Positions 1-64,000 of a stretch of 64,000 nt of DNA are shown here, one piece after another. The stretch is taken from NCBI RefSeq assembly GCF_022170825.1, contig NZ_CP081878.1, forward strand, positions 1,080,001-1,144,000. Direction: 5' to 3'. The notes under the pieces were generated by a model. That model made no database searches, was not told the origin of the DNA, and worked only from the letters and a program-made list of their open reading frames with translations. The translations under genes were made by a program, and so were the position numbers. The DNA comes from Exiguobacterium acetylicum. Its GTDB lineage: Bacteria; Bacillota; Bacilli; Exiguobacteriales; Exiguobacteriaceae. Within the stretch, counting starts at the first letter, position 1. Every line of letters begins with the position of its first letter.

Positions 1-95
1 ACCGAGGGAGCATTGTACTACTTCCGGTAAATCGGTATCATGAGGGAGGATAGAGAGAACTATCATTTCAGGGGACAGAGAAGGAGCGAACGTCG
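1..95 (+). other. Leader of korA; possible 3-prime end of an unseen upstream gene
   Basis: No complete gene fits here. One frame is open until a TAA at 28-30 and another until a TAG at 49-51, so the tail of an upstream coding sequence may end in this stretch, but it is too short to identify. A Shine-Dalgarno sequence GAAGGAG lies at about 80-86, upstream of the ATG at 96. No convincing promoter or terminator was seen. Confidence 0.4.
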
Positions 96-1844
96 ATGTA
101 TAATCAGTTATCATGGAAAGTTGGCGGTCAGCAAGGAGAAGGGATCGAATCAACAGGCGAAATCTTTGCGATTGCCTTGAATCGACTCGGCTATTACTTA
201 TACGGCTACCGTCACTTTTCGTCACGTATCAAGGGAGGGCACACGAATAACAAAATTCGTGTCGCAACACAGGAAGTCCGAACGATTTCCGATGATCTCG
301 ATATTTTGGTCGCGTTCGACCAAGAGACGATCGACGTCAACTTCCATGAGTTACGTCAAGGTGCCATCATCATCGCGGATGCGAAATTCAATCCAACGAA
401 TCCAGACGAAGCACGTGCCTCGTTGTATGCGATCCCATTTACGGAGATCGCGGCTGATCTCGGTACGGCATTGATGAAGAACATGGTTGCGATTGGTGCA
501 TCGAGTGCGATTCTTGGGATTGCACCGGAGCGTTTCCAAGCAGTCGTCGAACAGATTTTTGGACGAAAAGGTCCAGACATGGTTGAGAAAAACTTAGCGG
601 CAATCCGTGAAGGTGCAGCGGCATTTGAAGCATTAGCAGGAGATGGTGAGCGATTCGTCTTAGATCCAGCAGACGGAAAACAGCGGATGTTCATGATCGG
701 AAACGATGCGATCGCGCTTGGTGCGATTGCTGGTGGAGCACGTCTGATGGCGGCTTACCCGATCACACCATCATCTGAGATCATGGAGTACTTAATTAAG
801 AAATTACCGCAGTTCGGTGGAACCGTCGTTCAGACAGAAGATGAACTGGCAGCGGTGACGATGGCAATCGGTGCCAACTACGCTGGTGTTCGTGCCTTGA
901 CGGCCTCTGCTGGTCCAGGACTATCGCTGATGGCGGAAGCAATCGGACTATCTGGAATGACGGAAACGCCGCTCGTCATCGTTGATACACAACGAGGTGG
1001 TCCGTCAACAGGGCTACCAACGAAACAGGAGCAGTCGGACTTGATGGCGATGATCTACAGCACGCACGGAGAGATTCCGAAAGTCGTTCTTGCACCGTCA
1101 ACGGTCGAAGAAGCGTTCTACGATGCAGCAGAAGCCTTCAACATTGCGGAAGAGTATCAATGTCCCGTCATTCTATTGACGGATTTAATGTTGTCGCTCG
1201 GTAAACAATCCGTCGAACCGCCAGACATGTCTCGGGTTGAGATTCGTCGTGGAAAGTTGATTCAAGAGAACTTGCCAGAACTTGAAGGAAAAGCCTATTT
1301 CAAACGCTATGAAGTGACAGAAGACGGAATTAGCCCACGTGTCATTCCTGGTATGAAGCACGGAATCCATCACGTGACAGGTGTCGAGCATAATGAGGAA
1401 GGTCGTCCATCGGAAGCGACGAAGAACCGTGTCGATCAGATGACGAAACGACTCCGTAAGCTGAATACATTCCGTCTACCCGATGCTGTTCTCGTAACAG
1501 AACATCACGCAGAACCGGATATCTTATTCGTCGGTTTCAATTCGACGCGTGGAACGATCGAAGAGATCATGCCACGTCTTGAAGCACAAGGATTAAAGGT
1601 TGATCACCTGCACATCCGTCAAGTTCATCCATTCCCAAGCGAACTCGTCACGCCGCATTTAGAACGAGCAAAACGTGTCATCGTCGTCGAGTACAACGCA
1701 ACGGGACAATTGGCGAAACTGATCCAGATGAACTGTGGACATGCGTCGAAGATCGAGCATATCCTGAAATTCAATGGCGATCCGTTCTACCCAGCAGAGG
1801 TCGTCGAGCAGGTCGTAGGAGGGGTATATCATGGCAACCTTTAA
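96..1844 (+). CDS. korA: 2-oxoacid:ferredoxin oxidoreductase, fused gamma/alpha subunit
   Basis: 582-residue protein, the larger subunit of a 2-oxoacid (probably 2-oxoglutarate) ferredoxin oxidoreductase, which oxidatively decarboxylates the 2-oxoacid to its acyl-CoA and reduces ferredoxin in the cytoplasm. The N-terminal 180 or so residues form the gamma domain (GGQQGEGIES near the start). The alpha subunit pyrimidine-binding domain follows, with the hallmark YPITPSSEI near residue 221, then a C-terminal domain. This gamma-alpha fusion is the usual two-subunit Kor arrangement. The last 14 bases overlap korB, which suggests translational coupling. Substrate choice is inferred from family habit, not from specific residues. 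Confidence 0.9.
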   Translation: MYNQLSWKVGGQQGEGIESTGEIFAIALNRLGYYLYGYRHFSSRIKGGHTNNKIRVATQEVRTISDDLDILVAFDQETIDVNFHELRQGAIIIADAKFNPTNPDEARASLYAIPFTEIAADLGTALMKNMVAIGASSAILGIAPERFQAVVEQIFGRKGPDMVEKNLAAIREGAAAFEALAGDGERFVLDPADGKQRMFMIGNDAIALGAIAGGARLMAAYPITPSSEIMEYLIKKLPQFGGTVVQTEDELAAVTMAIGANYAGVRALTASAGPGLSLMAEAIGLSGMTETPLVIVDTQRGGPSTGLPTKQEQSDLMAMIYSTHGEIPKVVLAPSTVEEAFYDAAEAFNIAEEYQCPVILLTDLMLSLGKQSVEPPDMSRVEIRRGKLIQENLPELEGKAYFKRYEVTEDGISPRVIPGMKHGIHHVTGVEHNEEGRPSEATKNRVDQMTKRLRKLNTFRLPDAVLVTEHHAEPDILFVGFNSTRGTIEEIMPRLEAQGLKVDHLHIRQVHPFPSELVTPHLERAKRVIVVEYNATGQLAKLIQMNCGHASKIEHILKFNGDPFYPAEVVEQVVGGVYHGNL

Positions 1845-2697
1845 AGATTTTAGAAATGATGTCAAACCAAACTGGTGTCCGGGATGTGGTGACTTCTCGA
1901 TCCAAGCAGCGATTCAGCGTGCTGTCGCGAACGTTGGTCTTGAACCAGAAGAATTAGCACTGATTTCCGGGATCGGCTGTTCTGGTCGGATTTCCGGTTA
2001 TATCAATACGTATGGCTTCCACGGCGTTCATGGACGTTCCCTTCCGATCGCCCAAGGTGTTAAGATGGCGAACCGCGAATTGACCGTCATCGCGTCTGGT
2101 GGCGACGGTGATGGATTTGCGATCGGTATGGGGCATACGATTCATGCGTTCAAACGTAATGTCGACATGACGTATATCGTCATGGACAATCAGATCTACG
2201 GCTTGACGAAAGGGCAGACGTCACCAACCTCTGCACCTGGATTCAAAACGAAGTCGACACCAAAAGGATCAATCGAAAAAAGTGTTTCACCGGTTGAACT
2301 TGCTTTGACGGCAGGCGCGACATTTGTTGCCCAAAGCTTCTCGAATGACTTAAAAGGATTGACGCAATTGATCGAGCAAGCGACAGCACATAAAGGATTT
2401 GCGTTCATCAACGTCTTCAGTCCGTGTGTCACGTTCAATAAAGTCAATACGTACGATTGGTTCAAACAGAACTTGACGAAGCTGTCTGATATCGAAGGAT
2501 ATGACCCGTCGAACCTGGATCTTGCGAAACAAACGGTTCATGCACACGATGGTCTCGTCATGGGATTGATCTATCAGGATGAGACACGTCCTGATTACCA
2601 GTCACAAATCGATGGTTATCAAGAATCCGGTCTCGCCTATGCGGATCTTGAGCTAAACGAAGAAACATTCGGTAAACTGGCAGCAGAATTCATGTAA
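1831..2697 (+). CDS. korB: 2-oxoacid:ferredoxin oxidoreductase, beta subunit
   Basis: 288-residue partner of korA that binds thiamine pyrophosphate. WCPGCGD at residues 15-21 supplies cysteines typical of the [4Fe-4S] cluster of beta subunits, and GGDGDGFAIGMGH from about residue 90 is the TPP/Mg motif. There is no separate ferredoxin domain, so an external ferredoxin must accept the electrons. The ATG at 1831 lies inside the end of korA, with an AGGAGG just upstream (about 1818-1823). No clear terminator follows; 99 bases separate it from tdh. Confidence 0.9.
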   Translation: MATFKDFRNDVKPNWCPGCGDFSIQAAIQRAVANVGLEPEELALISGIGCSGRISGYINTYGFHGVHGRSLPIAQGVKMANRELTVIASGGDGDGFAIGMGHTIHAFKRNVDMTYIVMDNQIYGLTKGQTSPTSAPGFKTKSTPKGSIEKSVSPVELALTAGATFVAQSFSNDLKGLTQLIEQATAHKGFAFINVFSPCVTFNKVNTYDWFKQNLTKLSDIEGYDPSNLDLAKQTVHAHDGLVMGLIYQDETRPDYQSQIDGYQESGLAYADLELNEETFGKLAAEFM

Positions 2698-2796
2698 GAT
2701 AGAGGAAAGATGTGTTTGGTTTTTTGGGGATGCTAAACATTTGGGAGTTCGCAACATATAAATAAACGTGAACTTCCGAGAAGGAGTCGGGGAAAG

Positions 2797-3885
2797 ATGA
2801 CGAAATTAGTAACGACGGTAGAAGAGACAGCAACGACGAAAACGATGCGTGCGCTCGTCAAAGAAGAGCGTGGATTTGGTGCAACATTGAAAGAAGTACC
2901 GGTGCCCGTACCGAGTCGTGGGGAAGTCTTGATTCGTGTCGAGGCAACATCGATTTGTGGGACGGACGTGCATATCTATGAGTGGGATGCGTGGGCAGCT
3001 TCACGTGTCAATCCACCGTATGTTTTCGGTCATGAGTTCTCAGGCGAAGTCGTCGAGCTCGGAGAAGGCACAAAACGTTTGAAACTCGGTGACCGTGTCT
3101 CGGCTGAGACGCATATCGTCTGCCATCAATGTAAACAGTGTCTACGTGGTCAATACCATATCTGTAAGAACACGAAGATCATCGGTGTCGACACGCAAGG
3201 CTGTTTTGCGGAATACGTCGTCATGCCGGAAGAAAACCTCTGGGTCAACCCGGAAGACATGCCAGCAGGAATCGCCTCGATTCAAGAGCCGATGGGTAAT
3301 GCCGTTCATACTGTCCTCGCAAGTGATGTCAGTGCCAAAACGGTCGCGATCGTCGGTTGTGGTCCGATTGGTCTGATGGCGGTTTCGGTCGCGAAAGCAG
3401 CTGGTGCTGCGGAAGTCGTCGCAATCGACGTTAACCCATATCGTCTTGAGCTCGCACGGACGATGGGAGCGGATGTTGTCATTGATTCACGTCATGATGA
3501 TGTCTTAGAGCGAATCGAACGCATGACCGACGGCGACGGGATTGATGTCGTCTGTGAGATGAGTGGTCATCCTGTTGCAATCCGCCAAGCGTTCGAGATG
3601 GTGACGGCAGGTGGGGACGTCAACATCCTCAGTCTGCCGGTCAAACCGGTCGAAATCGATTTGACGAATCACGTCGTCTTTAAAGGAGTCCGTGTGCAAG
3701 GGATCACGGGTCGGAAGATGTACGAGACATGGAGTCAAGTCTCTGCTTTCTTGTCGAGCGGGAAAGTCGATGTCCGACCATTGATCACACACACGTTGCC
3801 GCTTGAGCGGTTCGAAGAAGGATTTGAATTGATGCGTCAAGGGAAATGCGGGAAAGTCGTATTACAACCAAGGGGGACGAATTAA
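2797..3885 (+). CDS. tdh: L-threonine 3-dehydrogenase
   Basis: 362-residue zinc-dependent medium-chain dehydrogenase that oxidises threonine to 2-amino-3-ketobutyrate with NAD. Seen: catalytic-zinc residues C54 and H79-E80 (GHEFSGE), four structural-zinc cysteines C109, C112, C115 and C123, and the NAD fold GCGPIGLM at 187-194. The stop codon overlaps the kbl start by one base, and kbl encodes the next enzyme of the pathway, which supports this assignment over sorbitol or butanediol dehydrogenase. The chosen ATG has AAGGAG 10 bases upstream. An internal Met at residue 17 would give the usual length of about 346, but it lacks a ribosome binding site, so a short N-terminal extension is possible. 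Confidence 0.92.
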   Translation: MTKLVTTVEETATTKTMRALVKEERGFGATLKEVPVPVPSRGEVLIRVEATSICGTDVHIYEWDAWAASRVNPPYVFGHEFSGEVVELGEGTKRLKLGDRVSAETHIVCHQCKQCLRGQYHICKNTKIIGVDTQGCFAEYVVMPEENLWVNPEDMPAGIASIQEPMGNAVHTVLASDVSAKTVAIVGCGPIGLMAVSVAKAAGAAEVVAIDVNPYRLELARTMGADVVIDSRHDDVLERIERMTDGDGIDVVCEMSGHPVAIRQAFEMVTAGGDVNILSLPVKPVEIDLTNHVVFKGVRVQGITGRKMYETWSQVSAFLSSGKVDVRPLITHTLPLERFEEGFELMRQGKCGKVVLQPRGTN

Positions 3886-5060
3886 TGGGATTTGAACACT
3901 TACGGACAGAATTAGAAGAGATGAAACAAGCGGGCACGTTCCGCAACCTCGTGGCACTCGAAAGCGCACAGCATAATCGCGTAACAATCGACGGGAAGGA
4001 ACTGATTCAACTCTCGTCTAATAACTACCTCGGACTAGCAGCACATCCGCGTCTCGCAGAAAAAGCTGCAGAAGCAGCGCGGACGTTCGGTGCCGGAACA
4101 GGATCGGTTCGGACGATTGCCGGAACGCTCGAGATGCACCAAGCGTTTGAGCGGGAACTTGCGACATTTAAACATACGGAAGCAGCACTCGTCTTCCAGT
4201 CAGGTTTTGCAACGAATCTCGGTGTTTTATCGGCACTGCTCGGTCCTGAAGACGTCGTCATCTCGGACGCGTTGAACCATGCGTCGATCATCGACGGAAT
4301 CCGTCTGACGAAAGCGAAACGTCGGATTTACAACCACGTCGACTTAGCGGATCTCGAAGCAGCATTACAAGAAACGCAAGATGCACGGACGCGTCTCGTC
4401 GTCACGGACGGTGTCTTCTCGATGGACGGGAACATTGCACCACTTCCGGAAATCGTGGAATTAGCTGAGCGATATGATGCGCTCGTCATGGTCGATGATG
4501 CGCATGCTTCAGGTGTGCTTGGGAAAGCGGGACGCGGTACGGTCAATCACTTCGGTCTTGACGGACGCGTTGCCTTGCAAGTCGGTACGCTCTCAAAAGC
4601 CATCGGTGTTCTCGGCGGATACGTTGCGTGTGAGCAGCACGTCAAAGATTACCTGATCCATAAAGGACGTCCGTTCCTATTCTCGACATCACATCCACCA
4701 GCAGTCGTTGAAGCGAACCGCGAAGCGCTCCGCGTCATGGAAGAAGAATCGGTTCTCTTTGATCGCCTCTGGGAAAACACGGAATTCTTCAAACAAGGAT
4801 TACGCGATCTTGGATTCGATATCGGTACGTCAACAACACCAATCACACCTGTCATCGTCGGGGATGAAGCACGTTGCCACGAGTTGTCGGACCGCTTACG
4901 TCAAGAAGGTGTCTTTGCTCAAGGCATCGCCTTCCCGACGGTTGCAAAAGGAAAAGCACGTGTCCGGACGATCGTGACGGCGGAACATACGCGTGAAGAT
5001 TTAACGACGGCGCTTGCAGCATTCGAAAAAGTTGGTCGTGAATTAAACTTGATCGGTTGA
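3885..5060 (+). CDS. kbl: 2-amino-3-ketobutyrate CoA ligase (glycine C-acetyltransferase)
   Basis: 391-residue PLP enzyme of the alpha-oxoamine synthase family. It cleaves 2-amino-3-ketobutyrate with CoA to glycine and acetyl-CoA, completing threonine breakdown begun by tdh. Seen: SSNNYLGLA near the N terminus, DDAHASG in the middle and the PLP lysine in GTLSKAIG (about residue 237). I start it at the ATG at 3885, which shares the A of the tdh stop (TAATG) and has AGGGGG 8 bases upstream. An upstream in-frame start at 3846 would add 13 residues, lie inside tdh and lack a ribosome binding site. Length then matches the family (about 392-398). Confidence 0.92.
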   Translation: MGFEHLRTELEEMKQAGTFRNLVALESAQHNRVTIDGKELIQLSSNNYLGLAAHPRLAEKAAEAARTFGAGTGSVRTIAGTLEMHQAFERELATFKHTEAALVFQSGFATNLGVLSALLGPEDVVISDALNHASIIDGIRLTKAKRRIYNHVDLADLEAALQETQDARTRLVVTDGVFSMDGNIAPLPEIVELAERYDALVMVDDAHASGVLGKAGRGTVNHFGLDGRVALQVGTLSKAIGVLGGYVACEQHVKDYLIHKGRPFLFSTSHPPAVVEANREALRVMEEESVLFDRLWENTEFFKQGLRDLGFDIGTSTTPITPVIVGDEARCHELSDRLRQEGVFAQGIAFPTVAKGKARVRTIVTAEHTREDLTTALAAFEKVGRELNLIG

Positions 5061-5096
5061 TGCTGATCACGGACGAACGTCGTCCGCATACTCTCA

Positions 5097-5121
5097 GGCA
5101 GTGGGTCATCGACCCGCTGCC
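5097..5121 (+). terminator. Stable hairpin after kbl, terminator-like
   Basis: The arms GGCAGTGGGTC and GACCCGCTGCC pair around an AT loop with one G-U pair. A smaller hairpin GGACGA-ACG-TCGTCC precedes it at 5071-5085. No T run follows immediately, so termination is uncertain; it may instead protect the tdh-kbl mRNA. Confidence 0.4.
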
Positions 5122-5207
5122 TGCTGTGCGTCCTGACAGCAGAATCAAAGTTGACCGTTTTTACTTTTGCGAGATAGGGAATACGAATGAGGAAAGGATG
5201 TGACCTG

Positions 5208-6821
5208 ATGAGTACGAAGAAAAAAGGGATATTGCTCTCATTTTTGATGCTGACACTGCTCCTTGGGGGTTGTATTCGCATCCAGTACGATGCGACGATT
5301 CATACCGATCAGAGTGTCACCTTAAAGACGACATATGCCGCGAAGGAACATCCGGTTGCGCGTTTATTGAATCTGAATCCGAATTGGAATAGTTATGTCA
5401 AACAGGCAGAAAAAAATGGCTATGCGGCGAAGACGTTCAAGACGAAGGATGACTACGAAGGTATCCGGATGCAGAAGACGTTCGCAAACTTCAAGGATAT
5501 GACGTCGATCAAGGACGAATGGAAGACGGGGATCGGTGGAATTCTCATTCCCCCTGATACGAAGTTCGACATGAAAAAATCAGATGGTTTTTGGTTTGAT
5601 ACGTACCGACTCGATACGAATATTGATCTCAGCATCGATCGGTTGAATATCAAAGGTTATCAACCGACAGGACAGGTCAAGAAACTCGCCGATCGTTATA
5701 TTCGTCAGGCCGATATCGAAATCAAGCTCCACGGTCCGAAAGTGATTGGTCTTCAAAACGGTGAAAAAATCGACTGGTCGAATTATCATGATGTGTCGTG
5801 GAAATTATACGGGACGAAAGCGAACCAGCTACAATTAATTGCTTACGTGCCGAACCCGACAGGTTGGATCATTACCGGCATCGTATTGTTGATTGGTGTC
5901 GGATTATTCCTCTACTGGGTGTTCCATCGTGTCCGTAAACTACGGCGACAACAATTGAAGACGATCAGCATCTCACTTCTCGTGTGCTTGATTGTTGGAG
6001 GCGGGGCGTGGTGGCTGTTTGCAGAAGATACGTCGAGTGCTCCACCGCCAACACGTCAGATCGTCACGCAAGGAAAAAGCGAAATCGTGCCGACGTTCCT
6101 CGTTCATGGATTGTTCGGGACGGAGCGGACGTTCGTTCCGATGATTCAGAACTTCACGAATAAGAAAGTCGCCGATGACGGAGGACGATGTGACGTGACA
6201 CGTTCAGGTAAGGCGACCTGTATCGTCAAACCTTCATCGACCGGTTACCCGCTCGTCCGAATCGTCTTCGCGGATGATGAGGCAAGTCTTGCCGACCAAC
6301 AAAAGTGGTTAAATGCGGCAATTGCCGCTTATGATGCGAAACAAAAAGCGACCTTTGCTGATATCCAACTTGTTGGACATAGTATGGGTGGTGTCGATGT
6401 CGTCGCCTATACGGTGCAAGAAGAGATGCCGTATCATGTCCGAAAAGTCGTGACGCTCGACTCACCGATTGCTGGGTCGGATTATGCGAAGCTCGGATTG
6501 ACGCTCGCGCCACTCGGAACGAACACGAACAGTCCTGCAATCCGTGATCTTGCAAAAGGTTCGGCGGCGATGAACAATTTAACACAACGGCTTGAGACGT
6601 GGCCCCGTGACGTGCTTGTCTATTCGTTCGGTGCAAAGGGCGGTGACTTCAATCTGATTTCTTTAACTAGTTCGTTTGCACTTGAGAACTACACCGATAA
6701 CATTCAAACGAAATCCTATAAGTATGATCACTTTACAATTCATCGCCGGGAGCCAGTCTTCCGCGAAATCCGCAATTTCTTGTTTAAAGAAAATCAGGTC
6801 ACGGAGGAGGAGCCATCATGA
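5208..6821 (+). CDS. Membrane lipoprotein fused to an extracytoplasmic alpha/beta hydrolase (DUF915-like)
   Basis: 537 residues. The N terminus is a lipoprotein signal with lipobox LGGC (Cys22), followed by an extracytoplasmic domain to about residue 200 that resembles LppM/DUF3153-type domains. Two membrane spans follow (about 219-240 and 252-273), separated by an Arg/Lys-rich loop. The C-terminal hydrolase domain has GHSMGG with nucleophile Ser392, a later LDSPIAG and His508 in YDHFTIH, as in DUF915 hydrolases. The predicted topology puts both globular domains outside the cell. The ATG at 5208 is preferred (GGAAAGGA 9 bases upstream); an ATG at 5187 would add seven residues. It overlaps the next gene by 4 bases. 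Substrate is unknown, and the domain combination is unusual. Confidence 0.72.
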   Translation: MSTKKKGILLSFLMLTLLLGGCIRIQYDATIHTDQSVTLKTTYAAKEHPVARLLNLNPNWNSYVKQAEKNGYAAKTFKTKDDYEGIRMQKTFANFKDMTSIKDEWKTGIGGILIPPDTKFDMKKSDGFWFDTYRLDTNIDLSIDRLNIKGYQPTGQVKKLADRYIRQADIEIKLHGPKVIGLQNGEKIDWSNYHDVSWKLYGTKANQLQLIAYVPNPTGWIITGIVLLIGVGLFLYWVFHRVRKLRRQQLKTISISLLVCLIVGGGAWWLFAEDTSSAPPPTRQIVTQGKSEIVPTFLVHGLFGTERTFVPMIQNFTNKKVADDGGRCDVTRSGKATCIVKPSSTGYPLVRIVFADDEASLADQQKWLNAAIAAYDAKQKATFADIQLVGHSMGGVDVVAYTVQEEMPYHVRKVVTLDSPIAGSDYAKLGLTLAPLGTNTNSPAIRDLAKGSAAMNNLTQRLETWPRDVLVYSFGAKGGDFNLISLTSSFALENYTDNIQTKSYKYDHFTIHRREPVFREIRNFLFKENQVTEEEPS

Positions 6822-8272
6822 AACACGTCGCTATCGTCGGCGGAGGAATCGCCGGTCTAACGGCTGCAGCACTGATCGCACAAGAAGGACATGCCGTTAC
6901 CGTGCTTGAGGGGAGTCGCGAATGGGGAGGATCTGCTGGAAAGTTCACACGCCGAGAGCTGACCTACCCAGTGGGGGCGACGCTCGGGATGGGATTTGAG
7001 CCAGGCGGGATTCATGCCCGCGTTCTCGACCATCTCGGGGTGACGCATCGTGTCGAATCGCTTGCCGTCGTCATGACGATTCGCATCGAAGGACATACGA
7101 TTCATTATTATCAAGATCGTCATGCTTTTCTGTCCGAGTTGACGTCACATTTTCCAGAGCAGGCATCGTCCATTCATGCCTTCTTCGCTGAAATCGAGCA
7201 AATTCATGAGGCCATTCGCCCCTTAATGGCAGAACTGCCAGCGTTACCACTCCAAGATTTATCTGACGTAAAACGATTAATCCGTCACGCGAAAAGCGCG
7301 GTTCTCTTACCGTATTTCCCGCTGACGATTGGTCATCTATTACGGAAGCATCAGCTAGCAGATACATTGTTCGCACAAGTGATTGATGGAATCTTGCTCG
7401 ACAGCATGCAGACAGGGCAAGAAGCGTCGGCATTACTTGGAGCTGTCGCCTTATCGATTTATCATGAGGGTGCTTATTACGTCCCTGGGGGGTTATACCG
7501 ACTTGCTGAACAATTAAAAGAGAATGCAGAGGCAAACGGTGCGACGTGTCTACTTGGACGAAAAGTCACGTCGATTCGAACGACACCGGATGGTTTTTTG
7601 ATTGAAGACCGTCGAGGACGGCTGACGATCGCAGACGACATCATCTGTGCGGTTCCACTTGAAAGCATTCGGGAAGTCGTCAGTGCAAATATGCAAAAAA
7701 CGCTACGGAGGACGTATCGTCGACAAGAAAAATTACAGCAGTGGGCGACCTTTACGTATTACGCGGCGATTCCGGAGTCAGTCATCGTCTCAGACGAAGC
7801 GTTCCGACAAGTTCACGATCCGTCCTTGCCTTCCGGTCACGCGTTCATCTCTCTCTCCCGAACGGATGACCGGTTACGCGCACCAGTCGGTCAACGGACA
7901 CTGACGATGTCGTGCCATGTTCCGATTGGTGCGTTTGATAAGACGGACCGGGAACGTTACGACGAACAAGTCGAGACGATGTCAGCGATCTTCGAAGCGA
8001 TTCTTGAACAACAGTTTCCTGGTTTTAAGCAACAGGCAATCGAACGGCATCCGGGTGGACCGGGTGCGTGGGTTCGCTATACGTTTCGTCCGGATGGTGG
8101 AGTCGGCGGATATCCGCAACGTCCGAGCACGAGCCTGTTGTTTGCGGCACCGTTTCGAACAGGCATCAACGGGTTCTTTGCGATTGGTGATACGATCTTC
8201 CCTGGTGCTGGGACGATCGGCGCGACGACGTCAGCGATTCATGTTGCCCGACAGTTTGGCGTCAGAATATGA
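6818..8272 (+). CDS. FAD-dependent oxidoreductase of the phytoene desaturase (CrtI/CrtN) type
   Basis: 484-residue flavoprotein. GGGIAGLTAAA at residues 8-18 is the dinucleotide-binding fold, an acidic residue ends the second strand (VLEGS), and AIGDTIFPGAGTIG near the C terminus is the second FAD motif typical of carotenoid desaturases and isomerases. Its ATG overlaps the stop of the lipoprotein-hydrolase gene (ATGA), so the two are translationally coupled. Exiguobacterium makes C30 carotenoids, so a role in pigment or a related isoprenoid is plausible, but no other carotenoid genes are in the window. A generic amine-oxidase-like enzyme remains possible. Confidence 0.72.
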   Translation: MKHVAIVGGGIAGLTAAALIAQEGHAVTVLEGSREWGGSAGKFTRRELTYPVGATLGMGFEPGGIHARVLDHLGVTHRVESLAVVMTIRIEGHTIHYYQDRHAFLSELTSHFPEQASSIHAFFAEIEQIHEAIRPLMAELPALPLQDLSDVKRLIRHAKSAVLLPYFPLTIGHLLRKHQLADTLFAQVIDGILLDSMQTGQEASALLGAVALSIYHEGAYYVPGGLYRLAEQLKENAEANGATCLLGRKVTSIRTTPDGFLIEDRRGRLTIADDIICAVPLESIREVVSANMQKTLRRTYRRQEKLQQWATFTYYAAIPESVIVSDEAFRQVHDPSLPSGHAFISLSRTDDRLRAPVGQRTLTMSCHVPIGAFDKTDRERYDEQVETMSAIFEAILEQQFPGFKQQAIERHPGGPGAWVRYTFRPDGGVGGYPQRPSTSLLFAAPFRTGINGFFAIGDTIFPGAGTIGATTSAIHVARQFGVRI

Positions 8273-8296
8273 GAAATCGTTGTAAAATGATGAAAG

Positions 8297-8320
8297 AAGC
8301 GACGCATCTGTCGCTTTTTT
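8297..8320 (+). terminator. Rho-independent terminator
   Basis: AGCGAC-GCATCT-GTCGCT hairpin followed by a six-T run, closing the lipoprotein/CrtI-like operon. Confidence 0.85.
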
Positions 8321-8396
8321 CACATTTGAGGATTATGATGAGGAAGAGTCGGGAACATGATATCCATGAAGAGAAAGAGAGAAGGAGTGAAAGACC

Positions 8397-8684
8397 ATGG
8401 AGACGTTCGAGCAAAAATGTCAGTCGTTCATTCAGGAACGACGACCTGAAGTCGGTCCGATTCAATTCGAGTCAGCGCGGACATTCCTCAATGCACGCGG
8501 GTTAAGTGTCTATGAACGGATTTATCAAGGGAAAGAAGAAGTACGATTAGCGTTCGTTGAGCAGACGAACGGACATCAACTCGTTTCTTTAATGGAAAAC
8601 ACATTCGGCAACGGACTGGTCTATTTCGTCTCAACGGCAACCGCGACATGGGATGGCGACCGTTTTGGTGAATACACGTTTTAA
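8397..8684 (+). CDS. Small protein of unknown function (95 aa)
   Basis: I do not recognise this protein. It has a strong ribosome binding site (AAGGAG, ATG at 8397) and sits alone between two terminators, so it is probably a monocistronic gene. The sequence is soluble in character: a charged N-terminal helix, then a mixed segment, with many aromatic residues at the C terminus (WDGDRFGEYTF). There is no signal peptide, membrane segment or metal motif. Codon use resembles the neighbours. Confidence 0.7.
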   Translation: METFEQKCQSFIQERRPEVGPIQFESARTFLNARGLSVYERIYQGKEEVRLAFVEQTNGHQLVSLMENTFGNGLVYFVSTATATWDGDRFGEYTF

Positions 8685-8692
8685 GTACATAG

Positions 8693-8722
8693 AGAGTCCC
8701 AGTCGATGACTGGGGCTCTTTC
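8693..8722 (+). terminator. Rho-independent terminator
   Basis: Long stem AGAGTCCCAGTC / GACTGGGGCTCT with loop GAT and a short T tract, just after the 95-residue gene. Confidence 0.75.
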
Positions 8723-8789
8723 GTGTCGAAACCTAATTGGATTTCGATTCGTAAGGTAGATAAGTGACTCAGTTGAAGGAGGAAACGAT

Positions 8790-10058
8790 GTGTCATCACT
8801 TGAACAACCTAAAACATCGACACGGCGGCTTGCGACCGTCTCGTTGATTTTCATGGCGGTCGGATTCGTCGTCTCATTGCCATTTAAAGAAAATGCCTGG
8901 GTCTTTTGGCTCCAGAGTGGGTTTGAAGCAGGGCTCGTTGGTGGGATTGCCGACTGGTTCGCCATCACGGCGCTGTTTCGGCACCCACTCGGCTTAAAGA
9001 TTCCCCACACGAACCTGTTGCCAAAAAATCGGGAACGGGTCATCGAGTCGATCGTTCATATGCTCGAGACGGACTTACTGAATAAAGAAAGTATCGTCGC
9101 GAAACTGCAGCATATGACGCTTGCGGACCGTGTCATCAAAATCTTACGCTCGATTCTTGTTTTGCCTGCTTTTCGAGCGACCGTTACCGAACTGATGATT
9201 GGTCTGATTCGAAAGTTGCCGAAAGACGCGATTCTTGAATTCGCGGATACACGATTAACGGAAACGATTAAAGCGTATCCGTCAAGACGGCTGGCTGTCC
9301 GTGCGATGGAATTGAATGAGGAACGTCGACTTGATGAGTGGTTGATGGATCAGTTACTCGGTTATGGACAACGCCTGCTTGAAGATCCGATCATTCGCGA
9401 CCAAATCGGACGGCTCGCCTATACAGCGATGATCGACCAAGAAAAGAACACGTTCTTACGAGTGACGGCACGAACCGTGCAAAAAGTCTACTCAGAAGAG
9501 AAACTCAGTCTGGTCATTCAAGGCGTCTTGTTGACAGTCATTCAAGATATGCGACAAGTCCATCACCCAAATCGTTTAGCGATTCTTGATCATCTGCGTC
9601 GTAATCTGGCACAGTTATCAATCGATGAAGACCGTCTCGCGAAAATCGATGCCTGGAAGGCAAGCGAAGTCGACCGGTTTGACTTTACTCCAGTCATTGA
9701 ACGTGCTTATGACGCTGGATTACTTGAACTCGAACGCTATTTGACGTCAGATGCCTTTTGGACGGAACGGGCGATGCCAATGCTTTCCCGTGCGTTAGAC
9801 GACTGGGAACAGCATCCGACATTCAAGGATAGCAGTGATCAGTGGATGAAGGAACAACTCGTTCGCTTCGTCGAGCAAAATCACCAAAAAATCGGTGGAC
9901 TCGTTCGTGAGAACTTGAACCGCTTCGATACGGAAACATTGATTCATATGATCGAGGATAAGGTCGGCAGTGACTTGCAGTGGATCCGGGTCAACGGGGC
10001 ATTGTGCGGATTCATCATCGGTTTGATCCTCGGTGCAATCAAGTTGTTCGTCGGATGA
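8790..10058 (+). CDS. DUF445 family membrane protein
   Basis: 422 residues, DUF445 (YheB-like). There is a hydrophobic pair of segments near the N terminus (about 18-55), containing the family pattern GLVGGIADWFAITALFRHP. A long, charged, mostly helical body follows, ending in a C-terminal membrane segment (about 400-420, ICGFIIGLILGAIKLFVG). The start is GTG at 8790, with GAAGGAGG 7 bases upstream; the overlapping ATG is out of frame. Biochemical function is unknown in the family. Its stop overlaps the start of the downstream DNA glycosylase. Confidence 0.82.
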   Translation: MSSLEQPKTSTRRLATVSLIFMAVGFVVSLPFKENAWVFWLQSGFEAGLVGGIADWFAITALFRHPLGLKIPHTNLLPKNRERVIESIVHMLETDLLNKESIVAKLQHMTLADRVIKILRSILVLPAFRATVTELMIGLIRKLPKDAILEFADTRLTETIKAYPSRRLAVRAMELNEERRLDEWLMDQLLGYGQRLLEDPIIRDQIGRLAYTAMIDQEKNTFLRVTARTVQKVYSEEKLSLVIQGVLLTVIQDMRQVHHPNRLAILDHLRRNLAQLSIDEDRLAKIDAWKASEVDRFDFTPVIERAYDAGLLELERYLTSDAFWTERAMPMLSRALDDWEQHPTFKDSSDQWMKEQLVRFVEQNHQKIGGLVRENLNRFDTETLIHMIEDKVGSDLQWIRVNGALCGFIIGLILGAIKLFVG

Positions 10059-10882
10059 GCCGGTGGACGTATGACCTGGCCTTGTCGGAAGCATTTGATT
10101 TCAAAGGAATCGTCTCTCGTTTGACAGAAGACCCGTTACAAGTCGAGCGTGCAGGGCGTCTCGTCGTTCCGGTGTTCATCAATGAACAGGCGTACCTTGC
10201 AACGATCGAAGCGATGGACGCCTGGACGCTGCGGGTCGACGGGACAGGACCGAAAGAAACGATACTAGCACAATTAAAGCGACGTTTTCGTCTCAGTGAG
10301 CCGAATCCCGCGAAACGTCTCAAGGCGACATCGTTACACGCGATCGTTGAACGATTTGGTGACGAACGACTCGTTCTTGACCATTCGCCGTTCACGGCGC
10401 TGATCCGTTCGATCATTCATCAACAGATCAACTTATCGTTTGCGCATACGTTGACGGAACGGGTCTTTCGAACATTTGGGACGGTCCAGGACGGAATCAT
10501 CCTACCACCGATACCACGCCAACTAGCAGTAGCAAATCGAGAAGATTTGCTTGCCTTACAACTATCAGGACGTAAAGTCGATTATCTGCTTGGTGTAGCA
10601 AAGGCAGACATTGATTACGAGGCCTTAGCGGCAGCGACCGATGCAGAAATCGCCGAGACACTGATTGCTTTAAAAGGCGTCGGACCATGGACGGTTCAAA
10701 ATGTCTTAATGTTCGGGTACGGTCGTCCGGATCTATTTCCGGCATCAGATATCGGGATTTTACGCGCTTTCGAACGATTACTTGGGTACCGACCATCAGT
10801 GGAAGAAGCAACACGACTAGCCGAAGAATTTGCTCCTGTTCGCAGTCACGCCGCCTATCTGTTATGGCGTTCGATTGAATAA
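10055..10882 (+). CDS. alkA: DNA-3-methyladenine glycosylase II (AlkA-like)
   Basis: 275-residue HhH-GPD base-excision repair enzyme that removes alkylated purines. The helix-hairpin-helix is visible as LKGVGPWTVQN, and the catalytic aspartate is about Asp232 in PASDIG. The N-terminal 100 residues match the AlkA N domain in position. The start at 10055 overlaps the DUF445 stop (ATGA); an upstream in-frame ATG at 9980 lies inside DUF445 and would add 25 unrelated residues. No C-terminal iron-sulphur cysteines, so it is not an EndoIII/MutY type. Exact substrate range is inferred. Confidence 0.85.
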   Translation: MSRWTYDLALSEAFDFKGIVSRLTEDPLQVERAGRLVVPVFINEQAYLATIEAMDAWTLRVDGTGPKETILAQLKRRFRLSEPNPAKRLKATSLHAIVERFGDERLVLDHSPFTALIRSIIHQQINLSFAHTLTERVFRTFGTVQDGIILPPIPRQLAVANREDLLALQLSGRKVDYLLGVAKADIDYEALAAATDAEIAETLIALKGVGPWTVQNVLMFGYGRPDLFPASDIGILRAFERLLGYRPSVEEATRLAEEFAPVRSHAAYLLWRSIE

Positions 10883-10892
10883 GGAACTATTC

Positions 10893-10921
10893 TTGTCACT
10901 CTATCGCGAGAACGGTATAAT
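10893..10921 (+). promoter_or_regulatory. SigA promoter of ricA/mutSL
   Basis: TTGTCA (10893-10898), 17-base spacer, TATAAT (10916-10921). Ideal geometry; it lies between alkA and ricA. Confidence 0.75.
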
Positions 10922-10999
10922 GAATGCGACAGAACGAGGAATCGTTCAGAATGCTAAGGGAAGCGACGTGTTCGCTAACGATAGAGGGGACGAATGTGG

Positions 11000-11431
11000 A
11001 TGTATACAGATGAACAAATCATCGAAAAAGCTAATGAAATCGCTAAAATGATTTCAGAGACACAGGAAGTAGAACGGTTCAAAGCGGCAGAAGCTAACAT
11101 CAATGGAAATGAAAAAGTCCAAAAGATGATGAAACAAATCAAGTTCCTTCAAAAAGAGGCAGTCAACTGCCAACATTACGGCAAAACAGAAGCACTCGCA
11201 CGTGTCGAAGCGAAACTCGATAAATTGTTCGCTGAGCTCGATGAGATGCCTGTCGTCCAACAGTTCCAAGAAACGCAAGAAGAAGTCAACGGACTTCTCC
11301 AATACATCACGGTGACGATCTCGAACGGGATTACGGATCAAATCATCGAAGCGACGGACGGAGATGTTCTCGCTGGTAAGACAGGTAGCGGCATGGAAGC
11401 AGAAAACAAAAGCGGCGGTTGCGGCTACTAA
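11000..11431 (+). CDS. ricA: RicA (YmcA) family regulator
   Basis: 143-residue YmcA/RicA protein. In Bacillus, RicA with RicF and RicT forms an iron-sulphur complex that stimulates RNase Y-dependent mRNA maturation and phosphorelay activity. The sequence is almost entirely helical (AKMISETQEVERFKAAE, then a charged coiled-coil stretch), with a C-terminal cysteine in GGCGY that fits the cluster-ligand position. The ATG at 11000 is chosen because AGGGGA ends 9 bases before it; the ATG at 10994 would leave only 3 bases. It is followed by mutS, as in Bacillus, but without cotE between them. Confidence 0.85.
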   Translation: MYTDEQIIEKANEIAKMISETQEVERFKAAEANINGNEKVQKMMKQIKFLQKEAVNCQHYGKTEALARVEAKLDKLFAELDEMPVVQQFQETQEEVNGLLQYITVTISNGITDQIIEATDGDVLAGKTGSGMEAENKSGGCGY

Positions 11432-11445
11432 TCACGAAATGAACG

Positions 11446-11474
11446 AAAAGCCGACGGACATCCGTCGGCTTTTT
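11446..11474 (+). terminator. Terminator between ricA and mutS
   Basis: AAAAGCCGACGGA / TCCGTCGGCTTTTT hairpin with a T run. mutS starts only 20 bases further on, so read-through probably feeds mutSL. Confidence 0.8.
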
Positions 11475-11493
11475 CTACGAATGAGGTGGAAGA

Positions 11494-14025
<2,532 letters not shown>

Positions 14026-14035
14026 GGAGAATGCA

Positions 14036-15868
14036 GTGGGAATCATTCGTGAATTATCCGACAGTTTAGCGAACCGGATCGCGGCAGGAGAAGTTGTTGA
14101 ACGTCCCGCATCGGTCGTTAAGGAATTGGTTGAGAACGCGCTTGATGCTGGTGCGACACAAATTGATGTCGAGCTTGAAGAAGCGGGAATGAAACGGATG
14201 ACGATTCGCGACAACGGACATGGATTTTATCCGGATGACGCCGAACTGGCTTTTGTCCGTCACGCGACGAGTAAGATCAAGGACGAGCATGATTTGTTCC
14301 GGATCAAGACACTTGGTTTTCGCGGAGAGGCACTTGCCTCGATCGCATCTGTCAGTAAAGTGACGTTGAAGACGAAACGCGAGGATGCAGAAGGAATTCA
14401 AGTGACGCTTGAGTACGGTACGGTCGTTCAGCGGACACCAGCTGCGATGAACCGCGGAACGGAACTGACGGTTGAAAATCTATTCTTCAATACACCGGCT
14501 CGTTTGAAATACTTGAAGACGACACATACGGAGCTTGCCGCGATTACGGACGTCTTGAATCGAATGGCGTTTGCCCACCCAGAGGTTAAACTCCGGGCAA
14601 CCCATGAAGGGAAAACACTAATCCAGACGAATGGATCAGGAGACGTCCGGCAAGCACTGGCGAGTGTCTATGGTCATCAAACGATCCAAGGAACACTGAT
14701 TGCGAAAGGATCAAACGCTGACTATCAATTGACCTGCCATCTGGTCAAACCAGAAGTGACCCGTGCCTCGAAGAATTACATCACGTTGATTCTCAATGGA
14801 CGTTCGGTTAAAAACTTTGCGCTGACACAAGCCGTCTTGAACGGTTATCATACGTTGTTGCCGATCGGGCGTTATCCGATTGCTGTCATCGAGGTGGAGA
14901 TGGATCCACTATTGATTGACGTCAATGTCCACCCGGCGAAACGGGAAGTCCGTCTCTCAAAAGAGATGGAACTTTGTCAATTGATCCAGGAGACGATCAA
15001 GATGACGCTCAGCCGAGAAACGTTGATTCCGAAAGTGACACCACCAAAACCGAAAAAGGATCCGAGCAGTCAAGAAAAGCTCGACTTCTCTTATGTCGCG
15101 GAGCCAGTTGAAGAGACGTCTTCACGAGCAGTCTGGAATTATCCGATTCCGAAAAAACCACAGGAAGATGATCGACCAGCTGTAGAAAATCCATTGCCAT
15201 TTGGCAATGAGGACAATCTGTTCGAGCCAAGCGAATCGATCAAACAGGAAGTTGTCGCACCAATCGAGGAACGACCTGCGCGTCCACGTTTTCCGCATCT
15301 TGACGTCATCGGTCAACTTCATTCGTCGTATATCGTCTGTGCCGGGGAAGACGGTATGTATATGATTGATCAACATGCGGCGCAGGAGCGTATTAAATAC
15401 GAGACGTACAAGGTCATGTTCGGTCGACCACCGGAGCAACGTCAGCAATTATTGCTCCCTTATACGTTTGAAATTTCATCGGACGACATGAAACGAATGG
15501 ATGAAGTCCTTCCGTTACTGGAAGATGTCGGCATCGAGTTCGAAGCGTTTGGTCCACAAAGTTTTATCGTCCGAGAAGTTCCGACATGGTTCCCGTCCCA
15601 TCGTCAGGAAGAGACGATTCAGGAGTTACTTGACGAAGCGTTGATGAAACGAAAAATCGATCTCGAGACGTACCGGGAAGATGCAGCGATCATGATGGCG
15701 TGTAAGAAATCGATTAAAGCGAATCATCCACTGAACGACGAAATGATGCGCCGATTGATTGATGATCTAGCGAAAACAGAAATGCCGTTCACGTGCCCGC
15801 ACGGACGTCCGGTCATCATCGAATGGACGACGTATGAACTTGAGAAGCTATTCAAACGAGTCATGTAA
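14036..15868 (+). CDS. mutL: DNA mismatch repair endonuclease MutL
   Basis: 610 residues. The N-terminal GHKL ATPase has ENALDAG, DNGHGF and GFRGEALAS. A proline/glutamate-rich linker (about 330-420) follows. The C-terminal dimerisation and nicking domain carries DQHAAQERIKYE from about residue 445, ACKKSIKANHPL and CPHGRP near 587. These are the metal-binding motifs of endonuclease-active MutL, expected in bacteria without MutH. The start is GTG at 14036, with GAGGAGA upstream; the nearby ATG at 14031 is out of frame. Confidence 0.96.
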   Translation: MGIIRELSDSLANRIAAGEVVERPASVVKELVENALDAGATQIDVELEEAGMKRMTIRDNGHGFYPDDAELAFVRHATSKIKDEHDLFRIKTLGFRGEALASIASVSKVTLKTKREDAEGIQVTLEYGTVVQRTPAAMNRGTELTVENLFFNTPARLKYLKTTHTELAAITDVLNRMAFAHPEVKLRATHEGKTLIQTNGSGDVRQALASVYGHQTIQGTLIAKGSNADYQLTCHLVKPEVTRASKNYITLILNGRSVKNFALTQAVLNGYHTLLPIGRYPIAVIEVEMDPLLIDVNVHPAKREVRLSKEMELCQLIQETIKMTLSRETLIPKVTPPKPKKDPSSQEKLDFSYVAEPVEETSSRAVWNYPIPKKPQEDDRPAVENPLPFGNEDNLFEPSESIKQEVVAPIEERPARPRFPHLDVIGQLHSSYIVCAGEDGMYMIDQHAAQERIKYETYKVMFGRPPEQRQQLLLPYTFEISSDDMKRMDEVLPLLEDVGIEFEAFGPQSFIVREVPTWFPSHRQEETIQELLDEALMKRKIDLETYREDAAIMMACKKSIKANHPLNDEMMRRLIDDLAKTEMPFTCPHGRPVIIEWTTYELEKLFKRVM

Positions 15869-15905
15869 GAGAAATAGACGATACCGTTCAGGTGTCTCAG
15901 ATTAT

Positions 15906-16112
15906 AGAAAAGAGAGCTGACTCAAAAGTCAGTTTCTACAAAGAATGACGCGTCACACGCAACTCCTACAGGAAAAGCGCATTTATGCGCTTCAGAGACA
16001 AATAAGACCCGCTTTCCTGCTTGAATAAAGCAGGAAAACTGGCTTGTGTCTCGCCTGAGGAAAGTGCGTGAAAAGACGCTTCATTCTTTTTTTTGAGTCA
16101 GCATCTTTCTCC
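15906..16112 (+). repeat. Long inverted-repeat element (MITE-like or structured RNA)
   Basis: The core at 15916-16102 (187 bp) is bounded by perfect inverted repeats GCTGACTCAAAA and TTTTGAGTCAGC. Weaker complementarity extends outwards to about 15906 and 16112 and inwards (AAAGAATGA and GCGTC blocks pair with the far end). Inside are two further hairpins: AAGCGCAT-TT-ATGCGCTT (15975-15992) and TTTCCTGCTT / AAGCAGGAAA (16013-16037). No open reading frame fits. An eight-T run precedes the right repeat, so it could also end mutSL transcripts. No clear target-site duplication was seen. It lies in the 430-base gap between mutL and the lrgA-like gene. Confidence 0.65.
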
Positions 16113-16199
16113 TTTTCGTTCATCTCGAATCATTTTTTGTACTGATACACGACTGACTAGTTTTTGTTTGTGCTAATACAAAAAAGGAATAGATTTTCA

Positions 16200-16213
16200 T
16201 GAGAACGTTTACT
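16200..16213 (+). promoter_or_regulatory. Candidate CcpA (cre) site
   Basis: TGAGAACGTTTACT matches the cre consensus TGWNANCGNTNWCA except for the last base. It lies 23 bases upstream of the -35 box of the LrgA-like gene. Confidence 0.45.
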
Positions 16214-16235
16214 TCACTTGATTAACTAGATTTCA

Positions 16236-16264
16236 TTGATTGTTGAGGAAAAGAGGCGGATAAT
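16236..16264 (+). promoter_or_regulatory. SigA promoter of the lrgAB-like operon
   Basis: TTGATT (16236-16241), 17-base spacer, GATAAT (16259-16264), 35 bases before the chosen start codon. Confidence 0.6.
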
Positions 16265-16298
16265 AAAACCCGAAACTGTTAACAAGGGGACCTTTATC

Positions 16299-16688
16299 AT
16301 GCTTTCACGCGTTACGCGTATCATTCAAATCATTGCTCAAATCGCACTCATTTTTTGTTTTTCACTCAGTGGGGACTGGGTGAGCGAAACCTTCGAGTTA
16401 CCATTACCCGGCAACATCATCGGCTTGATTCTTTTATATGTCGCGTTAAAAAGTCGCCTAATTCCGCTCTTTGCCGTTGAACGGGGCGGAACATTCCTTC
16501 TGTTCGTCATGCCATTGTTCTTTGTTCCAGCATTGTCCGGAATCATGGATTATACAACATTTCTCCGGACGTCCGGTTTACAGGTCGTATTGATCGTCGT
16601 CGTCAGTAGTCTGCTGACGTTGGTTGGGTCAGCGTATATCGTTGATCGGCTAGCACATCGAAAAGAGGCGGTGACACGACATGAATGA
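16299..16688 (+). CDS. CidA/LrgA family holin-like membrane protein
   Basis: 129 residues with about four hydrophobic segments and the family motif PLPGNIIGLILL. LrgA/CidA proteins work with LrgB/CidB; the Bacillus PftAB pair of this family transports pyruvate, while Staphylococcus members are linked to murein hydrolase control. The ATG at 16299 is chosen because AAGGGGA lies 8 bases upstream; an in-frame upstream TTG at 16236 would sit on the promoter. It overlaps lrgB by 8 bases. A possible CcpA site upstream would suit a pyruvate role. Confidence 0.85.
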   Translation: MLSRVTRIIQIIAQIALIFCFSLSGDWVSETFELPLPGNIIGLILLYVALKSRLIPLFAVERGGTFLLFVMPLFFVPALSGIMDYTTFLRTSGLQVVLIVVVSSLLTLVGSAYIVDRLAHRKEAVTRHE

Positions 16689-17364
16689 GGCACTATTTTG
16701 GATCATCCTATCGATTGTATTGTTTAGCATCGCGATGTTCATCTATCAACGTTATCCTCGTGTCTGGACGTTACCGATCCTGACGGTGACGGCAGTTCTG
16801 ATCTTAATTCTCGTCTACTCTGGGGTCTCGCACGCAGAATACATGCAAGGTGGTCAGTATCTGTCGAAGATGCTTGGACCAGCGATTACGGCATTTGCGA
16901 TTCCGCTCTACCGGGTTCGTCATCATGTTCGGCGCTTTTTACCGGAAATCGGACTTGGTGTTCTCCTTGGAACATGTATCGCCATGACCTCTGATTTGTT
17001 ACTTGGTCTATTGCTTCATCTCGAGCGAACGACGAATCTCGCCTTGTTACCGAAATCGGTCACGTTACCCGTCGCTTTAGCGATTTCACAAAAAGCAGGT
17101 GGTACGACGACGCTGACGGCAGCATTCGTTTTACTAACCGGATTGACGGGATCGATCGTTGGTCCCAAATTAATGACGGGCTTAAAGATTCGGCATTTCG
17201 TCAGTCGCGGAGTTGGACTCGCATCGATTGCTCACGTCATGGGTGCGACGAAATCGATGAGTCTCGATCAACGCGAGGGGGCGGTCGGACTGTTGACAAT
17301 GGTCTTAACGGCAGTTTGTGCCAGCGTGCTCGCACCGTTTTTAATTACATGGTTATATGGTTGA
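16681..17364 (+). CDS. LrgB/CidB family membrane protein
   Basis: 227-residue partner of the preceding gene, with six or seven hydrophobic segments and the family pattern around LPKSVTLPVALAIS and GGTTTLTAAFVLLTG. It probably forms a transporter complex with the LrgA-like protein in the cytoplasmic membrane. Pyruvate is the best-supported substrate in Bacillus relatives, but the sequence alone does not fix this. The gene is followed directly by a terminator. Confidence 0.86.
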   Translation: MNEALFWIILSIVLFSIAMFIYQRYPRVWTLPILTVTAVLILILVYSGVSHAEYMQGGQYLSKMLGPAITAFAIPLYRVRHHVRRFLPEIGLGVLLGTCIAMTSDLLLGLLLHLERTTNLALLPKSVTLPVALAISQKAGGTTTLTAAFVLLTGLTGSIVGPKLMTGLKIRHFVSRGVGLASIAHVMGATKSMSLDQREGAVGLLTMVLTAVCASVLAPFLITWLYG

Positions 17365-17395
17365 TCACTCTGTTTAAAAGCAGAGTGATTTTTTT
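17364..17395 (+). terminator. Rho-independent terminator after the LrgB-like gene
   Basis: ATCACTCTG-TTTAAAAG-CAGAGTGAT followed by seven T. The stem begins at the last base of the stop codon. Confidence 0.9.
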
Positions 17396-17465
17396 ATAGC
17401 CGATTGAAACTTGTCTTCTTGTTTTTCAGTATAGTAAAACAGAAAACAGAGTGGAGGAAACTAAA

Positions 17466-17984
17466 ATGATCATCTGGATTAACGGTACGTTTGGCGTCGG
17501 TAAAACGACAGCAGCAACTGGATTACAACAACGCTGGAGTGGCTCATATATCTTTGACCCAGAAGAGACAGGTTATTTTTTACGGGCGCAACTGCCGGAA
17601 AACAAAGACGATTTTCAGGATGAACCGCTTTGGCGCACGTTTAATCGACAACTACTCGAACAGCTCAATACAGAAGATGCCCGAATCATCGTGCCGATGA
17701 CTTTGACGAACCCGGAATACTTTCAGGAAATCATCGGAACGTTACGCGACAGTGGGCATGATGTCCGTCATATTGCACTGATGGCAAAGGAGGCGACCGT
17801 CAAACGTCGACTCGTCAGCCGTCTTGAAAGTCCGAATTCATGGGGTGGAAAACAAGCGAAGCAACGTTTGCGTCAACTGTCTGATCCACTGTTCAGCCAG
17901 CAGATTAAGACGGACGATCTGACAAAAGGACAAATCGTTGATGCCATTGCCCTTGTAACTGGCATTGAACTCTCGCCTGCCTGA
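17466..17984 (+). CDS. TmrB-like P-loop NTPase (tunicamycin-resistance protein family)
   Basis: 172 residues starting MIIWINGTFGVGKTT, a Walker A motif at the very N terminus. The protein continues with the TmrB-type patterns FDPEETGYFLR, DDFQDEPLWR and IIVPMTLTNPEYF. Bacillus TmrB confers tunicamycin resistance, apparently by binding the drug. This protein is somewhat shorter than TmrB (about 197), lacking the extreme C-terminal amphipathic tail, so resistance is not assured. The ATG at 17466 is preferred (GGAGGAAACTAAA upstream) over an in-frame non-ATG start at 17451. Confidence 0.75.
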   Translation: MIIWINGTFGVGKTTAATGLQQRWSGSYIFDPEETGYFLRAQLPENKDDFQDEPLWRTFNRQLLEQLNTEDARIIVPMTLTNPEYFQEIIGTLRDSGHDVRHIALMAKEATVKRRLVSRLESPNSWGGKQAKQRLRQLSDPLFSQQIKTDDLTKGQIVDAIALVTGIELSPA

Positions 17985-18051
17985 GCAGACAGGATTCAAG
18001 ATGGAGGTTTCCGGGAATCATTAGGTGATAGAGAAAGAGGAGGAAACAATC

Positions 18052-18111
18052 TTGAACGAAGGGCAACTTATTGCTAGGAGGATTTACGAATATGAAACAC
18101 TGGATGACTGA
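18052..18111 (+). CDS. Possible 19-residue leader ORF overlapping the histidine kinase start
   Basis: A TTG codon at 18052 follows a very strong AGAGGAGG by 8 bases and opens a 19-codon frame that ends with TGA at 18109, past the kinase ATG at 18092 in another frame. The kinase has its own AGGAGGA inside this ORF. The layout fits translational coupling, or a remnant of a deleted gene. Whether it is translated is unknown. Confidence 0.35.
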   Translation: MNEGQLIARRIYEYETLDD

Positions 18112-20131
18112 GAAATTAGGCAGACAGTTGATGGCGATTTTTTATAGTGTCTTTGCACTAAGTGTCGTCACATCGGTTGCCAGTTATTTATATGTGGATA
18201 ACGCTGCAGGACGAACGAAGGAACAAGTGCTCGACCAGTTGCAAAAGACACAATGGTTCTGGTTCTTGAACTTGATGATTTTTTTATTTTGTCTACTGTT
18301 CATCGTTCGCCCATTGATTCATCGGGTGACGTCACAGCTACGCGAACTGAACGTCAAGAGTGGTCGTCTCGCGGAAGGCAAGTCAATTTCGCTCGAGCAT
18401 GACGTCGATAGCCATAATGAAGTCGGTCAATTGACGGCATCGTTTTACCGGATGGCACGTTCGATCTCTTCCCAACATGCAGAACTTTCAGCGAAGAATC
18501 AAGAGATGGAACACAATCAAGAGGTCCTACAACAAAAACAAGAGGAGCTTGAACAAGCGCTCGAAGTGACGCGGACGAATGAGCTTCATTTACAGGATCG
18601 CAATGAACTAATCGAGACACTCGCGTCAAAAGAGAGTTTGTTCGATTATTCGTCCGTCATTAGTACGATCGTCCGTCTGACGAAGACGGAGTTCGGAGCG
18701 CTCTTACTGATTAAGAATAATGAAATCGCTCAAGTCGTTCCAAAAGAGATGACGGAAGAGCAACAAGAGAGTTTGAAGACCGAATCGTTACTTTTAAAAC
18801 GTGTCATGATCTCAAAAGAAACGGCTCATTCCTCGAAAAAAGTTGCGAACGACGATCTGATCAAGTATCCGTATCACGTCTACGAAGGCGTCATTCCGAT
18901 CATGGACCCTGCGAAGGAAGAACTGATTGCTTGTCTTTATCTAGCTCGTTTTGACGCACCATTCGATCAAAAAGATTTAGCAGAACTCGAATCGTTCTCA
19001 AAACAAATTGCGATTTCGTTAATGCGGATGTCCCTTTATGAACAGATGGAATATGAACGAAAAGAGACGGCACAACTGTTGAATTCCGTTCGGGAAGCGA
19101 TTCTTTATATCAAACATGAAGAGAAGACGATTTTAGGAAACCAAGCTCTGTTTGATATCTTCCAGTCGTTACAAGTCGAAGAAGACAATGATTCAATGAC
19201 CTTCCTTGAAGTTCGACCGGAGACGATGTTTGAGCAGATGGATCAGAAGGAAGCCTTTGAAGCATACTTTGAAGAAGTCTTATCGGGTGAGATTCCTGAG
19301 GGGATGTTCTCTTTGTCGATTGATCAAGGCGAGTATTTTATTCAAGTCTATGCAGAAGCCATTGCTCACGGGGAACATTCAAAAGGAACGATTCTTGTCT
19401 TCCGTGATGTCACGGCTGAGACAGAGGTCGACCGTGTGAAGTTAGAACTCGTCTCGACTGTCTCGCACGAACTCAGAACACCACTTTCATCCATCTATGG
19501 CTTTACGGAGCTGATGTTGAAACGTGATCTGGACCCGGAGCGAAACAAACGGTACTTGCAGACGATTCATGATGAATCAAAACGTCTGACGGATCTCGTC
19601 AGTGATTTCTTAAACGTCCAGCGAATGGAATCAGGAAAACAAGAGTACGACAAACAGATTTTTGATCTCAAAGAAGTCGTTAAAGAACAAATTCAATTTT
19701 ATCAAGCAGCAACGGAGCAACACAGTCTGCAACTTGATTTAAATGACGAACAGGACTTCATGGTCGAAGCAGATGCGAACAGCATGAAACAATTACTGGG
19801 CAACCTGTTGAACAACGCGGTCAAATATTCACCAGACGGTGGCGATGTCGTCGTCACGATGACCCATCAGCATAACCAAATCGAGCTGAGTGTTCGGGAT
19901 TTTGGTATCGGAATTCCAAGTCATTCGATGCCACATTTGTTCAGTAAGTTTTACCGCGTCGATAACTCAGATAGCCGAAAGATTGGTGGAACAGGTCTCG
20001 GTTTATCAATCTGTAAAGAAATCGTTCGCGCTCATGATGGAAACATCGAAGTCGAGTCGATTCTCGGAGAAGGAACGGTTTTCCGAGTTAAATTACCAAG
20101 TGCAGCAGACGCGTTACTCGAAGCGGAATGA
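18092..20131 (+). CDS. Orphan sensor histidine kinase (HAMP-GAF-PAS-HisKA-HATPase)
   Basis: 679 residues. Two membrane spans (about 10-33 and 60-80) flank a short external loop of about 25 residues. HAMP, a long coiled coil (about 130-185), a GAF-like domain (about 195-340) and a PAS-like region follow. The HisKA box STVSHELRTPL has its His at about residue 459, and the ATPase shows the N box NLLNNAVKYS, DFGIGI and GGTGLGLSI. Because the external loop is tiny, the signal is more likely sensed in the membrane or by the GAF domain. No response regulator is adjacent. The ATG at 18092 has AGGAGGA 9 bases upstream. Confidence 0.88.
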   Translation: MKHWMTEKLGRQLMAIFYSVFALSVVTSVASYLYVDNAAGRTKEQVLDQLQKTQWFWFLNLMIFLFCLLFIVRPLIHRVTSQLRELNVKSGRLAEGKSISLEHDVDSHNEVGQLTASFYRMARSISSQHAELSAKNQEMEHNQEVLQQKQEELEQALEVTRTNELHLQDRNELIETLASKESLFDYSSVISTIVRLTKTEFGALLLIKNNEIAQVVPKEMTEEQQESLKTESLLLKRVMISKETAHSSKKVANDDLIKYPYHVYEGVIPIMDPAKEELIACLYLARFDAPFDQKDLAELESFSKQIAISLMRMSLYEQMEYERKETAQLLNSVREAILYIKHEEKTILGNQALFDIFQSLQVEEDNDSMTFLEVRPETMFEQMDQKEAFEAYFEEVLSGEIPEGMFSLSIDQGEYFIQVYAEAIAHGEHSKGTILVFRDVTAETEVDRVKLELVSTVSHELRTPLSSIYGFTELMLKRDLDPERNKRYLQTIHDESKRLTDLVSDFLNVQRMESGKQEYDKQIFDLKEVVKEQIQFYQAATEQHSLQLDLNDEQDFMVEADANSMKQLLGNLLNNAVKYSPDGGDVVVTMTHQHNQIELSVRDFGIGIPSHSMPHLFSKFYRVDNSDSRKIGGTGLGLSICKEIVRAHDGNIEVESILGEGTVFRVKLPSAADALLEAE

Positions 20132-20138
20132 AAAGACG

Positions 20139-20171
20139 AAGAAGAGGCGGTATCAGGCGCCTCTTCTTTTT
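20139..20171 (+). terminator. Rho-independent terminator after the histidine kinase
   Basis: AAGAAGAGGCG / CGCCTCTTCTT hairpin followed by T residues. Confidence 0.85.
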
Positions 20172-20308
20172 GTCGTGTTTCGTGTGAGATTCGTCCAAAG
20201 AAACGAGATCGCAGAAATGGTGGTAGGGTCGGACTTTTACGAAATAAATCAGACAGATTGATGACAGAATGGCTAAAACAGTTGAAAATATCGAAATGTA
20301 TGCAGGGA

Positions 20309-20338
20309 TTGCGAACGTTTCTGGACTCTCGCTATAGT
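20309..20338 (+). promoter_or_regulatory. Likely SigA promoter of nrdDG
   Basis: TTGCGA (20309-20314), 18-base spacer, TATAGT (20333-20338). No clear Fnr or NrdR palindrome was found around it. Confidence 0.5.
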
Positions 20339-20370
20339 GAATACAAAAAAGTGTGAGAGGGAGAAGTATC

Positions 20371-22200
20371 ATGGAGAGCTTAGAAGCGTTACTGACACCA
20401 ACTCGGGATATCGAACAGGAGAATGCAAATATTGATGGTAAAACGCCACTTGCGAAATTACAACGAATTGCTGGAGAAGCAGCAAGGCAGATGATGCGAC
20501 GGCAACTTGAACCGGATGTTTTACAGGCGCTTGATGATAACATCTTATATATTCATGACGCGGATTATTACGTGACTGGAACAACGACTTGTGCTCAAAT
20601 TCCACTTGGACAACTTCTTTCGAACGGGTTTCAGACGACACACGGATCGATTCGTCCCGCGCAAGATATCCGCTCTGCCCTTGCCCTCGCGGCAATCATC
20701 GTCCAAGCGAATCAAAACATGCAGCATGGCGGACAAGCCTTTGCGACGTTTGATGATGATCTAGCACCCTTCGTTGAAAAAACCTATCATCGAGAATTCA
20801 TGAAACTAGAAGAACTCGTACCTCATTGGAAGCGACAAAAGCGGGAACAACGTGCGTGGCAGGAGACGTATGAAAAGACATTTCAGGCATGTGAGGCATT
20901 CATCCATAATACGAACTCGATGCATTCGCGTGGCGGTGGACAAGTTCCGTTTTTGTCTGTCAATTACGGAACGAATACAACGCGAGCGGGACGCCTCTTC
21001 CAGCGGGCTTTGCTGATAGCGACAGAGCGAGGACTCGGCAAGGGAGAAACACCAATTTTTCCGATTCAGATTTTTAAAGTCAAACAGGGGATCAATCAAT
21101 CATTAAACGATCCGAACTACGACCTGTTTCAACTAGCAACGCGCGTGACGGGAAAACGATTGTTTCCGAACTTTGCCTTTCTCGATGCACCATTCAATCG
21201 ACAAACGGAAGTTGGAGGACCGGAAGTTGCGTATATGGGATGCCGGACACGCGTGTTCGAGGATCGTGGGGGTACACCTTCCGTTACGGGTCGAGGAAAT
21301 TTATCGTTTACGAGCATCAATCTTGTCCGCTTGGCACTACAAAGTCAAACGGTCGATCAAATGTTTGAAGCTGTCCAAGAGACGACAAAACTTGCCTGCA
21401 GACAGTTACTCACTCGTTATGAGTTACAGGCAAGTCGAACCGCTGACGAGTTTCCATTTTTATATCAGCATGTCTGGAAAGAGGGAGAAACATTGCGTGG
21501 TGAGGATAACGTCGGTTCTGTCCTTCGGCACGGGACGCTAGCAGTCGGGTTCATCGGTCTTGCTGAATGTTTGACCGTCTTAACGGGAAACCACCATGGT
21601 CATTCCGAACTTGCACACCGAATTGGTATTGCCTTGATTCAAGCGATGCGGACGGTCATTGACAATTATGGCGCACGGACAGGGTTGAACTTTAGTTTGC
21701 TCGCAACTCCAGCTGAAGGATTATCGGGAAAATTCACGCGTCAGGATATCAGTGATTTTGGTGAGATTGAAGGCGTGACGGATCAGCCGTATTATACGAA
21801 TTCCTTTCATATTCCCGTCGATGCCCCCGTCACGATTCGCGAGAAGATTCAGCTTGAAGCTCCGTTTCATGCACTATGTAATGGTGGACATATCACCTAT
21901 GTCGAGACGGACGGTGCCCTTGCCGGGAATCCACAAGCGATTGAAGATATCGTTCGGATGATGGTGGAAGCTGGAATTGGTTATGGATCAATCAATCATC
22001 CGGTTGACCGCTGTCTCGATTGTAGAACGGAGCAGACGATCGAAGAACAATGTCCGGTTTGCGGAAGTACATCGATCGAGCGAATTCGCCGCATCACGGG
22101 CTATCTCGTCGGTACGCTAGATCGTTGGAATGAAGCAAAACGAGCAGAAGAGCAGAATCGGGTGAAGCATGATGTTACGCGTCCTATCCCTTCTACCTGA
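20371..22200 (+). CDS. nrdD: Anaerobic (class III) ribonucleoside-triphosphate reductase
   Basis: 609-residue glycyl-radical enzyme that reduces NTPs to dNTPs without oxygen. Seen: ENANIDGKTP at the start of the catalytic core, HDADYY, SMHSRGGGQVPF, a C-terminal zinc site with two Cys pairs (CLDC and CPVC, from about residue 548), and the glycyl radical motif RITGYLVG (Gly about 577). It lacks the N-terminal ATP-cone of the 700-residue E. coli-type enzyme, so dATP feedback through a cone is not expected. The ATG at 20371 has a GGGAGAAG site; an upstream GTG at 20353 is less likely. It overlaps nrdG by 32 bases. Confidence 0.93.
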   Translation: MESLEALLTPTRDIEQENANIDGKTPLAKLQRIAGEAARQMMRRQLEPDVLQALDDNILYIHDADYYVTGTTTCAQIPLGQLLSNGFQTTHGSIRPAQDIRSALALAAIIVQANQNMQHGGQAFATFDDDLAPFVEKTYHREFMKLEELVPHWKRQKREQRAWQETYEKTFQACEAFIHNTNSMHSRGGGQVPFLSVNYGTNTTRAGRLFQRALLIATERGLGKGETPIFPIQIFKVKQGINQSLNDPNYDLFQLATRVTGKRLFPNFAFLDAPFNRQTEVGGPEVAYMGCRTRVFEDRGGTPSVTGRGNLSFTSINLVRLALQSQTVDQMFEAVQETTKLACRQLLTRYELQASRTADEFPFLYQHVWKEGETLRGEDNVGSVLRHGTLAVGFIGLAECLTVLTGNHHGHSELAHRIGIALIQAMRTVIDNYGARTGLNFSLLATPAEGLSGKFTRQDISDFGEIEGVTDQPYYTNSFHIPVDAPVTIREKIQLEAPFHALCNGGHITYVETDGALAGNPQAIEDIVRMMVEAGIGYGSINHPVDRCLDCRTEQTIEEQCPVCGSTSIERIRRITGYLVGTLDRWNEAKRAEEQNRVKHDVTRPIPST

Positions 22201-22636
22201 TTCTGTCGTCGATGGACCAGGATTACGAACAGTGCTGTTTCTCGCTGGTTGTCCGCATCACTGTGTCGGTTGCCATAATCCAACTTCTTGGGATCCGGCA
22301 GGGGGAGTGGAATGGACAATCGGAGAAACAGTGGAACGGATTCAGGCGATCGGAAATCGTCGTTTGACATTGTCTGGTGGGGAGCCGATGCTGCAAGCAG
22401 CAGCACTCGTGCAGCTTCTCGAACAACTTGGATCAGACTATGAGGTAATCTTATATACGGGCTATGTGTTGGAAGATATCATCAAGCATCGAAAATGGTA
22501 TTCTTTGTTGCGCCGACTGGACGGATTGATCGATGGTCCGTTCATTCTGTCGAAACTTGACCGAACGACGAGCTTTCGAGGGAGTACGAATCAAAGAATC
22601 TATAATCGACTACAGCTAAACAAACGTTTGGACTAG
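22169..22636 (+). CDS. nrdG: Anaerobic ribonucleotide reductase activating protein
   Basis: 155-residue radical SAM enzyme that installs the glycyl radical on NrdD. The cluster cysteines form CPHHCVGC (C28, C32, C35). SGGEP follows (the SAM-binding GGE motif), and then a typical NrdG tail (LIDGPFI, FRGSTNQR). It starts inside nrdD, so the two are coupled. Two adjacent ATG codons (22169 and 22172) are possible starts. Confidence 0.93.
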   Translation: MMLRVLSLLPDSVVDGPGLRTVLFLAGCPHHCVGCHNPTSWDPAGGVEWTIGETVERIQAIGNRRLTLSGGEPMLQAAALVQLLEQLGSDYEVILYTGYVLEDIIKHRKWYSLLRRLDGLIDGPFILSKLDRTTSFRGSTNQRIYNRLQLNKRLD

Positions 22637-22670
22637 ACAAAAAACTCCCCCGTCTCATCAGACAGGGGAG
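22637..22670 (-). terminator. Terminator of the drug-exporter gene, also at the end of nrdG
   Basis: CTCCCCCGTC / GACAGGGGAG stem between convergent genes. The T run is on the minus-strand side (AAAAAA at 22639-22644 on the plus strand), so it mainly serves the minus-strand gene. Confidence 0.8.
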
Positions 22671-22677
22671 AACCAAA

Positions 22678-24150
22678 TCATGCGTATTTTTGTTCTTGAT
22701 CGACGGACTCAACGACTGCAAGTGTCGTCGTCCGTCGTTTTTTGATGAAGAACGATAAGATCAATGCTGCGAGTGCAAGTAACGTCGCAATAAAGAACGT
22801 ATCATTGATCCCTTCAATCATCGCCTGCATTTGCAACCATTCCGGATTTGCAGCTTCTGGTTGTGAAGCGAGTTCCGGGACGTGTTGTTTCGTCCGCGAT
22901 GTCATGATCGTCACGAGCAGACCTGATCCGATGGCACCGGATACTTGTGACAACGTATTATTCAATGCCGTACCGTGTGGCGTTAAGTGTTGCGGGATAT
23001 GGTTCAAGCCGTTCGTCATGACCGGCATCATGACCATCGAGATCCCAAGGAAACGCAACGTATACATGATGACGAGGTAGGCATACGATGTATCCGCAGT
23101 TAACTGACTGAACGAGAATGTCGTCAAGACCGTCAGCGACAAGCCGATGATAGCAAGGATTCGGGCACCGAACCGGTCAAAGAGACGACCAGTGATCGGT
23201 GACATGATCGCCATGACGATCGCACCTGGTAACATCAACAGACCAGAGTGGAACGGCGAGATACCGCGAATTGTCTGGATGTAGATCGGCATCAGAATCA
23301 TTGCCGAGAACATCGACATGTTCAGGACCATCGAAATCCCTTGTGATAAGGCAAACATCGGGTAACGGAAGATTCCGAACTCAAGCATCGGTTCTTCAAG
23401 CAGGAATTGACGTATAATGAAAGAAGTCAAACTGATCACACCAATGATCAATGAACCAATGACCGTCCATGAACCCCATCCAGCTGAACCAGCAGAACTA
23501 AACCCATACAGCAAACCACCGAAACCGAAGCTTGAGAGGACGAGTGAGAACAAATCGAGTTTGAGTGTGCTGCGGACTGTTTCTTTCTTCAATAAGAAAG
23601 CACCTGTGAACAGTACGAGTAACGCGATGGGTGTGACGAGATGGAACAACATCCGCCATTCATAATGCTCGAGAATCCAACCAGACAATGTCGGTCCGAT
23701 GGCTGGGGCGAACGTGATGACGAGTCCGAAGATCCCCATTGCTTGTCCGCGTTTTTCAATCGGAAAACCGGTCAAGAGAACGTTCATTAAAAGCGGCATC
23801 ATGATTGCAGAACCGGATGCCTGCATCATGCGAGCGCCAAGTAGAAGCGGGAAGACGTGTGCTTGACCGGCAATGATCGTACCGAGTGAGAACAACGTCA
23901 TCGCCGTCAAGAACAGTTGACGAGTCGAGAACTTTTGAACGAGAAACGCCGACGTCGGAATCATGATTCCGTTGACGAGCATATAACCCGTCGTTAACCA
24001 TTGGGCGGTGCTTGCTTGAATACCAAATGATCCCATGATCGACGGTAAGGCAATATTAAGTAACGTTGAGTTCAGGACCGCAACGAACGCACCTGCCATG
24101 AGGACAGTTAAAATTAAATAAAGTCGTGATGATTGCTTGCTTGATTGCAT
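22678..24150 (-). CDS. MFS drug exporter, DHA2 (EmrB/QacA) family
   Basis: 490 residues with about 14 membrane segments, the DHA2 pattern. Seen: motif C-like GPTLSGWI, the loop motif FSTRQLF, and N-terminal NSTLLNIALPSI, typical of EmrB/LmrB transporters. It probably exports drugs or toxic organics by proton antiport. A TetR-type regulator is transcribed divergently 169 bases away, and two inverted repeats lie between them, which suggests inducible control. The start codon is preceded by AAAGGAG on the minus strand. Confidence 0.87.
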   Translation of the reverse strand: MQSSKQSSRLYLILTVLMAGAFVAVLNSTLLNIALPSIMGSFGIQASTAQWLTTGYMLVNGIMIPTSAFLVQKFSTRQLFLTAMTLFSLGTIIAGQAHVFPLLLGARMMQASGSAIMMPLLMNVLLTGFPIEKRGQAMGIFGLVITFAPAIGPTLSGWILEHYEWRMLFHLVTPIALLVLFTGAFLLKKETVRSTLKLDLFSLVLSSFGFGGLLYGFSSAGSAGWGSWTVIGSLIIGVISLTSFIIRQFLLEEPMLEFGIFRYPMFALSQGISMVLNMSMFSAMILMPIYIQTIRGISPFHSGLLMLPGAIVMAIMSPITGRLFDRFGARILAIIGLSLTVLTTFSFSQLTADTSYAYLVIMYTLRFLGISMVMMPVMTNGLNHIPQHLTPHGTALNNTLSQVSGAIGSGLLVTIMTSRTKQHVPELASQPEAANPEWLQMQAMIEGINDTFFIATLLALAALILSFFIKKRRTTTLAVVESVDQEQKYA

Positions 24151-24175
24151 TTCGTTATGCTCCTTTTGTACTACG

Positions 24176-24193
24176 AGTCTAAAATGTTAGACT
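24176..24193. promoter_or_regulatory. Inverted repeat, likely TetR operator
   Basis: AGTCTAA-AATG-TTAGACT, a perfect 7-bp inverted repeat just upstream of the exporter start and in the region shared with the divergent TetR gene. Confidence 0.6.
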
Positions 24194-24207
24194 TGAATTC
24201 TATGACT

Positions 24208-24234
24208 GACTTGGCTATCTTACCAGCCGAAGTC
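24208..24234. promoter_or_regulatory. Second inverted repeat in the exporter/TetR region
   Basis: GACTTGGCT and AGCCGAAGTC pair apart from one bulged base. It shares a GACTT element with the perfect repeat 15 bases away, so it may be a second binding site or part of the promoter. Confidence 0.4.
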
Positions 24235-24319
24235 GAATGATTTCAAATTATTTGCTTCATACACTAAAATAAGTGTTTGCTAAACCATTCTCATCATTTG
24301 AACAGAAAAGGACAAGACC

Positions 24320-25228
24320 ATGAATCCAAAAAAGAAACAACTACTAGATGCTGCCTATCAGCTATTCGTCGAAAAAGGCTATCAATCGACGTCCATCCAG
24401 GACATTCTTGAGCACAGTAATGTCTCAAAAGGAACATTCTATAACTATTTTTCATCTAAAAACGAACTGTTTATCGATGTTTTCAATACCGTTTTCGAAA
24501 AAATGCGGACGGCACGTAAAGAAATCTTAGTTGGACGAGATGTCTCGGACTATGAGACGTTCATCCAACAGGGGAACTGTTATTTGGAACTGATGCAAAA
24601 ATATAAATTATACACGCTATTCGAAGAGGCGATTGCGTCGAACGAAAAAGAACTCAAAGCGTTCATGGAGAACAATCGTCTCCTTGAAATCGAGTGGACG
24701 TTCGAGCGATTAAAGGATCTATTCGGTCAGACGAAGGAACCGTATCTTCTTGATCTAGCTGTCATCTATACCGGGATGTTGCAGTATGCAATGTATTTCT
24801 TCCGTCAATCCGAACCGAATACGCAACCGGAGCGGGTCGTCCGTTATGTATTTAATCGATTGACGCACCTCGTTGAAGATGTCAGTCGAACGGAAGAACA
24901 ATTGATTCCACCACGATTCCTATCGGTCTGGCTCGATCGTCCGCAAGATGAAGTCGTCATTCGGAAGGATTTATTTGAAAAGACGAGTGCGCATATGAAG
25001 CGGTTGATCACTTTGTCTTCGATTTCCGATGAATCGAAGGAAGCCCATGAAGAGGTGCTCGATTTCATTTACGAGGAACTGCTTGAACGGAAGAAACCGA
25101 AAATCCATCTTCTTCGCCGTGCGCTTGAGACGATGGATGAAGATCCAGTCTTTGCGGGTCAAGAAATCATGGCAACCTATAAGGCAATGGTCGATGAGAT
25201 TGCCCGCGTACGGACTAAAAATTCCTAA
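24320..25228 (+). CDS. TetR/AcrR family regulator with extended C-terminal domain
   Basis: 302 residues. The N-terminal helix-turn-helix is clear: KKKQLLDAAYQLFVEKGYQSTSIQDIL, then SKGTFYNYFSSKNEL. The ligand-binding part is about 100 residues longer than a standard TetR protein (about 200), similar to YerO-type regulators of Bacillus. It is divergent from the MFS exporter and most likely represses it and itself through the repeats at 24176-24193 and 24208-24234. Ligand unknown. Confidence 0.85.
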   Translation: MNPKKKQLLDAAYQLFVEKGYQSTSIQDILEHSNVSKGTFYNYFSSKNELFIDVFNTVFEKMRTARKEILVGRDVSDYETFIQQGNCYLELMQKYKLYTLFEEAIASNEKELKAFMENNRLLEIEWTFERLKDLFGQTKEPYLLDLAVIYTGMLQYAMYFFRQSEPNTQPERVVRYVFNRLTHLVEDVSRTEEQLIPPRFLSVWLDRPQDEVVIRKDLFEKTSAHMKRLITLSSISDESKEAHEEVLDFIYEELLERKKPKIHLLRRALETMDEDPVFAGQEIMATYKAMVDEIARVRTKNS

Positions 25229-25261
25229 AAGGGTTGCTTTTTGAAACTGGGACGATTACAC

Positions 25262-25292
25262 TGAGACCATTCATGTTAGAAAAGAGGTCTCA
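25262..25292 (+). promoter_or_regulatory. Leader hairpin covering the SulP ribosome binding site
   Basis: TGAGACC (25262-25268) is complementary to GGTCTCA (25286-25292). The right arm contains part of the only Shine-Dalgarno-like sequence (AGAGG) before the ATG at 25301, so the hairpin could limit translation. Confidence 0.35.
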
Positions 25293-25300
25293 ATCATCAT

Positions 25301-26743
25301 ATGTTTACTCAGTGGAAAAAAGAGTGGTTCCTGCAACCAAAAGCGGATCTATTGTCCGGCATCGTCGTTGCCTTGGCACTTGTTCCAGAAGCGATTGCGT
25401 TTTCGTTGATTGCTGGTGTCAATCCGATGGTCGGTTTATATGCTTCCGTCATCATTGCAATCGTCATCTCGATTGCTGGTGGTCGCCCCGGAATGATTTC
25501 GGCTGCAACCGGTGCGATGGCACTTGTCGTCGTGCAACTCGTTAAGGATCATGGCGTCGATTATTTACTTGCTGCCGGTATTCTTGCCGGGCTTTTGCAA
25601 ATCACATTCGGCTTTTTAGGAATCGCCAAATTATTACGCTTCATTCCCCGAGCAGTCATGGTTGGATTCGTCAACGCTCTGGCAATTTTGATCTTCTCGG
25701 CGCAACTCCCTCAATTCGAAGGGCAAAACTGGATCATGTACGCAATGGTTGCCGCATCTCTTGCCATCATCTTGTTATTCCCACGCGTGACGAAAGCCAT
25801 TCCGGCACCACTCGTTGCGATCACGATCATGACGGTGTTGACGGTCGTCTTCTCACTCGATACACGAGTCATTGGAGACATGGGACAAATCGAAGCGGCG
25901 TTACCAAGCTTCTTCTTGCCGGATGTTCCGTTCTCACTTGAGACGCTCCAAATCATCTTCCCGTATGCCTTATCCCTTGCTTTCGTTGGATTGATCGAAT
26001 CGTTGCTGACGGCACGAATCGTCGATGAGATGACGGAGACAACGTCAAACAAAGCAATGGAATCACGCGGACAAGGCATTGCGAACATCATCGCTGGTAT
26101 GTTCGGTGGTATGCCGGGCTGTGCGATGATTGGTCAATCGGTCATCAATGTCACGTCCGGTGGGCGTGGTCGATTGTCGACGTTGACAGCAGGTGTGTTC
26201 CTGATGCTGTTGATGTTTACGATGAACGATCTATTGATGACGATTCCGATGGGAGCACTCGTCGGTGTTATGTTCTTCGTCTCGTATGCGACATTTGACT
26301 GGGGTTCATTCAAGATGCTCAAGACGTCACCGAAGAGTGATTCTGCGGTCATGCTCGCAACCGTTCTCGTCACCGTATTGACGAACGACTTATCAATGGG
26401 CGTTCTTGTCGGAATCTTGCTCGCTGCACTATTGTTCGCTTCTAAAATTTCTCGTATTCAAGTAGAACGAGAAGAGCAAGCGGAACGTGTGCATTATACG
26501 ATTCGTGGACCGTTATTCTTTGCGTCGACGACGGCATTTGCAGAACAGTTCCAGCTCGAAGCTGATCCATCGTCCGTCATCACGCTCGATTTCTCTGCGT
26601 GTCACTTATTTGATGATTCAGCCATCGAAGCGATCGAAAACGTCGTCTTGAAATACGAACGACTCGGAAAAAAAGTCGAACTCACTGGATTAAATGAAGA
26701 GTCGCAAGCGCTCGTCGATCGACTAGCTCAGCGGATTGCGTAA
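25301..26743 (+). CDS. SulP family anion transporter with STAS domain
   Basis: 480 residues. About 11-12 membrane segments start with the SulP signature region (DLLSGIVVALALVPEAIAFSLIAGVNP). A C-terminal cytoplasmic STAS domain (about 395-480) has the LDFSACHLFDDSAIEAIENV strand-helix seen in anti-sigma-antagonist folds. The family moves sulphate, bicarbonate or dicarboxylates, and the sequence does not decide between them. No sulphate or carbonic anhydrase gene is adjacent. The gene stands alone, with a terminator behind it. Confidence 0.85.
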   Translation: MFTQWKKEWFLQPKADLLSGIVVALALVPEAIAFSLIAGVNPMVGLYASVIIAIVISIAGGRPGMISAATGAMALVVVQLVKDHGVDYLLAAGILAGLLQITFGFLGIAKLLRFIPRAVMVGFVNALAILIFSAQLPQFEGQNWIMYAMVAASLAIILLFPRVTKAIPAPLVAITIMTVLTVVFSLDTRVIGDMGQIEAALPSFFLPDVPFSLETLQIIFPYALSLAFVGLIESLLTARIVDEMTETTSNKAMESRGQGIANIIAGMFGGMPGCAMIGQSVINVTSGGRGRLSTLTAGVFLMLLMFTMNDLLMTIPMGALVGVMFFVSYATFDWGSFKMLKTSPKSDSAVMLATVLVTVLTNDLSMGVLVGILLAALLFASKISRIQVEREEQAERVHYTIRGPLFFASTTAFAEQFQLEADPSSVITLDFSACHLFDDSAIEAIENVVLKYERLGKKVELTGLNEESQALVDRLAQRIA

Positions 26744-26771
26744 TCATGCTCACTGTATAATAGAAGAATCA

Positions 26772-26808
26772 ACAAGCGGCAGGCAATTTGTCTGTCGCTT
26801 GTTTTTTT
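26772..26808 (+). terminator. Rho-independent terminator after the SulP gene
   Basis: ACAAGCGGCAG / CTGTCGCTTGT stem and a seven-T run. Confidence 0.88.
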
Positions 26809-26900
26809 CATTCTAATATATAGAAAAATCTTCAGATTCTGATGATAAGTGCGACTTGCCGTTAGTTTCGCTATACTGAAACAAAAGGGGGGCATTTAGG

Positions 26901-27725
26901 ATGAAATGGTTTCGATTTGAGCAAGAGGGAAAAGTAGGTATCGGGGTTGAACAGGATGGCTCTACATATGATGTAACGGCACAAGTCTATACGGATTCGC
27001 TACTCGAAGTGATCTCACGCGAGTTCGATGTTGATCTCGATCTGGATATCGCACCAGTACTAAAAGGGGATGTTCGTAAGCTAGCTCCGTATGTTCCGGC
27101 ACGAAATGTCATCTGTGTCGGCAAGAACTACGCCGATCACATCAAAGAGATGGATACAGCGGGAGCAGGGAAATTCGTTTTATTCACAAAAGCCCCGACA
27201 TCGATCGTTGGACCGTTCGAACCGATTGAACGGCATGCGGATCTAACAGAGCAACTTGATTACGAAGGGGAACTCGCTATCATCATCGGTACGACGGGTC
27301 GTGATTTAACAACAGAGAATGCACTTGATCATGTGTTTGGCTATAGCATCGTCAATGACGTGACAGCGCGAGACTTACAAAAAGAACATGTCCAGTTCTT
27401 CCGCGGTAAATCACTTGATGGTTTCTGTCCGTTCGGACCAGTCATCGTCTCAGCGGACAACTTTGATCCGACTGACGTCCTCGTCGAGACACGTGTGAAC
27501 GGACAACTCCGTCAGTCGGGATCAACCGCCTTGATGTTGCGTGACGTCGTGACGATTTTGGTCGAAGTGTCACGCGGGATGACACTTGAAGCCGGTGACG
27601 TGATTGCGACAGGAACTCCTGCTGGCGTAGGTCACGGGATGAAACCGCCCGTCTATCTACAGACGGGGGATGTCGTCGAAGTCTCAATCGCAGGGATTGG
27701 TCGCCTGCAAAATGAAGTCCAGTGA
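26901..27725 (+). CDS. Fumarylacetoacetate hydrolase (FAH) family protein
   Basis: 274 residues with an FAH fold. VGKNYADHIKEM begins the catalytic domain, and acidic metal ligands are visible in YEGELAIIIG and VNDVTARDLQ. FRGKSLDGFCPFGPV and ATGTPAGVGHG are standard FAH motifs. Members include 2-hydroxyhepta-2,4-diene-1,7-dioate isomerases, acylpyruvases and oxaloacetate decarboxylases. The gene stands alone, so the substrate cannot be chosen from context. A TATACT -10 box is near 26872, with no good -35. GGGG forms the ribosome binding site. Confidence 0.85.
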   Translation: MKWFRFEQEGKVGIGVEQDGSTYDVTAQVYTDSLLEVISREFDVDLDLDIAPVLKGDVRKLAPYVPARNVICVGKNYADHIKEMDTAGAGKFVLFTKAPTSIVGPFEPIERHADLTEQLDYEGELAIIIGTTGRDLTTENALDHVFGYSIVNDVTARDLQKEHVQFFRGKSLDGFCPFGPVIVSADNFDPTDVLVETRVNGQLRQSGSTALMLRDVVTILVEVSRGMTLEAGDVIATGTPAGVGHGMKPPVYLQTGDVVEVSIAGIGRLQNEVQ

Positions 27726-27757
27726 ACGAAGATGACCGAATTGCTTGAATTTCATTC

Positions 27758-27792
27758 ACCGCTTTCCAAATTACATTGGAAAGCGGTTTTTT
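27758..27792 (+). terminator. Rho-independent terminator after the FAH gene
   Basis: ACCGCTTTCC / GGAAAGCGGT stem with TTTTTT. Confidence 0.9.
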
Positions 27793-27844
27793 ATTTTGTG
27801 AAAATCATCAAAAATTTAAAAAATGATTGATTATAAACAATAAA

Positions 27845-27867
27845 ACAGTCATCAAATGACCGTTTTT
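27845..27867 (+). terminator. Second terminator-like hairpin upstream of the fru operon
   Basis: ACAGTCAT-CAA-ATGACCGT with one mismatch, followed by five T. It may insulate the fructose operon. Confidence 0.45.
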
Positions 27868-27915
27868 GATGTATAATGAAACTATAAGAACGGTTTCATG
27901 TCGAAAAAAGTCGTA

Positions 27916-27928
27916 TTTTGAACGTTTT
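27916..27928 (+). promoter_or_regulatory. Direct-repeat box 1 of the fru promoter
   Basis: TTTTGAACGTTTT, identical to box 2 at 27947-27959. It contains the -35 hexamer. It is likely a binding site for the DeoR-type regulator encoded downstream. Confidence 0.6.
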
Positions 27929-27946
27929 ATAGAGAAATTATATAAT
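27918..27946 (+). promoter_or_regulatory. SigA promoter of fruR-fruK-fruA
   Basis: TTGAAC (27918-27923), 17-base spacer, TATAAT (27941-27946). Confidence 0.75.
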
Positions 27947-27959
27947 TTTTGAACGTTTT
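27947..27959 (+). promoter_or_regulatory. Direct-repeat box 2 of the fru promoter
   Basis: TTTTGAACGTTTT, beginning immediately after the -10 box. The two boxes start 31 bases apart, about three helical turns, which suits cooperative repressor binding. Confidence 0.6.
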
Positions 27960-27973
27960 TGATTGATTTTTAG

Positions 27974-27988
27974 ATGTAAACGCTTTAT
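27974..27988 (+). promoter_or_regulatory. Candidate CcpA (cre) site of the fru operon
   Basis: ATGTAAACGCTTTAT matches the cre consensus WTGNAANCGNWNNCW with one mismatch. Its position downstream of the promoter suits a roadblock for catabolite repression. Confidence 0.5.
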
Positions 27989-28012
27989 ATTAAAGATGCG
28001 GAGGGAAACCTT

Positions 28013-28759
28013 ATGTTAACCAAAAAACGCCATCAACTCATCCTCGAGCTTTTAGCTCGAGAAGAAGTCGTCAAAATGCAAAAGATCGTCGAGCAAACCG
28101 GTGCGAGTGAATCCACGATTCGTCGGGATCTATCACAACTCGAGACAGCAGGTCATCTGCGTCGGGTGCACGGGGGAGCGACAGCGAACCATTTGCAAAT
28201 TGAAGAACCGAGTTATTTCGAGAAGAGCGACCAACATGTCGAAGAGAAGGAACGGATCGCGCGAGCGGCTGCCGACCTGATCGAGGATGGCATGTATGTC
28301 TATCTCGATGCTGGAACGACGACGCTTGCCATCGTTCCATATCTCGAAGAGAAGGCGATTACGGTCGTAACGAACAGTCTTCCTCTAGCGAACACGTTAC
28401 TCTATCACCGTATCCCGACGTTCGTCGTCGGAGGTCAACTCAAGCATTCAACGCAAGCACTCGTCGGTTACAATGCACGTGAAGGAATGTTGATTTACCA
28501 TTTTGATGTCGCGTTCCTTGGGATGAACGGTGTTCATCCGACACAAGGCTTCACGACACCAGATCCGGAAGAGGCACTCGTAAAGAAGACAGCGATCGAA
28601 TTAGCAAAACAATCGTATGTACTCGTCGATGAGACGAAGCTGGATGCGATCAGCTTCAGTCGGGTGGCGTCCTTGCAAGCGGCGACGATCATCACGACGA
28701 CATCCAGTGAGCAAGAAGCGAAATACAGTCAATACACAGAGGTGGTGAACGCGAAATGA
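28013..28759 (+). CDS. fruR: DeoR family repressor of the fructose operon
   Basis: 248 residues. An N-terminal DeoR winged helix (RHQLILELLAREEVV ... SESTIRRDLSQLE, then RRVHGGA) is followed by a sugar-phosphate sensing domain with the DeoRC pattern YLDAGTTT. It is first in an operon with fruK and fruA, so fructose-1-phosphate is the expected effector, by analogy with Bacillus FruR. Its stop overlaps the fruK start by 4 bases. It probably represses its own promoter through the direct repeats at 27916 and 27947. Confidence 0.9.
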   Translation: MLTKKRHQLILELLAREEVVKMQKIVEQTGASESTIRRDLSQLETAGHLRRVHGGATANHLQIEEPSYFEKSDQHVEEKERIARAAADLIEDGMYVYLDAGTTTLAIVPYLEEKAITVVTNSLPLANTLLYHRIPTFVVGGQLKHSTQALVGYNAREGMLIYHFDVAFLGMNGVHPTQGFTTPDPEEALVKKTAIELAKQSYVLVDETKLDAISFSRVASLQAATIITTTSSEQEAKYSQYTEVVNAK

Positions 28760-29676
28760 TTTATACACTGACACTCAACCCATCCATCGACTATTATGTC
28801 ACGTTACCGGTATTTGAGGCAGGACAAGTCAATCGTGTCGAACAGGCGGAAAAAGTGGCTGGAGGGAAAGGAATCAACGTCTCTCTCGTCCTAAAAAACT
28901 ATGAGGTAGAAACACAAGCACTCGGATTTCTTGGAGGAAGTACCGGACAATTCATCCGGACGGAACTCGAGAAACGAGGCGTGTTAACAGACTTCACACC
29001 GATTCAAGATGAAACGCGGATCAACGTGAAGATTCGTGCCGATCAAGAATCTGAGTTAAATGCAGCGGGACCGAAGATTCAACCGGAAGAGCTGGAGCAT
29101 TTATTATCCCGATTCAAGACGATGCAAGCCGGTGACATCGTCGTCTTCGCAGGCAGTATCCCAAGCAGTCTACCGCATGATCTCTATCGTCATATCGCGA
29201 CGATCTTGAATGAACGGAATGTCCGCTTCGCCGTCGATACGACGAAGGAAGCGATGCTTGAAGTCTTACCGCTCGGTCCATTTTTAATTAAGCCGAATCA
29301 CCATGAACTCGGTGAAATCTTCGACGTCGAGATTACGTCGAAGGAGATGGCGGTTCCGTACGCACAACAACTCGTTGAACGTGGTGCTGAGAACGTCGTC
29401 ATCTCATTTGCAGGAGACGGAGCACTGCTCGTCAATCGTCAAGGTGCCTATACGGCAAACACACCGGCAGGGAAGCTCGTCAACTCCGTCGGTGCCGGAG
29501 ATTCACTCGTCGCCGGATTCGTCGCCAGCCACGCGCTCGGCAAATCACCAGAAGAAGCGTTTCGTTATGCGGTAACGACTGGTAGTGCGTCTGCTTATTC
29601 CTTCGGTCTTTGTACGAAGGAAGATATCGATCGTCTCATCAAAGACGTCAATGTCGTTGAACTCATTCAATCCTAA
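28756..29676 (+). CDS. fruK: 1-phosphofructokinase
   Basis: 306-residue PfkB-type sugar kinase that phosphorylates fructose-1-phosphate to fructose-1,6-bisphosphate. The N-terminal TLTLNPSIDYYV and AGGKGINVS are the family substrate motif, and NSVGAGDSLVAGF is the C-terminal PfkB signature with the catalytic Asp. Context between fruR and fruA favours 1-phosphofructokinase over tagatose-6-phosphate kinase. Confidence 0.92.
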   Translation: MIYTLTLNPSIDYYVTLPVFEAGQVNRVEQAEKVAGGKGINVSLVLKNYEVETQALGFLGGSTGQFIRTELEKRGVLTDFTPIQDETRINVKIRADQESELNAAGPKIQPEELEHLLSRFKTMQAGDIVVFAGSIPSSLPHDLYRHIATILNERNVRFAVDTTKEAMLEVLPLGPFLIKPNHHELGEIFDVEITSKEMAVPYAQQLVERGAENVVISFAGDGALLVNRQGAYTANTPAGKLVNSVGAGDSLVAGFVASHALGKSPEEAFRYAVTTGSASAYSFGLCTKEDIDRLIKDVNVVELIQS

Positions 29677-29693
29677 AAGGAGTGTGACTACTC

Positions 29694-31628
29694 ATGAAAA
29701 TTACTGATCTCTTGACACGTGATACGATTCAGCTTGATTTACAAGCGTCATCTAAAGCCGCTGTCATCGACGAACTCGTCAACGTCCTCGATCGGGCAGG
29801 AAAACTGAACGATCGCTCGGCATATAAAGAAGCGATTCTCGCACGGGAAGCGCAAAGTACGACAGGTTTAGGGGAAGGTATTGCCATTCCACACGCAAAA
29901 ACAGCAGCAGTCAAAACACCAGCGATCGCTTTCGGTCGTTCGGCAGGTGTTGACTACGAAGCACTCGATGGTCAACCAAGTCGGTTGTTCTTCATGATCG
30001 CAGCGGGTGAGAACGCAGATAATGCGCACCTTGAAACACTTTCGAAGCTATCGGTTTATCTGATGGATATGAACTTCCGCGATACGATCCTTGCGGCTAA
30101 AACGAAAGACGAAGTCATCGCAGCAATCGAAGCGAAGGAACGTGAAGAAGAAGGTCCAGTTGACGTCTCAAGCGACAACGTTGACCAAGACGCACCGTAT
30201 ATTCTCGCTGTCACAGCTTGTCCGACAGGGATTGCACACACGTATATGGCGGCTGATGCCCTTCGTCAAAAAGCAGAAGAGATGGGTGTCCGCATCAAAG
30301 TCGAGACGAACGGATCGACAGGCGTCAAGAACGGTTTGACACAACAAGACATCAACGATGCGACAGCCATCATCGTCGCAGCGGATAAAGCGGTTGAGAT
30401 GGATCGCTTCAACGGGAAACACGTCGTCGAAGTACCAGTTGCACAAGGAATTCGTAAACCACAAGAATTAATCAACCGTGCCGTCAAACAGGACGCACCT
30501 GTTTATAAAGCGAGCGGTTCAAGCGAAAGTTCGAAACCAGCTCGTGGTGGATTCTACAAACACTTAATGAGTGGGGTATCCGCAATGTTGCCACTCGTCG
30601 TTGCTGGTGGTCTCTTGATCGCGATCAGCTTCTTCTGGGGAATCAACTCTGCGAACCCGGATGATCCGTCATACAACGAGTTCGCTGCTCAGTTGATGAC
30701 GATCGGACAAGCCGCATTCGGTCTCTTGATTCCAATCCTTGCTGGATTCATCGCGATGTCGATCGCTGATAAACCAGGTCTTGCTCCTGGTCTGATCGCT
30801 GGTTTCCTTGCAAGCAGTGGTAACGCTGGTTTCCTCGGTGGATTGATTGCCGGTTTCCTTGCTGGTTACGTCGTGCTCTTACTCGTTAAAGTCTTCAAAG
30901 GTCTCCCGGCAGCTCTTGAAGGAATCAAACCAGTCTTGCTCTATCCACTGTTTGGTTCATTCATCACAGGGATGATCATGTTACTCGTCATCAATGAGCC
31001 GATCGCGCAATTCATGACATGGCTCACGGATTCGTTGAACGGGCTCAGCGGTGGGAACGCAATCCTCCTCGGTATGCTCGTCGCAGGTATGATGGCAATC
31101 GACATGGGTGGTCCAATCAACAAAACAGCATATGTATTCGGTACAGCTGCTCTTACAGCAGGTAACACGGAAGTCATGGCAGCCGTCATGGCAGGTGGGA
31201 TGGTTCCACCACTCATCGTGGCCTTCTCATCAACATTGTTCGCACGTAAAAAATTCACACCACAAGAACGTGAAGCAGGTATCGCTGCTTACGCAATGGG
31301 TGCATCGTTCGTCACAGAAGGTGCGATTCCATTCGCAGCAGCCGATCCACTCCGCGTCATTCCGTCAAGCGTTATTGGTTCAGCGATCGCTGGTGCGTTG
31401 ACGATCGTCTTCGGCGTCTTGCTCCCAGCACCACACGGCGGTATCTTCGTCTTCCCGTTACTTGATGGTCCATCAGGTACGGTCATGGCAATCGTCGGTT
31501 ACGCGGGTGCGATCCTCATCGGTTCACTCGTCGGTGCGGCAATCCTATCCTTCCTCAAAAAACCGCTTGTTGACCAATCGGTCGCGAAAGCGGAAATGAC
31601 AGAAGGAACAGGTACGAAAGCATCATAA
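29694..31628 (+). CDS. fruA: PTS fructose transporter subunit IIABC
   Basis: 644 residues. The EIIA domain is at about 1-150, with phospho-His67 in IPHAK. EIIB is at about 168-265, with phospho-Cys176 in TACPTGIAHTYMAA. The EIIC membrane domain runs from about residue 285 to 625. The A-B-C order is that of Bacillus FruA. It imports fructose as fructose-1-phosphate, the substrate of fruK, from which it is separated by 17 bases. A strong terminator follows. Confidence 0.94.
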   Translation: MKITDLLTRDTIQLDLQASSKAAVIDELVNVLDRAGKLNDRSAYKEAILAREAQSTTGLGEGIAIPHAKTAAVKTPAIAFGRSAGVDYEALDGQPSRLFFMIAAGENADNAHLETLSKLSVYLMDMNFRDTILAAKTKDEVIAAIEAKEREEEGPVDVSSDNVDQDAPYILAVTACPTGIAHTYMAADALRQKAEEMGVRIKVETNGSTGVKNGLTQQDINDATAIIVAADKAVEMDRFNGKHVVEVPVAQGIRKPQELINRAVKQDAPVYKASGSSESSKPARGGFYKHLMSGVSAMLPLVVAGGLLIAISFFWGINSANPDDPSYNEFAAQLMTIGQAAFGLLIPILAGFIAMSIADKPGLAPGLIAGFLASSGNAGFLGGLIAGFLAGYVVLLLVKVFKGLPAALEGIKPVLLYPLFGSFITGMIMLLVINEPIAQFMTWLTDSLNGLSGGNAILLGMLVAGMMAIDMGGPINKTAYVFGTAALTAGNTEVMAAVMAGGMVPPLIVAFSSTLFARKKFTPQEREAGIAAYAMGASFVTEGAIPFAAADPLRVIPSSVIGSAIAGALTIVFGVLLPAPHGGIFVFPLLDGPSGTVMAIVGYAGAILIGSLVGAAILSFLKKPLVDQSVAKAEMTEGTGTKAS

Positions 31629-31635
31629 TTCAGCT

Positions 31636-31670
31636 AAATCCTCTCCGTTTTCAAGCGGAGGGGATTTTTT
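31636..31670 (+). terminator. Terminator of the fru operon
   Basis: AAATCCTCTCCG / CGGAGGGGATTT stem with a T run. Confidence 0.88.
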
Positions 31671-31733
31671 GTTGTATTTTGGCGGCTAACGGTGAAGAAT
31701 AGAGGGCATACTGAATAAGAAGGAGGGATGGAC

Positions 31734-32879
31734 ATGGGTGGACAATCCTTACAAATCGGACCACGGACCATCAAGACAGGTCTTGCGGTCATCTTGGCGC
31801 TGTTGATCAGTAACCTGTTCAACCTCAGCCCGATCCTACCTGCGATATCGGCAGCGACGACACTCCTGCCCTCGGTCTATCAGACATGGAAACAATTTCT
31901 TGAGGAGGCGGAAGCCAACTTGATTGGTGCCTTCCTGACGTTGCTCGCATTATGGATTTTAGGGGATAATCCGGCCAATCCACTCGCGATCGGTATCGTC
32001 ATCATGGCAGCGATTTCGATCTTACTTGCTTTTGGTTTTGGACGGACGATTCCACACGTCGTCCTGATGATCATCGTCATTCTCGAAAGTGTCGCGACTG
32101 CGACAGAACCACTCTGGCAAGTCGTCTTAATTCGCTACTTGCTCGTTATGCTTGGGATCGGCTGTGCGCTCGGCATCAATGCACTGATCTTTCCACCGCG
32201 TTATGGCAACGTCTACTACCAGAAAGCGACGAAACTCTTCGAAAAGTTGCTCGTCGTTACGCGAGCGATTGCCTTTGAAGGAAAGGTCGTTCCGTATCGT
32301 GCGGCAATCGATAAGATGTCAAGTTCACTCCTTGAGACACAAAATCTGTTCAACCTACACAAGGAAGAGATCCGAGGAACGCGTCAGAAGCACGCCTCGC
32401 TCTTACGGAACCTGTTGATTCTCAAACATATGCAATCGTGCCTCGAACGTGGTGTCGCGACAGCAGAGCGCTTCAGAGAGCGAGAGAAGGCACTCGACTC
32501 GATTGCTGACGATCTTCGGAGCGAATTGTTCTATCACTTGATGCATATCGCCCAGCGCCAGGAGAAGGTCTTACTGACATATGATCTCCTGTTGACGGAA
32601 GAACCACTCGCAATGGAGGATCTCGTCAAAGAAAACATTGCCTTCGTCAAGCATTCGTTTCTCGATCGAGATGAGCTCGAGGAAGAAGTCATCATGGAAA
32701 TTCTACCAATCGTCGTCTCGATGAATGAGTGGATCCAAGAACTTGAAGCATTCGAAAAACGGCTCAATGGCGCGCTTCGTCGTCACATCACATCACTGAC
32801 GATCGAGCAAAAATCGGTCCGGGATAAAACATTTAATCGATTTAAACGCAAAAAAGCCATTGACGAAAGTAAAAAGTAA
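31734..32879 (+). CDS. Aromatic acid exporter (ArAE/FUSC-like) family membrane protein
   Basis: 381 residues. The N-terminal half has about five or six hydrophobic segments (GPRTIKTGLAVILALLIS onward). The C-terminal half (from about residue 165) is long, charged and helical, as in the Bacillus YqjA/DUF939 branch of the aromatic acid exporter superfamily. Substrate is unknown. The ATG at 31734 is chosen because AAGGAGGG ends 6 bases before it; the ATG at 31728 directly abuts the ribosome binding site. The next gene makes tyrosine from phenylalanine, but a separate promoter lies between, so a link is speculative. Confidence 0.75.
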   Translation: MGGQSLQIGPRTIKTGLAVILALLISNLFNLSPILPAISAATTLLPSVYQTWKQFLEEAEANLIGAFLTLLALWILGDNPANPLAIGIVIMAAISILLAFGFGRTIPHVVLMIIVILESVATATEPLWQVVLIRYLLVMLGIGCALGINALIFPPRYGNVYYQKATKLFEKLLVVTRAIAFEGKVVPYRAAIDKMSSSLLETQNLFNLHKEEIRGTRQKHASLLRNLLILKHMQSCLERGVATAERFREREKALDSIADDLRSELFYHLMHIAQRQEKVLLTYDLLLTEEPLAMEDLVKENIAFVKHSFLDRDELEEEVIMEILPIVVSMNEWIQELEAFEKRLNGALRRHITSLTIEQKSVRDKTFNRFKRKKAIDESKK

Positions 32880-32903
32880 GCGTATAGTCCTCCTTAACGA
32901 TAC

Positions 32904-32932
32904 TTTACTTGCTAAAAGCATAACAGTATAAC
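32904..32932 (+). promoter_or_regulatory. Promoter of the phhA T-box leader
   Basis: TTTACT (32904-32909), 17-base spacer, TATAAC (32927-32932). The -10 lies inside an 8-base tandem repeat. Confidence 0.55.
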
Positions 32933-32942
32933 AGCATAACAG
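32919..32942 (+). repeat. Three 8-base tandem repeats at the phhA promoter
   Basis: Three copies of YATAACAG (CATAACAG, TATAACAG, CATAACAG) cover the -10 box and the likely start site. Repeat-number variation could alter the promoter spacing. Confidence 0.6.
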
Positions 32943-32950
32943 AACGAAAG

Positions 32951-33180
32951 ATTAAGCGATGACGAAACCGAAGTAAAAACCATCTCCCTGTTTCAGAGAG
33001 CACGTGGCGCTGCGAACGTGTACACAGATGGTTTTGAATTACAGTTTCTGAGCTTCTTGTGTAAGCAAGCGGAGCACACCGTTATCCCAATCAAGTGACT
33101 CAGTCGATGACTGGGTAATCAGGGTGGTACCGCGGCTTTCGTCGCCCCTGTCGAACAATACGTTCGGCAGGGGCTTTTTT
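32951..33180 (+). ncRNA. T-box riboswitch, probable tRNA-Tyr specificity
   Basis: The T-box sequence AGGGTGGTACCGCG is at 33121-33134; its TGGT pairs with an ACCA tRNA end. Stem I can be drawn: GAAAC (32964-32968) with GTTTC (33044-33048), AGTA motif at 32972-32975, AAAACCATCT (32976-32985) with AGATGGTTTT (33026-33035), and a distal hairpin at 33001-33020. The specifier loop on the 3-prime side is GAATTACA, giving UAC (33040-33042), a tyrosine codon followed by a purine. A terminator ends the leader at 33144-33180. Tyrosine makes sense because the gene it controls synthesises tyrosine. Confidence 0.88.
33144..33180 (+). terminator. T-box-controlled terminator
   Basis: GCCCCTG...CAGGGGC stem with GTCGAAC/CGTTCGGC inner pairing, then six T. 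The left arm is the one that pairs with the T-box sequence in the antiterminator. Confidence 0.88.
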
Positions 33181-33212
33181 GTTATCTATCATTCATTCAA
33201 GGGGGAACTCAT

Positions 33213-34862
33213 ATGTCTACACCAATCATTCCAAGTCACTTACGTCCACACGTCGCACCACAGCACTACGAAGATTACACGCCAACGGATCATGCCGTGT
33301 GGAGATACGTCATGCGACTGAACTTAAATACATTACAAGATACGGCGCATCCGGCATACCTTGAAGGACTTGCCGCATCAGGTATTAGCCCGGAACGGAT
33401 TCCAGACGTGCGCGAGATGACAGCGAACCTAAGCCGTGGTGGCTGGGGAACAGTCGCTGTCGATGGTCTCATTCCTGGCGTCGCGTTCTTCGATTTCCAA
33501 GGTCACGGTTTATTGCCGATCGCAACTGATATCCGGAAAGTTGATAACATTCTCTACACACCGGCACCGGACATCTTGCACGAAGCAGCGGGACATGCTC
33601 CGATCTTAATGAATCCGGTCTACGCAGAATTCGTTCGTCGCTTTGGTGAAATCGGGGCACACGCCTTTAACCATAAAGCAGAGCATGACGTCTTCAAGGC
33701 ACTCAAGAAATTGACGATCGTCAAAGAGAGCCCATTCTCGACACCAGCCGATATCGAGCAAGCTGAAATCGAGCTCGCTGAGACACGGACACACGTCAAA
33801 GGCATCTCTGAAGCGAACGAAATCTCACGTCTGTTCTGGTGGACAGTTGAATTTGGTCTGATCGGTGACATCGACAATCCACAAATCTACGGTGCAGGTC
33901 TTCTCTCATCAGTCGGTGAAAGTCGTCACTGCTTGACCGACGCCGTCGTCAAACATCCGTTCTCGCTTGAGAAAGCACTCGCGACGAAACATGACGTAAC
34001 GAGCATGCAAAAGGAACTCTTCGTCTGTGAATCGTTCGAACAACTCCGCGATGCACTGGAAGAATTCGCACAGTCGATGTCATACATCCGCGGTGGCATC
34101 CACGGACTGACGAAAGCGGTCGAATCGGGTAACTTGTCGACGCTCGTCTTCGAGAGTGGTCTCTCGCTCGTCGGTGTTCCTGAAACACAAGAGATTCACG
34201 ACTCATTGCATCTCGTCAAACTGACAGGACCGACAGCACTTGCTGCAAACGGTGAAGTATTGACGGGTCAAGGACTTGCAGATCATCCGGAAGGTTTTAC
34301 ACTCCTTCACGGCAAGGAATTAAATGAAGTATTGATGCAAGTTAAAGTCGGTGAACGTCTTGACTGGACGGAAGGCAAAGTCCAAGTTACAGGTGATATC
34401 TCAGCGATTCAAAACGTCAATGGTCACCGAGCACTCGTCGTTTTAGAGACAGCGACACTAACGAACGATGGAAAAACGATGACGATGGACCGGATGGAAT
34501 TAATCGTCGGTGACATCACGTCAGCATTCCCAGGAACGGAAGTTGAAGCACTGAAGCCGATTCCGGAAACGGTCGAGTTCGAACGAATCGAACGTCCGTT
34601 GACAGCGGCTGATCCGATCTTCGAAGTCGTCCGTGAGATTCGCGAAGGGCGTGCTGGGCGTGAACGGTTACCACAACTGATCGATCAGACACTCGTCCAG
34701 TTACCAGATGCTTGGTTGCTTCGTCTTGAATTACTCGAGTTAGCGGACGAAGTCGATCAACCTCGTCTGATCGCTGATCTTAATCGCTTAAAAGCAACAT
34801 CTGAGCAACGGGATGAATTGATCACACGCGGGATGGCATTACTTGACGTCGTTCATCAATGA
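33213..34862 (+). CDS. phhA: Phenylalanine 4-hydroxylase, long form
   Basis: 549-residue aromatic amino acid hydroxylase that converts phenylalanine to tyrosine with O2 and tetrahydropterin. Iron ligands are His123 and His128 (HEAAGH) and Glu213 (WWTVEFG). The spacing from His128 to Glu213 is 85 residues, about 45 more than in short bacterial or animal enzymes, owing to a charged insert. After the catalytic domain (to about residue 300) there is a C-terminal region of roughly 250 residues that I cannot assign. Similar long forms occur in Bacillus. No pterin dehydratase gene (phhB) is adjacent. Expression is probably induced by uncharged tRNA-Tyr through the T-box leader. Confidence 0.9.
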   Translation: MSTPIIPSHLRPHVAPQHYEDYTPTDHAVWRYVMRLNLNTLQDTAHPAYLEGLAASGISPERIPDVREMTANLSRGGWGTVAVDGLIPGVAFFDFQGHGLLPIATDIRKVDNILYTPAPDILHEAAGHAPILMNPVYAEFVRRFGEIGAHAFNHKAEHDVFKALKKLTIVKESPFSTPADIEQAEIELAETRTHVKGISEANEISRLFWWTVEFGLIGDIDNPQIYGAGLLSSVGESRHCLTDAVVKHPFSLEKALATKHDVTSMQKELFVCESFEQLRDALEEFAQSMSYIRGGIHGLTKAVESGNLSTLVFESGLSLVGVPETQEIHDSLHLVKLTGPTALAANGEVLTGQGLADHPEGFTLLHGKELNEVLMQVKVGERLDWTEGKVQVTGDISAIQNVNGHRALVVLETATLTNDGKTMTMDRMELIVGDITSAFPGTEVEALKPIPETVEFERIERPLTAADPIFEVVREIREGRAGRERLPQLIDQTLVQLPDAWLLRLELLELADEVDQPRLIADLNRLKATSEQRDELITRGMALLDVVHQ

Positions 34863-34923
34863 GTCGAACTCCGGTTCTGAACCTGTTAGAATGGAGACAT
34901 TCGGTAAAAGGGGATGATCGGTT

Positions 34924-35445
34924 ATGACAAATTATTATCAAGACGTAAAGGAATTCCATCGTGTGTTTTCACATCCTGGTGCAACGACGCCAACACCTAT
35001 GACGGTAGATCGTGGCATCAAACGCTCGACTTGGACGGCGGAAGAAGCAGTCGTTGAGTTCTTGCATCAAACGGCTACGAGTGAAGCAGAATTTTTAGAG
35101 GCGATCGAACGTTTCAAGTCTGGACTTGATACAGCGGTCGAAAAATCACTCCAGATGAAACAACCGGAAACAGACGTCGAACGGCTCGTCGGACAAGGCG
35201 ATGCCTTGACGGACGCGCTCTATTTCATCATGGGAAGTTTCGTTGAGATCGGGCTTGATCCGGCTCCATTGTTCGAAATCGTCCAACGCGCCAACATGGC
35301 GAAGCTTGGACCGGACGGGAAACCAATCTTCCGGGAATCAGACCAAAAGGTCATGAAACCGGAAGGCTGGCAACCACCGGAACCACAGCTTGAAGCAGAA
35401 GTACGCCGGCAAATTGCTGCGGCTTCGAGTACGTCGAAGGCGTGA
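34924..35445 (+). CDS. MazG-like/HAD-related pyrophosphohydrolase family protein (COG4696-like)
   Basis: 173 residues, mostly helical. It has the all-alpha NTP pyrophosphatase look: VEFLHQTA, then EADxxxD-like spacing with DALTDALYFIMGSFVEIG as the D-rich helix. The distinctive tail KLGPDGKPIFRESDQKVMKP also occurs in proteins annotated as phosphoribosyl-ATP pyrophosphohydrolase-like. It lies 61 bases after phhA with its own GGGGATG ribosome site and no promoter of obvious strength, so it may be co-transcribed under the T-box. Substrate unknown. Confidence 0.68.
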   Translation: MTNYYQDVKEFHRVFSHPGATTPTPMTVDRGIKRSTWTAEEAVVEFLHQTATSEAEFLEAIERFKSGLDTAVEKSLQMKQPETDVERLVGQGDALTDALYFIMGSFVEIGLDPAPLFEIVQRANMAKLGPDGKPIFRESDQKVMKPEGWQPPEPQLEAEVRRQIAAASSTSKA

Positions 35446-35460
35446 TTCATTACAATAAAA

Positions 35461-35505
35461 GGAGAGGGGTGACTGGTCCAAGAACCGGTCACCCCTCTCT
35501 TTTTG
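35461..35505. terminator. Bidirectional terminator between convergent genes
   Basis: GGAGAGGGGTGACTGG / CCGGTCACCCCTCTC stem with TTTTT on the plus side and AATAAAA on the other. Confidence 0.88.
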
Positions 35506-35508
35506 TAT

Positions 35509-35805
35509 CTATTCGCTTCTTACTTGATAACGCGATAAATCGAGTTGACGAGCCGTTAGAAACTCGATTCCTTCTGCTTCAAGCGCGAGTCGTTGTTCGT
35601 CACCTTCAAGCGACAGTTTCCCACCAGCAGCAAGAACACGGTGCCATGGTAGACGTTCCGTCTTACTCATGCTGTGAAGAATCCGCGCCACTTGTCGTGC
35701 ACTCCGTGGATGACCGGCGAGTCGAGCGACTTGTCCATAAGTCATGACACGACCAGCTGGAATCGAGCGGATGATTGCTAAGACTTCTTGCGTGAATGGG
35801 GTCAT
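35509..35805 (-). CDS. Alkyltransferase-like protein (ATL, MGMT fold without catalytic Cys)
   Basis: 98 residues corresponding to the DNA-binding C domain of O6-alkylguanine-DNA alkyltransferase: IPAGRVMTYGQVARLAG, RSARQVARIL (with the arginine finger) and PWHRVLAAGGKLSL. The active-site PCHR is PWHR here, so it cannot accept alkyl groups. ATL proteins bind alkylated guanine and hand it to nucleotide excision repair. Its start overlaps the end of the upstream cation transporter gene by 4 bases. Confidence 0.87.
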   Translation of the reverse strand: MTPFTQEVLAIIRSIPAGRVMTYGQVARLAGHPRSARQVARILHSMSKTERLPWHRVLAAGGKLSLEGDEQRLALEAEGIEFLTARQLDLSRYQVRSE

Positions 35806-36770
35806 GTTTCGTCCGTAGCAACGATGTACTGTTGAATCTTATCGTCTTCATCAAAACCAATCGTTACGTCAATAATCCCTTGTTGCAGGCGAATCTGCAG
35901 TTCGAGACGGTCCTTGATATCGTCCGCTTGTGCAATCGTCAACGTCGGATCAACTTCAATCTCTACTTCGACGTGGAAGTGATCTCCTTCTTTAATGACT
36001 TCAAGCTTACTGATGTCTTTGACGTCAGGATCTTTCATGATTAGTCCACCAAGGCGAGCTGCCATCGTCTCATCGGCTTCACCAAGCGCACCAGCTGCAT
36101 TTTGCAAGAAGACGTTCCCGACGACATAAAACATCATTAGTCCAATCAGGATTGAAGCAATTCCTTCTGCCTGATGGAACGGTGTCACATGCGAAATGAC
36201 GACAGCGATCATCGCGACGACGCCACCAGCTGTTGCGACTAAGTCTTCGAGGAACACAAGACGTGTTGCTGGTTTCGCTTGTTTGAGTGAGCGGAAGCTG
36301 TCGAGAATAAGACGTGGTCCTTTTGAGTCGAGTTTTGCGTCATGAGCAATTTCCTGCATCGCTTTAACAAATACACCACTCTCTAAAACGACACCGACGA
36401 ACAAGACGGATAACGTAATCCAAAAACCTGTCGATTCGGTCGGTTCGATGATGTGGGCGATCCCTTCATGAATCGTTTCGTACGCCATGATGCCGACGAA
36501 GAGGATCGCACCAAGTAACACGAGATTGACGAGACGACCGAAGCCGTTCGGGAACCGTTTTGTTGGTGCCTTTTTACTGAGGGCAGAACCGATGAAGACA
36601 AAAAATTGGTTAGCAGCGTCACCGAGCGTATGCATCATCTCCGCGAACATGGCGACATTTCCCGTCAAGACATAGGCGACTGCCTTAATGATAGCGATGA
36701 CGGAGTTAACGATTGCTGCCGTCAGCGCCGACCGGTTACCCCGGCGTAATAACGTAATGAATTCTCCCAT
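35802..36770 (-). CDS. Cation diffusion facilitator (CDF) family transporter
   Basis: 322 residues. Four to six membrane segments are followed by a cytoplasmic C-terminal domain from about residue 230 (ISKLEVIKEGDHFHVEVEIEVDP), typical of CDF. The metal motif in the second helix is H47-X3-D51 (HTLGDAAN), and EDLVATAGG supplies the paired site. HxxxD rather than DxxxD often means zinc or iron preference, but the metal is not certain. It is transcribed with the downstream ATL gene. Confidence 0.85.
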   Translation of the reverse strand: MGEFITLLRRGNRSALTAAIVNSVIAIIKAVAYVLTGNVAMFAEMMHTLGDAANQFFVFIGSALSKKAPTKRFPNGFGRLVNLVLLGAILFVGIMAYETIHEGIAHIIEPTESTGFWITLSVLFVGVVLESGVFVKAMQEIAHDAKLDSKGPRLILDSFRSLKQAKPATRLVFLEDLVATAGGVVAMIAVVISHVTPFHQAEGIASILIGLMMFYVVGNVFLQNAAGALGEADETMAARLGGLIMKDPDVKDISKLEVIKEGDHFHVEVEIEVDPTLTIAQADDIKDRLELQIRLQQGIIDVTIGFDEDDKIQQYIVATDET

Positions 36771-36853
36771 GATTGTACTCCTTTTAGTTAAGTTACATAT
36801 TAGTTCATTTTCTTATGTTATCCTATTTTTTTCAAAACGACCACTCTGACATA

Positions 36854-36882
36854 CAAAAACCCCCACGCAAAGAGCGTGGGGG
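36854..36882 (-). terminator. Terminator of the pyridoxamine-oxidase-like gene
   Basis: CCCCCACGC-AAAGA-GCGTGGGGG; the T run is on the minus strand (AAAAA at 36855-36859 on the plus strand). Confidence 0.9.
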
Positions 36883-36892
36883 AAGAGGATGA

Positions 36893-37378
36893 TTAAGATA
36901 GGTCGACTGTTTTGTTGATTTCGTTCTCATCGTCTTTACCGACGACTTTTTTCAATACTTGTTTGACGGATTTCGTCGTGTTTCCTGTTTCCCAGTACTC
37001 CGCTGCTTCCGTGTTGACCTTGATCAAGACGACTTTTGGATCTTCGTATGTCGTTCCGAGATAGGCTTCATAACGTGGGCTCCAAAGCTCTTTTTTCCGT
37101 TCGATGTCTTCGACAAGTTCTGCTGTCCCGCGGATCGAGACGTATGATTTATCGACGTATGCAACGTTGACGCTCGGGTTTTTAAGTAGTTCTTGATATT
37201 TGTCTGTCTCTTTTGAAGTGAGGAACCAGAGGTCGCCATCAAATTCGATATCTTGTGTTTGCATCGGACGGGATACGAGTCCTTCTGCTGAAATCGTCGT
37301 CAGCATGGCTGTTTCAATTTTATCAATCAGTTTCTTGACCGTTTCGACTGCTTCTTGATTCGTAGTATGTGTTGACAT
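36893..37378 (-). CDS. Pyridoxamine 5-prime-phosphate oxidase family general stress protein
   Basis: 161 residues, split-barrel flavin-binding fold like Bacillus general stress protein 26 (YdaG). Seen: LTTISAEGLVSRPM, DGDLWFLTSKET, NPSVNVAYVD and YVSIRGTAE. The start at 37378 is preferred (MSTHTT), preceded by GAGGTGGAG on the minus strand; a longer frame from 37393 begins within that site. A SigB-like promoter lies at 37424-37448. Substrate is unknown. Confidence 0.83.
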   Translation of the reverse strand: MSTHTTNQEAVETVKKLIDKIETAMLTTISAEGLVSRPMQTQDIEFDGDLWFLTSKETDKYQELLKNPSVNVAYVDKSYVSIRGTAELVEDIERKKELWSPRYEAYLGTTYEDPKVVLIKVNTEAAEYWETGNTTKSVKQVLKKVVGKDDENEINKTVDLS

Positions 37379-37423
37379 GTAACTCCACCTCATTCGTTAG
37401 ATTTTTATGCTCACTTAGGCAAT

Positions 37424-37448
37424 GTTCCCTTAATCCGAAAATGAAAAC
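37424..37448 (-). promoter_or_regulatory. Candidate SigB promoter
   Basis: On the minus strand GTTTTC (37448-37443), 13-base spacer, GGGAAC (37429-37424), close to the SigB pattern GTTTAA-N13-GGGTAT and about 45 bases before a gene of a general stress family. Confidence 0.4.
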
Positions 37449-37474
37449 GTCCCCATCGTGGAAAGAAGCAGTTT

Positions 37475-37491
37475 CGTTGCACGGTACAACG
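37475..37491. promoter_or_regulatory. 17-bp palindrome upstream of the luciferase-like gene
   Basis: CGTTGCACGGTACAACG has perfect 5-bp arms plus inner AC/GT pairs. It lies 51 bases before the start codon and looks like a dimeric repressor site; the regulator is unknown. Confidence 0.45.
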
Positions 37492-37541
37492 AGGAGGCGT
37501 ACAGTGTAGGTACGTATTCGAAAGAAAAAGGAGAGACATAC

Positions 37542-38552
37542 ATGAAACTTAGTATTTTAGACCAATCCCCGGTCTCTAAAGGACAATCCCCATCTGATGC
37601 TTTACACGAAACGGTCGAGCTCGCGAAAGTTGCAGACGAACTCGGTTATCATCGTCTGTGGGTATCCGAACACCACTTTGCAAAAACACTAGCTGGTTCG
37701 AGCCCGGAAGTCTTGATCGCTTACATGGCGGCCGTGACGAAACAGATTCGTCTCGGTTCAGGCGGTGTCATGCTGCCGCATTACAGTGCCTATAAAGTCG
37801 CAGAGAACTTCCGTGTCCTTGAAGGGCTTGCACCAAACCGGATCGACCTTGGACTCGGTCGGGCACCAGGCGGTATGCCGCTTGCGACACGTGCGTTGCA
37901 GGAAGGTTCGTCCCCACGTTTTGGTGGAGCCGATTACGGCGAACAACTCGATGATCTCGTCGATTACTTGAAAGACGGTGCTCCTGCCGGACACCGGTTC
38001 GCAGGACTCGTTGCAACACCAGAAATCGATACGACACCAGAGGGCTGGTTGCTTGGATCAAGTGGGGGTAGTGCCTTGAACGCCGCACAACGCGGGTTCG
38101 GATTTGCATTTGCTCACTTCATCAATGGACAAGGTGGTCAGGAAGTGATGGATTACTACCGTCATAATTTCATGGCGACGTCGTTCAATGAAACACCACA
38201 AACGCTCGTCTCGATCTTCGTGACGTGTGCTGAAACGATGGAAGAAGCAGAACGTCTAGCGTCAAGCCTGGATCTGTCACTGCTCTTACTGGAAAAAGGC
38301 GTCTCGTCGACAGGAACGCCTACTCCTGAAGAGGCAGCAGCTTATCCGTATACGTTCCAAGATCAGTTCCGAATCGCTGAAAACCGCAAACGAATGATCG
38401 TCGGTAATCCGGAATCTGTTGCGAAACAATTGCAGGAGCTTGCCGATTCATATGGAACGGACGAAGTGATGATCGCTTCGATGATCGCAGACAAAGAAGC
38501 AAAACAACAATCATTAAAATTGATCATGGACGCTGTCAAAGCGACGGTTTGA
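37542..38552 (+). CDS. LLM class flavin-dependent oxidoreductase (luciferase-like)
   Basis: 336 residues beginning MKLSILDQSPVSKGQSP, typical of the YwcH/YddN-type luciferase-like monooxygenases. Further family motifs: YHRLWVSEHH, IRLGSGGVMLPHYS, RIDLGLGRAPG, GSSGGSA and GNPESVAKQL. These bind reduced FMN; substrate unknown. The ATG at 37542 has AAAGGAG upstream; longer in-frame extensions to 37458 lack a ribosome site and run over the palindrome. Confidence 0.88.
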   Translation: MKLSILDQSPVSKGQSPSDALHETVELAKVADELGYHRLWVSEHHFAKTLAGSSPEVLIAYMAAVTKQIRLGSGGVMLPHYSAYKVAENFRVLEGLAPNRIDLGLGRAPGGMPLATRALQEGSSPRFGGADYGEQLDDLVDYLKDGAPAGHRFAGLVATPEIDTTPEGWLLGSSGGSALNAAQRGFGFAFAHFINGQGGQEVMDYYRHNFMATSFNETPQTLVSIFVTCAETMEEAERLASSLDLSLLLLEKGVSSTGTPTPEEAAAYPYTFQDQFRIAENRKRMIVGNPESVAKQLQELADSYGTDEVMIASMIADKEAKQQSLKLIMDAVKATV

Positions 38553-38560
38553 CCGATACG

Positions 38561-38599
38561 CACGTCCTTTCTCACGAAGTGAGGGAGGACGTGTTTTTT
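38561..38599. terminator. Terminator between convergent genes
   Basis: CACGTCCTTTCTCAC-GAA-GTGAGGGAGGACGTG with TTTTTT on the plus side. The minus-strand exporter gene ends inside the hairpin. Confidence 0.85.
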
Positions 38600-39843
38600 G
38601 CGTCTGCTACAGGAACGCTCTCGGACAAGATGTCTTTACGAAGTCGGAGGAATCCGAATAACGCTGCACTGAATAAGCCGACTGTACCGACTCCAAGTAG
38701 CACGATGATAGACACATGATCACTGAGTAAACCAAACAATAGGGTACCGATTGGCATCATCGCCATGGCGACCGATTCAAGGACACCGATGACACGTCCG
38801 AGGTAAGCTGGATCGGTCTGTTTTTGCACGATGAGCTGTAGCGGAATGTTCATCCGTAAGACGAGCATGCCGTCGAGGAACAATAGAACCATGAAAAAAG
38901 GTAGAAGGAGAGCAGATGGAACGTAGCCGAGTAGCGCAAGTGCAGGAAGTGCGTAACAAGAGGCGAGTAAAAAGAGCGACTCGAATATCGTTCGTAACGG
39001 ACGTTTCACCGTAAAGCGAGGTAAGGCAAGGAGCAACGAAGCGACAAGAAGACCGGCACCAAGTGCGGACTCGACCAGTCCAAACCGAAATGGTGTGAAT
39101 TGCAGTCGATCGAGCAAAATGATTGGTAATAAGATTTCGAAAGCGACAAAAAAGAAGTTCAGGACGATCGCCATCAGCACAAGCGTCGTTAGTACGGGTT
39201 GACGAAACAGGTAGCGGTAGCCTTCTTTAAACTCCGTGACAAAAGATGGAGTATCGCCATTATCTGGAGAAGAAGAGGTATCGACTGCATGAAAGCGGAG
39301 ACGACTATTCCACCAGGCAGCAGAAGCAAACAAGAGAAACGGTAAAACCAAGAATTGCGTGATCGAGACAGCGGCGATGAGCAATCCCGCAACGAGTGGA
39401 GCGGTAATCGTTGAGGTCGATTGAATCGTCGAGAAGAGGGCGTTTCCGCGTTGTAACTCCTTTTCTTGCACAAGTCGTGGTAGCGAGCTTGATAAGGTGA
39501 CGGACAGGAACGTTGACAGGCTCGTCAAAAGGACACTTGCGACGATGTAATGAACGGTATGTAGAGGGGCTTGTAACGAATAGAGCAAGAGTCCAAATAA
39601 GACGAGTGCACTTAGACTCTCGGTCGTGACGATGATTCGTTTGCGGTTCCAGCGATCAGCGAGAACACCCGCGATCGGTGAGAGCAAAATTCGTGGCACG
39701 GATCCTGCAAGCAGGACGAGCGCGAATTGAAAACCAGACGACGTTTCCCGTAAGACGGTCAGTCCAGCGACGAACGTAAAGAGACTTGCCGCAAACAACG
39801 AACAAAACTTTCCGAATAAGACACGTTTCAAATTAAATGACAT
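38572..39843 (-). CDS. MFS transporter (macrolide-efflux-like)
   Basis: 423 residues with about 12 membrane segments. It has the pattern of the 3-helix-repeat efflux group that includes MefA-type macrolide exporters: LSPIAGVLADRWNRKRII in loop 2-3, LGRVIGVLESVAMAMMPIG in the second half. The start at 39843 gives AAGGAG at 8 bases; an ATG at 39846 or GTG at 39852 is also in frame. It is divergent from the XRE-TPR regulator, and each gene has a copy of the same operator-like palindrome in front of it. Substrate unknown. Confidence 0.82.
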   Translation of the reverse strand: MSFNLKRVLFGKFCSLFAASLFTFVAGLTVLRETSSGFQFALVLLAGSVPRILLSPIAGVLADRWNRKRIIVTTESLSALVLFGLLLYSLQAPLHTVHYIVASVLLTSLSTFLSVTLSSSLPRLVQEKELQRGNALFSTIQSTSTITAPLVAGLLIAAVSITQFLVLPFLLFASAAWWNSRLRFHAVDTSSSPDNGDTPSFVTEFKEGYRYLFRQPVLTTLVLMAIVLNFFFVAFEILLPIILLDRLQFTPFRFGLVESALGAGLLVASLLLALPRFTVKRPLRTIFESLFLLASCYALPALALLGYVPSALLLPFFMVLLFLDGMLVLRMNIPLQLIVQKQTDPAYLGRVIGVLESVAMAMMPIGTLLFGLLSDHVSIIVLLGVGTVGLFSAALFGFLRLRKDILSESVPVADAKNTSSLTS

Positions 39844-39860
39844 CATTTCCACTCCTTTAG

Positions 39861-39879
39861 AGTTAAATTAAATTGAACT
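39861..39879. promoter_or_regulatory. Operator-like palindrome near the MFS gene
   Basis: AGTTAAATTAAATTGAACT. Read on the minus strand it matches the element at 39921-39939 at 18 of 19 positions, and it is almost self-complementary (AGTTNAAT-W-ATTNAACT pattern). Confidence 0.65.
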
Positions 39880-39920
39880 TTAGTGTAGAATAAAGGAGTG
39901 GAAGAAAAATGTAAAGAGTA

Positions 39921-39939
39921 AGTTCAATATAATTTAACT
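39921..39939. promoter_or_regulatory. Operator-like palindrome near the XRE gene
   Basis: AGTTCAATATAATTTAACT. It contains a TATAAT at 39928-39933 that probably is the -10 box of the regulator gene, so binding here should block its transcription. Confidence 0.65.
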
Positions 39940-39964
39940 TTTTGTTATAAAAGGAGTGACCGCT

Positions 39965-41155
39965 GTGCTAGGGGAACGTATCAAACAGATCCGAAAACAG
40001 AAAAAAATGACGCAAACGGACGTTGCGACCGGTATCATCACGAAGTCGATGCTCAGTATGGTCGAGAACGGGAAAGCAACCCCGTCTTTACCAGCATTAC
40101 AAGCGATTGCTCAGCGATTACAGGTGACAGTCGAGGAATTGATGCTTGATCCGCGGGATGTTCAGATGCGCAAACTCATTGAAACGATCCGTTCACGGAA
40201 TACCACGTATCATTCGGACGAAAAAGTTCAGGAAATCTTGCGCCCGTATTTAGTTCCGGAGACAAATTCCTACTGGCAAGGGCAGGTCTTTCATGAATAC
40301 GGCGATGCTCTCCGAATGTCTGATCCGGAGCTTGGTTTGACATATTTCGAGAAGGCAGAGCAAGTTTTTCAACAGCTCGGTCGTCAAGATGAACAATTAC
40401 TTGCTCAAATCGCAAAAGTCTACTTTTTATTTAATTTAAAACGAACAAAGGAAGCTTATGAGCTGATCGAAATCATGGACGTTCCACGCGAGATTCCACT
40501 TGCGCCGAAAACCTATTTAAAATTTCAAATCCTTCGTGTGCTACGATCGAGTATGTTCGATGATCACTACGCAGAAGCGATTGCGCTATTGCGTGAAGGG
40601 GTTCAATACATGCGGGAACAAGATGTCTATTACCATGTCATTTCGTTTCAACGTTTCCTCGGTTTGTTTTTGTATCTGGAAGGGGAAGTCGAACAATCAC
40701 AGCGAGAGTTTGATCGATTGGAACAATTTTTTGCATTTAGTGAAACGAATGCCGTTGGACGGATTGAAGTCGATTTGACGAAAGGACTTATCGCGATTTT
40801 TGAAAACGATTCGAACGGGATGCAAATGGCGTGGGAAAAACTCGTCGCTGTCGCGATTGATGACGCGAAGCATTACATTGGACAACTGGAGATCCATCTC
40901 CTTGTAAACGGCATCGAATTACCAAATCAGACGCTTCAGCAGAGCGTCGATAAGATCTGGGAGATGCAAGATGCGTGGCTTGCAGCAAGTGGATTTGACC
41001 AAGCGATGATGTTACGGACACTCGTGTTAGCGATGCAACAAGGTGTTGGTCAGGAACGTTTGGAAGATGTTCAGCGATTGAAGGATGAACTTCAAAGCGA
41101 ACGGCTAAGAGACGATCTCGAGCAAGAGATACAAGCGTTGATTAATATTCAATAA
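39965..41155 (+). CDS. XRE-type regulator with TPR repeats
   Basis: 396 residues. N-terminal XRE helix-turn-helix (residues about 3-62: LGERIKQIRKQKKMTQTDVA ... SMLSMVENGKATPS). The rest is helical and tetratricopeptide-like (for example YWQGQVFHEYGDALRMSDPELGLTYFEKAEQVF). This HTH-plus-TPR plan is that of RRNPP-type (Rgg/PlcR/PrgX) peptide-responsive regulators, though no signal peptide gene is evident nearby. The GTG at 39965 is chosen, 9 bases after AAAGGAG; the GTG at 39956 directly abuts that site. It probably regulates itself and the divergent MFS exporter. Confidence 0.8.
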   Translation: MLGERIKQIRKQKKMTQTDVATGIITKSMLSMVENGKATPSLPALQAIAQRLQVTVEELMLDPRDVQMRKLIETIRSRNTTYHSDEKVQEILRPYLVPETNSYWQGQVFHEYGDALRMSDPELGLTYFEKAEQVFQQLGRQDEQLLAQIAKVYFLFNLKRTKEAYELIEIMDVPREIPLAPKTYLKFQILRVLRSSMFDDHYAEAIALLREGVQYMREQDVYYHVISFQRFLGLFLYLEGEVEQSQREFDRLEQFFAFSETNAVGRIEVDLTKGLIAIFENDSNGMQMAWEKLVAVAIDDAKHYIGQLEIHLLVNGIELPNQTLQQSVDKIWEMQDAWLAASGFDQAMMLRTLVLAMQQGVGQERLEDVQRLKDELQSERLRDDLEQEIQALINIQ

Positions 41156-41157
41156 CG

Positions 41158-41194
41158 AAAAACAAGCATGAAGCGAGTACGCTTCATGCTTGTT
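41158..41194 (-). terminator. Terminator of the 59-residue membrane protein gene
   Basis: AACAAGCATGAAGCG / CGCTTCATGCTTGTT perfect 15-bp stem with AGTA loop. The T run (AAAAA, 41158-41162 on the plus strand) faces the minus strand. It also lies 3 bases after the XRE stop. The stop codon of the small gene is inside the stem. Confidence 0.8.
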
Positions 41195-41363
41195 CGTGTG
41201 ATGATGTCGTTCGTCTAACAATAAGTAAAACGCATGCGACGACGGAAACGATCAAGTGTCCGATATAGACGTCTCCTGTCTGGATGTAATGCAAGAGCAT
41301 GGAGCCACCAAAAATCAGTAAGGCAAGAAAGAGGAGCCGGACATAGAGTGTTGCGTAAGACAT
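41184..41363 (-). CDS. Small membrane protein, 59 residues
   Basis: An open frame with start at 41363 and stop at 41184-41186 encodes two hydrophobic segments (about 6-24, LYVRLLFLALLIFGGSMLL, and 33-49, YIGHLIVSVVACVLLIV), followed by a basic tail RRTTSSHEQA. GAAGGGA lies about 10 bases before the start on the minus strand, and a strong minus-strand terminator overlaps its end. I do not recognise a family. It is convergent with the XRE regulator. Confidence 0.72.
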   Translation of the reverse strand: MSYATLYVRLLFLALLIFGGSMLLHYIQTGDVYIGHLIVSVVACVLLIVRRTTSSHEQA

Positions 41364-41414
41364 GCAGACACATCCCTTCTATATCCAGTATATCCCAAAG
41401 AAGGGTGAGCAGTC

Positions 41415-41442
41415 AAAAAAACATCCACCCCGAGGGATGGAT
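41415..41442 (-). terminator. Terminator of the NlpC/P60 gene
   Basis: On the minus strand ATCCATCCC-TC-GGGGTGGAT followed by seven T. Confidence 0.8.
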
Positions 41443-41451
41443 AAGAAAAGT

Positions 41452-42885
41452 TTAAAGTGATTTAAAGCCTAATAGTTTTTGCGTCCAGTAACGTTCCGAT
41501 ACACGGCTGATGCCGAGTGCCGGTGTGTTCGCATGGATGAACTGATCGTTGTTCAGCATGATCCCGATATGCGTCGGACCGGCGGCATATGTGTTTTCGA
41601 AGAAGATGATATCGCCACGCTTCGGTTGACGTAATTTTGATAACTTCGCTCCGAGGTACCGATCATCGTTCCAGTAGCCGTTGACGTTCGTCCGTCCGAC
41701 TGCATAGCCAGCGGCATTCAACGTATAGTTAATGAATCCAGAGCAGTCGAATCCACCATTGACGGGGCTACTTGATCCCCAAACGTATGGTGTACCAAGA
41801 TATTGTTGACCAATCGAGATCGCACGTTCCATCAATGTCGAACCAGGAACGGTCGTCACAGGAGGTGTCGTCGGTGTGACCGGAGGCGTCGTCGTGACGG
41901 ATCCCGTCGTGATGTAACTCTTCGCGACATAGTAGAGACCCGTTCCGATCTTGATCTGGTACCAGCCGCTATCTTTTCCTGTCGTTTCACCCGTGACGTT
42001 GACCGTCGAACCGTGTCCGACTTGTGTGAAGACTTTAGACGATGTCGAAGGTAACGTGCGGACGTTCAGCCCGGTTGGTGCATTGACGCGATACGTCTTC
42101 GAGGTATCGACTGGTGTCAAAGAGACACCAGGAGTCGTCGGCGTTGTTGGTGGAGAAGCTTTTGTTGAGGCTTTGACGTAGGTCGAAGCGACATATGCTT
42201 GTTTTCCATCGAGCTTTACTTGATACCATGAATCGACGGCGCCTGTGACATCGAGAACCGTCTGGTGTGGCAATGTCTTATAGACTTTTGCATTTGTTGC
42301 TGCGGCAGTCCGCGCGTTCAAGCCTTCCTTCGCATTGACCGTATAGACCTTCGAGCGATCGACCGCTTTAACGACATGTTTGACGGGAGTCGTTGCTGGT
42401 GGTTTCGAATCCGTCGTGACGTTCGACGTCTTTTTACTGACTAATGTCGCGTGGACATAAGCCGTTTGTTTCTTATACGTAATCTGATACCAATCACCTG
42501 TTTTTTTCTTAACAGTTAAGATTGTGTTTTTTGCCAGTTTTCCAAGTGATTTCGAACTCGTCGTTGCTTTTTGACGAATGTTGACGGCATCGGTATTCGT
42601 TATGTAAGTCGTAGTTGTGGGAGCCTTTTCCGTCGTTGCTTTGACATATGCTGAAGTAATGAACGCTGGTTTCGACTGATACCTAATTTCGTACCAGCTG
42701 TTGACCTTTTTGACAGCCGTTAGTTTCGTACCTTTTTTTAGAGTCGTGATGACCTTCGCGGAAGTCGAGGCAGCCGTGCGAATATTGACGTTATCCGTCA
42801 AAGTCAGTGTCGTTGACGCAGCCGAAACCGGGACCGTGGTACCGATCAGAGCAAACGTCGTGAGGGCGAGAACAGTCTTTTTCAC
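41452..42885 (-). CDS. Secreted cell wall hydrolase: four SH3b repeats and NlpC/P60 domain
   Basis: 477 residues. A signal peptide (KKTVLALTTFALIG ... VSA-AS) precedes four bacterial SH3 repeats, each with the VNxR pattern (VNIRTAAS, VNIRQKAT, GLNARTAA, GLNVRTLP). Thr/Pro-rich linkers separate the repeats. The C-terminal NlpC/P60 domain (about 355-477) has catalytic Cys in GGFDCSGF (about 381) and His in GPTHIGI (about 437). It is a probable gamma-D-glutamyl-diamino acid endopeptidase that cleaves peptidoglycan stems. The GTG at 42885 fits AAGGAG 9 bases upstream; the longer frame from 42930 would run through that site. Confidence 0.9.
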   Translation of the reverse strand: MKKTVLALTTFALIGTTVPVSAASTTLTLTDNVNIRTAASTSAKVITTLKKGTKLTAVKKVNSWYEIRYQSKPAFITSAYVKATTEKAPTTTTYITNTDAVNIRQKATTSSKSLGKLAKNTILTVKKKTGDWYQITYKKQTAYVHATLVSKKTSNVTTDSKPPATTPVKHVVKAVDRSKVYTVNAKEGLNARTAAATNAKVYKTLPHQTVLDVTGAVDSWYQVKLDGKQAYVASTYVKASTKASPPTTPTTPGVSLTPVDTSKTYRVNAPTGLNVRTLPSTSSKVFTQVGHGSTVNVTGETTGKDSGWYQIKIGTGLYYVAKSYITTGSVTTTPPVTPTTPPVTTVPGSTLMERAISIGQQYLGTPYVWGSSSPVNGGFDCSGFINYTLNAAGYAVGRTNVNGYWNDDRYLGAKLSKLRQPKRGDIIFFENTYAAGPTHIGIMLNNDQFIHANTPALGISRVSERYWTQKLLGFKSL

Positions 42886-42924
42886 GTGACATAGCTCCTT
42901 CCAAAAATGGGTGAAAATCGTTGT

Positions 42925-43003
42925 TACCATTTTGTCATAAAAAGCGACAATTTCCCTGATTTAAAAATATATTTTTTGTCTGAAAAACTGTGCTACCATT
43001 TTG
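42925..43003. other. Intergenic region with two copies of TACCATTTTG
   Basis: The 194-base gap between the NlpC/P60 gene and the ABC exporter gene holds identical 10-mers TACCATTTTG at 42925-42934 and 42994-43003. They may be regulator sites or chance; no good promoter could be fixed. Confidence 0.3.
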
Positions 43004-43079
43004 CAGAAAAACAAATGTCTAGAAAGAGTATTTTCAAAAAAGTTCGAGTACACTAGGAGTATTGGAGAGGAGGCTACAC

Positions 43080-44792
43080 ATGTTACGTCGTTTTTATCAG
43101 TATTATATCCCGCACAAACGTCTTTTTTGGCTGGATTTCACATCTGCCTTATTTGTCGGGATTTTAGAACTAGCCTTTCCGCTCGCTGTCCAGTGGTTCA
43201 TCGACTCCTTGTTACCAAACGGAGAGATGAACTGGATCATCCTCGTCAGCGTCGGATTATTAGCGTTATACGTGATCAGTACGATGATGCAGTTCGTCGT
43301 CAACTATTTCGGACATAAGCTTGGGATCAATATCGAGACCGATATGCGTCGTCAGTTGTTTAGTCATGTTCAGAAACAGTCGTTTCGTTTCTTTGATAAT
43401 ACGAAGACGGGTCATATCATGAGCCGGATCACAAATGACTTGTTTGATATCGGAGAACTCGCGCATCATGGTCCAGAAGATGCTTTCATCGCTGTCATGA
43501 CGCTGCTTGGTGCTTTCTCGATCATGTTGACGATCAACGTGCCGCTCGCACTCGTGACGATCATTGCCGTACCGTTTTTGATCTGGCTGATCAGTTATGC
43601 GAACGTCCGGATGAATAAATCGTGGGACCGGATGTACGGCAATATCGCGGAAGTCAATTCACGCGTCGAGGACAGTGTCTCTGGTGTCCGTGTCGTTCAG
43701 TCGTTTACGAACGAAGCTTACGAAATCGAGCGTTTCGAAAAAGACAACGCGACGTTCCGGCAGTCGAAGATCAATGCCTACAAGGTCATGAGTAAGAGTC
43801 TATCCGGCATCTACTTGACGACTCGTTTGATGACGCTTGCCGTCTTAGTCGTCGGAGCCTACCTGACGTATCGTGGCACTTTAACGGCAGGGGAACTCGT
43901 CGGATTCATTCTCTATATGAATATCCTGTTGAAGCCGATCGATAAGATTACGGCGTTGCTTGAGATGTATCCGAAGGGGATGGCGGGCTTCAAACGATTC
44001 CTCTCGATGATTGATGAAGATGCATCCTTACCTGATGCGCCAGACGCACTCGTCGTCGATCGGTTGAACGGTGGCATTACGTTCAAGGATGTCGCGTTCG
44101 GTTATGAAGCCGACCGTCTGATTTTAGAAAATATCAATCTGACGGTCGAACCAGGGCAGACGGTCGCTTTCGTCGGAACGTCGGGGGCAGGGAAGACGAC
44201 AATCTGTTCGTTGATTCCACGCTTTTATGATGTCTTAGACGGAGCAATCACGATTGACGGAATCGATATTCGACAGATGACGAAGGAGTCATTGCGACAA
44301 CAAATCGGGATCGTCCAGCAGGATGTCTTCTTGTTCTCAGGGACGATCGCTGAAAACATCGCCTACGGTGACTTGAACGCGACGCATGACCAAATCGTGC
44401 AAGCAGCAGAGCGGGCGCATCTCGGACCAATGATCGCGGATCTTCCGGATGGATACGCCACACAAATTGGGGAACGTGGACTAAAACTGTCAGGCGGACA
44501 AAAGCAACGACTCGCCATAGCGCGGATGTTCCTCAAGAACCCGCCGATTCTGATTCTCGATGAAGCGACGTCAGCTCTTGATACGGAAACGGAAGCACTG
44601 ATTCAGGAATCGCTTGCCGAGTTGTCTGAGAACCGGACGACGCTCGTCATCGCACACCGTTTAGCAACGATCCGGAATGCTGATAAGATTTTTGTCGTCA
44701 CGAAGGACGGAATCGTCGAAGAAGGCTCGCATGACGAGTTGATGGATCAAGGTGGTTATTTCTCCCGTTTATTAGAACGACAGCGCGTTTAA
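43080..44792 (+). CDS. ABC exporter, fused membrane and ATPase domains
   Basis: 570-residue half-transporter of the MsbA/YfiBC type. Six membrane segments lie in residues 15-320. The ATPase has Walker A GTSGAGKT near 366, Q loop VQQDVFLFSGTIAENIAYG, signature LSGGQKQR, Walker B ILILDEATSALD and switch His in IAHRLATI. It probably works as a homodimer exporting a lipid, drug or peptide. The ATG at 43080 is chosen (GAGAGGAGG upstream) over an in-frame TTG at 43062. Confidence 0.9.
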   Translation: MLRRFYQYYIPHKRLFWLDFTSALFVGILELAFPLAVQWFIDSLLPNGEMNWIILVSVGLLALYVISTMMQFVVNYFGHKLGINIETDMRRQLFSHVQKQSFRFFDNTKTGHIMSRITNDLFDIGELAHHGPEDAFIAVMTLLGAFSIMLTINVPLALVTIIAVPFLIWLISYANVRMNKSWDRMYGNIAEVNSRVEDSVSGVRVVQSFTNEAYEIERFEKDNATFRQSKINAYKVMSKSLSGIYLTTRLMTLAVLVVGAYLTYRGTLTAGELVGFILYMNILLKPIDKITALLEMYPKGMAGFKRFLSMIDEDASLPDAPDALVVDRLNGGITFKDVAFGYEADRLILENINLTVEPGQTVAFVGTSGAGKTTICSLIPRFYDVLDGAITIDGIDIRQMTKESLRQQIGIVQQDVFLFSGTIAENIAYGDLNATHDQIVQAAERAHLGPMIADLPDGYATQIGERGLKLSGGQKQRLAIARMFLKNPPILILDEATSALDTETEALIQESLAELSENRTTLVIAHRLATIRNADKIFVVTKDGIVEEGSHDELMDQGGYFSRLLERQRV

Positions 44793-44800
44793 ATGAATGA

Positions 44801-44832
44801 AAGGCAACGGACCTGGTCCGATGCCTTTTTTT
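44801..44832 (+). terminator. Terminator of the ABC exporter gene
   Basis: AAGGCAACGGA / TCCGATGCCTT stem with a T run. Confidence 0.88.
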
Positions 44833-44849
44833 GTTCGTTCAAAAATAAG

Positions 44850-44874
44850 GTTGTACAAGTCGATTTTAGGGAAA
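44850..44874 (+). promoter_or_regulatory. Candidate SigB promoter
   Basis: GTTGTA (44850-44855), 13-base spacer, GGGAAA (44869-44874), 32 bases before the start of the DUF4003-like gene. Confidence 0.35.
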
Positions 44875-44906
44875 ACGATCCATAGAAAAGAAGGAGAGGT
44901 GGAAGG

Positions 44907-45767
44907 ATGTACGGTCAATTCTGTGAGAACTATGATGAGAGTTATCCCGTCTTACGGGAAGAGACGTCACATGATTTCCATCGTTTTTTTGCGCTGTCGT
45001 ACACGATTCATGATACCGTTTTTGAACAAGCTGTCTATGAGCGGCTGATGCGGACGATCAAACAAAAGACATCGCGCTTTTCAGCGCTCCGGAGCCGCTA
45101 TACACCATTGCTCGTTGCTCATGTTCAATTGAATAGTACGGATCCAGATTTCTTGATCGAAGAGATCATCGTCGCGGAAAAAAAGATTAAACATCGCCTG
45201 ATTCGTGATAAAGGCGTCCGTCCATTTTTTGCACTCAACGAGGTACTAAATCGTCGGCAAGGCATCGATGCATTTCCCTATATGGAACGCCTGCATGCGA
45301 CACGGCCTCATCTGAATGCTGCGAAGCAGTACGTCGTGACATCGACCTTGCTTGAACAGAAGCCATTACCAAAGGAATTTCTAGAGCGGGTCGATACATC
45401 AGAAGAGTGGCTCGCGCAATATATGGAACGGACGAGTGAACGTGTCATTACTGCGCAAATCTTAGCGGCGCATCCAGATCCTTCAGCGCAACAGGAACGA
45501 ATCATTGCATGGCGGGAATTACTCGAACGGCGAGAAATCATCATTTGGGATCGTTTAATGCCGATTCTTGCGTTGTTACCGTCGATGGAACGTGTCGACT
45601 GGATTTATGTGACACGCATTGTCGATCGGGAGCGAGCACGGAACCGTTTTTCTGACGAGGTCAACTGGTTGATTGCCTTTCATCTGTTACTCGCTAAAAC
45701 GGGTGTGACACGAGTTCAAGCTACTTTGTTACTACTAGCAGCACTAGAACTGACACAAAAACCTTGA
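44907..45767 (+). CDS. Protein of unknown function, DUF4003-like
   Basis: 286 residues, soluble and largely helical, without signal peptide or metal motif. The order of motifs (HDFHRFFALSYTIHD near the start, SALRSRYTPLLVAH, then KKIKHRLIRDKGVRPFFALNEVL) recalls the DUF4003 family of Bacilli, but I am not certain. It is a single gene between two terminators with a purine-rich ribosome site (AAGGAGAGGTGGAAGG). Function unknown; a possible SigB promoter hints at stress expression. Confidence 0.6.
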   Translation: MYGQFCENYDESYPVLREETSHDFHRFFALSYTIHDTVFEQAVYERLMRTIKQKTSRFSALRSRYTPLLVAHVQLNSTDPDFLIEEIIVAEKKIKHRLIRDKGVRPFFALNEVLNRRQGIDAFPYMERLHATRPHLNAAKQYVVTSTLLEQKPLPKEFLERVDTSEEWLAQYMERTSERVITAQILAAHPDPSAQQERIIAWRELLERREIIIWDRLMPILALLPSMERVDWIYVTRIVDRERARNRFSDEVNWLIAFHLLLAKTGVTRVQATLLLLAALELTQKP

Positions 45768-45782
45768 AGTGAAACAGAATAG

Positions 45783-45828
45783 AAAAAATGGACGACTGAT
45801 GACCTGTGCCATCGATCGTCCATTTTTG
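45783..45828. terminator. Bidirectional terminator
   Basis: AAAAAATGGACGA / TCGTCCATTTTT stem around a 20-base loop between convergent genes. Confidence 0.82.
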
Positions 45829-45845
45829 ATGTGCGGTTCTTTGAT

Positions 45846-47093
45846 TTAATCAAACGTCGTAAACGTCGCATGTCGTTCGACCGGGTAGAGTTCCGTACCA
45901 GCGACAGCGTTCAAAATCAATTGGTTCCGCGAAACGGACATTCCGAGATTATCCGCAGCCGGACCATGTGACAGCTCTAAATTAGCGGTTGCATAAAGAT
46001 GATGCGGTGTATCGACCGAACGTTCAATTCGATAGTCGGCATCGACTTTCCAAGCATTCGGTGCTTCGAACACGATGTCGAGTCGATCGATGAAGCTCGG
46101 AAGGGAAGGGGAAAAGCCAGTTGCTGCGATGACGGCATCTGTTACGGATACGCGGTCATCCCCGCGTTCTTGATGTTGCATCGAGATCGTGAAACGGTCA
46201 TCGTATGTGATTTCTTTTACTTCGAGATTCGCGCGAATCGCGACCTGTTGCTGTTCCTCTTCCGTTAAATCATAGAGGTGGGCATAGATCGATTGTAGCG
46301 TCTCAGGACTGATCCCATTTTGCGAACGAGCGAACTTCTTGACCGACTCTTGGCGTACTTCAAGAGGAAGTTGGTTAAAGTACGTGACGTAACTCGGTGA
46401 AAAAATTTCTTCGCCAAGCTTACCCGTCTCAAGTGTCTCGAACAGTGTCGATCGCGCAATCCATTCGAGCTCAGGTCGCTCTGGAGCAGACGTCGTCAAG
46501 AGATCGAGGAAAATCTCGGCAGCACTTTGACCGGAGCCGACGATGCTGATCTTTTCGCGCTGAAGGAGTTCTGCTTTATTCATGACATACTGCGTATTGT
46601 GAATGACACGGTCGTCAAACGATTCAGGAATCGCGGGTTTGGAACCAGTACCGATGACGACGTTTCGCGCTTCGAACGTTTCACGTTTACCGGTCGAGAC
46701 ATCTTCGACGAGGACTTCAAAACTATCGCCTGTATCTTGGACATCGATGACACGTGTCGAAAATCGTAAATCGTCAAGTTGTGTCGCCACCCAACGTAAG
46801 TAATCGTTATAGCCTTGTCTTGAGATTAGAAGTTTTTCATAAAAATAGAAGGTATGAAGACGGTGAATCGATCGTAAGTAATTGAGGTAGGAAAACGAAC
46901 TTGTCGGATCGGCGAGTGTGACGAGATCGGAGATGAAGCTCGTCTGCATCATCGAGTCTTGAATCATCATGCCAGGATGCCATGAAAATTGTTCACTTTC
47001 GTCAAAAAATAACGTCTTTAATTCTGTCGGATGCGCTAGTGCGCTCAATCCTAAGTTCATCGGTCCAATACCGATGCCGATTAAATCATACAT
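45846..47093 (-). CDS. Lysine/ornithine N-monooxygenase family protein (SidA/IucD/PvdA)
   Basis: 415-residue flavoprotein. FAD motif GIGIGPMNLG at 6-15, substrate-side FSWHPGMMIQDSMMQTSFISDLVTL, NADPH motif GSGQSAAE near residue 193 and C-terminal ATGFSPSLP. These are hallmarks of the amine N-hydroxylases used for hydroxamate siderophores. No siderophore synthetase, transporter or Fur box is adjacent, so it is an orphan here. Which amine it hydroxylates is unknown. The minus-strand ribosome site is GGGGGG about 8 bases before the ATG. Confidence 0.87.
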   Translation of the reverse strand: MYDLIGIGIGPMNLGLSALAHPTELKTLFFDESEQFSWHPGMMIQDSMMQTSFISDLVTLADPTSSFSYLNYLRSIHRLHTFYFYEKLLISRQGYNDYLRWVATQLDDLRFSTRVIDVQDTGDSFEVLVEDVSTGKRETFEARNVVIGTGSKPAIPESFDDRVIHNTQYVMNKAELLQREKISIVGSGQSAAEIFLDLLTTSAPERPELEWIARSTLFETLETGKLGEEIFSPSYVTYFNQLPLEVRQESVKKFARSQNGISPETLQSIYAHLYDLTEEEQQQVAIRANLEVKEITYDDRFTISMQHQERGDDRVSVTDAVIAATGFSPSLPSFIDRLDIVFEAPNAWKVDADYRIERSVDTPHHLYATANLELSHGPAADNLGMSVSRNQLILNAVAGTELYPVERHATFTTFD

Positions 47094-47114
47094 AGAAAAA
47101 GCCCCCCAATTCGA

Positions 47115-47132
47115 TATTGTTCTAAAACAATA
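47115..47132. promoter_or_regulatory. Inverted repeat upstream of the N-monooxygenase gene
   Basis: TATTGT-TCTAAA-ACAATA, about 21 bases before the start codon. It does not resemble a Fur box. Confidence 0.35.
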
Positions 47133-47170
47133 CCCGAAAAGGAAGGCGGATGAAACGTGAGGCGGAAGGT

Positions 47171-48301
47171 TTACAGCTGATCGGTCGTCGTTGTCTTAGT
47201 CTCGACCGTCATCTGCTTCCCATCACGGATGATCGTCAGTGAGAGCGGACCATCTGATTTGATTAATGCTGTTTTGATGTCAACGAACCCTTTAATATCG
47301 GAATCATTGATTTTCGTGATGACATCACCTGTTTTCAGTTTAGCTGCGGCAGCCGGACTGTTTGGTTCGACCGACATGACGACGACACCTGTTTTCTGAC
47401 TATCTGGTAGTTTAACTTGATCTTTTAGATAACCAGCAGGGAACGCCGCGACGTCTTGCAAGGAGACACCAAGTGTCGGATGTTCGACTTTACCGTTTGT
47501 CTCCAGTTGTTTGAGGATTGGCAACGCATCATCGATTGGGATGCTGAAGCCAACTCCTTCGACACCAGACTCGGCAATTTTCATCGAGTTGATTCCGACG
47601 AGTTGTCCTTGTTCATTGATCAAGGCACCACCCGAGTTTCCGGGGTTGATGGCAGCATCGGTCTGGATGACCGTCGTATTGAAGTCGTCCTGTCCATCAC
47701 TATTCGTATCGACCGGGACAGTTCGGTCTTTTGAACTGACGATTCCGCGTGTGACGGAGTTTTGGAATTCACCGAGCGGGTTACCAATTGCAAGAACGGT
47801 CTGACCTGCTTTTAAGTCAGCCGATTTTCCGATCGTGATGACGCCAGGAACGTCGCTTGCGTCCACTTCAAGCACAGCCAAGTCATATGTTTCATCGCTA
47901 CCGAGCAATTTTGCTGAGAGCGTCTTGCCGTCATTCAACGTCACATCAAGTTTTGATGCACCATCAACGACGTGATGGTTCGTAATGATGTATGCTTTTC
48001 CATCTTCTTTCTTATAGATGACACCAGATCCTGAACCAGCCGCCGCTTCTTGTTGCGACATCGAATTGCCTGCTTGATAGTTTGTCACGGTCACGACGGA
48101 TTTTTGAGCGGTAGCGACTGCGTTCGTCACAGGGTCACTTGTCGTCGTCGAGACTTGTTTTGGCATGCCATTTGATAACGGTGTATCTGCAACTTGCTGT
48201 TCTTGATCGAGTAGAATCGGAAAGGCGACCGTAGCCGTCAAGACTGCGCCGATGATGCCTCCAGTTAATCCAGGTAAAAGTGCTTTTGTTTTTCCAGCCA
48301 T
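47171..48301 (-). CDS. htrA: HtrA/DegP-like serine protease
   Basis: 376 residues. A single N-terminal membrane anchor (about 9-31) is followed by a low-complexity stretch and a trypsin-like domain with triad His110 (TNHHVV), Asp140 (YDLAVLE) and Ser223 (GNSGGA). A C-terminal PDZ domain (about 275-365) follows. It is anchored outside the membrane and degrades or refolds damaged exported proteins. Bacillus has three paralogues (htrA, htrB, yyxA), so the symbol marks the family rather than the exact orthologue. Confidence 0.9.
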   Translation of the reverse strand: MAGKTKALLPGLTGGIIGAVLTATVAFPILLDQEQQVADTPLSNGMPKQVSTTTSDPVTNAVATAQKSVVTVTNYQAGNSMSQQEAAAGSGSGVIYKKEDGKAYIITNHHVVDGASKLDVTLNDGKTLSAKLLGSDETYDLAVLEVDASDVPGVITIGKSADLKAGQTVLAIGNPLGEFQNSVTRGIVSSKDRTVPVDTNSDGQDDFNTTVIQTDAAINPGNSGGALINEQGQLVGINSMKIAESGVEGVGFSIPIDDALPILKQLETNGKVEHPTLGVSLQDVAAFPAGYLKDQVKLPDSQKTGVVVMSVEPNSPAAAAKLKTGDVITKINDSDIKGFVDIKTALIKSDGPLSLTIIRDGKQMTVETKTTTTDQL

Positions 48302-48428
48302 AAGTCATCATTCCTCTCTGTGTGATTTCTGACTTCATCATAGCAAATGTAGCAACCTCTTTCCTGATTACGGGAGACATTCCGAAATGACTCATCATTC
48401 CCCATAATTCGACGACAATTTCTAAAAG

Positions 48429-48457
48429 TTGAGATAATCAGGTCGTTTCGATACACT
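48429..48457 (+). promoter_or_regulatory. SigA promoter of the DoxX gene
   Basis: TTGAGA (48429-48434), 17-base spacer, TACACT (48452-48457), about 50 bases before the start codon. Confidence 0.6.
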
Positions 48458-48508
48458 GAAGCTGTCTCGAACATATATTTCATTAACAGAAAGAGAGTGT
48501 GAAACATA

Positions 48509-48859
48509 ATGCTATTACGTCTAGTGTATGGAGCAGGATTATTGTTTGCGGGAGTTGGTCATTTCCGCAATGAAAAAGGGTTCGTCAGCATCATGCCGTC
48601 ATTCATTCCGTTCAAGCGCTTTTTCGTCCAAGTGACGGGTGTCATCGAAATCGCTTACGGGATCATGTTGTTGACAGGAAAAGGTGTACATCTCGTTCGC
48701 AAAACACTTCCTGCCTTCTTATATGCTGTCTTACCCGCAAACGTCAACATGGCAGTCAATCCGAAGCCGATTAACGGAAAACGTCTTCCGTCTTGGTTGC
48801 TTTGGACACGGTTGCCGCTTCAGTGGGGACTTGTTTCACTTGCGAAACGCTTGAAATGA
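48509..48859 (+). CDS. DoxX-like membrane protein
   Basis: 116 residues with about four hydrophobic segments and the DoxX-type opening LVYGAGLLFAGVGHFRN, then VTGVIEIAYGIMLL. Family members are small integral membrane proteins, some linked to thiosulphate oxidation or redox control, but most have no known role. It has its own promoter and terminator and is divergent from htrA. Confidence 0.75.
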   Translation: MLLRLVYGAGLLFAGVGHFRNEKGFVSIMPSFIPFKRFFVQVTGVIEIAYGIMLLTGKGVHLVRKTLPAFLYAVLPANVNMAVNPKPINGKRLPSWLLWTRLPLQWGLVSLAKRLK

Positions 48860-48865
48860 ATCGGA

Positions 48866-48893
48866 ACAAAAAGCCGCCCAAATGGCGGCTTTT
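48866..48893. terminator. Bidirectional terminator
   Basis: AAAAAGCCGCC-CAAAT-GGCGGCTTTT between the DoxX gene and the convergent GDSL gene. Confidence 0.88.
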
Positions 48894-48897
48894 ATTG

Positions 48898-49662
48898 TTA
48901 GAAACGTTTGTTGACAGCGAGTAAGGAAGCTTTCGCGATTTCTTCATAGGTAGAGTCGTTCGGGTGGAATTGGTCACTCGACAAATCACGTTTGACGTCG
49001 CGGACGAGGTTGAATGTGTCGATGATTTCGACATCGTACTCGATACCGAGCGTCCGTGATTTGGCATTCCACTCTTGAACGATTGCGTCGAACGCTTCAC
49101 CATTTTCCGTCGCACGGAAAGGATTATAGAGACCGACGTAGAAGATGACAGCATCCGGATTTTGTTCTCGTAGGATACTGAATGTCTTTTTCAAGTTTGT
49201 TTGTGCCGCCGTGACGGTTTCGGCTGTCTTCTTCGCATTGAAGTTCGCGACGCCTTCACCACGGTTGAACAAGTCATTCCCGCCAATCGTCACCGAGATG
49301 ACTTTTGCTTGTTTGATTGAGCGTAATACTTCTTTTTGTTCTAGTTGTTTCAGTAAATCTTCCGTCCGAGCACCACTAACGGCAAGATTCTGGAAACGCT
49401 CGACGGTGTCATCTTTGACAAGATCGCGTCCGACGATTGCGGCATAACTATTGCCGTTTGATGCTCCAACACCACGTGTTAATGAGTCACCAAGCGCGAC
49501 GTACGTTCCGCCTTTTTTGACAGGCTCTTCCTTTGTTGGTGTCAGGACAGCACGTTTTGGTGGGTTGACGACGTCACTATAGGCACTGACGAAGCCATAT
49601 CCAAAGATTGCCGTCAAAACGAGTGAGACGGTTAAAAACAAGGGCCAGCGTAATCGCTTCAT
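48898..49662 (-). CDS. SGNH/GDSL-family hydrolase, membrane-anchored
   Basis: 254 residues similar in plan to Bacillus YpmR/LipC. An N-terminal membrane or signal segment (about 5-25) is followed by SGNH blocks: GDSL with Ser near 59 (ALGDSLTRGVG), block III GGND near 127, and DQFHPN near 231 giving the Asp and His of the triad. It is probably an extracytoplasmic esterase or phospholipase. The substrate is not known. Confidence 0.86.
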   Translation of the reverse strand: MKRLRWPLFLTVSLVLTAIFGYGFVSAYSDVVNPPKRAVLTPTKEEPVKKGGTYVALGDSLTRGVGASNGNSYAAIVGRDLVKDDTVERFQNLAVSGARTEDLLKQLEQKEVLRSIKQAKVISVTIGGNDLFNRGEGVANFNAKKTAETVTAAQTNLKKTFSILREQNPDAVIFYVGLYNPFRATENGEAFDAIVQEWNAKSRTLGIEYDVEIIDTFNLVRDVKRDLSSDQFHPNDSTYEEIAKASLLAVNKRF

Positions 49663-49788
49663 GAACGTTCCTCCTTCTAGTTTCTAACCTGATTGTAGCA
49701 AAAATTGAAAGAATGTGCGGAAATGAAGTGTTCTGACAAGTCAAATGATTCATTATTCCGCTAGAATAGACAATAAGAGGTGAGAGAC

Positions 49789-50709
49789 GTGAAACCAACA
49801 GTGAAATTAGAAGGTGTAACAAAGGTGATCGGAAAAAAGACGATCATCGATAATATCTCGTTTGAAATTCAACCGGGTGAAGTCTTTGGCTTCCTTGGAC
49901 CGAACGGGGCAGGAAAAACGACGACGATTCGGATGCTCGTCGGCTTGATTAAACCGACGTCCGGCAAAATCACAGTCTGTGACTTTGACGTCCGGAAACA
50001 GTTCGTCCAAGCGATGGAGCGAATCGGCTCGATCGTTGAAAACCCGGAGTTGTATAAGTATTTGACAGGTCGCGAAAATTTACAAGTCTTCGCACGGATG
50101 TTACCAGATGTCGATGAGGCTCGGATTCAGGAAGTCATCGATCTCGTCGATTTAACGGCACGTGTCGACGATCAAGTCCGGACATACTCGCTCGGGATGC
50201 GTCAGCGTCTCGGCATCGCGCAGGCATTACTCGGACGACCAAGCGTCTTGATTCTCGACGAACCGACGAATGGTCTCGATCCGATGGGAATTCGGGATTT
50301 ACGCCAATTCATCCGCCGGCTCGTCGAGGAAACGGGACTGTCCGTCCTCGTCTCGAGTCATATCTTGGCTGAGATTGAAATGCTTGCCGATCGTGTTGCG
50401 ATCATGAGTTATGGCAAAATCGTCCAAGTCGGAACGGTCAAGGAATTGGTCGAGTCACTTGCACCTGGCGTTGACTGGCGTGTTGATGATGCCTTTAAAG
50501 CGAATGAGATCTTATCAGCGTCCGATCAAGTCCAAGTATCAGAAGTCGTCGATGCAAACACGGTTCATACTTTGATGGATGCCAGTAAGACACCAGCCCT
50601 TAACAAGCAGCTACTTGAAGCAGGAGTCGAAGTCTGGACGATTGAACGAAAAGTCCAGACACTCGAAGATCTGTTCATCACGTTGACGGGAGGCGATCAC
50701 ATTGCGTAA
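49789..50709 (+). CDS. ABC transporter ATP-binding protein
   Basis: 306 residues. Walker A GPNGAGKT, Q loop and ENPELYKYLTGRENL, signature YSLGMRQRLGIAQ, Walker B VLILDEPTNGLD, then a C-terminal extension of about 80 residues. This is the bacitracin/BcrA-type branch that pairs with ABC-2 permeases. The GTG at 49789 is preferred, with AGAGGTG 7 bases upstream, over an earlier GTG at 49780 that overlaps that site. It overlaps the permease gene by 8 bases. Confidence 0.9.
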   Translation: MKPTVKLEGVTKVIGKKTIIDNISFEIQPGEVFGFLGPNGAGKTTTIRMLVGLIKPTSGKITVCDFDVRKQFVQAMERIGSIVENPELYKYLTGRENLQVFARMLPDVDEARIQEVIDLVDLTARVDDQVRTYSLGMRQRLGIAQALLGRPSVLILDEPTNGLDPMGIRDLRQFIRRLVEETGLSVLVSSHILAEIEMLADRVAIMSYGKIVQVGTVKELVESLAPGVDWRVDDAFKANEILSASDQVQVSEVVDANTVHTLMDASKTPALNKQLLEAGVEVWTIERKVQTLEDLFITLTGGDHIA

Positions 50710-51700
50710 TCCGAACATGATCGGTCTCGTTCGAAATGAAGTCACGAAAATCGCTTCAAAACGTCGTTTTGCGGTCGTTGCGATCATCTTGATCGTTCTT
50801 GTCTCAATGTTTACGTACGCGCAGTACCGAGACATCCAAGAACAAATTAAAAAACAGGGAACGCTCGATTGGCGAGTCGAGTTACAACAAGACATCGTCG
50901 ATACGCAAAACCGTCTTGCTTCTAGCAGTATTCAAGATGAGTTCCGTCAGTTCCTTGAGTTTGATCTAAAACAGAATCAGTACTATCTCGATAACGATAT
51001 CAATCCGAACTATCCGGGAGCCCCGACGTTCATCCGGATCTTCTTCTCGCAAGGGTTGACGCTGATTTTACCGCTGTTCATCATCGTCATCATGGCAGAC
51101 ATCGTCAGTGGTGAACAAAATGACGGAACGATCAAGACACTGCTGTCGCGACCGGTCCGGCGCTGGAAGATCCTCATGGCGAAATGGTTGACTGTCTTGC
51201 TCTATACGTCGATGCTGATGGCATTGACCGTCGCCGTCTGTTATGCGATATCCGGGATCGTCCTCGGCTATGACGGCTGGTCCGCACCGATTTTGACCGG
51301 ATTCCAAGCCTCTCCGAGCGGTACGTTCTCGACTGAGTTCGTGCACACGTTACCGATGTGGGAATACCTCTTGATGGCTGTTGGTCTAGCCTGGATCGTC
51401 ACGGCTGTCGTCGGAACGATCGCCCTGATGGTTTCTGTCCTCGTCAAAAATACGGCGACAGGAATCGGGATCATGATGGCTGTCTTGATTTCCGGTACGC
51501 TATTGACGTCACTCGGTTCAAGTTGGACGAGTTCGAAGTATCTCGTCAACGTCAACTTCGGTCTGATCAACTATCTCGATGGGCAAGCTCCACCGATTGA
51601 AGGTATGACGCTTCCGTTCTCACTAGCTGTTCTCGGCTGCTGGACGGTCGCCGCATTAGTCGTTGCGTTCTGGAACTTCACACAAAAAGATATGTATTAA
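50702..51700 (+). CDS. ABC-2 type transporter permease
   Basis: 332 residues with six membrane segments: one near the N terminus (about 22-40), a long external loop, then five from about 115 to 325, the ABC-2 layout. The ADIVSGEQNDGTIKTLLSRPVRR motif is typical. It starts at TTG 50702, with GGGAGG 8 bases upstream and overlapping the ATPase gene. An ATG at 50717 is in frame but too far from a ribosome site. The pair probably exports a drug or peptide. Confidence 0.87.
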   Translation: MRNPNMIGLVRNEVTKIASKRRFAVVAIILIVLVSMFTYAQYRDIQEQIKKQGTLDWRVELQQDIVDTQNRLASSSIQDEFRQFLEFDLKQNQYYLDNDINPNYPGAPTFIRIFFSQGLTLILPLFIIVIMADIVSGEQNDGTIKTLLSRPVRRWKILMAKWLTVLLYTSMLMALTVAVCYAISGIVLGYDGWSAPILTGFQASPSGTFSTEFVHTLPMWEYLLMAVGLAWIVTAVVGTIALMVSVLVKNTATGIGIMMAVLISGTLLTSLGSSWTSSKYLVNVNFGLINYLDGQAPPIEGMTLPFSLAVLGCWTVAALVVAFWNFTQKDMY

Positions 51701-51704
51701 GACG

Positions 51705-51737
51705 AACGGGTCCACCTGTAGAGGGGGACCCGTTTTT
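51705..51737 (+). terminator. Terminator of the ABC-2 operon
   Basis: AACGGGTCC / GGACCCGTT stem followed by five T, between convergent genes. Confidence 0.85.
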
Positions 51738-52264
51738 CAATGCTTAAGCGACAATTGATTGTATGCCTCGATTATTTTTTGATATTGGATCTGTGTCGAT
51801 AACGAAGCATCTAGTATGAGAACCGGCGAAATTGATCGTTCCATTTGATATTGGTGTTCTGCGAACGTACCAATCATCGAAGGGTCCGTTGCCGTGTGAT
51901 AGGTCCGGCACCAGTCGAGAAATTCATTGTAGCCTGTGAAATCTTTGTAGCGCGCTTTTTCTCGCGCGATAAGTCGTTCCATCCGAACTGTTTCGTCGAG
52001 CGATAAAAATACTAGTAAGTCTCGATTAGTGAAGCCGTCGGGATGCCAAGCAAAGACGGAACCGGAAACGATGTAGTCGTTATGAGACGCGAGGTCTGCT
52101 TCATACAGGGCGAACCGTTCAGCAACAGTTCGTTTTTCGGTGAACATCGTATCTTTCCATAAATAGTGATCGGTATCAATCCAAGGGATCTGCTCGGCTT
52201 GTCCAATGAAGGCGCCGAGCGTACTCTTTCCGGTACCGGAACCGCCGATGATTTGAATACGCAT
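51737..52264 (-). CDS. P-loop kinase-like protein (adenylate kinase/FlaR type)
   Basis: 175 residues. Walker A GGSGTGKST at 7-15, DTDHYLWKD as a substrate-binding element, and a lid-like region with REKARYKDFTGYNEF. It resembles the group annotated as topology modulation protein or adenylate-kinase-like. Its substrate is unknown. Its transcript probably starts near 52452 and carries a leader of nearly 190 nt with five hairpins. Confidence 0.75.
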   Translation of the reverse strand: MRIQIIGGSGTGKSTLGAFIGQAEQIPWIDTDHYLWKDTMFTEKRTVAERFALYEADLASHNDYIVSGSVFAWHPDGFTNRDLLVFLSLDETVRMERLIAREKARYKDFTGYNEFLDWCRTYHTATDPSMIGTFAEHQYQMERSISPVLILDASLSTQIQYQKIIEAYNQLSLKH

Positions 52265-52304
52265 GAGAAATTTCTCCTTTCATCATGATGTAATGGCACG
52301 CAGA

Positions 52305-52434
52305 ACAGGCCCGGGTATAATGCCGGACCTGTTGCTTGGAAGAATGAATTCTCCCTATGTCGCCTTATGCAAGCATAAGACATGGAATCGAGAGGCAGTG
52401 CCTCTAATAGGAAGCCGATGCAGGTCAGCCTCCG
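52305..52434 (-). other. Five consecutive hairpins in the leader of the P-loop kinase gene
   Basis: Within 130 bases lie five complete stem-loops: 52305-52334 (AACAGG-CCGG / CCGG-CCTGTT), 52339-52356 (AGAAT/ATTCT plus GG/CC), 52358-52384 (CTTATGC/GCATAAG plus GTC/GAC), 52392-52406 (AGAGGC/GCCTCT) and 52411-52434 (GGAAGCCGA / TCAGCCTCC with G-U pairs). Gaps between them are 1-7 bases. No T run follows, so these are not terminators. A minus-strand promoter at 52459-52487 would transcribe them as the 5-prime leader of the kinase. I do not recognise a known riboswitch class. Confidence 0.6.
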
Positions 52435-52458
52435 CGCTACGTACCAATCGTACTTTTA

Positions 52459-52487
52459 TCATACTGATTCCAAGAATTGGTGTCAAA
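52459..52487 (-). promoter_or_regulatory. Strong SigA promoter on the minus strand
   Basis: On the minus strand TTGACA (52487-52482), 17-base spacer, TATGAT (52464-52459). The predicted start near 52452 leaves a leader of about 188 nt before the kinase ATG at 52264. Confidence 0.75.
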
Positions 52488-52500
52488 CCTGCTCGAAAGG

Positions 52501-52521
52501 GTTTACATTCCGCTTAAACCG
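52501..52521. promoter_or_regulatory. Inverted repeat between divergent genes
   Basis: GGTTTA and TAAACC separated by 9 bases, between the minus-strand promoter and the 30-residue gene. Possible operator; weak evidence. Confidence 0.3.
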
Positions 52522-52561
52522 TCAAAAGAGAGAATAACGATGATTAGAGGAGGAACGACCA

Positions 52562-52654
52562 TGGCAGATTGGGGCATCATGCTGACAGGCGTCGTCATTT
52601 GCGGATGGTGCATCTTTAGTGCCATCTATGACGATTTCATCCGTCGCGTATAAG
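52562..52654 (+). CDS. Small membrane protein, 30 residues
   Basis: An ATG at 52562 preceded by an excellent GAGGAGG (7 bases away) opens a 30-codon frame ending in TAA at 52652-52654, just before a strong terminator. The peptide is acidic at the start (MADW), has one hydrophobic segment (about 5-22, with two cysteines in ICGWC) and ends DDFIRRV. The ribosome site, complete frame and terminator make it a convincing short gene, probably a single-span membrane peptide. Function unknown. Confidence 0.7.
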
Positions 52655-52670
52655 ACTTGTATTTGTGGGA

Positions 52671-52696
52671 CCGTCCAAGGAGGGCGGTTTTTTTTG
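52671..52696 (+). terminator. Terminator of the 30-residue gene
   Basis: ACCGTCC-AAGGA-GGGCGGT followed by eight T. Confidence 0.85.
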
Positions 52697-52706
52697 TGGA
52701 TTTTTT

Positions 52707-52735
52707 TAATCCGAGTAAGTGGCTGTGGTACACTC
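52707..52735 (+). promoter_or_regulatory. Likely SigA promoter of miaA-hfq
   Basis: TTAATC (52707-52712), 17-base spacer, TACACT (52730-52735). The -35 is weak. Confidence 0.45.
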
Positions 52736-52772
52736 GAATCAGAATGAAAAGTTAGAGAATGGGTGAAGAAAA

Positions 52773-53699
52773 ATGAAGAAACAACCAGTCATCGTCATCG
52801 TCGGACCAACAGCAGTTGGAAAAACGAAGACAGGCATTGAACTAGCAAAACGACTAAACGGAGAGGTGTTATCTGGGGACTCTGTCCAAGTCTATCAAGG
52901 GATGGATATTGGATCGGCAAAAGTGACGACCGATGAGATGGAAGGAGTGCCGCATCATCTGCTTGATCTCGTGACACCGGATGACGAGATGAGTGTAGCG
53001 CGTTTCCAAACGATTGCTCGGGCGACGATCGATGAGATTGCAAGTCGGGGTAAGTTGCCGATCATCGTCGGCGGAACAGGGCTTTATATCCGGTCGATTT
53101 TATATGATTACCAGTTTACCGAACAGGCGGAAGACCCAGCTTTGCGTACCGAGCTCGAAGCGTACGCGGCGACGCACGGTGCGAATGCGCTTCATGACCA
53201 GTTAAAGGAACTCGATCCGGTTCGTGCCGAAGCGATCCATCCGAATAACATCCAGCGCGTCGTTCGGGCAATCGAGGTCGCACGGACCGGTCAGACACAA
53301 ACGACCGGTAGTAAGCCGGCACTCTACGACAGCCTATTGTTCGTCTTACACATGGAAGACCGGGATCGGTTGTATGACCGAATCGATCAGCGGGTAGACT
53401 TGATGGTCGACAGTGGGCTTCTTGAAGAAGTGGCGCGTCTTGACGCTGCCGGGTACCGACAGACGAAGGCGTTGCAAGCGATTGGCTACAAAGAGATGTT
53501 ACCAGTCCTTGACGGGGCACCACTCGATCCTGCTGTTGACATGCTAAAACGGAACACACGACGCTTCGCGAAACGTCAATTGACATGGTTCCGTCATCAA
53601 TTTGATGGCGTTTGGGTAGATATGGGAAAGTTTTCATTTGAAGAAACGTTCAAAATTATCTATGATAGAACTGTAGAGTTTCTGAAAGCGGTTAAATAA
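52773..53699 (+). CDS. miaA: tRNA dimethylallyltransferase
   Basis: 308 residues. It transfers a dimethylallyl group to A37 of tRNAs that read codons starting with U. Seen: P-loop GPTAVGKT at 10-17, then SGDSVQVYQGMDIGSAK, HHLLDLV, GGTGLYIRS and the C-terminal KRNTRRFAKRQLTWFR. It precedes hfq by 48 bases, as in many bacteria. Confidence 0.96.
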   Translation: MKKQPVIVIVGPTAVGKTKTGIELAKRLNGEVLSGDSVQVYQGMDIGSAKVTTDEMEGVPHHLLDLVTPDDEMSVARFQTIARATIDEIASRGKLPIIVGGTGLYIRSILYDYQFTEQAEDPALRTELEAYAATHGANALHDQLKELDPVRAEAIHPNNIQRVVRAIEVARTGQTQTTGSKPALYDSLLFVLHMEDRDRLYDRIDQRVDLMVDSGLLEEVARLDAAGYRQTKALQAIGYKEMLPVLDGAPLDPAVDMLKRNTRRFAKRQLTWFRHQFDGVWVDMGKFSFEETFKIIYDRTVEFLKAVK

Positions 53700-53747
53700 G
53701 AGTTGCCCGAAGACAGAAACAGATAAAAAGAGGGGGCACGGGGAATC

Positions 53748-53996
53748 ATGAAAGCGACATACAACATTCAGGACGTCTTTTTAAATCAATTACGGAAAGA
53801 TGCAGTCCCGACGACGGTTTTCTTAATCAGTGGGTATCAATTACGGGGTCTGATCAAGTCATTCGATAACTTTACGGTCATCTTGGAGTCTGAAGGTAAG
53901 CAGCAATTGATCTACAAACACGCAATTTCGACGTTTGCACCAGCACGCAACGTGACGTTATATGAGCAAGAAGAGACGCAAGAAGTCTCTCGCTAA
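53748..53996 (+). CDS. hfq: RNA chaperone Hfq
   Basis: 82-residue Sm-like protein. [13 protein letters not shown] forms the N-terminal helix, [20 protein letters not shown] the Sm1 region, and LIYKHAIST the Sm2 motif. It forms hexamers that bind small RNAs and mRNAs. The short acidic C-terminal tail ([10 protein letters not shown]) is typical of Gram-positive Hfq. Its terminator directly follows but is interrupted by the cytosine tract. Confidence 0.95.
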
Positions 53997-53997
53997 A

Positions 53998-54260
<263 letters not shown>

Positions 54261-54270
54261 GTTCACTTCA

Positions 54271-54675
54271 TTATTTATACGCTGGCTGTGCAATCGTACG
54301 AAGAACGTCAACACGGTATCGCTTCAAGTCAAGGATATCGAGTCCGATGAACCCGGTATGATCAGTTTCAGAAAAGTAAAACGTAACTCCTTGAAGAAGG
54401 CACGTACTCTTCGGAATCGTATTTCGCAATCGAAGCGAGAAACGATCTGCTAGTTCCTCGTAAAAGAATGCCTTGGAATGAACGTCACGGATCACGTCTG
54501 CTTCCTCGTTAAAAAATTCGATTCCGACGATGCGCGCCTCTTGATCAAAGTCTACGTTAAGGCATTCATTTGCTTCTAGTTCGTCCGTCTCTTTAATTGC
54601 GGGAGTAAATGTTTCTGGGAAGAGATATAGATATCCCATTTCTGCTTCTTGATCATAAGTCATTCGAATCGTCAT
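54271..54675 (-). CDS. DUF2283 family protein
   Basis: 134 residues. The N-terminal 65 residues follow the DUF2283 plan: MTYDQEAEMGYLYL, then LNVDFDQEARIVGIEFFN, a small antiparallel sheet protein with acidic signature. The C-terminal half is not assigned. Function unknown. Convergent with hfq; it would use the same terminator. Confidence 0.72.
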   Translation of the reverse strand: MTIRMTYDQEAEMGYLYLFPETFTPAIKETDELEANECLNVDFDQEARIVGIEFFNEEADVIRDVHSKAFFYEELADRFSLRLRNTIPKSTCLLQGVTFYFSETDHTGFIGLDILDLKRYRVDVLRTIAQPAYK

Positions 54676-54703
54676 TCATGTCACTTCCAAGTCTAATGAT
54701 TTT

Positions 54704-55675
54704 TTACAATAACGGCGTCAGTTCCTCAACCGCCTCTTCATAACGCCGCAGCGAGACATCCTTATAGAGGCATGTCTTCTGCAGGCGTTCTTCTTTCGTC
54801 ATCTCGTCCTGATACGTTTTTAAGATGAAGCTGTTGCGTAACATCGACGGGGTCAAAATCCGTTTGTTATCCGACCGTTCATTCAGCTGACGCATCATCT
54901 TCGTGATCATGACGATCGACAATTGCTTCGGGGCATTCTTACTGTAGACCCAGCGGAATGTCATCCGGGCGAAGTCGAACGCAACGAAAAAGGGATCGGT
55001 ACTGTTATAACGGGGGCGAACTGGCTCCGGGATCGTCTTCAAGTATCGTAACATGATATCTTGATCTTCCCGCTCGAGATGAAGCAAGTAGCGGTTGCCG
55101 AGTCGATCGTGGACGGTCATCTCTTGCTGGGCGAAGTTGAGATCGTGCATCTTTAAGCCGATGATGTGATGGACGCGTAAGCCGTAGCGATAAAACAGGC
55201 GGAGAATCAGTTCGTTTCGATCGATTAAAAACGGACGTGCTTTCAATTGATGTTCTGTCAGTCCGCGGTCAGATTGATTCGTCCGGACCAATTGCTCGTA
55301 TTCTTTGAAGGAAGCGACATGTTTTGCCGTCAATTCGTGCGTCGGTTGTGCGTATTCAATCAGCTTTGCTTTCGTCTGCCGAATCTGGTAATTGACTTGA
55401 TTGATGACGGTGACGATTCGGGCAACCGTCGCTTGCTGGTAGAGTTTTTCTTCGATCAAATATTCATTGATGAACGTCTTCCAGGTTTCGATTGAAATCG
55501 CCTTGAAATCGTCAATCGTCTCGAGCGGTTGATCTACATCCGTCATGTAACGATGGACTTCGATTAAATCATACCGATAGCGCCGGACGGTCGAAAGTTG
55601 ACGTCCACTTGTCGTTAAATAAAACAGATAGCGTTCAATGAACTCTGGAAGCGTATACGACTGCTCGCGTGCCAT
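54704..55675 (-). CDS. Tyrosine recombinase-like protein with altered catalytic residues
   Basis: 323 residues. The N-terminal SAM-like DNA-binding domain (PEFIERYLFYLTTSGRQLSTVRRYRYDL) is followed by a catalytic-like domain with the first Arg in RYGLRVHHIIGL. The usual HxLRH block reads SMLRNS, so the first His is Ser and the second His is Asn. The LGH segment reads LYK. A Tyr remains near the C terminus (LRRYEEA). It may therefore be a DNA-binding protein or a much weakened recombinase rather than an active integrase. The start at 55675 has GGAAGGAAAACC upstream. There are no phage or transposon genes beside it. Confidence 0.72.
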   Translation of the reverse strand: MAREQSYTLPEFIERYLFYLTTSGRQLSTVRRYRYDLIEVHRYMTDVDQPLETIDDFKAISIETWKTFINEYLIEEKLYQQATVARIVTVINQVNYQIRQTKAKLIEYAQPTHELTAKHVASFKEYEQLVRTNQSDRGLTEHQLKARPFLIDRNELILRLFYRYGLRVHHIIGLKMHDLNFAQQEMTVHDRLGNRYLLHLEREDQDIMLRYLKTIPEPVRPRYNSTDPFFVAFDFARMTFRWVYSKNAPKQLSIVMITKMMRQLNERSDNKRILTPSMLRNSFILKTYQDEMTKEERLQKTCLYKDVSLRRYEEAVEELTPLL

Positions 55676-55745
55676 GGTTTTCCTTCCCTTCATCGTAGTG
55701 TTTCTTCCATCATAAACCGAACGGATGTTTCCTGTCCAAAAAAGT

Positions 55746-55774
55746 TCAGACGAACCGGTGCCTGTGGTATGATA
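55746..55774 (+). promoter_or_regulatory. SigA promoter of hflX
   Basis: TTCAGA (55746-55751), 17-base spacer, TATGAT (55769-55774). Confidence 0.6.
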
Positions 55775-55814
55775 AAGGGCGCAGTACGTCTTTACTCGTG
55801 AAAGGAATGATATT

Positions 55815-57056
55815 ATGTCAGAACGCGTCATCGTCGTTGGTTGCCAGCTCCCCGGTGTACCGGACCATGTCTATGAAGAATCGGTCGCGGAGCTCGAAGC
55901 ACTCGTAACGACTGCGCATGGTGTCGTCGTCGGTCGTTTGGATCAAAAACGACAAGCGATTGACCGCCGTACGTTCATCGGAAAAGGAAAGGTTGAAGAA
56001 CTCGTTGCGTTAGCAGACGAACTTGAACCTGATTTAATCATATTCAATGCCGAGGTCACGCCCGGTCAGATGAAAAATATTCGGATCGCCTTATCAGACC
56101 CGGAAGCGATCAAATTGATTGACCGGACACAGTTGATCCTCGATATCTTCGCTGGACGTGCCCAGTCACGCGAAGGGAAATTGCAGGTAGAACTGGCACA
56201 GATGAGTTATCTCTTACCACGCCTCGCGGGACAGGGAACACAACTGTCGCGCCTTGGTGGAGGAATCGGAACACGTGGACCAGGTGAGTCAAAACTCGAG
56301 ACGGATCGCCGTCATATCCGTCGTCGGGTTGATGAGATCTCGAAACAACTCGAGACATCCGTTGCTCACCGTGCCCGTTACCGGGAACGTCGCAAAGAAA
56401 ATCAGACGTTCCAAATCGCACTCGTCGGTTATACGAATGCCGGCAAGTCAACGATCTTCAACCGGTTGACACAAGCCGACACATACGAAAAGGATGAGTT
56501 GTTCGCGACGCTCGATCCGTTGACGCGTCAAGTTGATTTGCCAGAAGGTGGTCAAATCCTTCTGACGGATACGGTTGGTTTCATTCAAGATCTCCCGACG
56601 AAGTTGATCGCCGCATTCCGTTCGACACTCGAAGAAGTGCTTGAAGCGGACTTGATCCTCCACGTCGTTGATGCGTCGAGTGAGCATTATTTGAATCAGA
56701 TGCAGACGACGAACGATGTCCTCGATGAACTCGGTGCTGGTGACATCCCGCAACTGGAAGTCTACAACAAGAAAGACCAACTGAACCGCTTGTTCACAGG
56801 CGGGAAGCTGTTGATCTCTGCGCTTGATCCGCAGGACATCGAGCGCTTGATTGAAGAAATCGAACGTTCGATCAGCGAAATCCTCGAGTATCTCGAGATT
56901 CGCATTCCGGTTGATGGTTTTGCCCATTACAATCCGGCGAAGGAAGTCATGATGAACTTGAAAGAATCGTTTGAAGAAGATGGTTCCGTCATTCTAAAAG
57001 GTTACTTGCGTAAAGATACGCGGCTCTACGCGACATTGAAACAATACGAGGTGTAA
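55815..57056 (+). CDS. hflX: GTPase HflX
   Basis: 413 residues. HflX N-terminal domain with GKGKVEELVALADELEPDLIIFNAEVTPGQ and the Gly-rich helix LSRLGGGIGTRGPGESKLE. The GTPase domain from about 200 shows G1 GYTNAGKST, G3 DTVGFIQDLP and G4 NKKD. It binds the 50S ribosome and rescues or splits stalled ribosomes after stress. The next gene begins 2 bases after its stop. Confidence 0.95.
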   Translation: MSERVIVVGCQLPGVPDHVYEESVAELEALVTTAHGVVVGRLDQKRQAIDRRTFIGKGKVEELVALADELEPDLIIFNAEVTPGQMKNIRIALSDPEAIKLIDRTQLILDIFAGRAQSREGKLQVELAQMSYLLPRLAGQGTQLSRLGGGIGTRGPGESKLETDRRHIRRRVDEISKQLETSVAHRARYRERRKENQTFQIALVGYTNAGKSTIFNRLTQADTYEKDELFATLDPLTRQVDLPEGGQILLTDTVGFIQDLPTKLIAAFRSTLEEVLEADLILHVVDASSEHYLNQMQTTNDVLDELGAGDIPQLEVYNKKDQLNRLFTGGKLLISALDPQDIERLIEEIERSISEILEYLEIRIPVDGFAHYNPAKEVMMNLKESFEEDGSVILKGYLRKDTRLYATLKQYEV

Positions 57057-57058
57057 AC

Positions 57059-58336
57059 ATGTTTTCAGAATTAACCCATTACGAAACCCTCCGTCCACTC
57101 ATTGACCGGGCGGAGGAACAGATCGCACCGTACGTCAAGAAGGCGCAAGAGGTCGCGGAATATAATCAATTCCGTGTCCTCGATGCGTTCCGACGTCACA
57201 AGGTCAGTGATTTTCATTTCATGCCGTCAACAGGCTACGGCTACAACGATGAAGGGCGCGATACGCTCGAGCGGATCTATGCCGATGTCTTCGGGGCGGA
57301 AGCCGGTCTTTGTCGTCCACAAATCATCAGCGGGACGCACGCAATCGGTATCGCGTTGTTCGGGTTGTTGTTGCCGGGCGATGAGTTGCTCTATATCACA
57401 GGAAAACCATACGACACGCTTGAAGAGATCGTCGGGATTCGTGGTGACGGACGCGGTTCATTAAAGGAACTGGGCGTCCACTATGATGTCGTCGAGATGA
57501 AAAACGCCGAGACGATTGACGTACAGGCTGTTCTCGAACGGATCACACCACAGACGAAAGTCGTCGGAATCCAGCGTTCAAAAGGATATGCGACACGTCG
57601 CAGTCTACCAGTTAGCGAAATCGGTGAGGCAATCGCTGCCATTAAAGCCGTTCATCCGCATGTCTTGATCTTCGTCGATAACTGTTATGGTGAGTTCGTC
57701 GAGACGATCGAACCGACGCATGTCGGGGCGGACTTGATGGCAGGATCGTTGATTAAGAACCCAGGTGGTGGTCTTGCGAAGACCGGTGGTTATCTCGTCG
57801 GGCGGACCGACTTGATTGAACGAGCATCGTTCCGGATGACGACACCAGGAATCGGAGCGGAAGCCGGTCCTTCGCTATCCGCACTTCCAGATATGTATCA
57901 AGGGTTCTACATGGCACCGCATACGGTCAGTCAAGCATTGATGGGCGCGATGTTTACGTCGAGCATGCTCGGTCAGTTCGGCTTTGACACGGCACCGCAT
58001 CATACAGCAGAACGGACGGATTTGATTCAATCGGTCTCGTTTCATGCACCGGAGCCGATGATTGCCTTCTGTCAGGCGATTCAAGCTGCTTCACCCGTCA
58101 ATGCACATGCGTTACCGATTCCGGATTATATGCCGGGATATGCGGACGATGTCATCATGGCAGCAGGAACATTCGTACAAGGTTCATCGATCGAGTTGTC
58201 AGCGGATGGTCCGATCCGAGCGCCGTATACCGCGTACGTTCAAGGTGGTTTGACGTATAGTCACGTCAAGATCGCCATCATCTCAGCCGTCAATCATTTG
58301 ATGGAAAAACAATTAATTCCAGAAAAAAACGTTTAA
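57059..58336 (+). CDS. ynbB: PLP-dependent YnbB family protein (aluminium-resistance/methionine gamma-lyase-like)
   Basis: 425 residues of the cystathionine-lyase-like PLP superfamily, conserved between hflX and glnR in Bacilli. Seen: FHFMPSTGYGYNDEGRDTLERIYADVFGAE, IISGTHAI, FVDNCYGEFVE and the PLP lysine in GSLIKNPGGG. The family is often annotated as aluminium resistance protein, but its reaction is not established. Confidence 0.88.
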   Translation: MFSELTHYETLRPLIDRAEEQIAPYVKKAQEVAEYNQFRVLDAFRRHKVSDFHFMPSTGYGYNDEGRDTLERIYADVFGAEAGLCRPQIISGTHAIGIALFGLLLPGDELLYITGKPYDTLEEIVGIRGDGRGSLKELGVHYDVVEMKNAETIDVQAVLERITPQTKVVGIQRSKGYATRRSLPVSEIGEAIAAIKAVHPHVLIFVDNCYGEFVETIEPTHVGADLMAGSLIKNPGGGLAKTGGYLVGRTDLIERASFRMTTPGIGAEAGPSLSALPDMYQGFYMAPHTVSQALMGAMFTSSMLGQFGFDTAPHHTAERTDLIQSVSFHAPEPMIAFCQAIQAASPVNAHALPIPDYMPGYADDVIMAAGTFVQGSSIELSADGPIRAPYTAYVQGGLTYSHVKIAIISAVNHLMEKQLIPEKNV

Positions 58337-58397
58337 TACTAGAATATCTCGTGAAAAGACCTCTGAACGACTTCATGTCAAGTGATTAAAAAAGTTG

Positions 58398-58414
58398 TGT
58401 TAACTTTTCTTACA
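58398..58414 (+). promoter_or_regulatory. GlnR/TnrA binding site
   Basis: TGTTAACTTTTCTTACA is a perfect match to TGTNAN7TNACA, ending 4 bases before the -35 box of the glnRA promoter. Confidence 0.85.
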
Positions 58415-58418
58415 TCGC

Positions 58419-58447
58419 TTGACAAGTTGCCTGACAGAGGTTTATTC
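58419..58447 (+). promoter_or_regulatory. SigA promoter of glnRA
   Basis: TTGACA (58419-58424), 17-base spacer, TTATTC (58442-58447); TATTCT with an 18-base spacer is the alternative -10. Confidence 0.65.
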
Positions 58448-58476
58448 TCATGGAGTAAGGAAAAAGGAGGAACCAC

Positions 58477-58875
58477 ATGGCAGACTCATCACGCCAGTCC
58501 AAGCCACTATTTCCCATCGGAGTCGTTCAAGAGTTGACCGCGTTATCTGCCCGCCAGATCCGATACTACGAAGAACAGGGACTGATCAAGCCGGAGCGGA
58601 CAGAGACGAAGCGTCGCCTCTATTCGTTCAACGATGTCGATCGCCTGTTGTCGATCAAGGAATACCTGGATCAAGGACTGAATATCGCAGGGATCAAATT
58701 GATTTTTGAAAACGATCTCGTCAAACGCGAACGCGTTGCGGAGAGCGTCGTCGAGACGCGCCCGGAACTATCTGACGGCGAATTGTATAAACTCCTGAAA
58801 AATGAATTGAAGGAAGCAGGACGACATGGAAAGACGTCGCTCATCCAAGGTGAGCTCGGGCGTTTCTTCAAGTAA
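58477..58875 (+). CDS. glnR: Nitrogen repressor GlnR
   Basis: 132-residue MerR-family regulator. The winged helix reads LSARQIRYYEEQGLIKPERTETKRRLYSFNDVDRLL; the C-terminal tail (LIQGELGRFFK) is the part that senses feedback-inhibited glutamine synthetase in Bacillus. It is followed by glnA after 45 bases, and a perfect GlnR site precedes the promoter, so autoregulation is expected when nitrogen is plentiful. Confidence 0.95.
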   Translation: MADSSRQSKPLFPIGVVQELTALSARQIRYYEEQGLIKPERTETKRRLYSFNDVDRLLSIKEYLDQGLNIAGIKLIFENDLVKRERVAESVVETRPELSDGELYKLLKNELKEAGRHGKTSLIQGELGRFFK

Positions 58876-58920
58876 GGACCTGTTACCATATAAAAACGAA
58901 TCGGAGAGGGGATTTGTCAC

Positions 58921-60267
58921 ATGACACGTCGCAACATTACACGAGAAGACATTTTGAAAATCGCTAAAGCTGAGGATGTACGCTTTATTCGCTTACAGTT
59001 CACAGATATCCTCGGAACGATCAAGAACGTTGAGATTCCAGTAAGCCAATTGGAAAAAGCACTTGATAACAAAATGATGTTCGATGGTTCATCGATCGAA
59101 GGATTCGTCCGGATTGAAGAATCAGATATGTATCTCTTCCCAGACTTGAACACATGGGTCGTCTTCCCATGGACAGAAGATGGAACAGGGAAAGTTGCAC
59201 GTTTAATCTGTGACATCCACAATCCGGATGGCACGCCGTTCGCAGGAGACCCACGTGGTCAGCTCAAACGGGTACTTAAAGAGATGGAAGAGCTCGGGTT
59301 CTCATCATTCAACGTTGGACCAGAGCCAGAATTCTTCCTCTTCAAGAAAGATGAAAAAGGCCGTCCGACACTTGAGTTGAATGACCAAGGTGGATACTTC
59401 GACCTCGCACCAGTCGACCTCGGAGAGAACTGCCGTAAAGAGATCGTCATCGAGCTCGAGAACATGGGCTTTGAAATCGAAGCATCGCACCACGAAGTCG
59501 CGCCAGGTCAGCACGAAATCGACTTCAAATATGCGGATGCGATCACGACAGCGGATAACATCCAAACGTTCAAACTCGTCGTCAAGACGATTGCTGCGAA
59601 GCACAACTTGCACGCGACATTCATGCCAAAACCACTCTTCGGTGTCAACGGATCAGGAATGCACGCGAACATGTCGCTCTTCAAAGGCAACGAGAACGTC
59701 TTCTTCGACGAAGGCAACGAAGACATGCAATTGTCGGATGATGCACGTGCGTTCACAGCGGGTATCCTCAAACACGCTCGTGCGTTCACAGCAGTTTGTA
59801 ACCCGACAGTCAACTCATACAAACGTCTCGTTCCTGGCTACGAAGCACCTTGCTACGTCGCATGGTCAGCACGTAACCGTTCACCACTCGTCCGTGTTCC
59901 TGCAGCACGTGGACTCTCGACGCGTATCGAAGTTCGTTCAGTCGACCCAGCAGCAAACCCGTACCTCGCACTTGCGACATTGCTTGCTTCAGGTCTTGAC
60001 GGAATCAAGAACAACTTGAAAGCACCGGCTCCAATCGACCGCAACATCTACGTTATGGACAAACCGGAACGCGTTGCAAACGGAATTGATGATCTTCCAT
60101 CAACACTCAGCCACGCACTAGAAGTTCTGAAAGCGGATGACGTCGTCATGCACGCTCTCGGCGATCACATCGCAGAGCACTTCGTTGAATTGAAAGAAAT
60201 CGAATGGGATATGTTCCGGACACAAGTCACGGAATGGGAACGCGATCAGTACATGGTCTTGTTCTAA
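58921..60267 (+). CDS. glnA: Glutamine synthetase type I (alpha)
   Basis: 448 residues. It makes glutamine from glutamate, ammonia and ATP. Seen: [43 protein letters not shown] and RVPAARG. The short length and lack of an adenylylation loop tyrosine motif fit the Gram-positive GSI-alpha type, which is controlled by GlnR/TnrA and feedback inhibition rather than adenylylation. Strong codon bias suggests high expression. Confidence 0.97.
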
Positions 60268-60275
60268 TCTAACTC

Positions 60276-60312
60276 AAGCACTTTTGGACTTCTGTCCGGA
60301 AGTGCTTTTTTT
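60276..60312 (+). terminator. Terminator of the glnRA operon
   Basis: AAGCACTTTTGGAC / GTCCGGAAGTGCTT stem with a T run. Confidence 0.88.
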
Positions 60313-60389
60313 ATTTGTAATGGAAAAACAGGGATTGACGGTGGGACGTGGAAAAGAAACAACAGCAAGAAATAGGGAGGCGAGACGTA

Positions 60390-60626
60390 ATGAAGAAGGG
60401 ATATGAAGGCAAAGAGATCACGGTCTATTTTGATTCGGAAGTCTGCATTCACTCAGGTCATTGTGTACGAAGTCTACCAACTGTCTTTGATGTCAAACGA
60501 CGTCCGTGGATTGAAGCGGACGGAGCACCGGTCGAAGACGTCATGCGGGTCGTCGACGGTTGTCCGAGCGGTGCCTTATCTTATGAACGGAGGGAAGCGA
60601 ATGGAGCTGAAACGAGCGGAACGTAA
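60390..60626 (+). CDS. Small (4Fe-4S)-binding-like protein (YjdI-like)
   Basis: 78 residues of the divergent mono-cluster ferredoxin family, with cysteines in CIHSGHC and DGCPSGAL, and the conserved RRPWIEADGA between them. Only three cysteines are in the motif, so the cluster type is not certain. The ATG at 60390 has GGGAGG 8-9 bases upstream. It overlaps the acetyltransferase gene by 26 bases; Bacillus has the same pair as yjdI-yjdJ. Confidence 0.82.
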   Translation: MKKGYEGKEITVYFDSEVCIHSGHCVRSLPTVFDVKRRPWIEADGAPVEDVMRVVDGCPSGALSYERREANGAETSGT

Positions 60627-60876
60627 AATCGAAGCCCATCATGAGGGCACAGTGATCGGGGAAATCACCTATAGTGACACGAACAACGGCATGTGGATCA
60701 TCGACCACACGTATGTGGATCCCGCGCACCGGAATCAACAAATCGGGGAACAACTCGTTGCTGAGATCGTCAACTGGGCACGGGAAGCAAACATCAAACT
60801 GTTACCGTTATGTCCGTTTGCGAAAAAAGAGTTTGAACATCAATCGGATTATCAGGACGTACAAGCAAATACGTGA
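60601..60876 (+). CDS. Small GNAT-type N-acetyltransferase (YjdJ-like)
   Basis: 91 residues of the short acetyltransferase group. MWIIDHTYVDPAHRNQQIGEQLVAEIVNWAREANIKLLPLCPFAKKEF contains the acetyl-CoA loop in a minimal form (Q/RxxGxG-like NQQIGEQL) and the CPFAKKEF tail usual for the family. Substrate unknown; presumably acts with its overlapping YjdI-like neighbour. The ATG at 60601 has GGAGGG upstream. Confidence 0.82.
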   Translation: MELKRAERKIEAHHEGTVIGEITYSDTNNGMWIIDHTYVDPAHRNQQIGEQLVAEIVNWAREANIKLLPLCPFAKKEFEHQSDYQDVQANT

Positions 60877-60880
60877 ATAC

Positions 60881-60921
60881 AAAAATCTCCTCCAGTCTCT
60901 CAAGACCAGAGGAGATTTTTT
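60881..60921. terminator. Bidirectional terminator
   Basis: AAAATCTCCTC...GAGGAGATTTTTT with an inner GTCT/AGAC stem, between convergent genes. Confidence 0.88.
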
Positions 60922-60925
60922 CGAG

Positions 60926-61102
60926 TCATTGTTTTTGAGATCTAGTCGTTTTTTTTCGAGAAACAACCATCGCGACGAAATAGGCAACGACGTAGAGCAC
61001 GATCAGTCCTTGTTTTAGCATATAAGGTAGATCCATTTGATTCACCAGTAGAAAACTAGCGCACAATAACATCAAAAAGGACAACAGCCACTTATTCGGC
61101 AT
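60926..61102 (-). CDS. Small membrane protein, 58 residues
   Basis: Two hydrophobic segments (about 5-23 and 32-48) and a basic tail (SRKKTTRSQKQ). The ATG at 61102 is preceded by AAGGAGGTCC, a near-perfect ribosome site; a longer frame from 61126 runs through that site. I do not recognise a family. The terminator at 60881-60921 serves it. Confidence 0.72.
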   Translation of the reverse strand: MPNKWLLSFLMLLCASFLLVNQMDLPYMLKQGLIVLYVVAYFVAMVVSRKKTTRSQKQ

Positions 61103-61143
61103 ATTAGGACCTCCTTCACTATCCATTTATTTCTATTTAAGAA

Positions 61144-61172
61144 TAGCACAAGATTGATATCAAATCGTGCTA
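61144..61172 (-). terminator. Terminator-like imperfect palindrome after azlD
   Basis: TAGCAC...GTGCTA with inner GATT/AATC around GATATC. On the minus strand it is followed by a TTCTTA stretch, so it may be a weak terminator for azlCD or an operator for the small gene. Confidence 0.35.
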
Positions 61173-61193
61173 AAGGAAAGAATAGTAGATTAG

Positions 61194-61520
61194 TTATAGA
61201 TACAGCCGTAGAAACGCCATCGTGACGACACCGGTGACGACCGTCCAGGATAAACTTTTACTGAAAATCGCGATGGCCATCGTCGGTAGTGCTGCGAAGA
61301 CGTGAAGCGTCGAAACAGTGGGGAACGCATCGTCTTGCGCGATCAGTAGATTTTGAAAGAAGAGCGCACCGAGTAAGCAGACCGGAATGAAGGAGAGCCA
61401 TTCCGTTACGAGGCGCGGTAACGTCAGTCCGTGAAGGACTAGAAATGGTAAAACGCGTGGAATCCAAGTGACGAGTCCACAAGCTAAAAAGAGAGCAATT
61501 AATTCTGGACGGATTTCCAT
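61194..61520 (-). CDS. azlD: Branched-chain amino acid exporter, small subunit (AzlD)
   Basis: 108 residues with about four hydrophobic segments and the AzlD pattern TWIPRVLPFLVL. Works with AzlC to export branched-chain amino acids or their analogues. The start at 61520 lies 22 bases inside the end of azlC; a longer frame to 61637 would overlap azlC far more and has no family similarity. Confidence 0.85.
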   Translation of the reverse strand: MEIRPELIALFLACGLVTWIPRVLPFLVLHGLTLPRLVTEWLSFIPVCLLGALFFQNLLIAQDDAFPTVSTLHVFAALPTMAIAIFSKSLSWTVVTGVVTMAFLRLYL

Positions 61521-62200
61521 CGTGTGATCACGACTCCTATACTTGCACCACCAAGCGTCGCACAAAGAACAGCGACTTCTGGAGAAAAGTAGCGCATGGT
61601 TATGTAAAGCAAAAACATGACGATCAGTAGGAGGCAACTATTCACGGCAATGCGGGAACGTTCTCCTTCGAACTGTAAGTACAATAAGCCAATGAACATT
61701 GCTGTCAGTGCAAAATCGAGACCGAATCGCTCGGGATCAGGAAACCAACTACCGACAAGGGCGCCGAGAATGGTTGCTATGATCCAGCTGAGATACGCAG
61801 TCAGATTCAAGCCATGCATGAAAGACGGGGAAAGCTTCCCTTTTTGGGCAGTATTCATCGCGACAGCGAACGACTCATCGGTCAGTAGTGTGCCAATGCC
61901 AATCCGATCATTGAGGTGCCGGGTCTCGACATGTGGGGCAAGTGTCAGACTCATTAACAAATGTCTCAGATTGACGATGAATGTCGTTAGAATGATGGCA
62001 GAAGCAGGACTATTCAACAGCAAGAGACTCGTGATGATGAATTGAGCAGCGCCAGCGTAAATGAAGATGGACATGAATCCGACTTCAAAGGGAGTTAAAC
62101 CCGAAGCGCGACCGACGATGCCGGCTGAGAAGCCGATACCGATATAACCAAGGACGGTTGGGAGACAGGCACGAACACCTGCTTGGAAGGCTGATGACAT
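61499..62200 (-). CDS. azlC: Branched-chain amino acid exporter, large subunit (AzlC)
   Basis: 233 residues, the family-typical size, with six or more hydrophobic segments. Seen: GYIGIGFSAGIVGRASGL, SIFIYAGAAQFI and NLRHLLMSL. The start at 62200 has AGAGGAGG 6 bases upstream; the extension to 62233 runs through that site. It is divergent from dhaK. In Bacillus the azl operon is under the Lrp-like AzlB, which is not seen here. Confidence 0.88.
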   Translation of the reverse strand: MSSAFQAGVRACLPTVLGYIGIGFSAGIVGRASGLTPFEVGFMSIFIYAGAAQFIITSLLLLNSPASAIILTTFIVNLRHLLMSLTLAPHVETRHLNDRIGIGTLLTDESFAVAMNTAQKGKLSPSFMHGLNLTAYLSWIIATILGALVGSWFPDPERFGLDFALTAMFIGLLYLQFEGERSRIAVNSCLLLIVMFLLYITMRYFSPEVAVLCATLGGASIGVVITRWKSVQN

Positions 62201-62355
62201 TCGATTCCTCCTCTTTTTAAAAGAGCATAGCATTCATGCGGAATATCGTCACTAACTGGTCAATATTTTCATCGTTTTTTTCGACATATTCGACTTGATT
62301 TAGTGGTAAAGAGTAAGTGGTACGGCAAAATCAGATTGGTAAAGGAGCGTTTTTC

Positions 62356-63324
62356 ATGCACAAATTAATGAAAGATTCAAACCGGTTCGTTTCAGACATG
62401 GTCGACGGACTCGTACTTGCTCACCCTGATTTGTATAAAAAGGTCGAAGGTGTCAACGTCGTGGCACGGAAAGTACCACTCGATGGAAAAGTTGGTCTTG
62501 TCTCTGGTGGGGGAAGTGGTCACGAACCGGCCCATGCGGGATTCGTTGGGGATGGTATGCTTGCTGCAGCTGTATGTGGGGAAGTCTTCACGTCACCAAC
62601 GCCTGATATGGTGCTCGAAGGAATTAAAGCTGCGCATGGAGGGAAAGGCGTATTGCTCGTCGTCAAGAATTACTCTGGTGACGTCATGAACTTTGATATG
62701 GCGAAGGAACTTGCTGAACTTGAGGACATCGAAGTTGATACGGTCGTCGTCAACGATGACATTGCCATCAAAAAAGAAGAAGACCGTCGTGGAGTTGCAG
62801 GGACTATCTTCGTTCATAAGATTGCCGGAGCTGCTGCGGCAGAAGGGAAATCACTGAGTGAAGTCAAAGCAGTCGCGGAAAAGGTCATTCATGGTGTCCG
62901 GTCGATCGGAATGGCGCTCTCGCCATGTTACATGCCAGAGAGCGGGAAACCAGGGTTTGAACTGCATGACGACGAGATGGAGATTGGAATCGGGATTCAT
63001 GGGGAAAAAGGACTCGAACGAAAAGCAGTTGCTTCCGTTGATGCGATCGTCAAAGAGTTGCTCGATCGTCTAACGAAAGAAGTACCGGATAAAAAAGTCG
63101 CTGTCATGGTGAACGGAATGGGCGGAACGCCAGAATCCGAACTGTATATCACGTATAAATACGTCGCGGAAGAACTTCAGGCGCATGGTTACGAGATTGC
63201 CCGTTCGTTCGTCGGCAACTATATGACCTCACTCGAGATGCATGGTTTCTCGATCACGCTTCTACCAGTGGATGATGAACTGCTCGGTTATCTCGACGCA
63301 GAAACAAAAGCGATTGGATTCTAA
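62356..63324 (+). CDS. dhaK: PTS-dependent dihydroxyacetone kinase, DhaK subunit
   Basis: 322 residues. It binds dihydroxyacetone covalently through a histidine, His215 in GIGIHGEKG; SGGGSGHEPAHAGF near residue 50 is the other substrate-binding motif. The phosphate comes from DhaL-ADP, recharged by DhaM. The ATG at 62356 has AAAGGAG 8 bases upstream; the longer frame to 62317 lacks a ribosome site. It heads a dhaK-dhaL-dhaM operon. Confidence 0.93.
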   Translation: MHKLMKDSNRFVSDMVDGLVLAHPDLYKKVEGVNVVARKVPLDGKVGLVSGGGSGHEPAHAGFVGDGMLAAAVCGEVFTSPTPDMVLEGIKAAHGGKGVLLVVKNYSGDVMNFDMAKELAELEDIEVDTVVVNDDIAIKKEEDRRGVAGTIFVHKIAGAAAAEGKSLSEVKAVAEKVIHGVRSIGMALSPCYMPESGKPGFELHDDEMEIGIGIHGEKGLERKAVASVDAIVKELLDRLTKEVPDKKVAVMVNGMGGTPESELYITYKYVAEELQAHGYEIARSFVGNYMTSLEMHGFSITLLPVDDELLGYLDAETKAIGF

Positions 63325-63348
63325 TTTAGATAAACGGGGTGTACTAAT

Positions 63349-63951
63349 ATGAAGTTGACGAAGGAACAGTTGCGAAGCGCACTTATTAAAGCAGCAGAAC
63401 AGATTGAACAGCATAAAGATGAATTGACGGATCTTGACCGAGAAATCGGCGATGGGGATCACGGGATCAATATGTCGCGGGGATTCCAAGCCGTTCAAAA
63501 GACGCTTGAGGAACACGGGGAATACGAAGATTTAGGCGCATTATCAAAAGAAGTCGGGATGACGCTGATTAAAACAGTCGGTGGAGCATCTGGTCCTCTG
63601 TACGGCACGGCATTCGTCAAGTTTGCCGGTGCGTTTAAAGGAAAAACCGAAGTCGAAGGTGCAGAGCTTGCCGATGCTTTCCACGAAGCGACAGAAGGCA
63701 TTAAGTTGCGTGGAAAATCGGAATTCGGTCAAAAGACGATGGTTGACATCTGGACGCCATTCCAAGAAGCACTTTCAAAAGAAAGTGATTTGAAAGCGGC
63801 AATCGATCAAGCGCTTGCTGATACAAAAGCACGTATCGCGACAAAAGGGCGCGCGTCGTACTTCGGTGAAGCAACTCAAGGTGTCCAGGATCCAGGTAGT
63901 CTATCGAGTGCCCTGTTACTTGGCGAAATCGCGGAGGTGCTCCATGGTTAA
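63349..63951 (+). CDS. dhaL: Dihydroxyacetone kinase, ADP-binding DhaL subunit
   Basis: 200 residues. The Mg/ADP-binding aspartates are in DREIGDGDHGINM; GGASGPLYGT and KGRASYFGE are further family motifs. It passes phosphate from DhaM to dihydroxyacetone bound on DhaK. It follows dhaK by 24 bases and overlaps dhaM by 8. Confidence 0.93.
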   Translation: MKLTKEQLRSALIKAAEQIEQHKDELTDLDREIGDGDHGINMSRGFQAVQKTLEEHGEYEDLGALSKEVGMTLIKTVGGASGPLYGTAFVKFAGAFKGKTEVEGAELADAFHEATEGIKLRGKSEFGQKTMVDIWTPFQEALSKESDLKAAIDQALADTKARIATKGRASYFGEATQGVQDPGSLSSALLLGEIAEVLHG

Positions 63952-64000
63952 TCTTGTACTCGTTTCCCATAGTGAGAAGCTTGCGACTGGACTAAAGGAA
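63944..64000 (+). CDS. dhaM: DhaM phosphotransferase subunit, 5-prime end only
   Basis: Only 19 codons are inside the window. They read MVNLVLVSHSEKLATGLKE, matching the start of PTS EIIA-type DhaM, with the expected phospho-His in SHS (His9). GGAGGTG precedes the ATG. The rest lies beyond the window end. Confidence 0.82.
   Translation, partial: MVNLVLVSHSEKLATGLKE

Follow-up and report, generated by a model that had tools for sequence, protein, structure and literature searches.

A conserved structured RNA is predicted on the minus strand of the window, the 64,000-nucleotide stretch of the Exiguobacterium acetylicum genome analysed here (contig NZ_CP081878.1, positions 1,080,001 to 1,144,000). 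The best overall explanation, which we consider probable, is a genus-specific small RNA (sRNA) that was ancestrally free and is now the 5'UTR of a kinase mRNA in one clade. The first ~70–97 nt of the leader would correspond to the 5' part of the sRNA gene, which appears to define a new sRNA family. The first-pass annotation had described the locus as the leader of a P-loop kinase gene. This does not hold as a defining role: in 10 of 19 genomes the RNA follows the same promoter but ends at a terminator of its own, with no kinase behind it, and the core RNA is therefore independent of that gene; the description is correct only for the derived state in a clade of nine genomes. The same annotation had also suggested an unrecognised regulatory RNA, and this is supported by conservation far above the neutral level, by compensatory changes in helices H1, H2, and H3, and by the lack of an Rfam match.

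A BLAST search with the leader gave matches in 18 of 61 genomes (that of the window and its relatives), all belonging to one genus. Half of the matching genomes align along the whole leader and half only along its first ~80–95 nt, because in the latter the terminator follows at once, without a kinase. A covariance model built from the first 72 columns (the first ~70 nt of the RNA) detected the RNA in every one of the 19 Exiguobacterium genomes (genus in the GTDB sense); among the named carriers are E. sibiricum 255-15, E. antarcticum DSM 14480, E. undae DSM 14481, E. indicum, and E. flavidum, the last being the most divergent (E-value 5.4e-8). The model had no matches at E ≤ 1e-5 in 380 other Bacilli genomes, no match was found in the phage and plasmid collections searched, and no family of Rfam 15 matched the RNA at either the gathering or lax thresholds. 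Weak model matches in the sister genus (E-values from 8.7e-5 to 0.2) were rejected as homologues; those that were read are other hairpins in unrelated places, with an AAGCCGA..TCGGCTT-like stem, and most of them are terminators. Inspection of 11 sister genomes revealed no such RNA in the DNA beside the small ORF that adjoins the RNA gene (see below).

The RNA has its own predicted promoter directly upstream, TTGACA-17-TATGAT (52458..52486, minus strand), which is conserved throughout the 19 genomes of the genus. The promoter scan bore out the earlier description of it as a textbook minus-strand promoter, with a sigma-70 match of 11/12 that makes it the top site of the region. The spacer CACCAATTNNTGGAATC is almost invariant genus-wide, which suggests that the promoter is regulated, and it may contain an operator. 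The promoter motif occurs only once in the genome, even with up to three mismatches allowed, and as a unique motif it was rejected as a regulon signature. The spacer includes the heptamer TGGAATC, and its complement GATTCCA lies within the RNA (52383-52389, minus strand); both are conserved, and E. flavidum has only the promoter copy, without the copy in the RNA. This pair is possibly the site of a regulator and possibly a coincidence. The predicted RNA start is at ~52453-52451, and the first 20 nt of the RNA, GUACGAUUGGUACGUAGCGC (52434..52453, minus strand), form a conserved single-stranded 5' end.

The minimum free energy (MFE) of segment 52290-52448 of the minus strand is -72.6 kcal/mol, compared with -45.9 ± 4.0 kcal/mol for dinucleotide shuffles (z = -6.76; none of the 200 shuffles was as stable), and none of the 2126 other 159-nt segments sampled from the window folds as stably. 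The terminator-bearing free relatives of the RNA have fold z-scores from -6.8 to -7.5. All five hairpins that had been noticed earlier are present (H1–H5, 52433-52304, minus strand). A sixth helix, P1, which encloses them and had been overlooked, pairs GGUACGUAG (52437..52445), a stretch shared with the conserved 5' single-stranded segment, with CUGCGUGCC (52295..52303), which is specific to the kinase clade; it closes a six-way junction in both the MFE and centroid structures. H1 (52410..52433) has a 9-bp stem and an invariant CCUGCA loop and is the sole helix traced in all 19 genomes. It is followed by H2 (52391..52405), with a 6-bp stem, and by an unpaired GAUUCCA (52383..52389), conserved in 18 of the 19 genomes with the exception of E. 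flavidum. The position of H3 (~52357..52383) is occupied by a different sequence in the other clades. H4 (52338..52355) and H5 (52304..52333) are found in the kinase clade only, H4 at the place where the relatives have their intrinsic terminator and H5 with 11 of its 13 stem pairs invariant and no T run behind it. The previous statement that the hairpins are not a row of terminators stands for the window, where none of the five is followed by a T run; it needs the qualification that the form found in the relatives ends in a true terminator, which has been lost here. The ribosome-site hairpin GAGAAATTTCTC, also proposed earlier, turned out to be private to the genome or species of the window, and relatives read, for example, AAAGGAGCCGATTGTC.

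The nine genomes of the kinase clade are identical (100%) in the 5' 20 nt, and their mean pairwise identity reaches 98.8% in the 71-nt core and 99.5% in the promoter, compared with 62–75% at fourfold-degenerate positions in the kinase, miaA, and permease genes. The added part (H3–H5) has an identity of 91%, which is still above neutral, and the 3' strand of P1 has the lowest value, 85%. The covariance check proposed in the first-pass annotation revealed compensatory changes in three helices of the related leaders. In H1, 99% of pairs are kept across all clades, and double-sided changes occur at four of its pairs; H1 and H2 together are 99–100% paired, H2 having double-sided changes at two pairs, and H3 has two such pairs within the kinase clade. 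H3–H5 and P1 are 98–100% paired in this clade. P1 itself is paired in 98.1% of cells with one-sided changes only, and is supported, not proven, because its 5' strand is an invariant core segment kept without a partner in other clades. The minus strand can be assigned as the RNA strand, as its G-U pairs would become A-C mismatches on the opposite one. No conserved coding sequence was found in the RNA: possible starts vary in place, length, and frame, and none that has a ribosome site is common to all genomes, so a small ORF encoded in it was rejected.

Ten of the 19 genomes, including E. sibiricum, E. antarcticum, E. undae, and E. flavidum, combine the same promoter and 5' domain with an intrinsic terminator and have no kinase at this place. 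In nine of them, a strong terminator comes immediately after the series of promoter, 5' segment, H1, H2, GAUUCCA, and third hairpin; in E. flavidum, the terminator stands after a replaced second hairpin (identified by inspection, the terminator scan having given none). The predicted stand-alone form is thus a gene of ~120–130 nt between the ABC permease gene and the block of a 30-aa ORF, miaA, and hfq. In the other nine genomes (the genome of the window and eight relatives, with E. indicum belonging to this kinase clade) the intrinsic terminator is missing, H4, H5, and P1 are present, and the kinase gene lies downstream. The gene order (ABC ATPase, permease, (kinase), RNA, 30-aa ORF, miaA, hfq) is constant with or without the kinase, and the orientation at the locus is permease> <sRNA smORF> miaA> hfq>. 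On the miaA tree, the nine kinase-bearing genomes form one clade with a support of 100/100, and the terminator form is represented in each of the two remaining groups as well as in the genome that diverges most. Without an outgroup, and with several of its deepest forks open, the tree does not fix the root; the terminator form has the wider distribution and is probably ancestral.

The kinase-like ORF (PRK06217-like, 175 aa; 51737..52264, minus strand) stands behind the RNA in one clade only, where each genome has a single copy, in this position. Nine terminator species have an orthologue of it (64–70% identical) elsewhere, with unrelated upstream DNA, and the only match in E. flavidum is a distant one (27%). 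The simplest reading of this distribution is that an sRNA gene that was already there lost its terminator and gained the kinase gene as its downstream neighbour. The divergent 30-aa ORF (MADWGIMLTGVVICGWCIFSAIYDDFIRRV; 52561..52653, plus strand), a fixed neighbour of the RNA gene upstream of miaA, is present in each of the family's 38 genomes, which span two genera, and probably encodes a small membrane protein. Further along, the hfq terminator of the window (54007-54255) contains ~220 bases of nearly pure C, while in relatives L114 and L118 it is a compact GACGACCGGGGGGTCGTC hairpin; this tract can be explained either by an assembly or sequencing artefact or by expansion. A T-box leader (125 bits) is located elsewhere in the window, at 32950-33152 on the plus strand.

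We infer that the ancestral RNA was a free transcript of ~120–130 nt, made from its own sigma-A promoter and ending at an intrinsic terminator, and that base pairing in trans is its most likely mode of action. The likely seeds would be the invariant unpaired 5' segment (GUACGAUUG.U.CGUAGCGC) and the CCUGCA loop of H1. In the clade of the window, with the terminator lost and the kinase gene downstream, the sRNA would now be made as the 5'UTR of the kinase mRNA, and with read-through into that mRNA it would have to be either processed free or act as a part of the messenger. H4, H5, and P1 would compact the added part into a closed domain that shields the 5' end or marks a cut site, and in this way may protect, delimit, or mask the sRNA. 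Two limited target scans of the genome, for long complements and for start codons with a complement of the loop, revealed nothing convincing.

The location of the RNA bears directly on the possibility that it is a cis-acting leader in which the six-way junction governs translation of the kinase, stability of its mRNA, or read-through, perhaps via switching of P1. It precedes the kinase without a terminator in nine genomes, and the pairing and conservation of H4, H5, and P1 there leave room for such a role. However, a consistent location upstream of a regulated gene was not observed, the core and promoter being equally present in the ten genomes with no gene before the terminator; the kinase orthologues at other loci lack the leader, and the ribosome-binding site lies outside the fold, in a less conserved region. 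We therefore regard a cis-acting leader as unlikely. Structured 5'UTRs with a multi-helix junction, as in the kinase clade, resemble cis leaders and riboswitches such as the T-box, but the Exiguobacterium RNA is conserved without the downstream gene, matches nothing in Rfam, and has no visible expression platform (a terminator or a helix pairing with the ribosome-binding site).

Binding of a protein or a ligand by the core is a possible alternative. The invariant parts, one hairpin loop and a short unpaired stretch, could form a protein site, which would suit an RNA that titrates an RNA-binding protein rather than pairing with targets; inspection revealed no repeated loop motif like the GGA of CsrA-type sponges, and we judge such sequestration quite improbable. 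Tightly packed palindromes can also be repetitive elements, and a former mobile repeat or an accidental set of functionless hairpins was considered. This is very hard to reconcile with the fixed synteny, the compensatory changes, and the conservation of the core, and an origin from a repeat or MITE was rejected, as the genome has only one copy.

Intergenic trans-acting sRNAs of Bacillales, such as RsaE/RoxS and FsrA, have a sigma-A promoter, stem-loops, unpaired conserved segments, and an intrinsic terminator. The anatomy of the RNA in the terminator-bearing relatives (promoter, unpaired 5' segment, CCUGCA hairpin, further hairpins, and terminator) is of this type; unlike these RNAs, it is confined to one genus, has no Rfam match, and by inspection lacks a C-rich anti-Shine–Dalgarno seed. 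The only sRNA work found on the genus (PMC10837837) counts PredGsRNA predictions in Exiguobacterium; the available text of that paper was not found to name individual sRNAs, and its predictions may include the present locus.

Known examples of bifunctional 5'UTR RNAs include Rli51 of Listeria (PMC11394854) and the sRNA derived from the rhlI 5'UTR of Pseudomonas (PMC6786874). Here, too, a regulatory RNA is made from the promoter of the downstream gene as its 5'UTR; however, each of those RNAs is described as the 5'UTR of its own gene, whereas the relatives in Exiguobacterium show a stand-alone sRNA gene that gained a downstream gene. The likeness is one of arrangement and implies no sequence relationship, and dual action in Exiguobacterium is a proposal only. 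Conceivably, though with a low probability, the free sRNA gene became a bifunctional sRNA–mRNA, in which the new P1 covers the old seed and pairing depends on processing of the mRNA. If so, one transcript would be both a trans-acting sRNA and the kinase mRNA.

The RNA adds an undescribed and well-supported sRNA family to a genus noted for its extreme habitats, cold and salt among them. As the same RNA is a free gene in some close species and an mRNA leader in others, interconversion between sRNAs and 5'UTRs becomes testable, and the evolutionary before-and-after of a stand-alone RNA becoming an mRNA leader is unusually clear.
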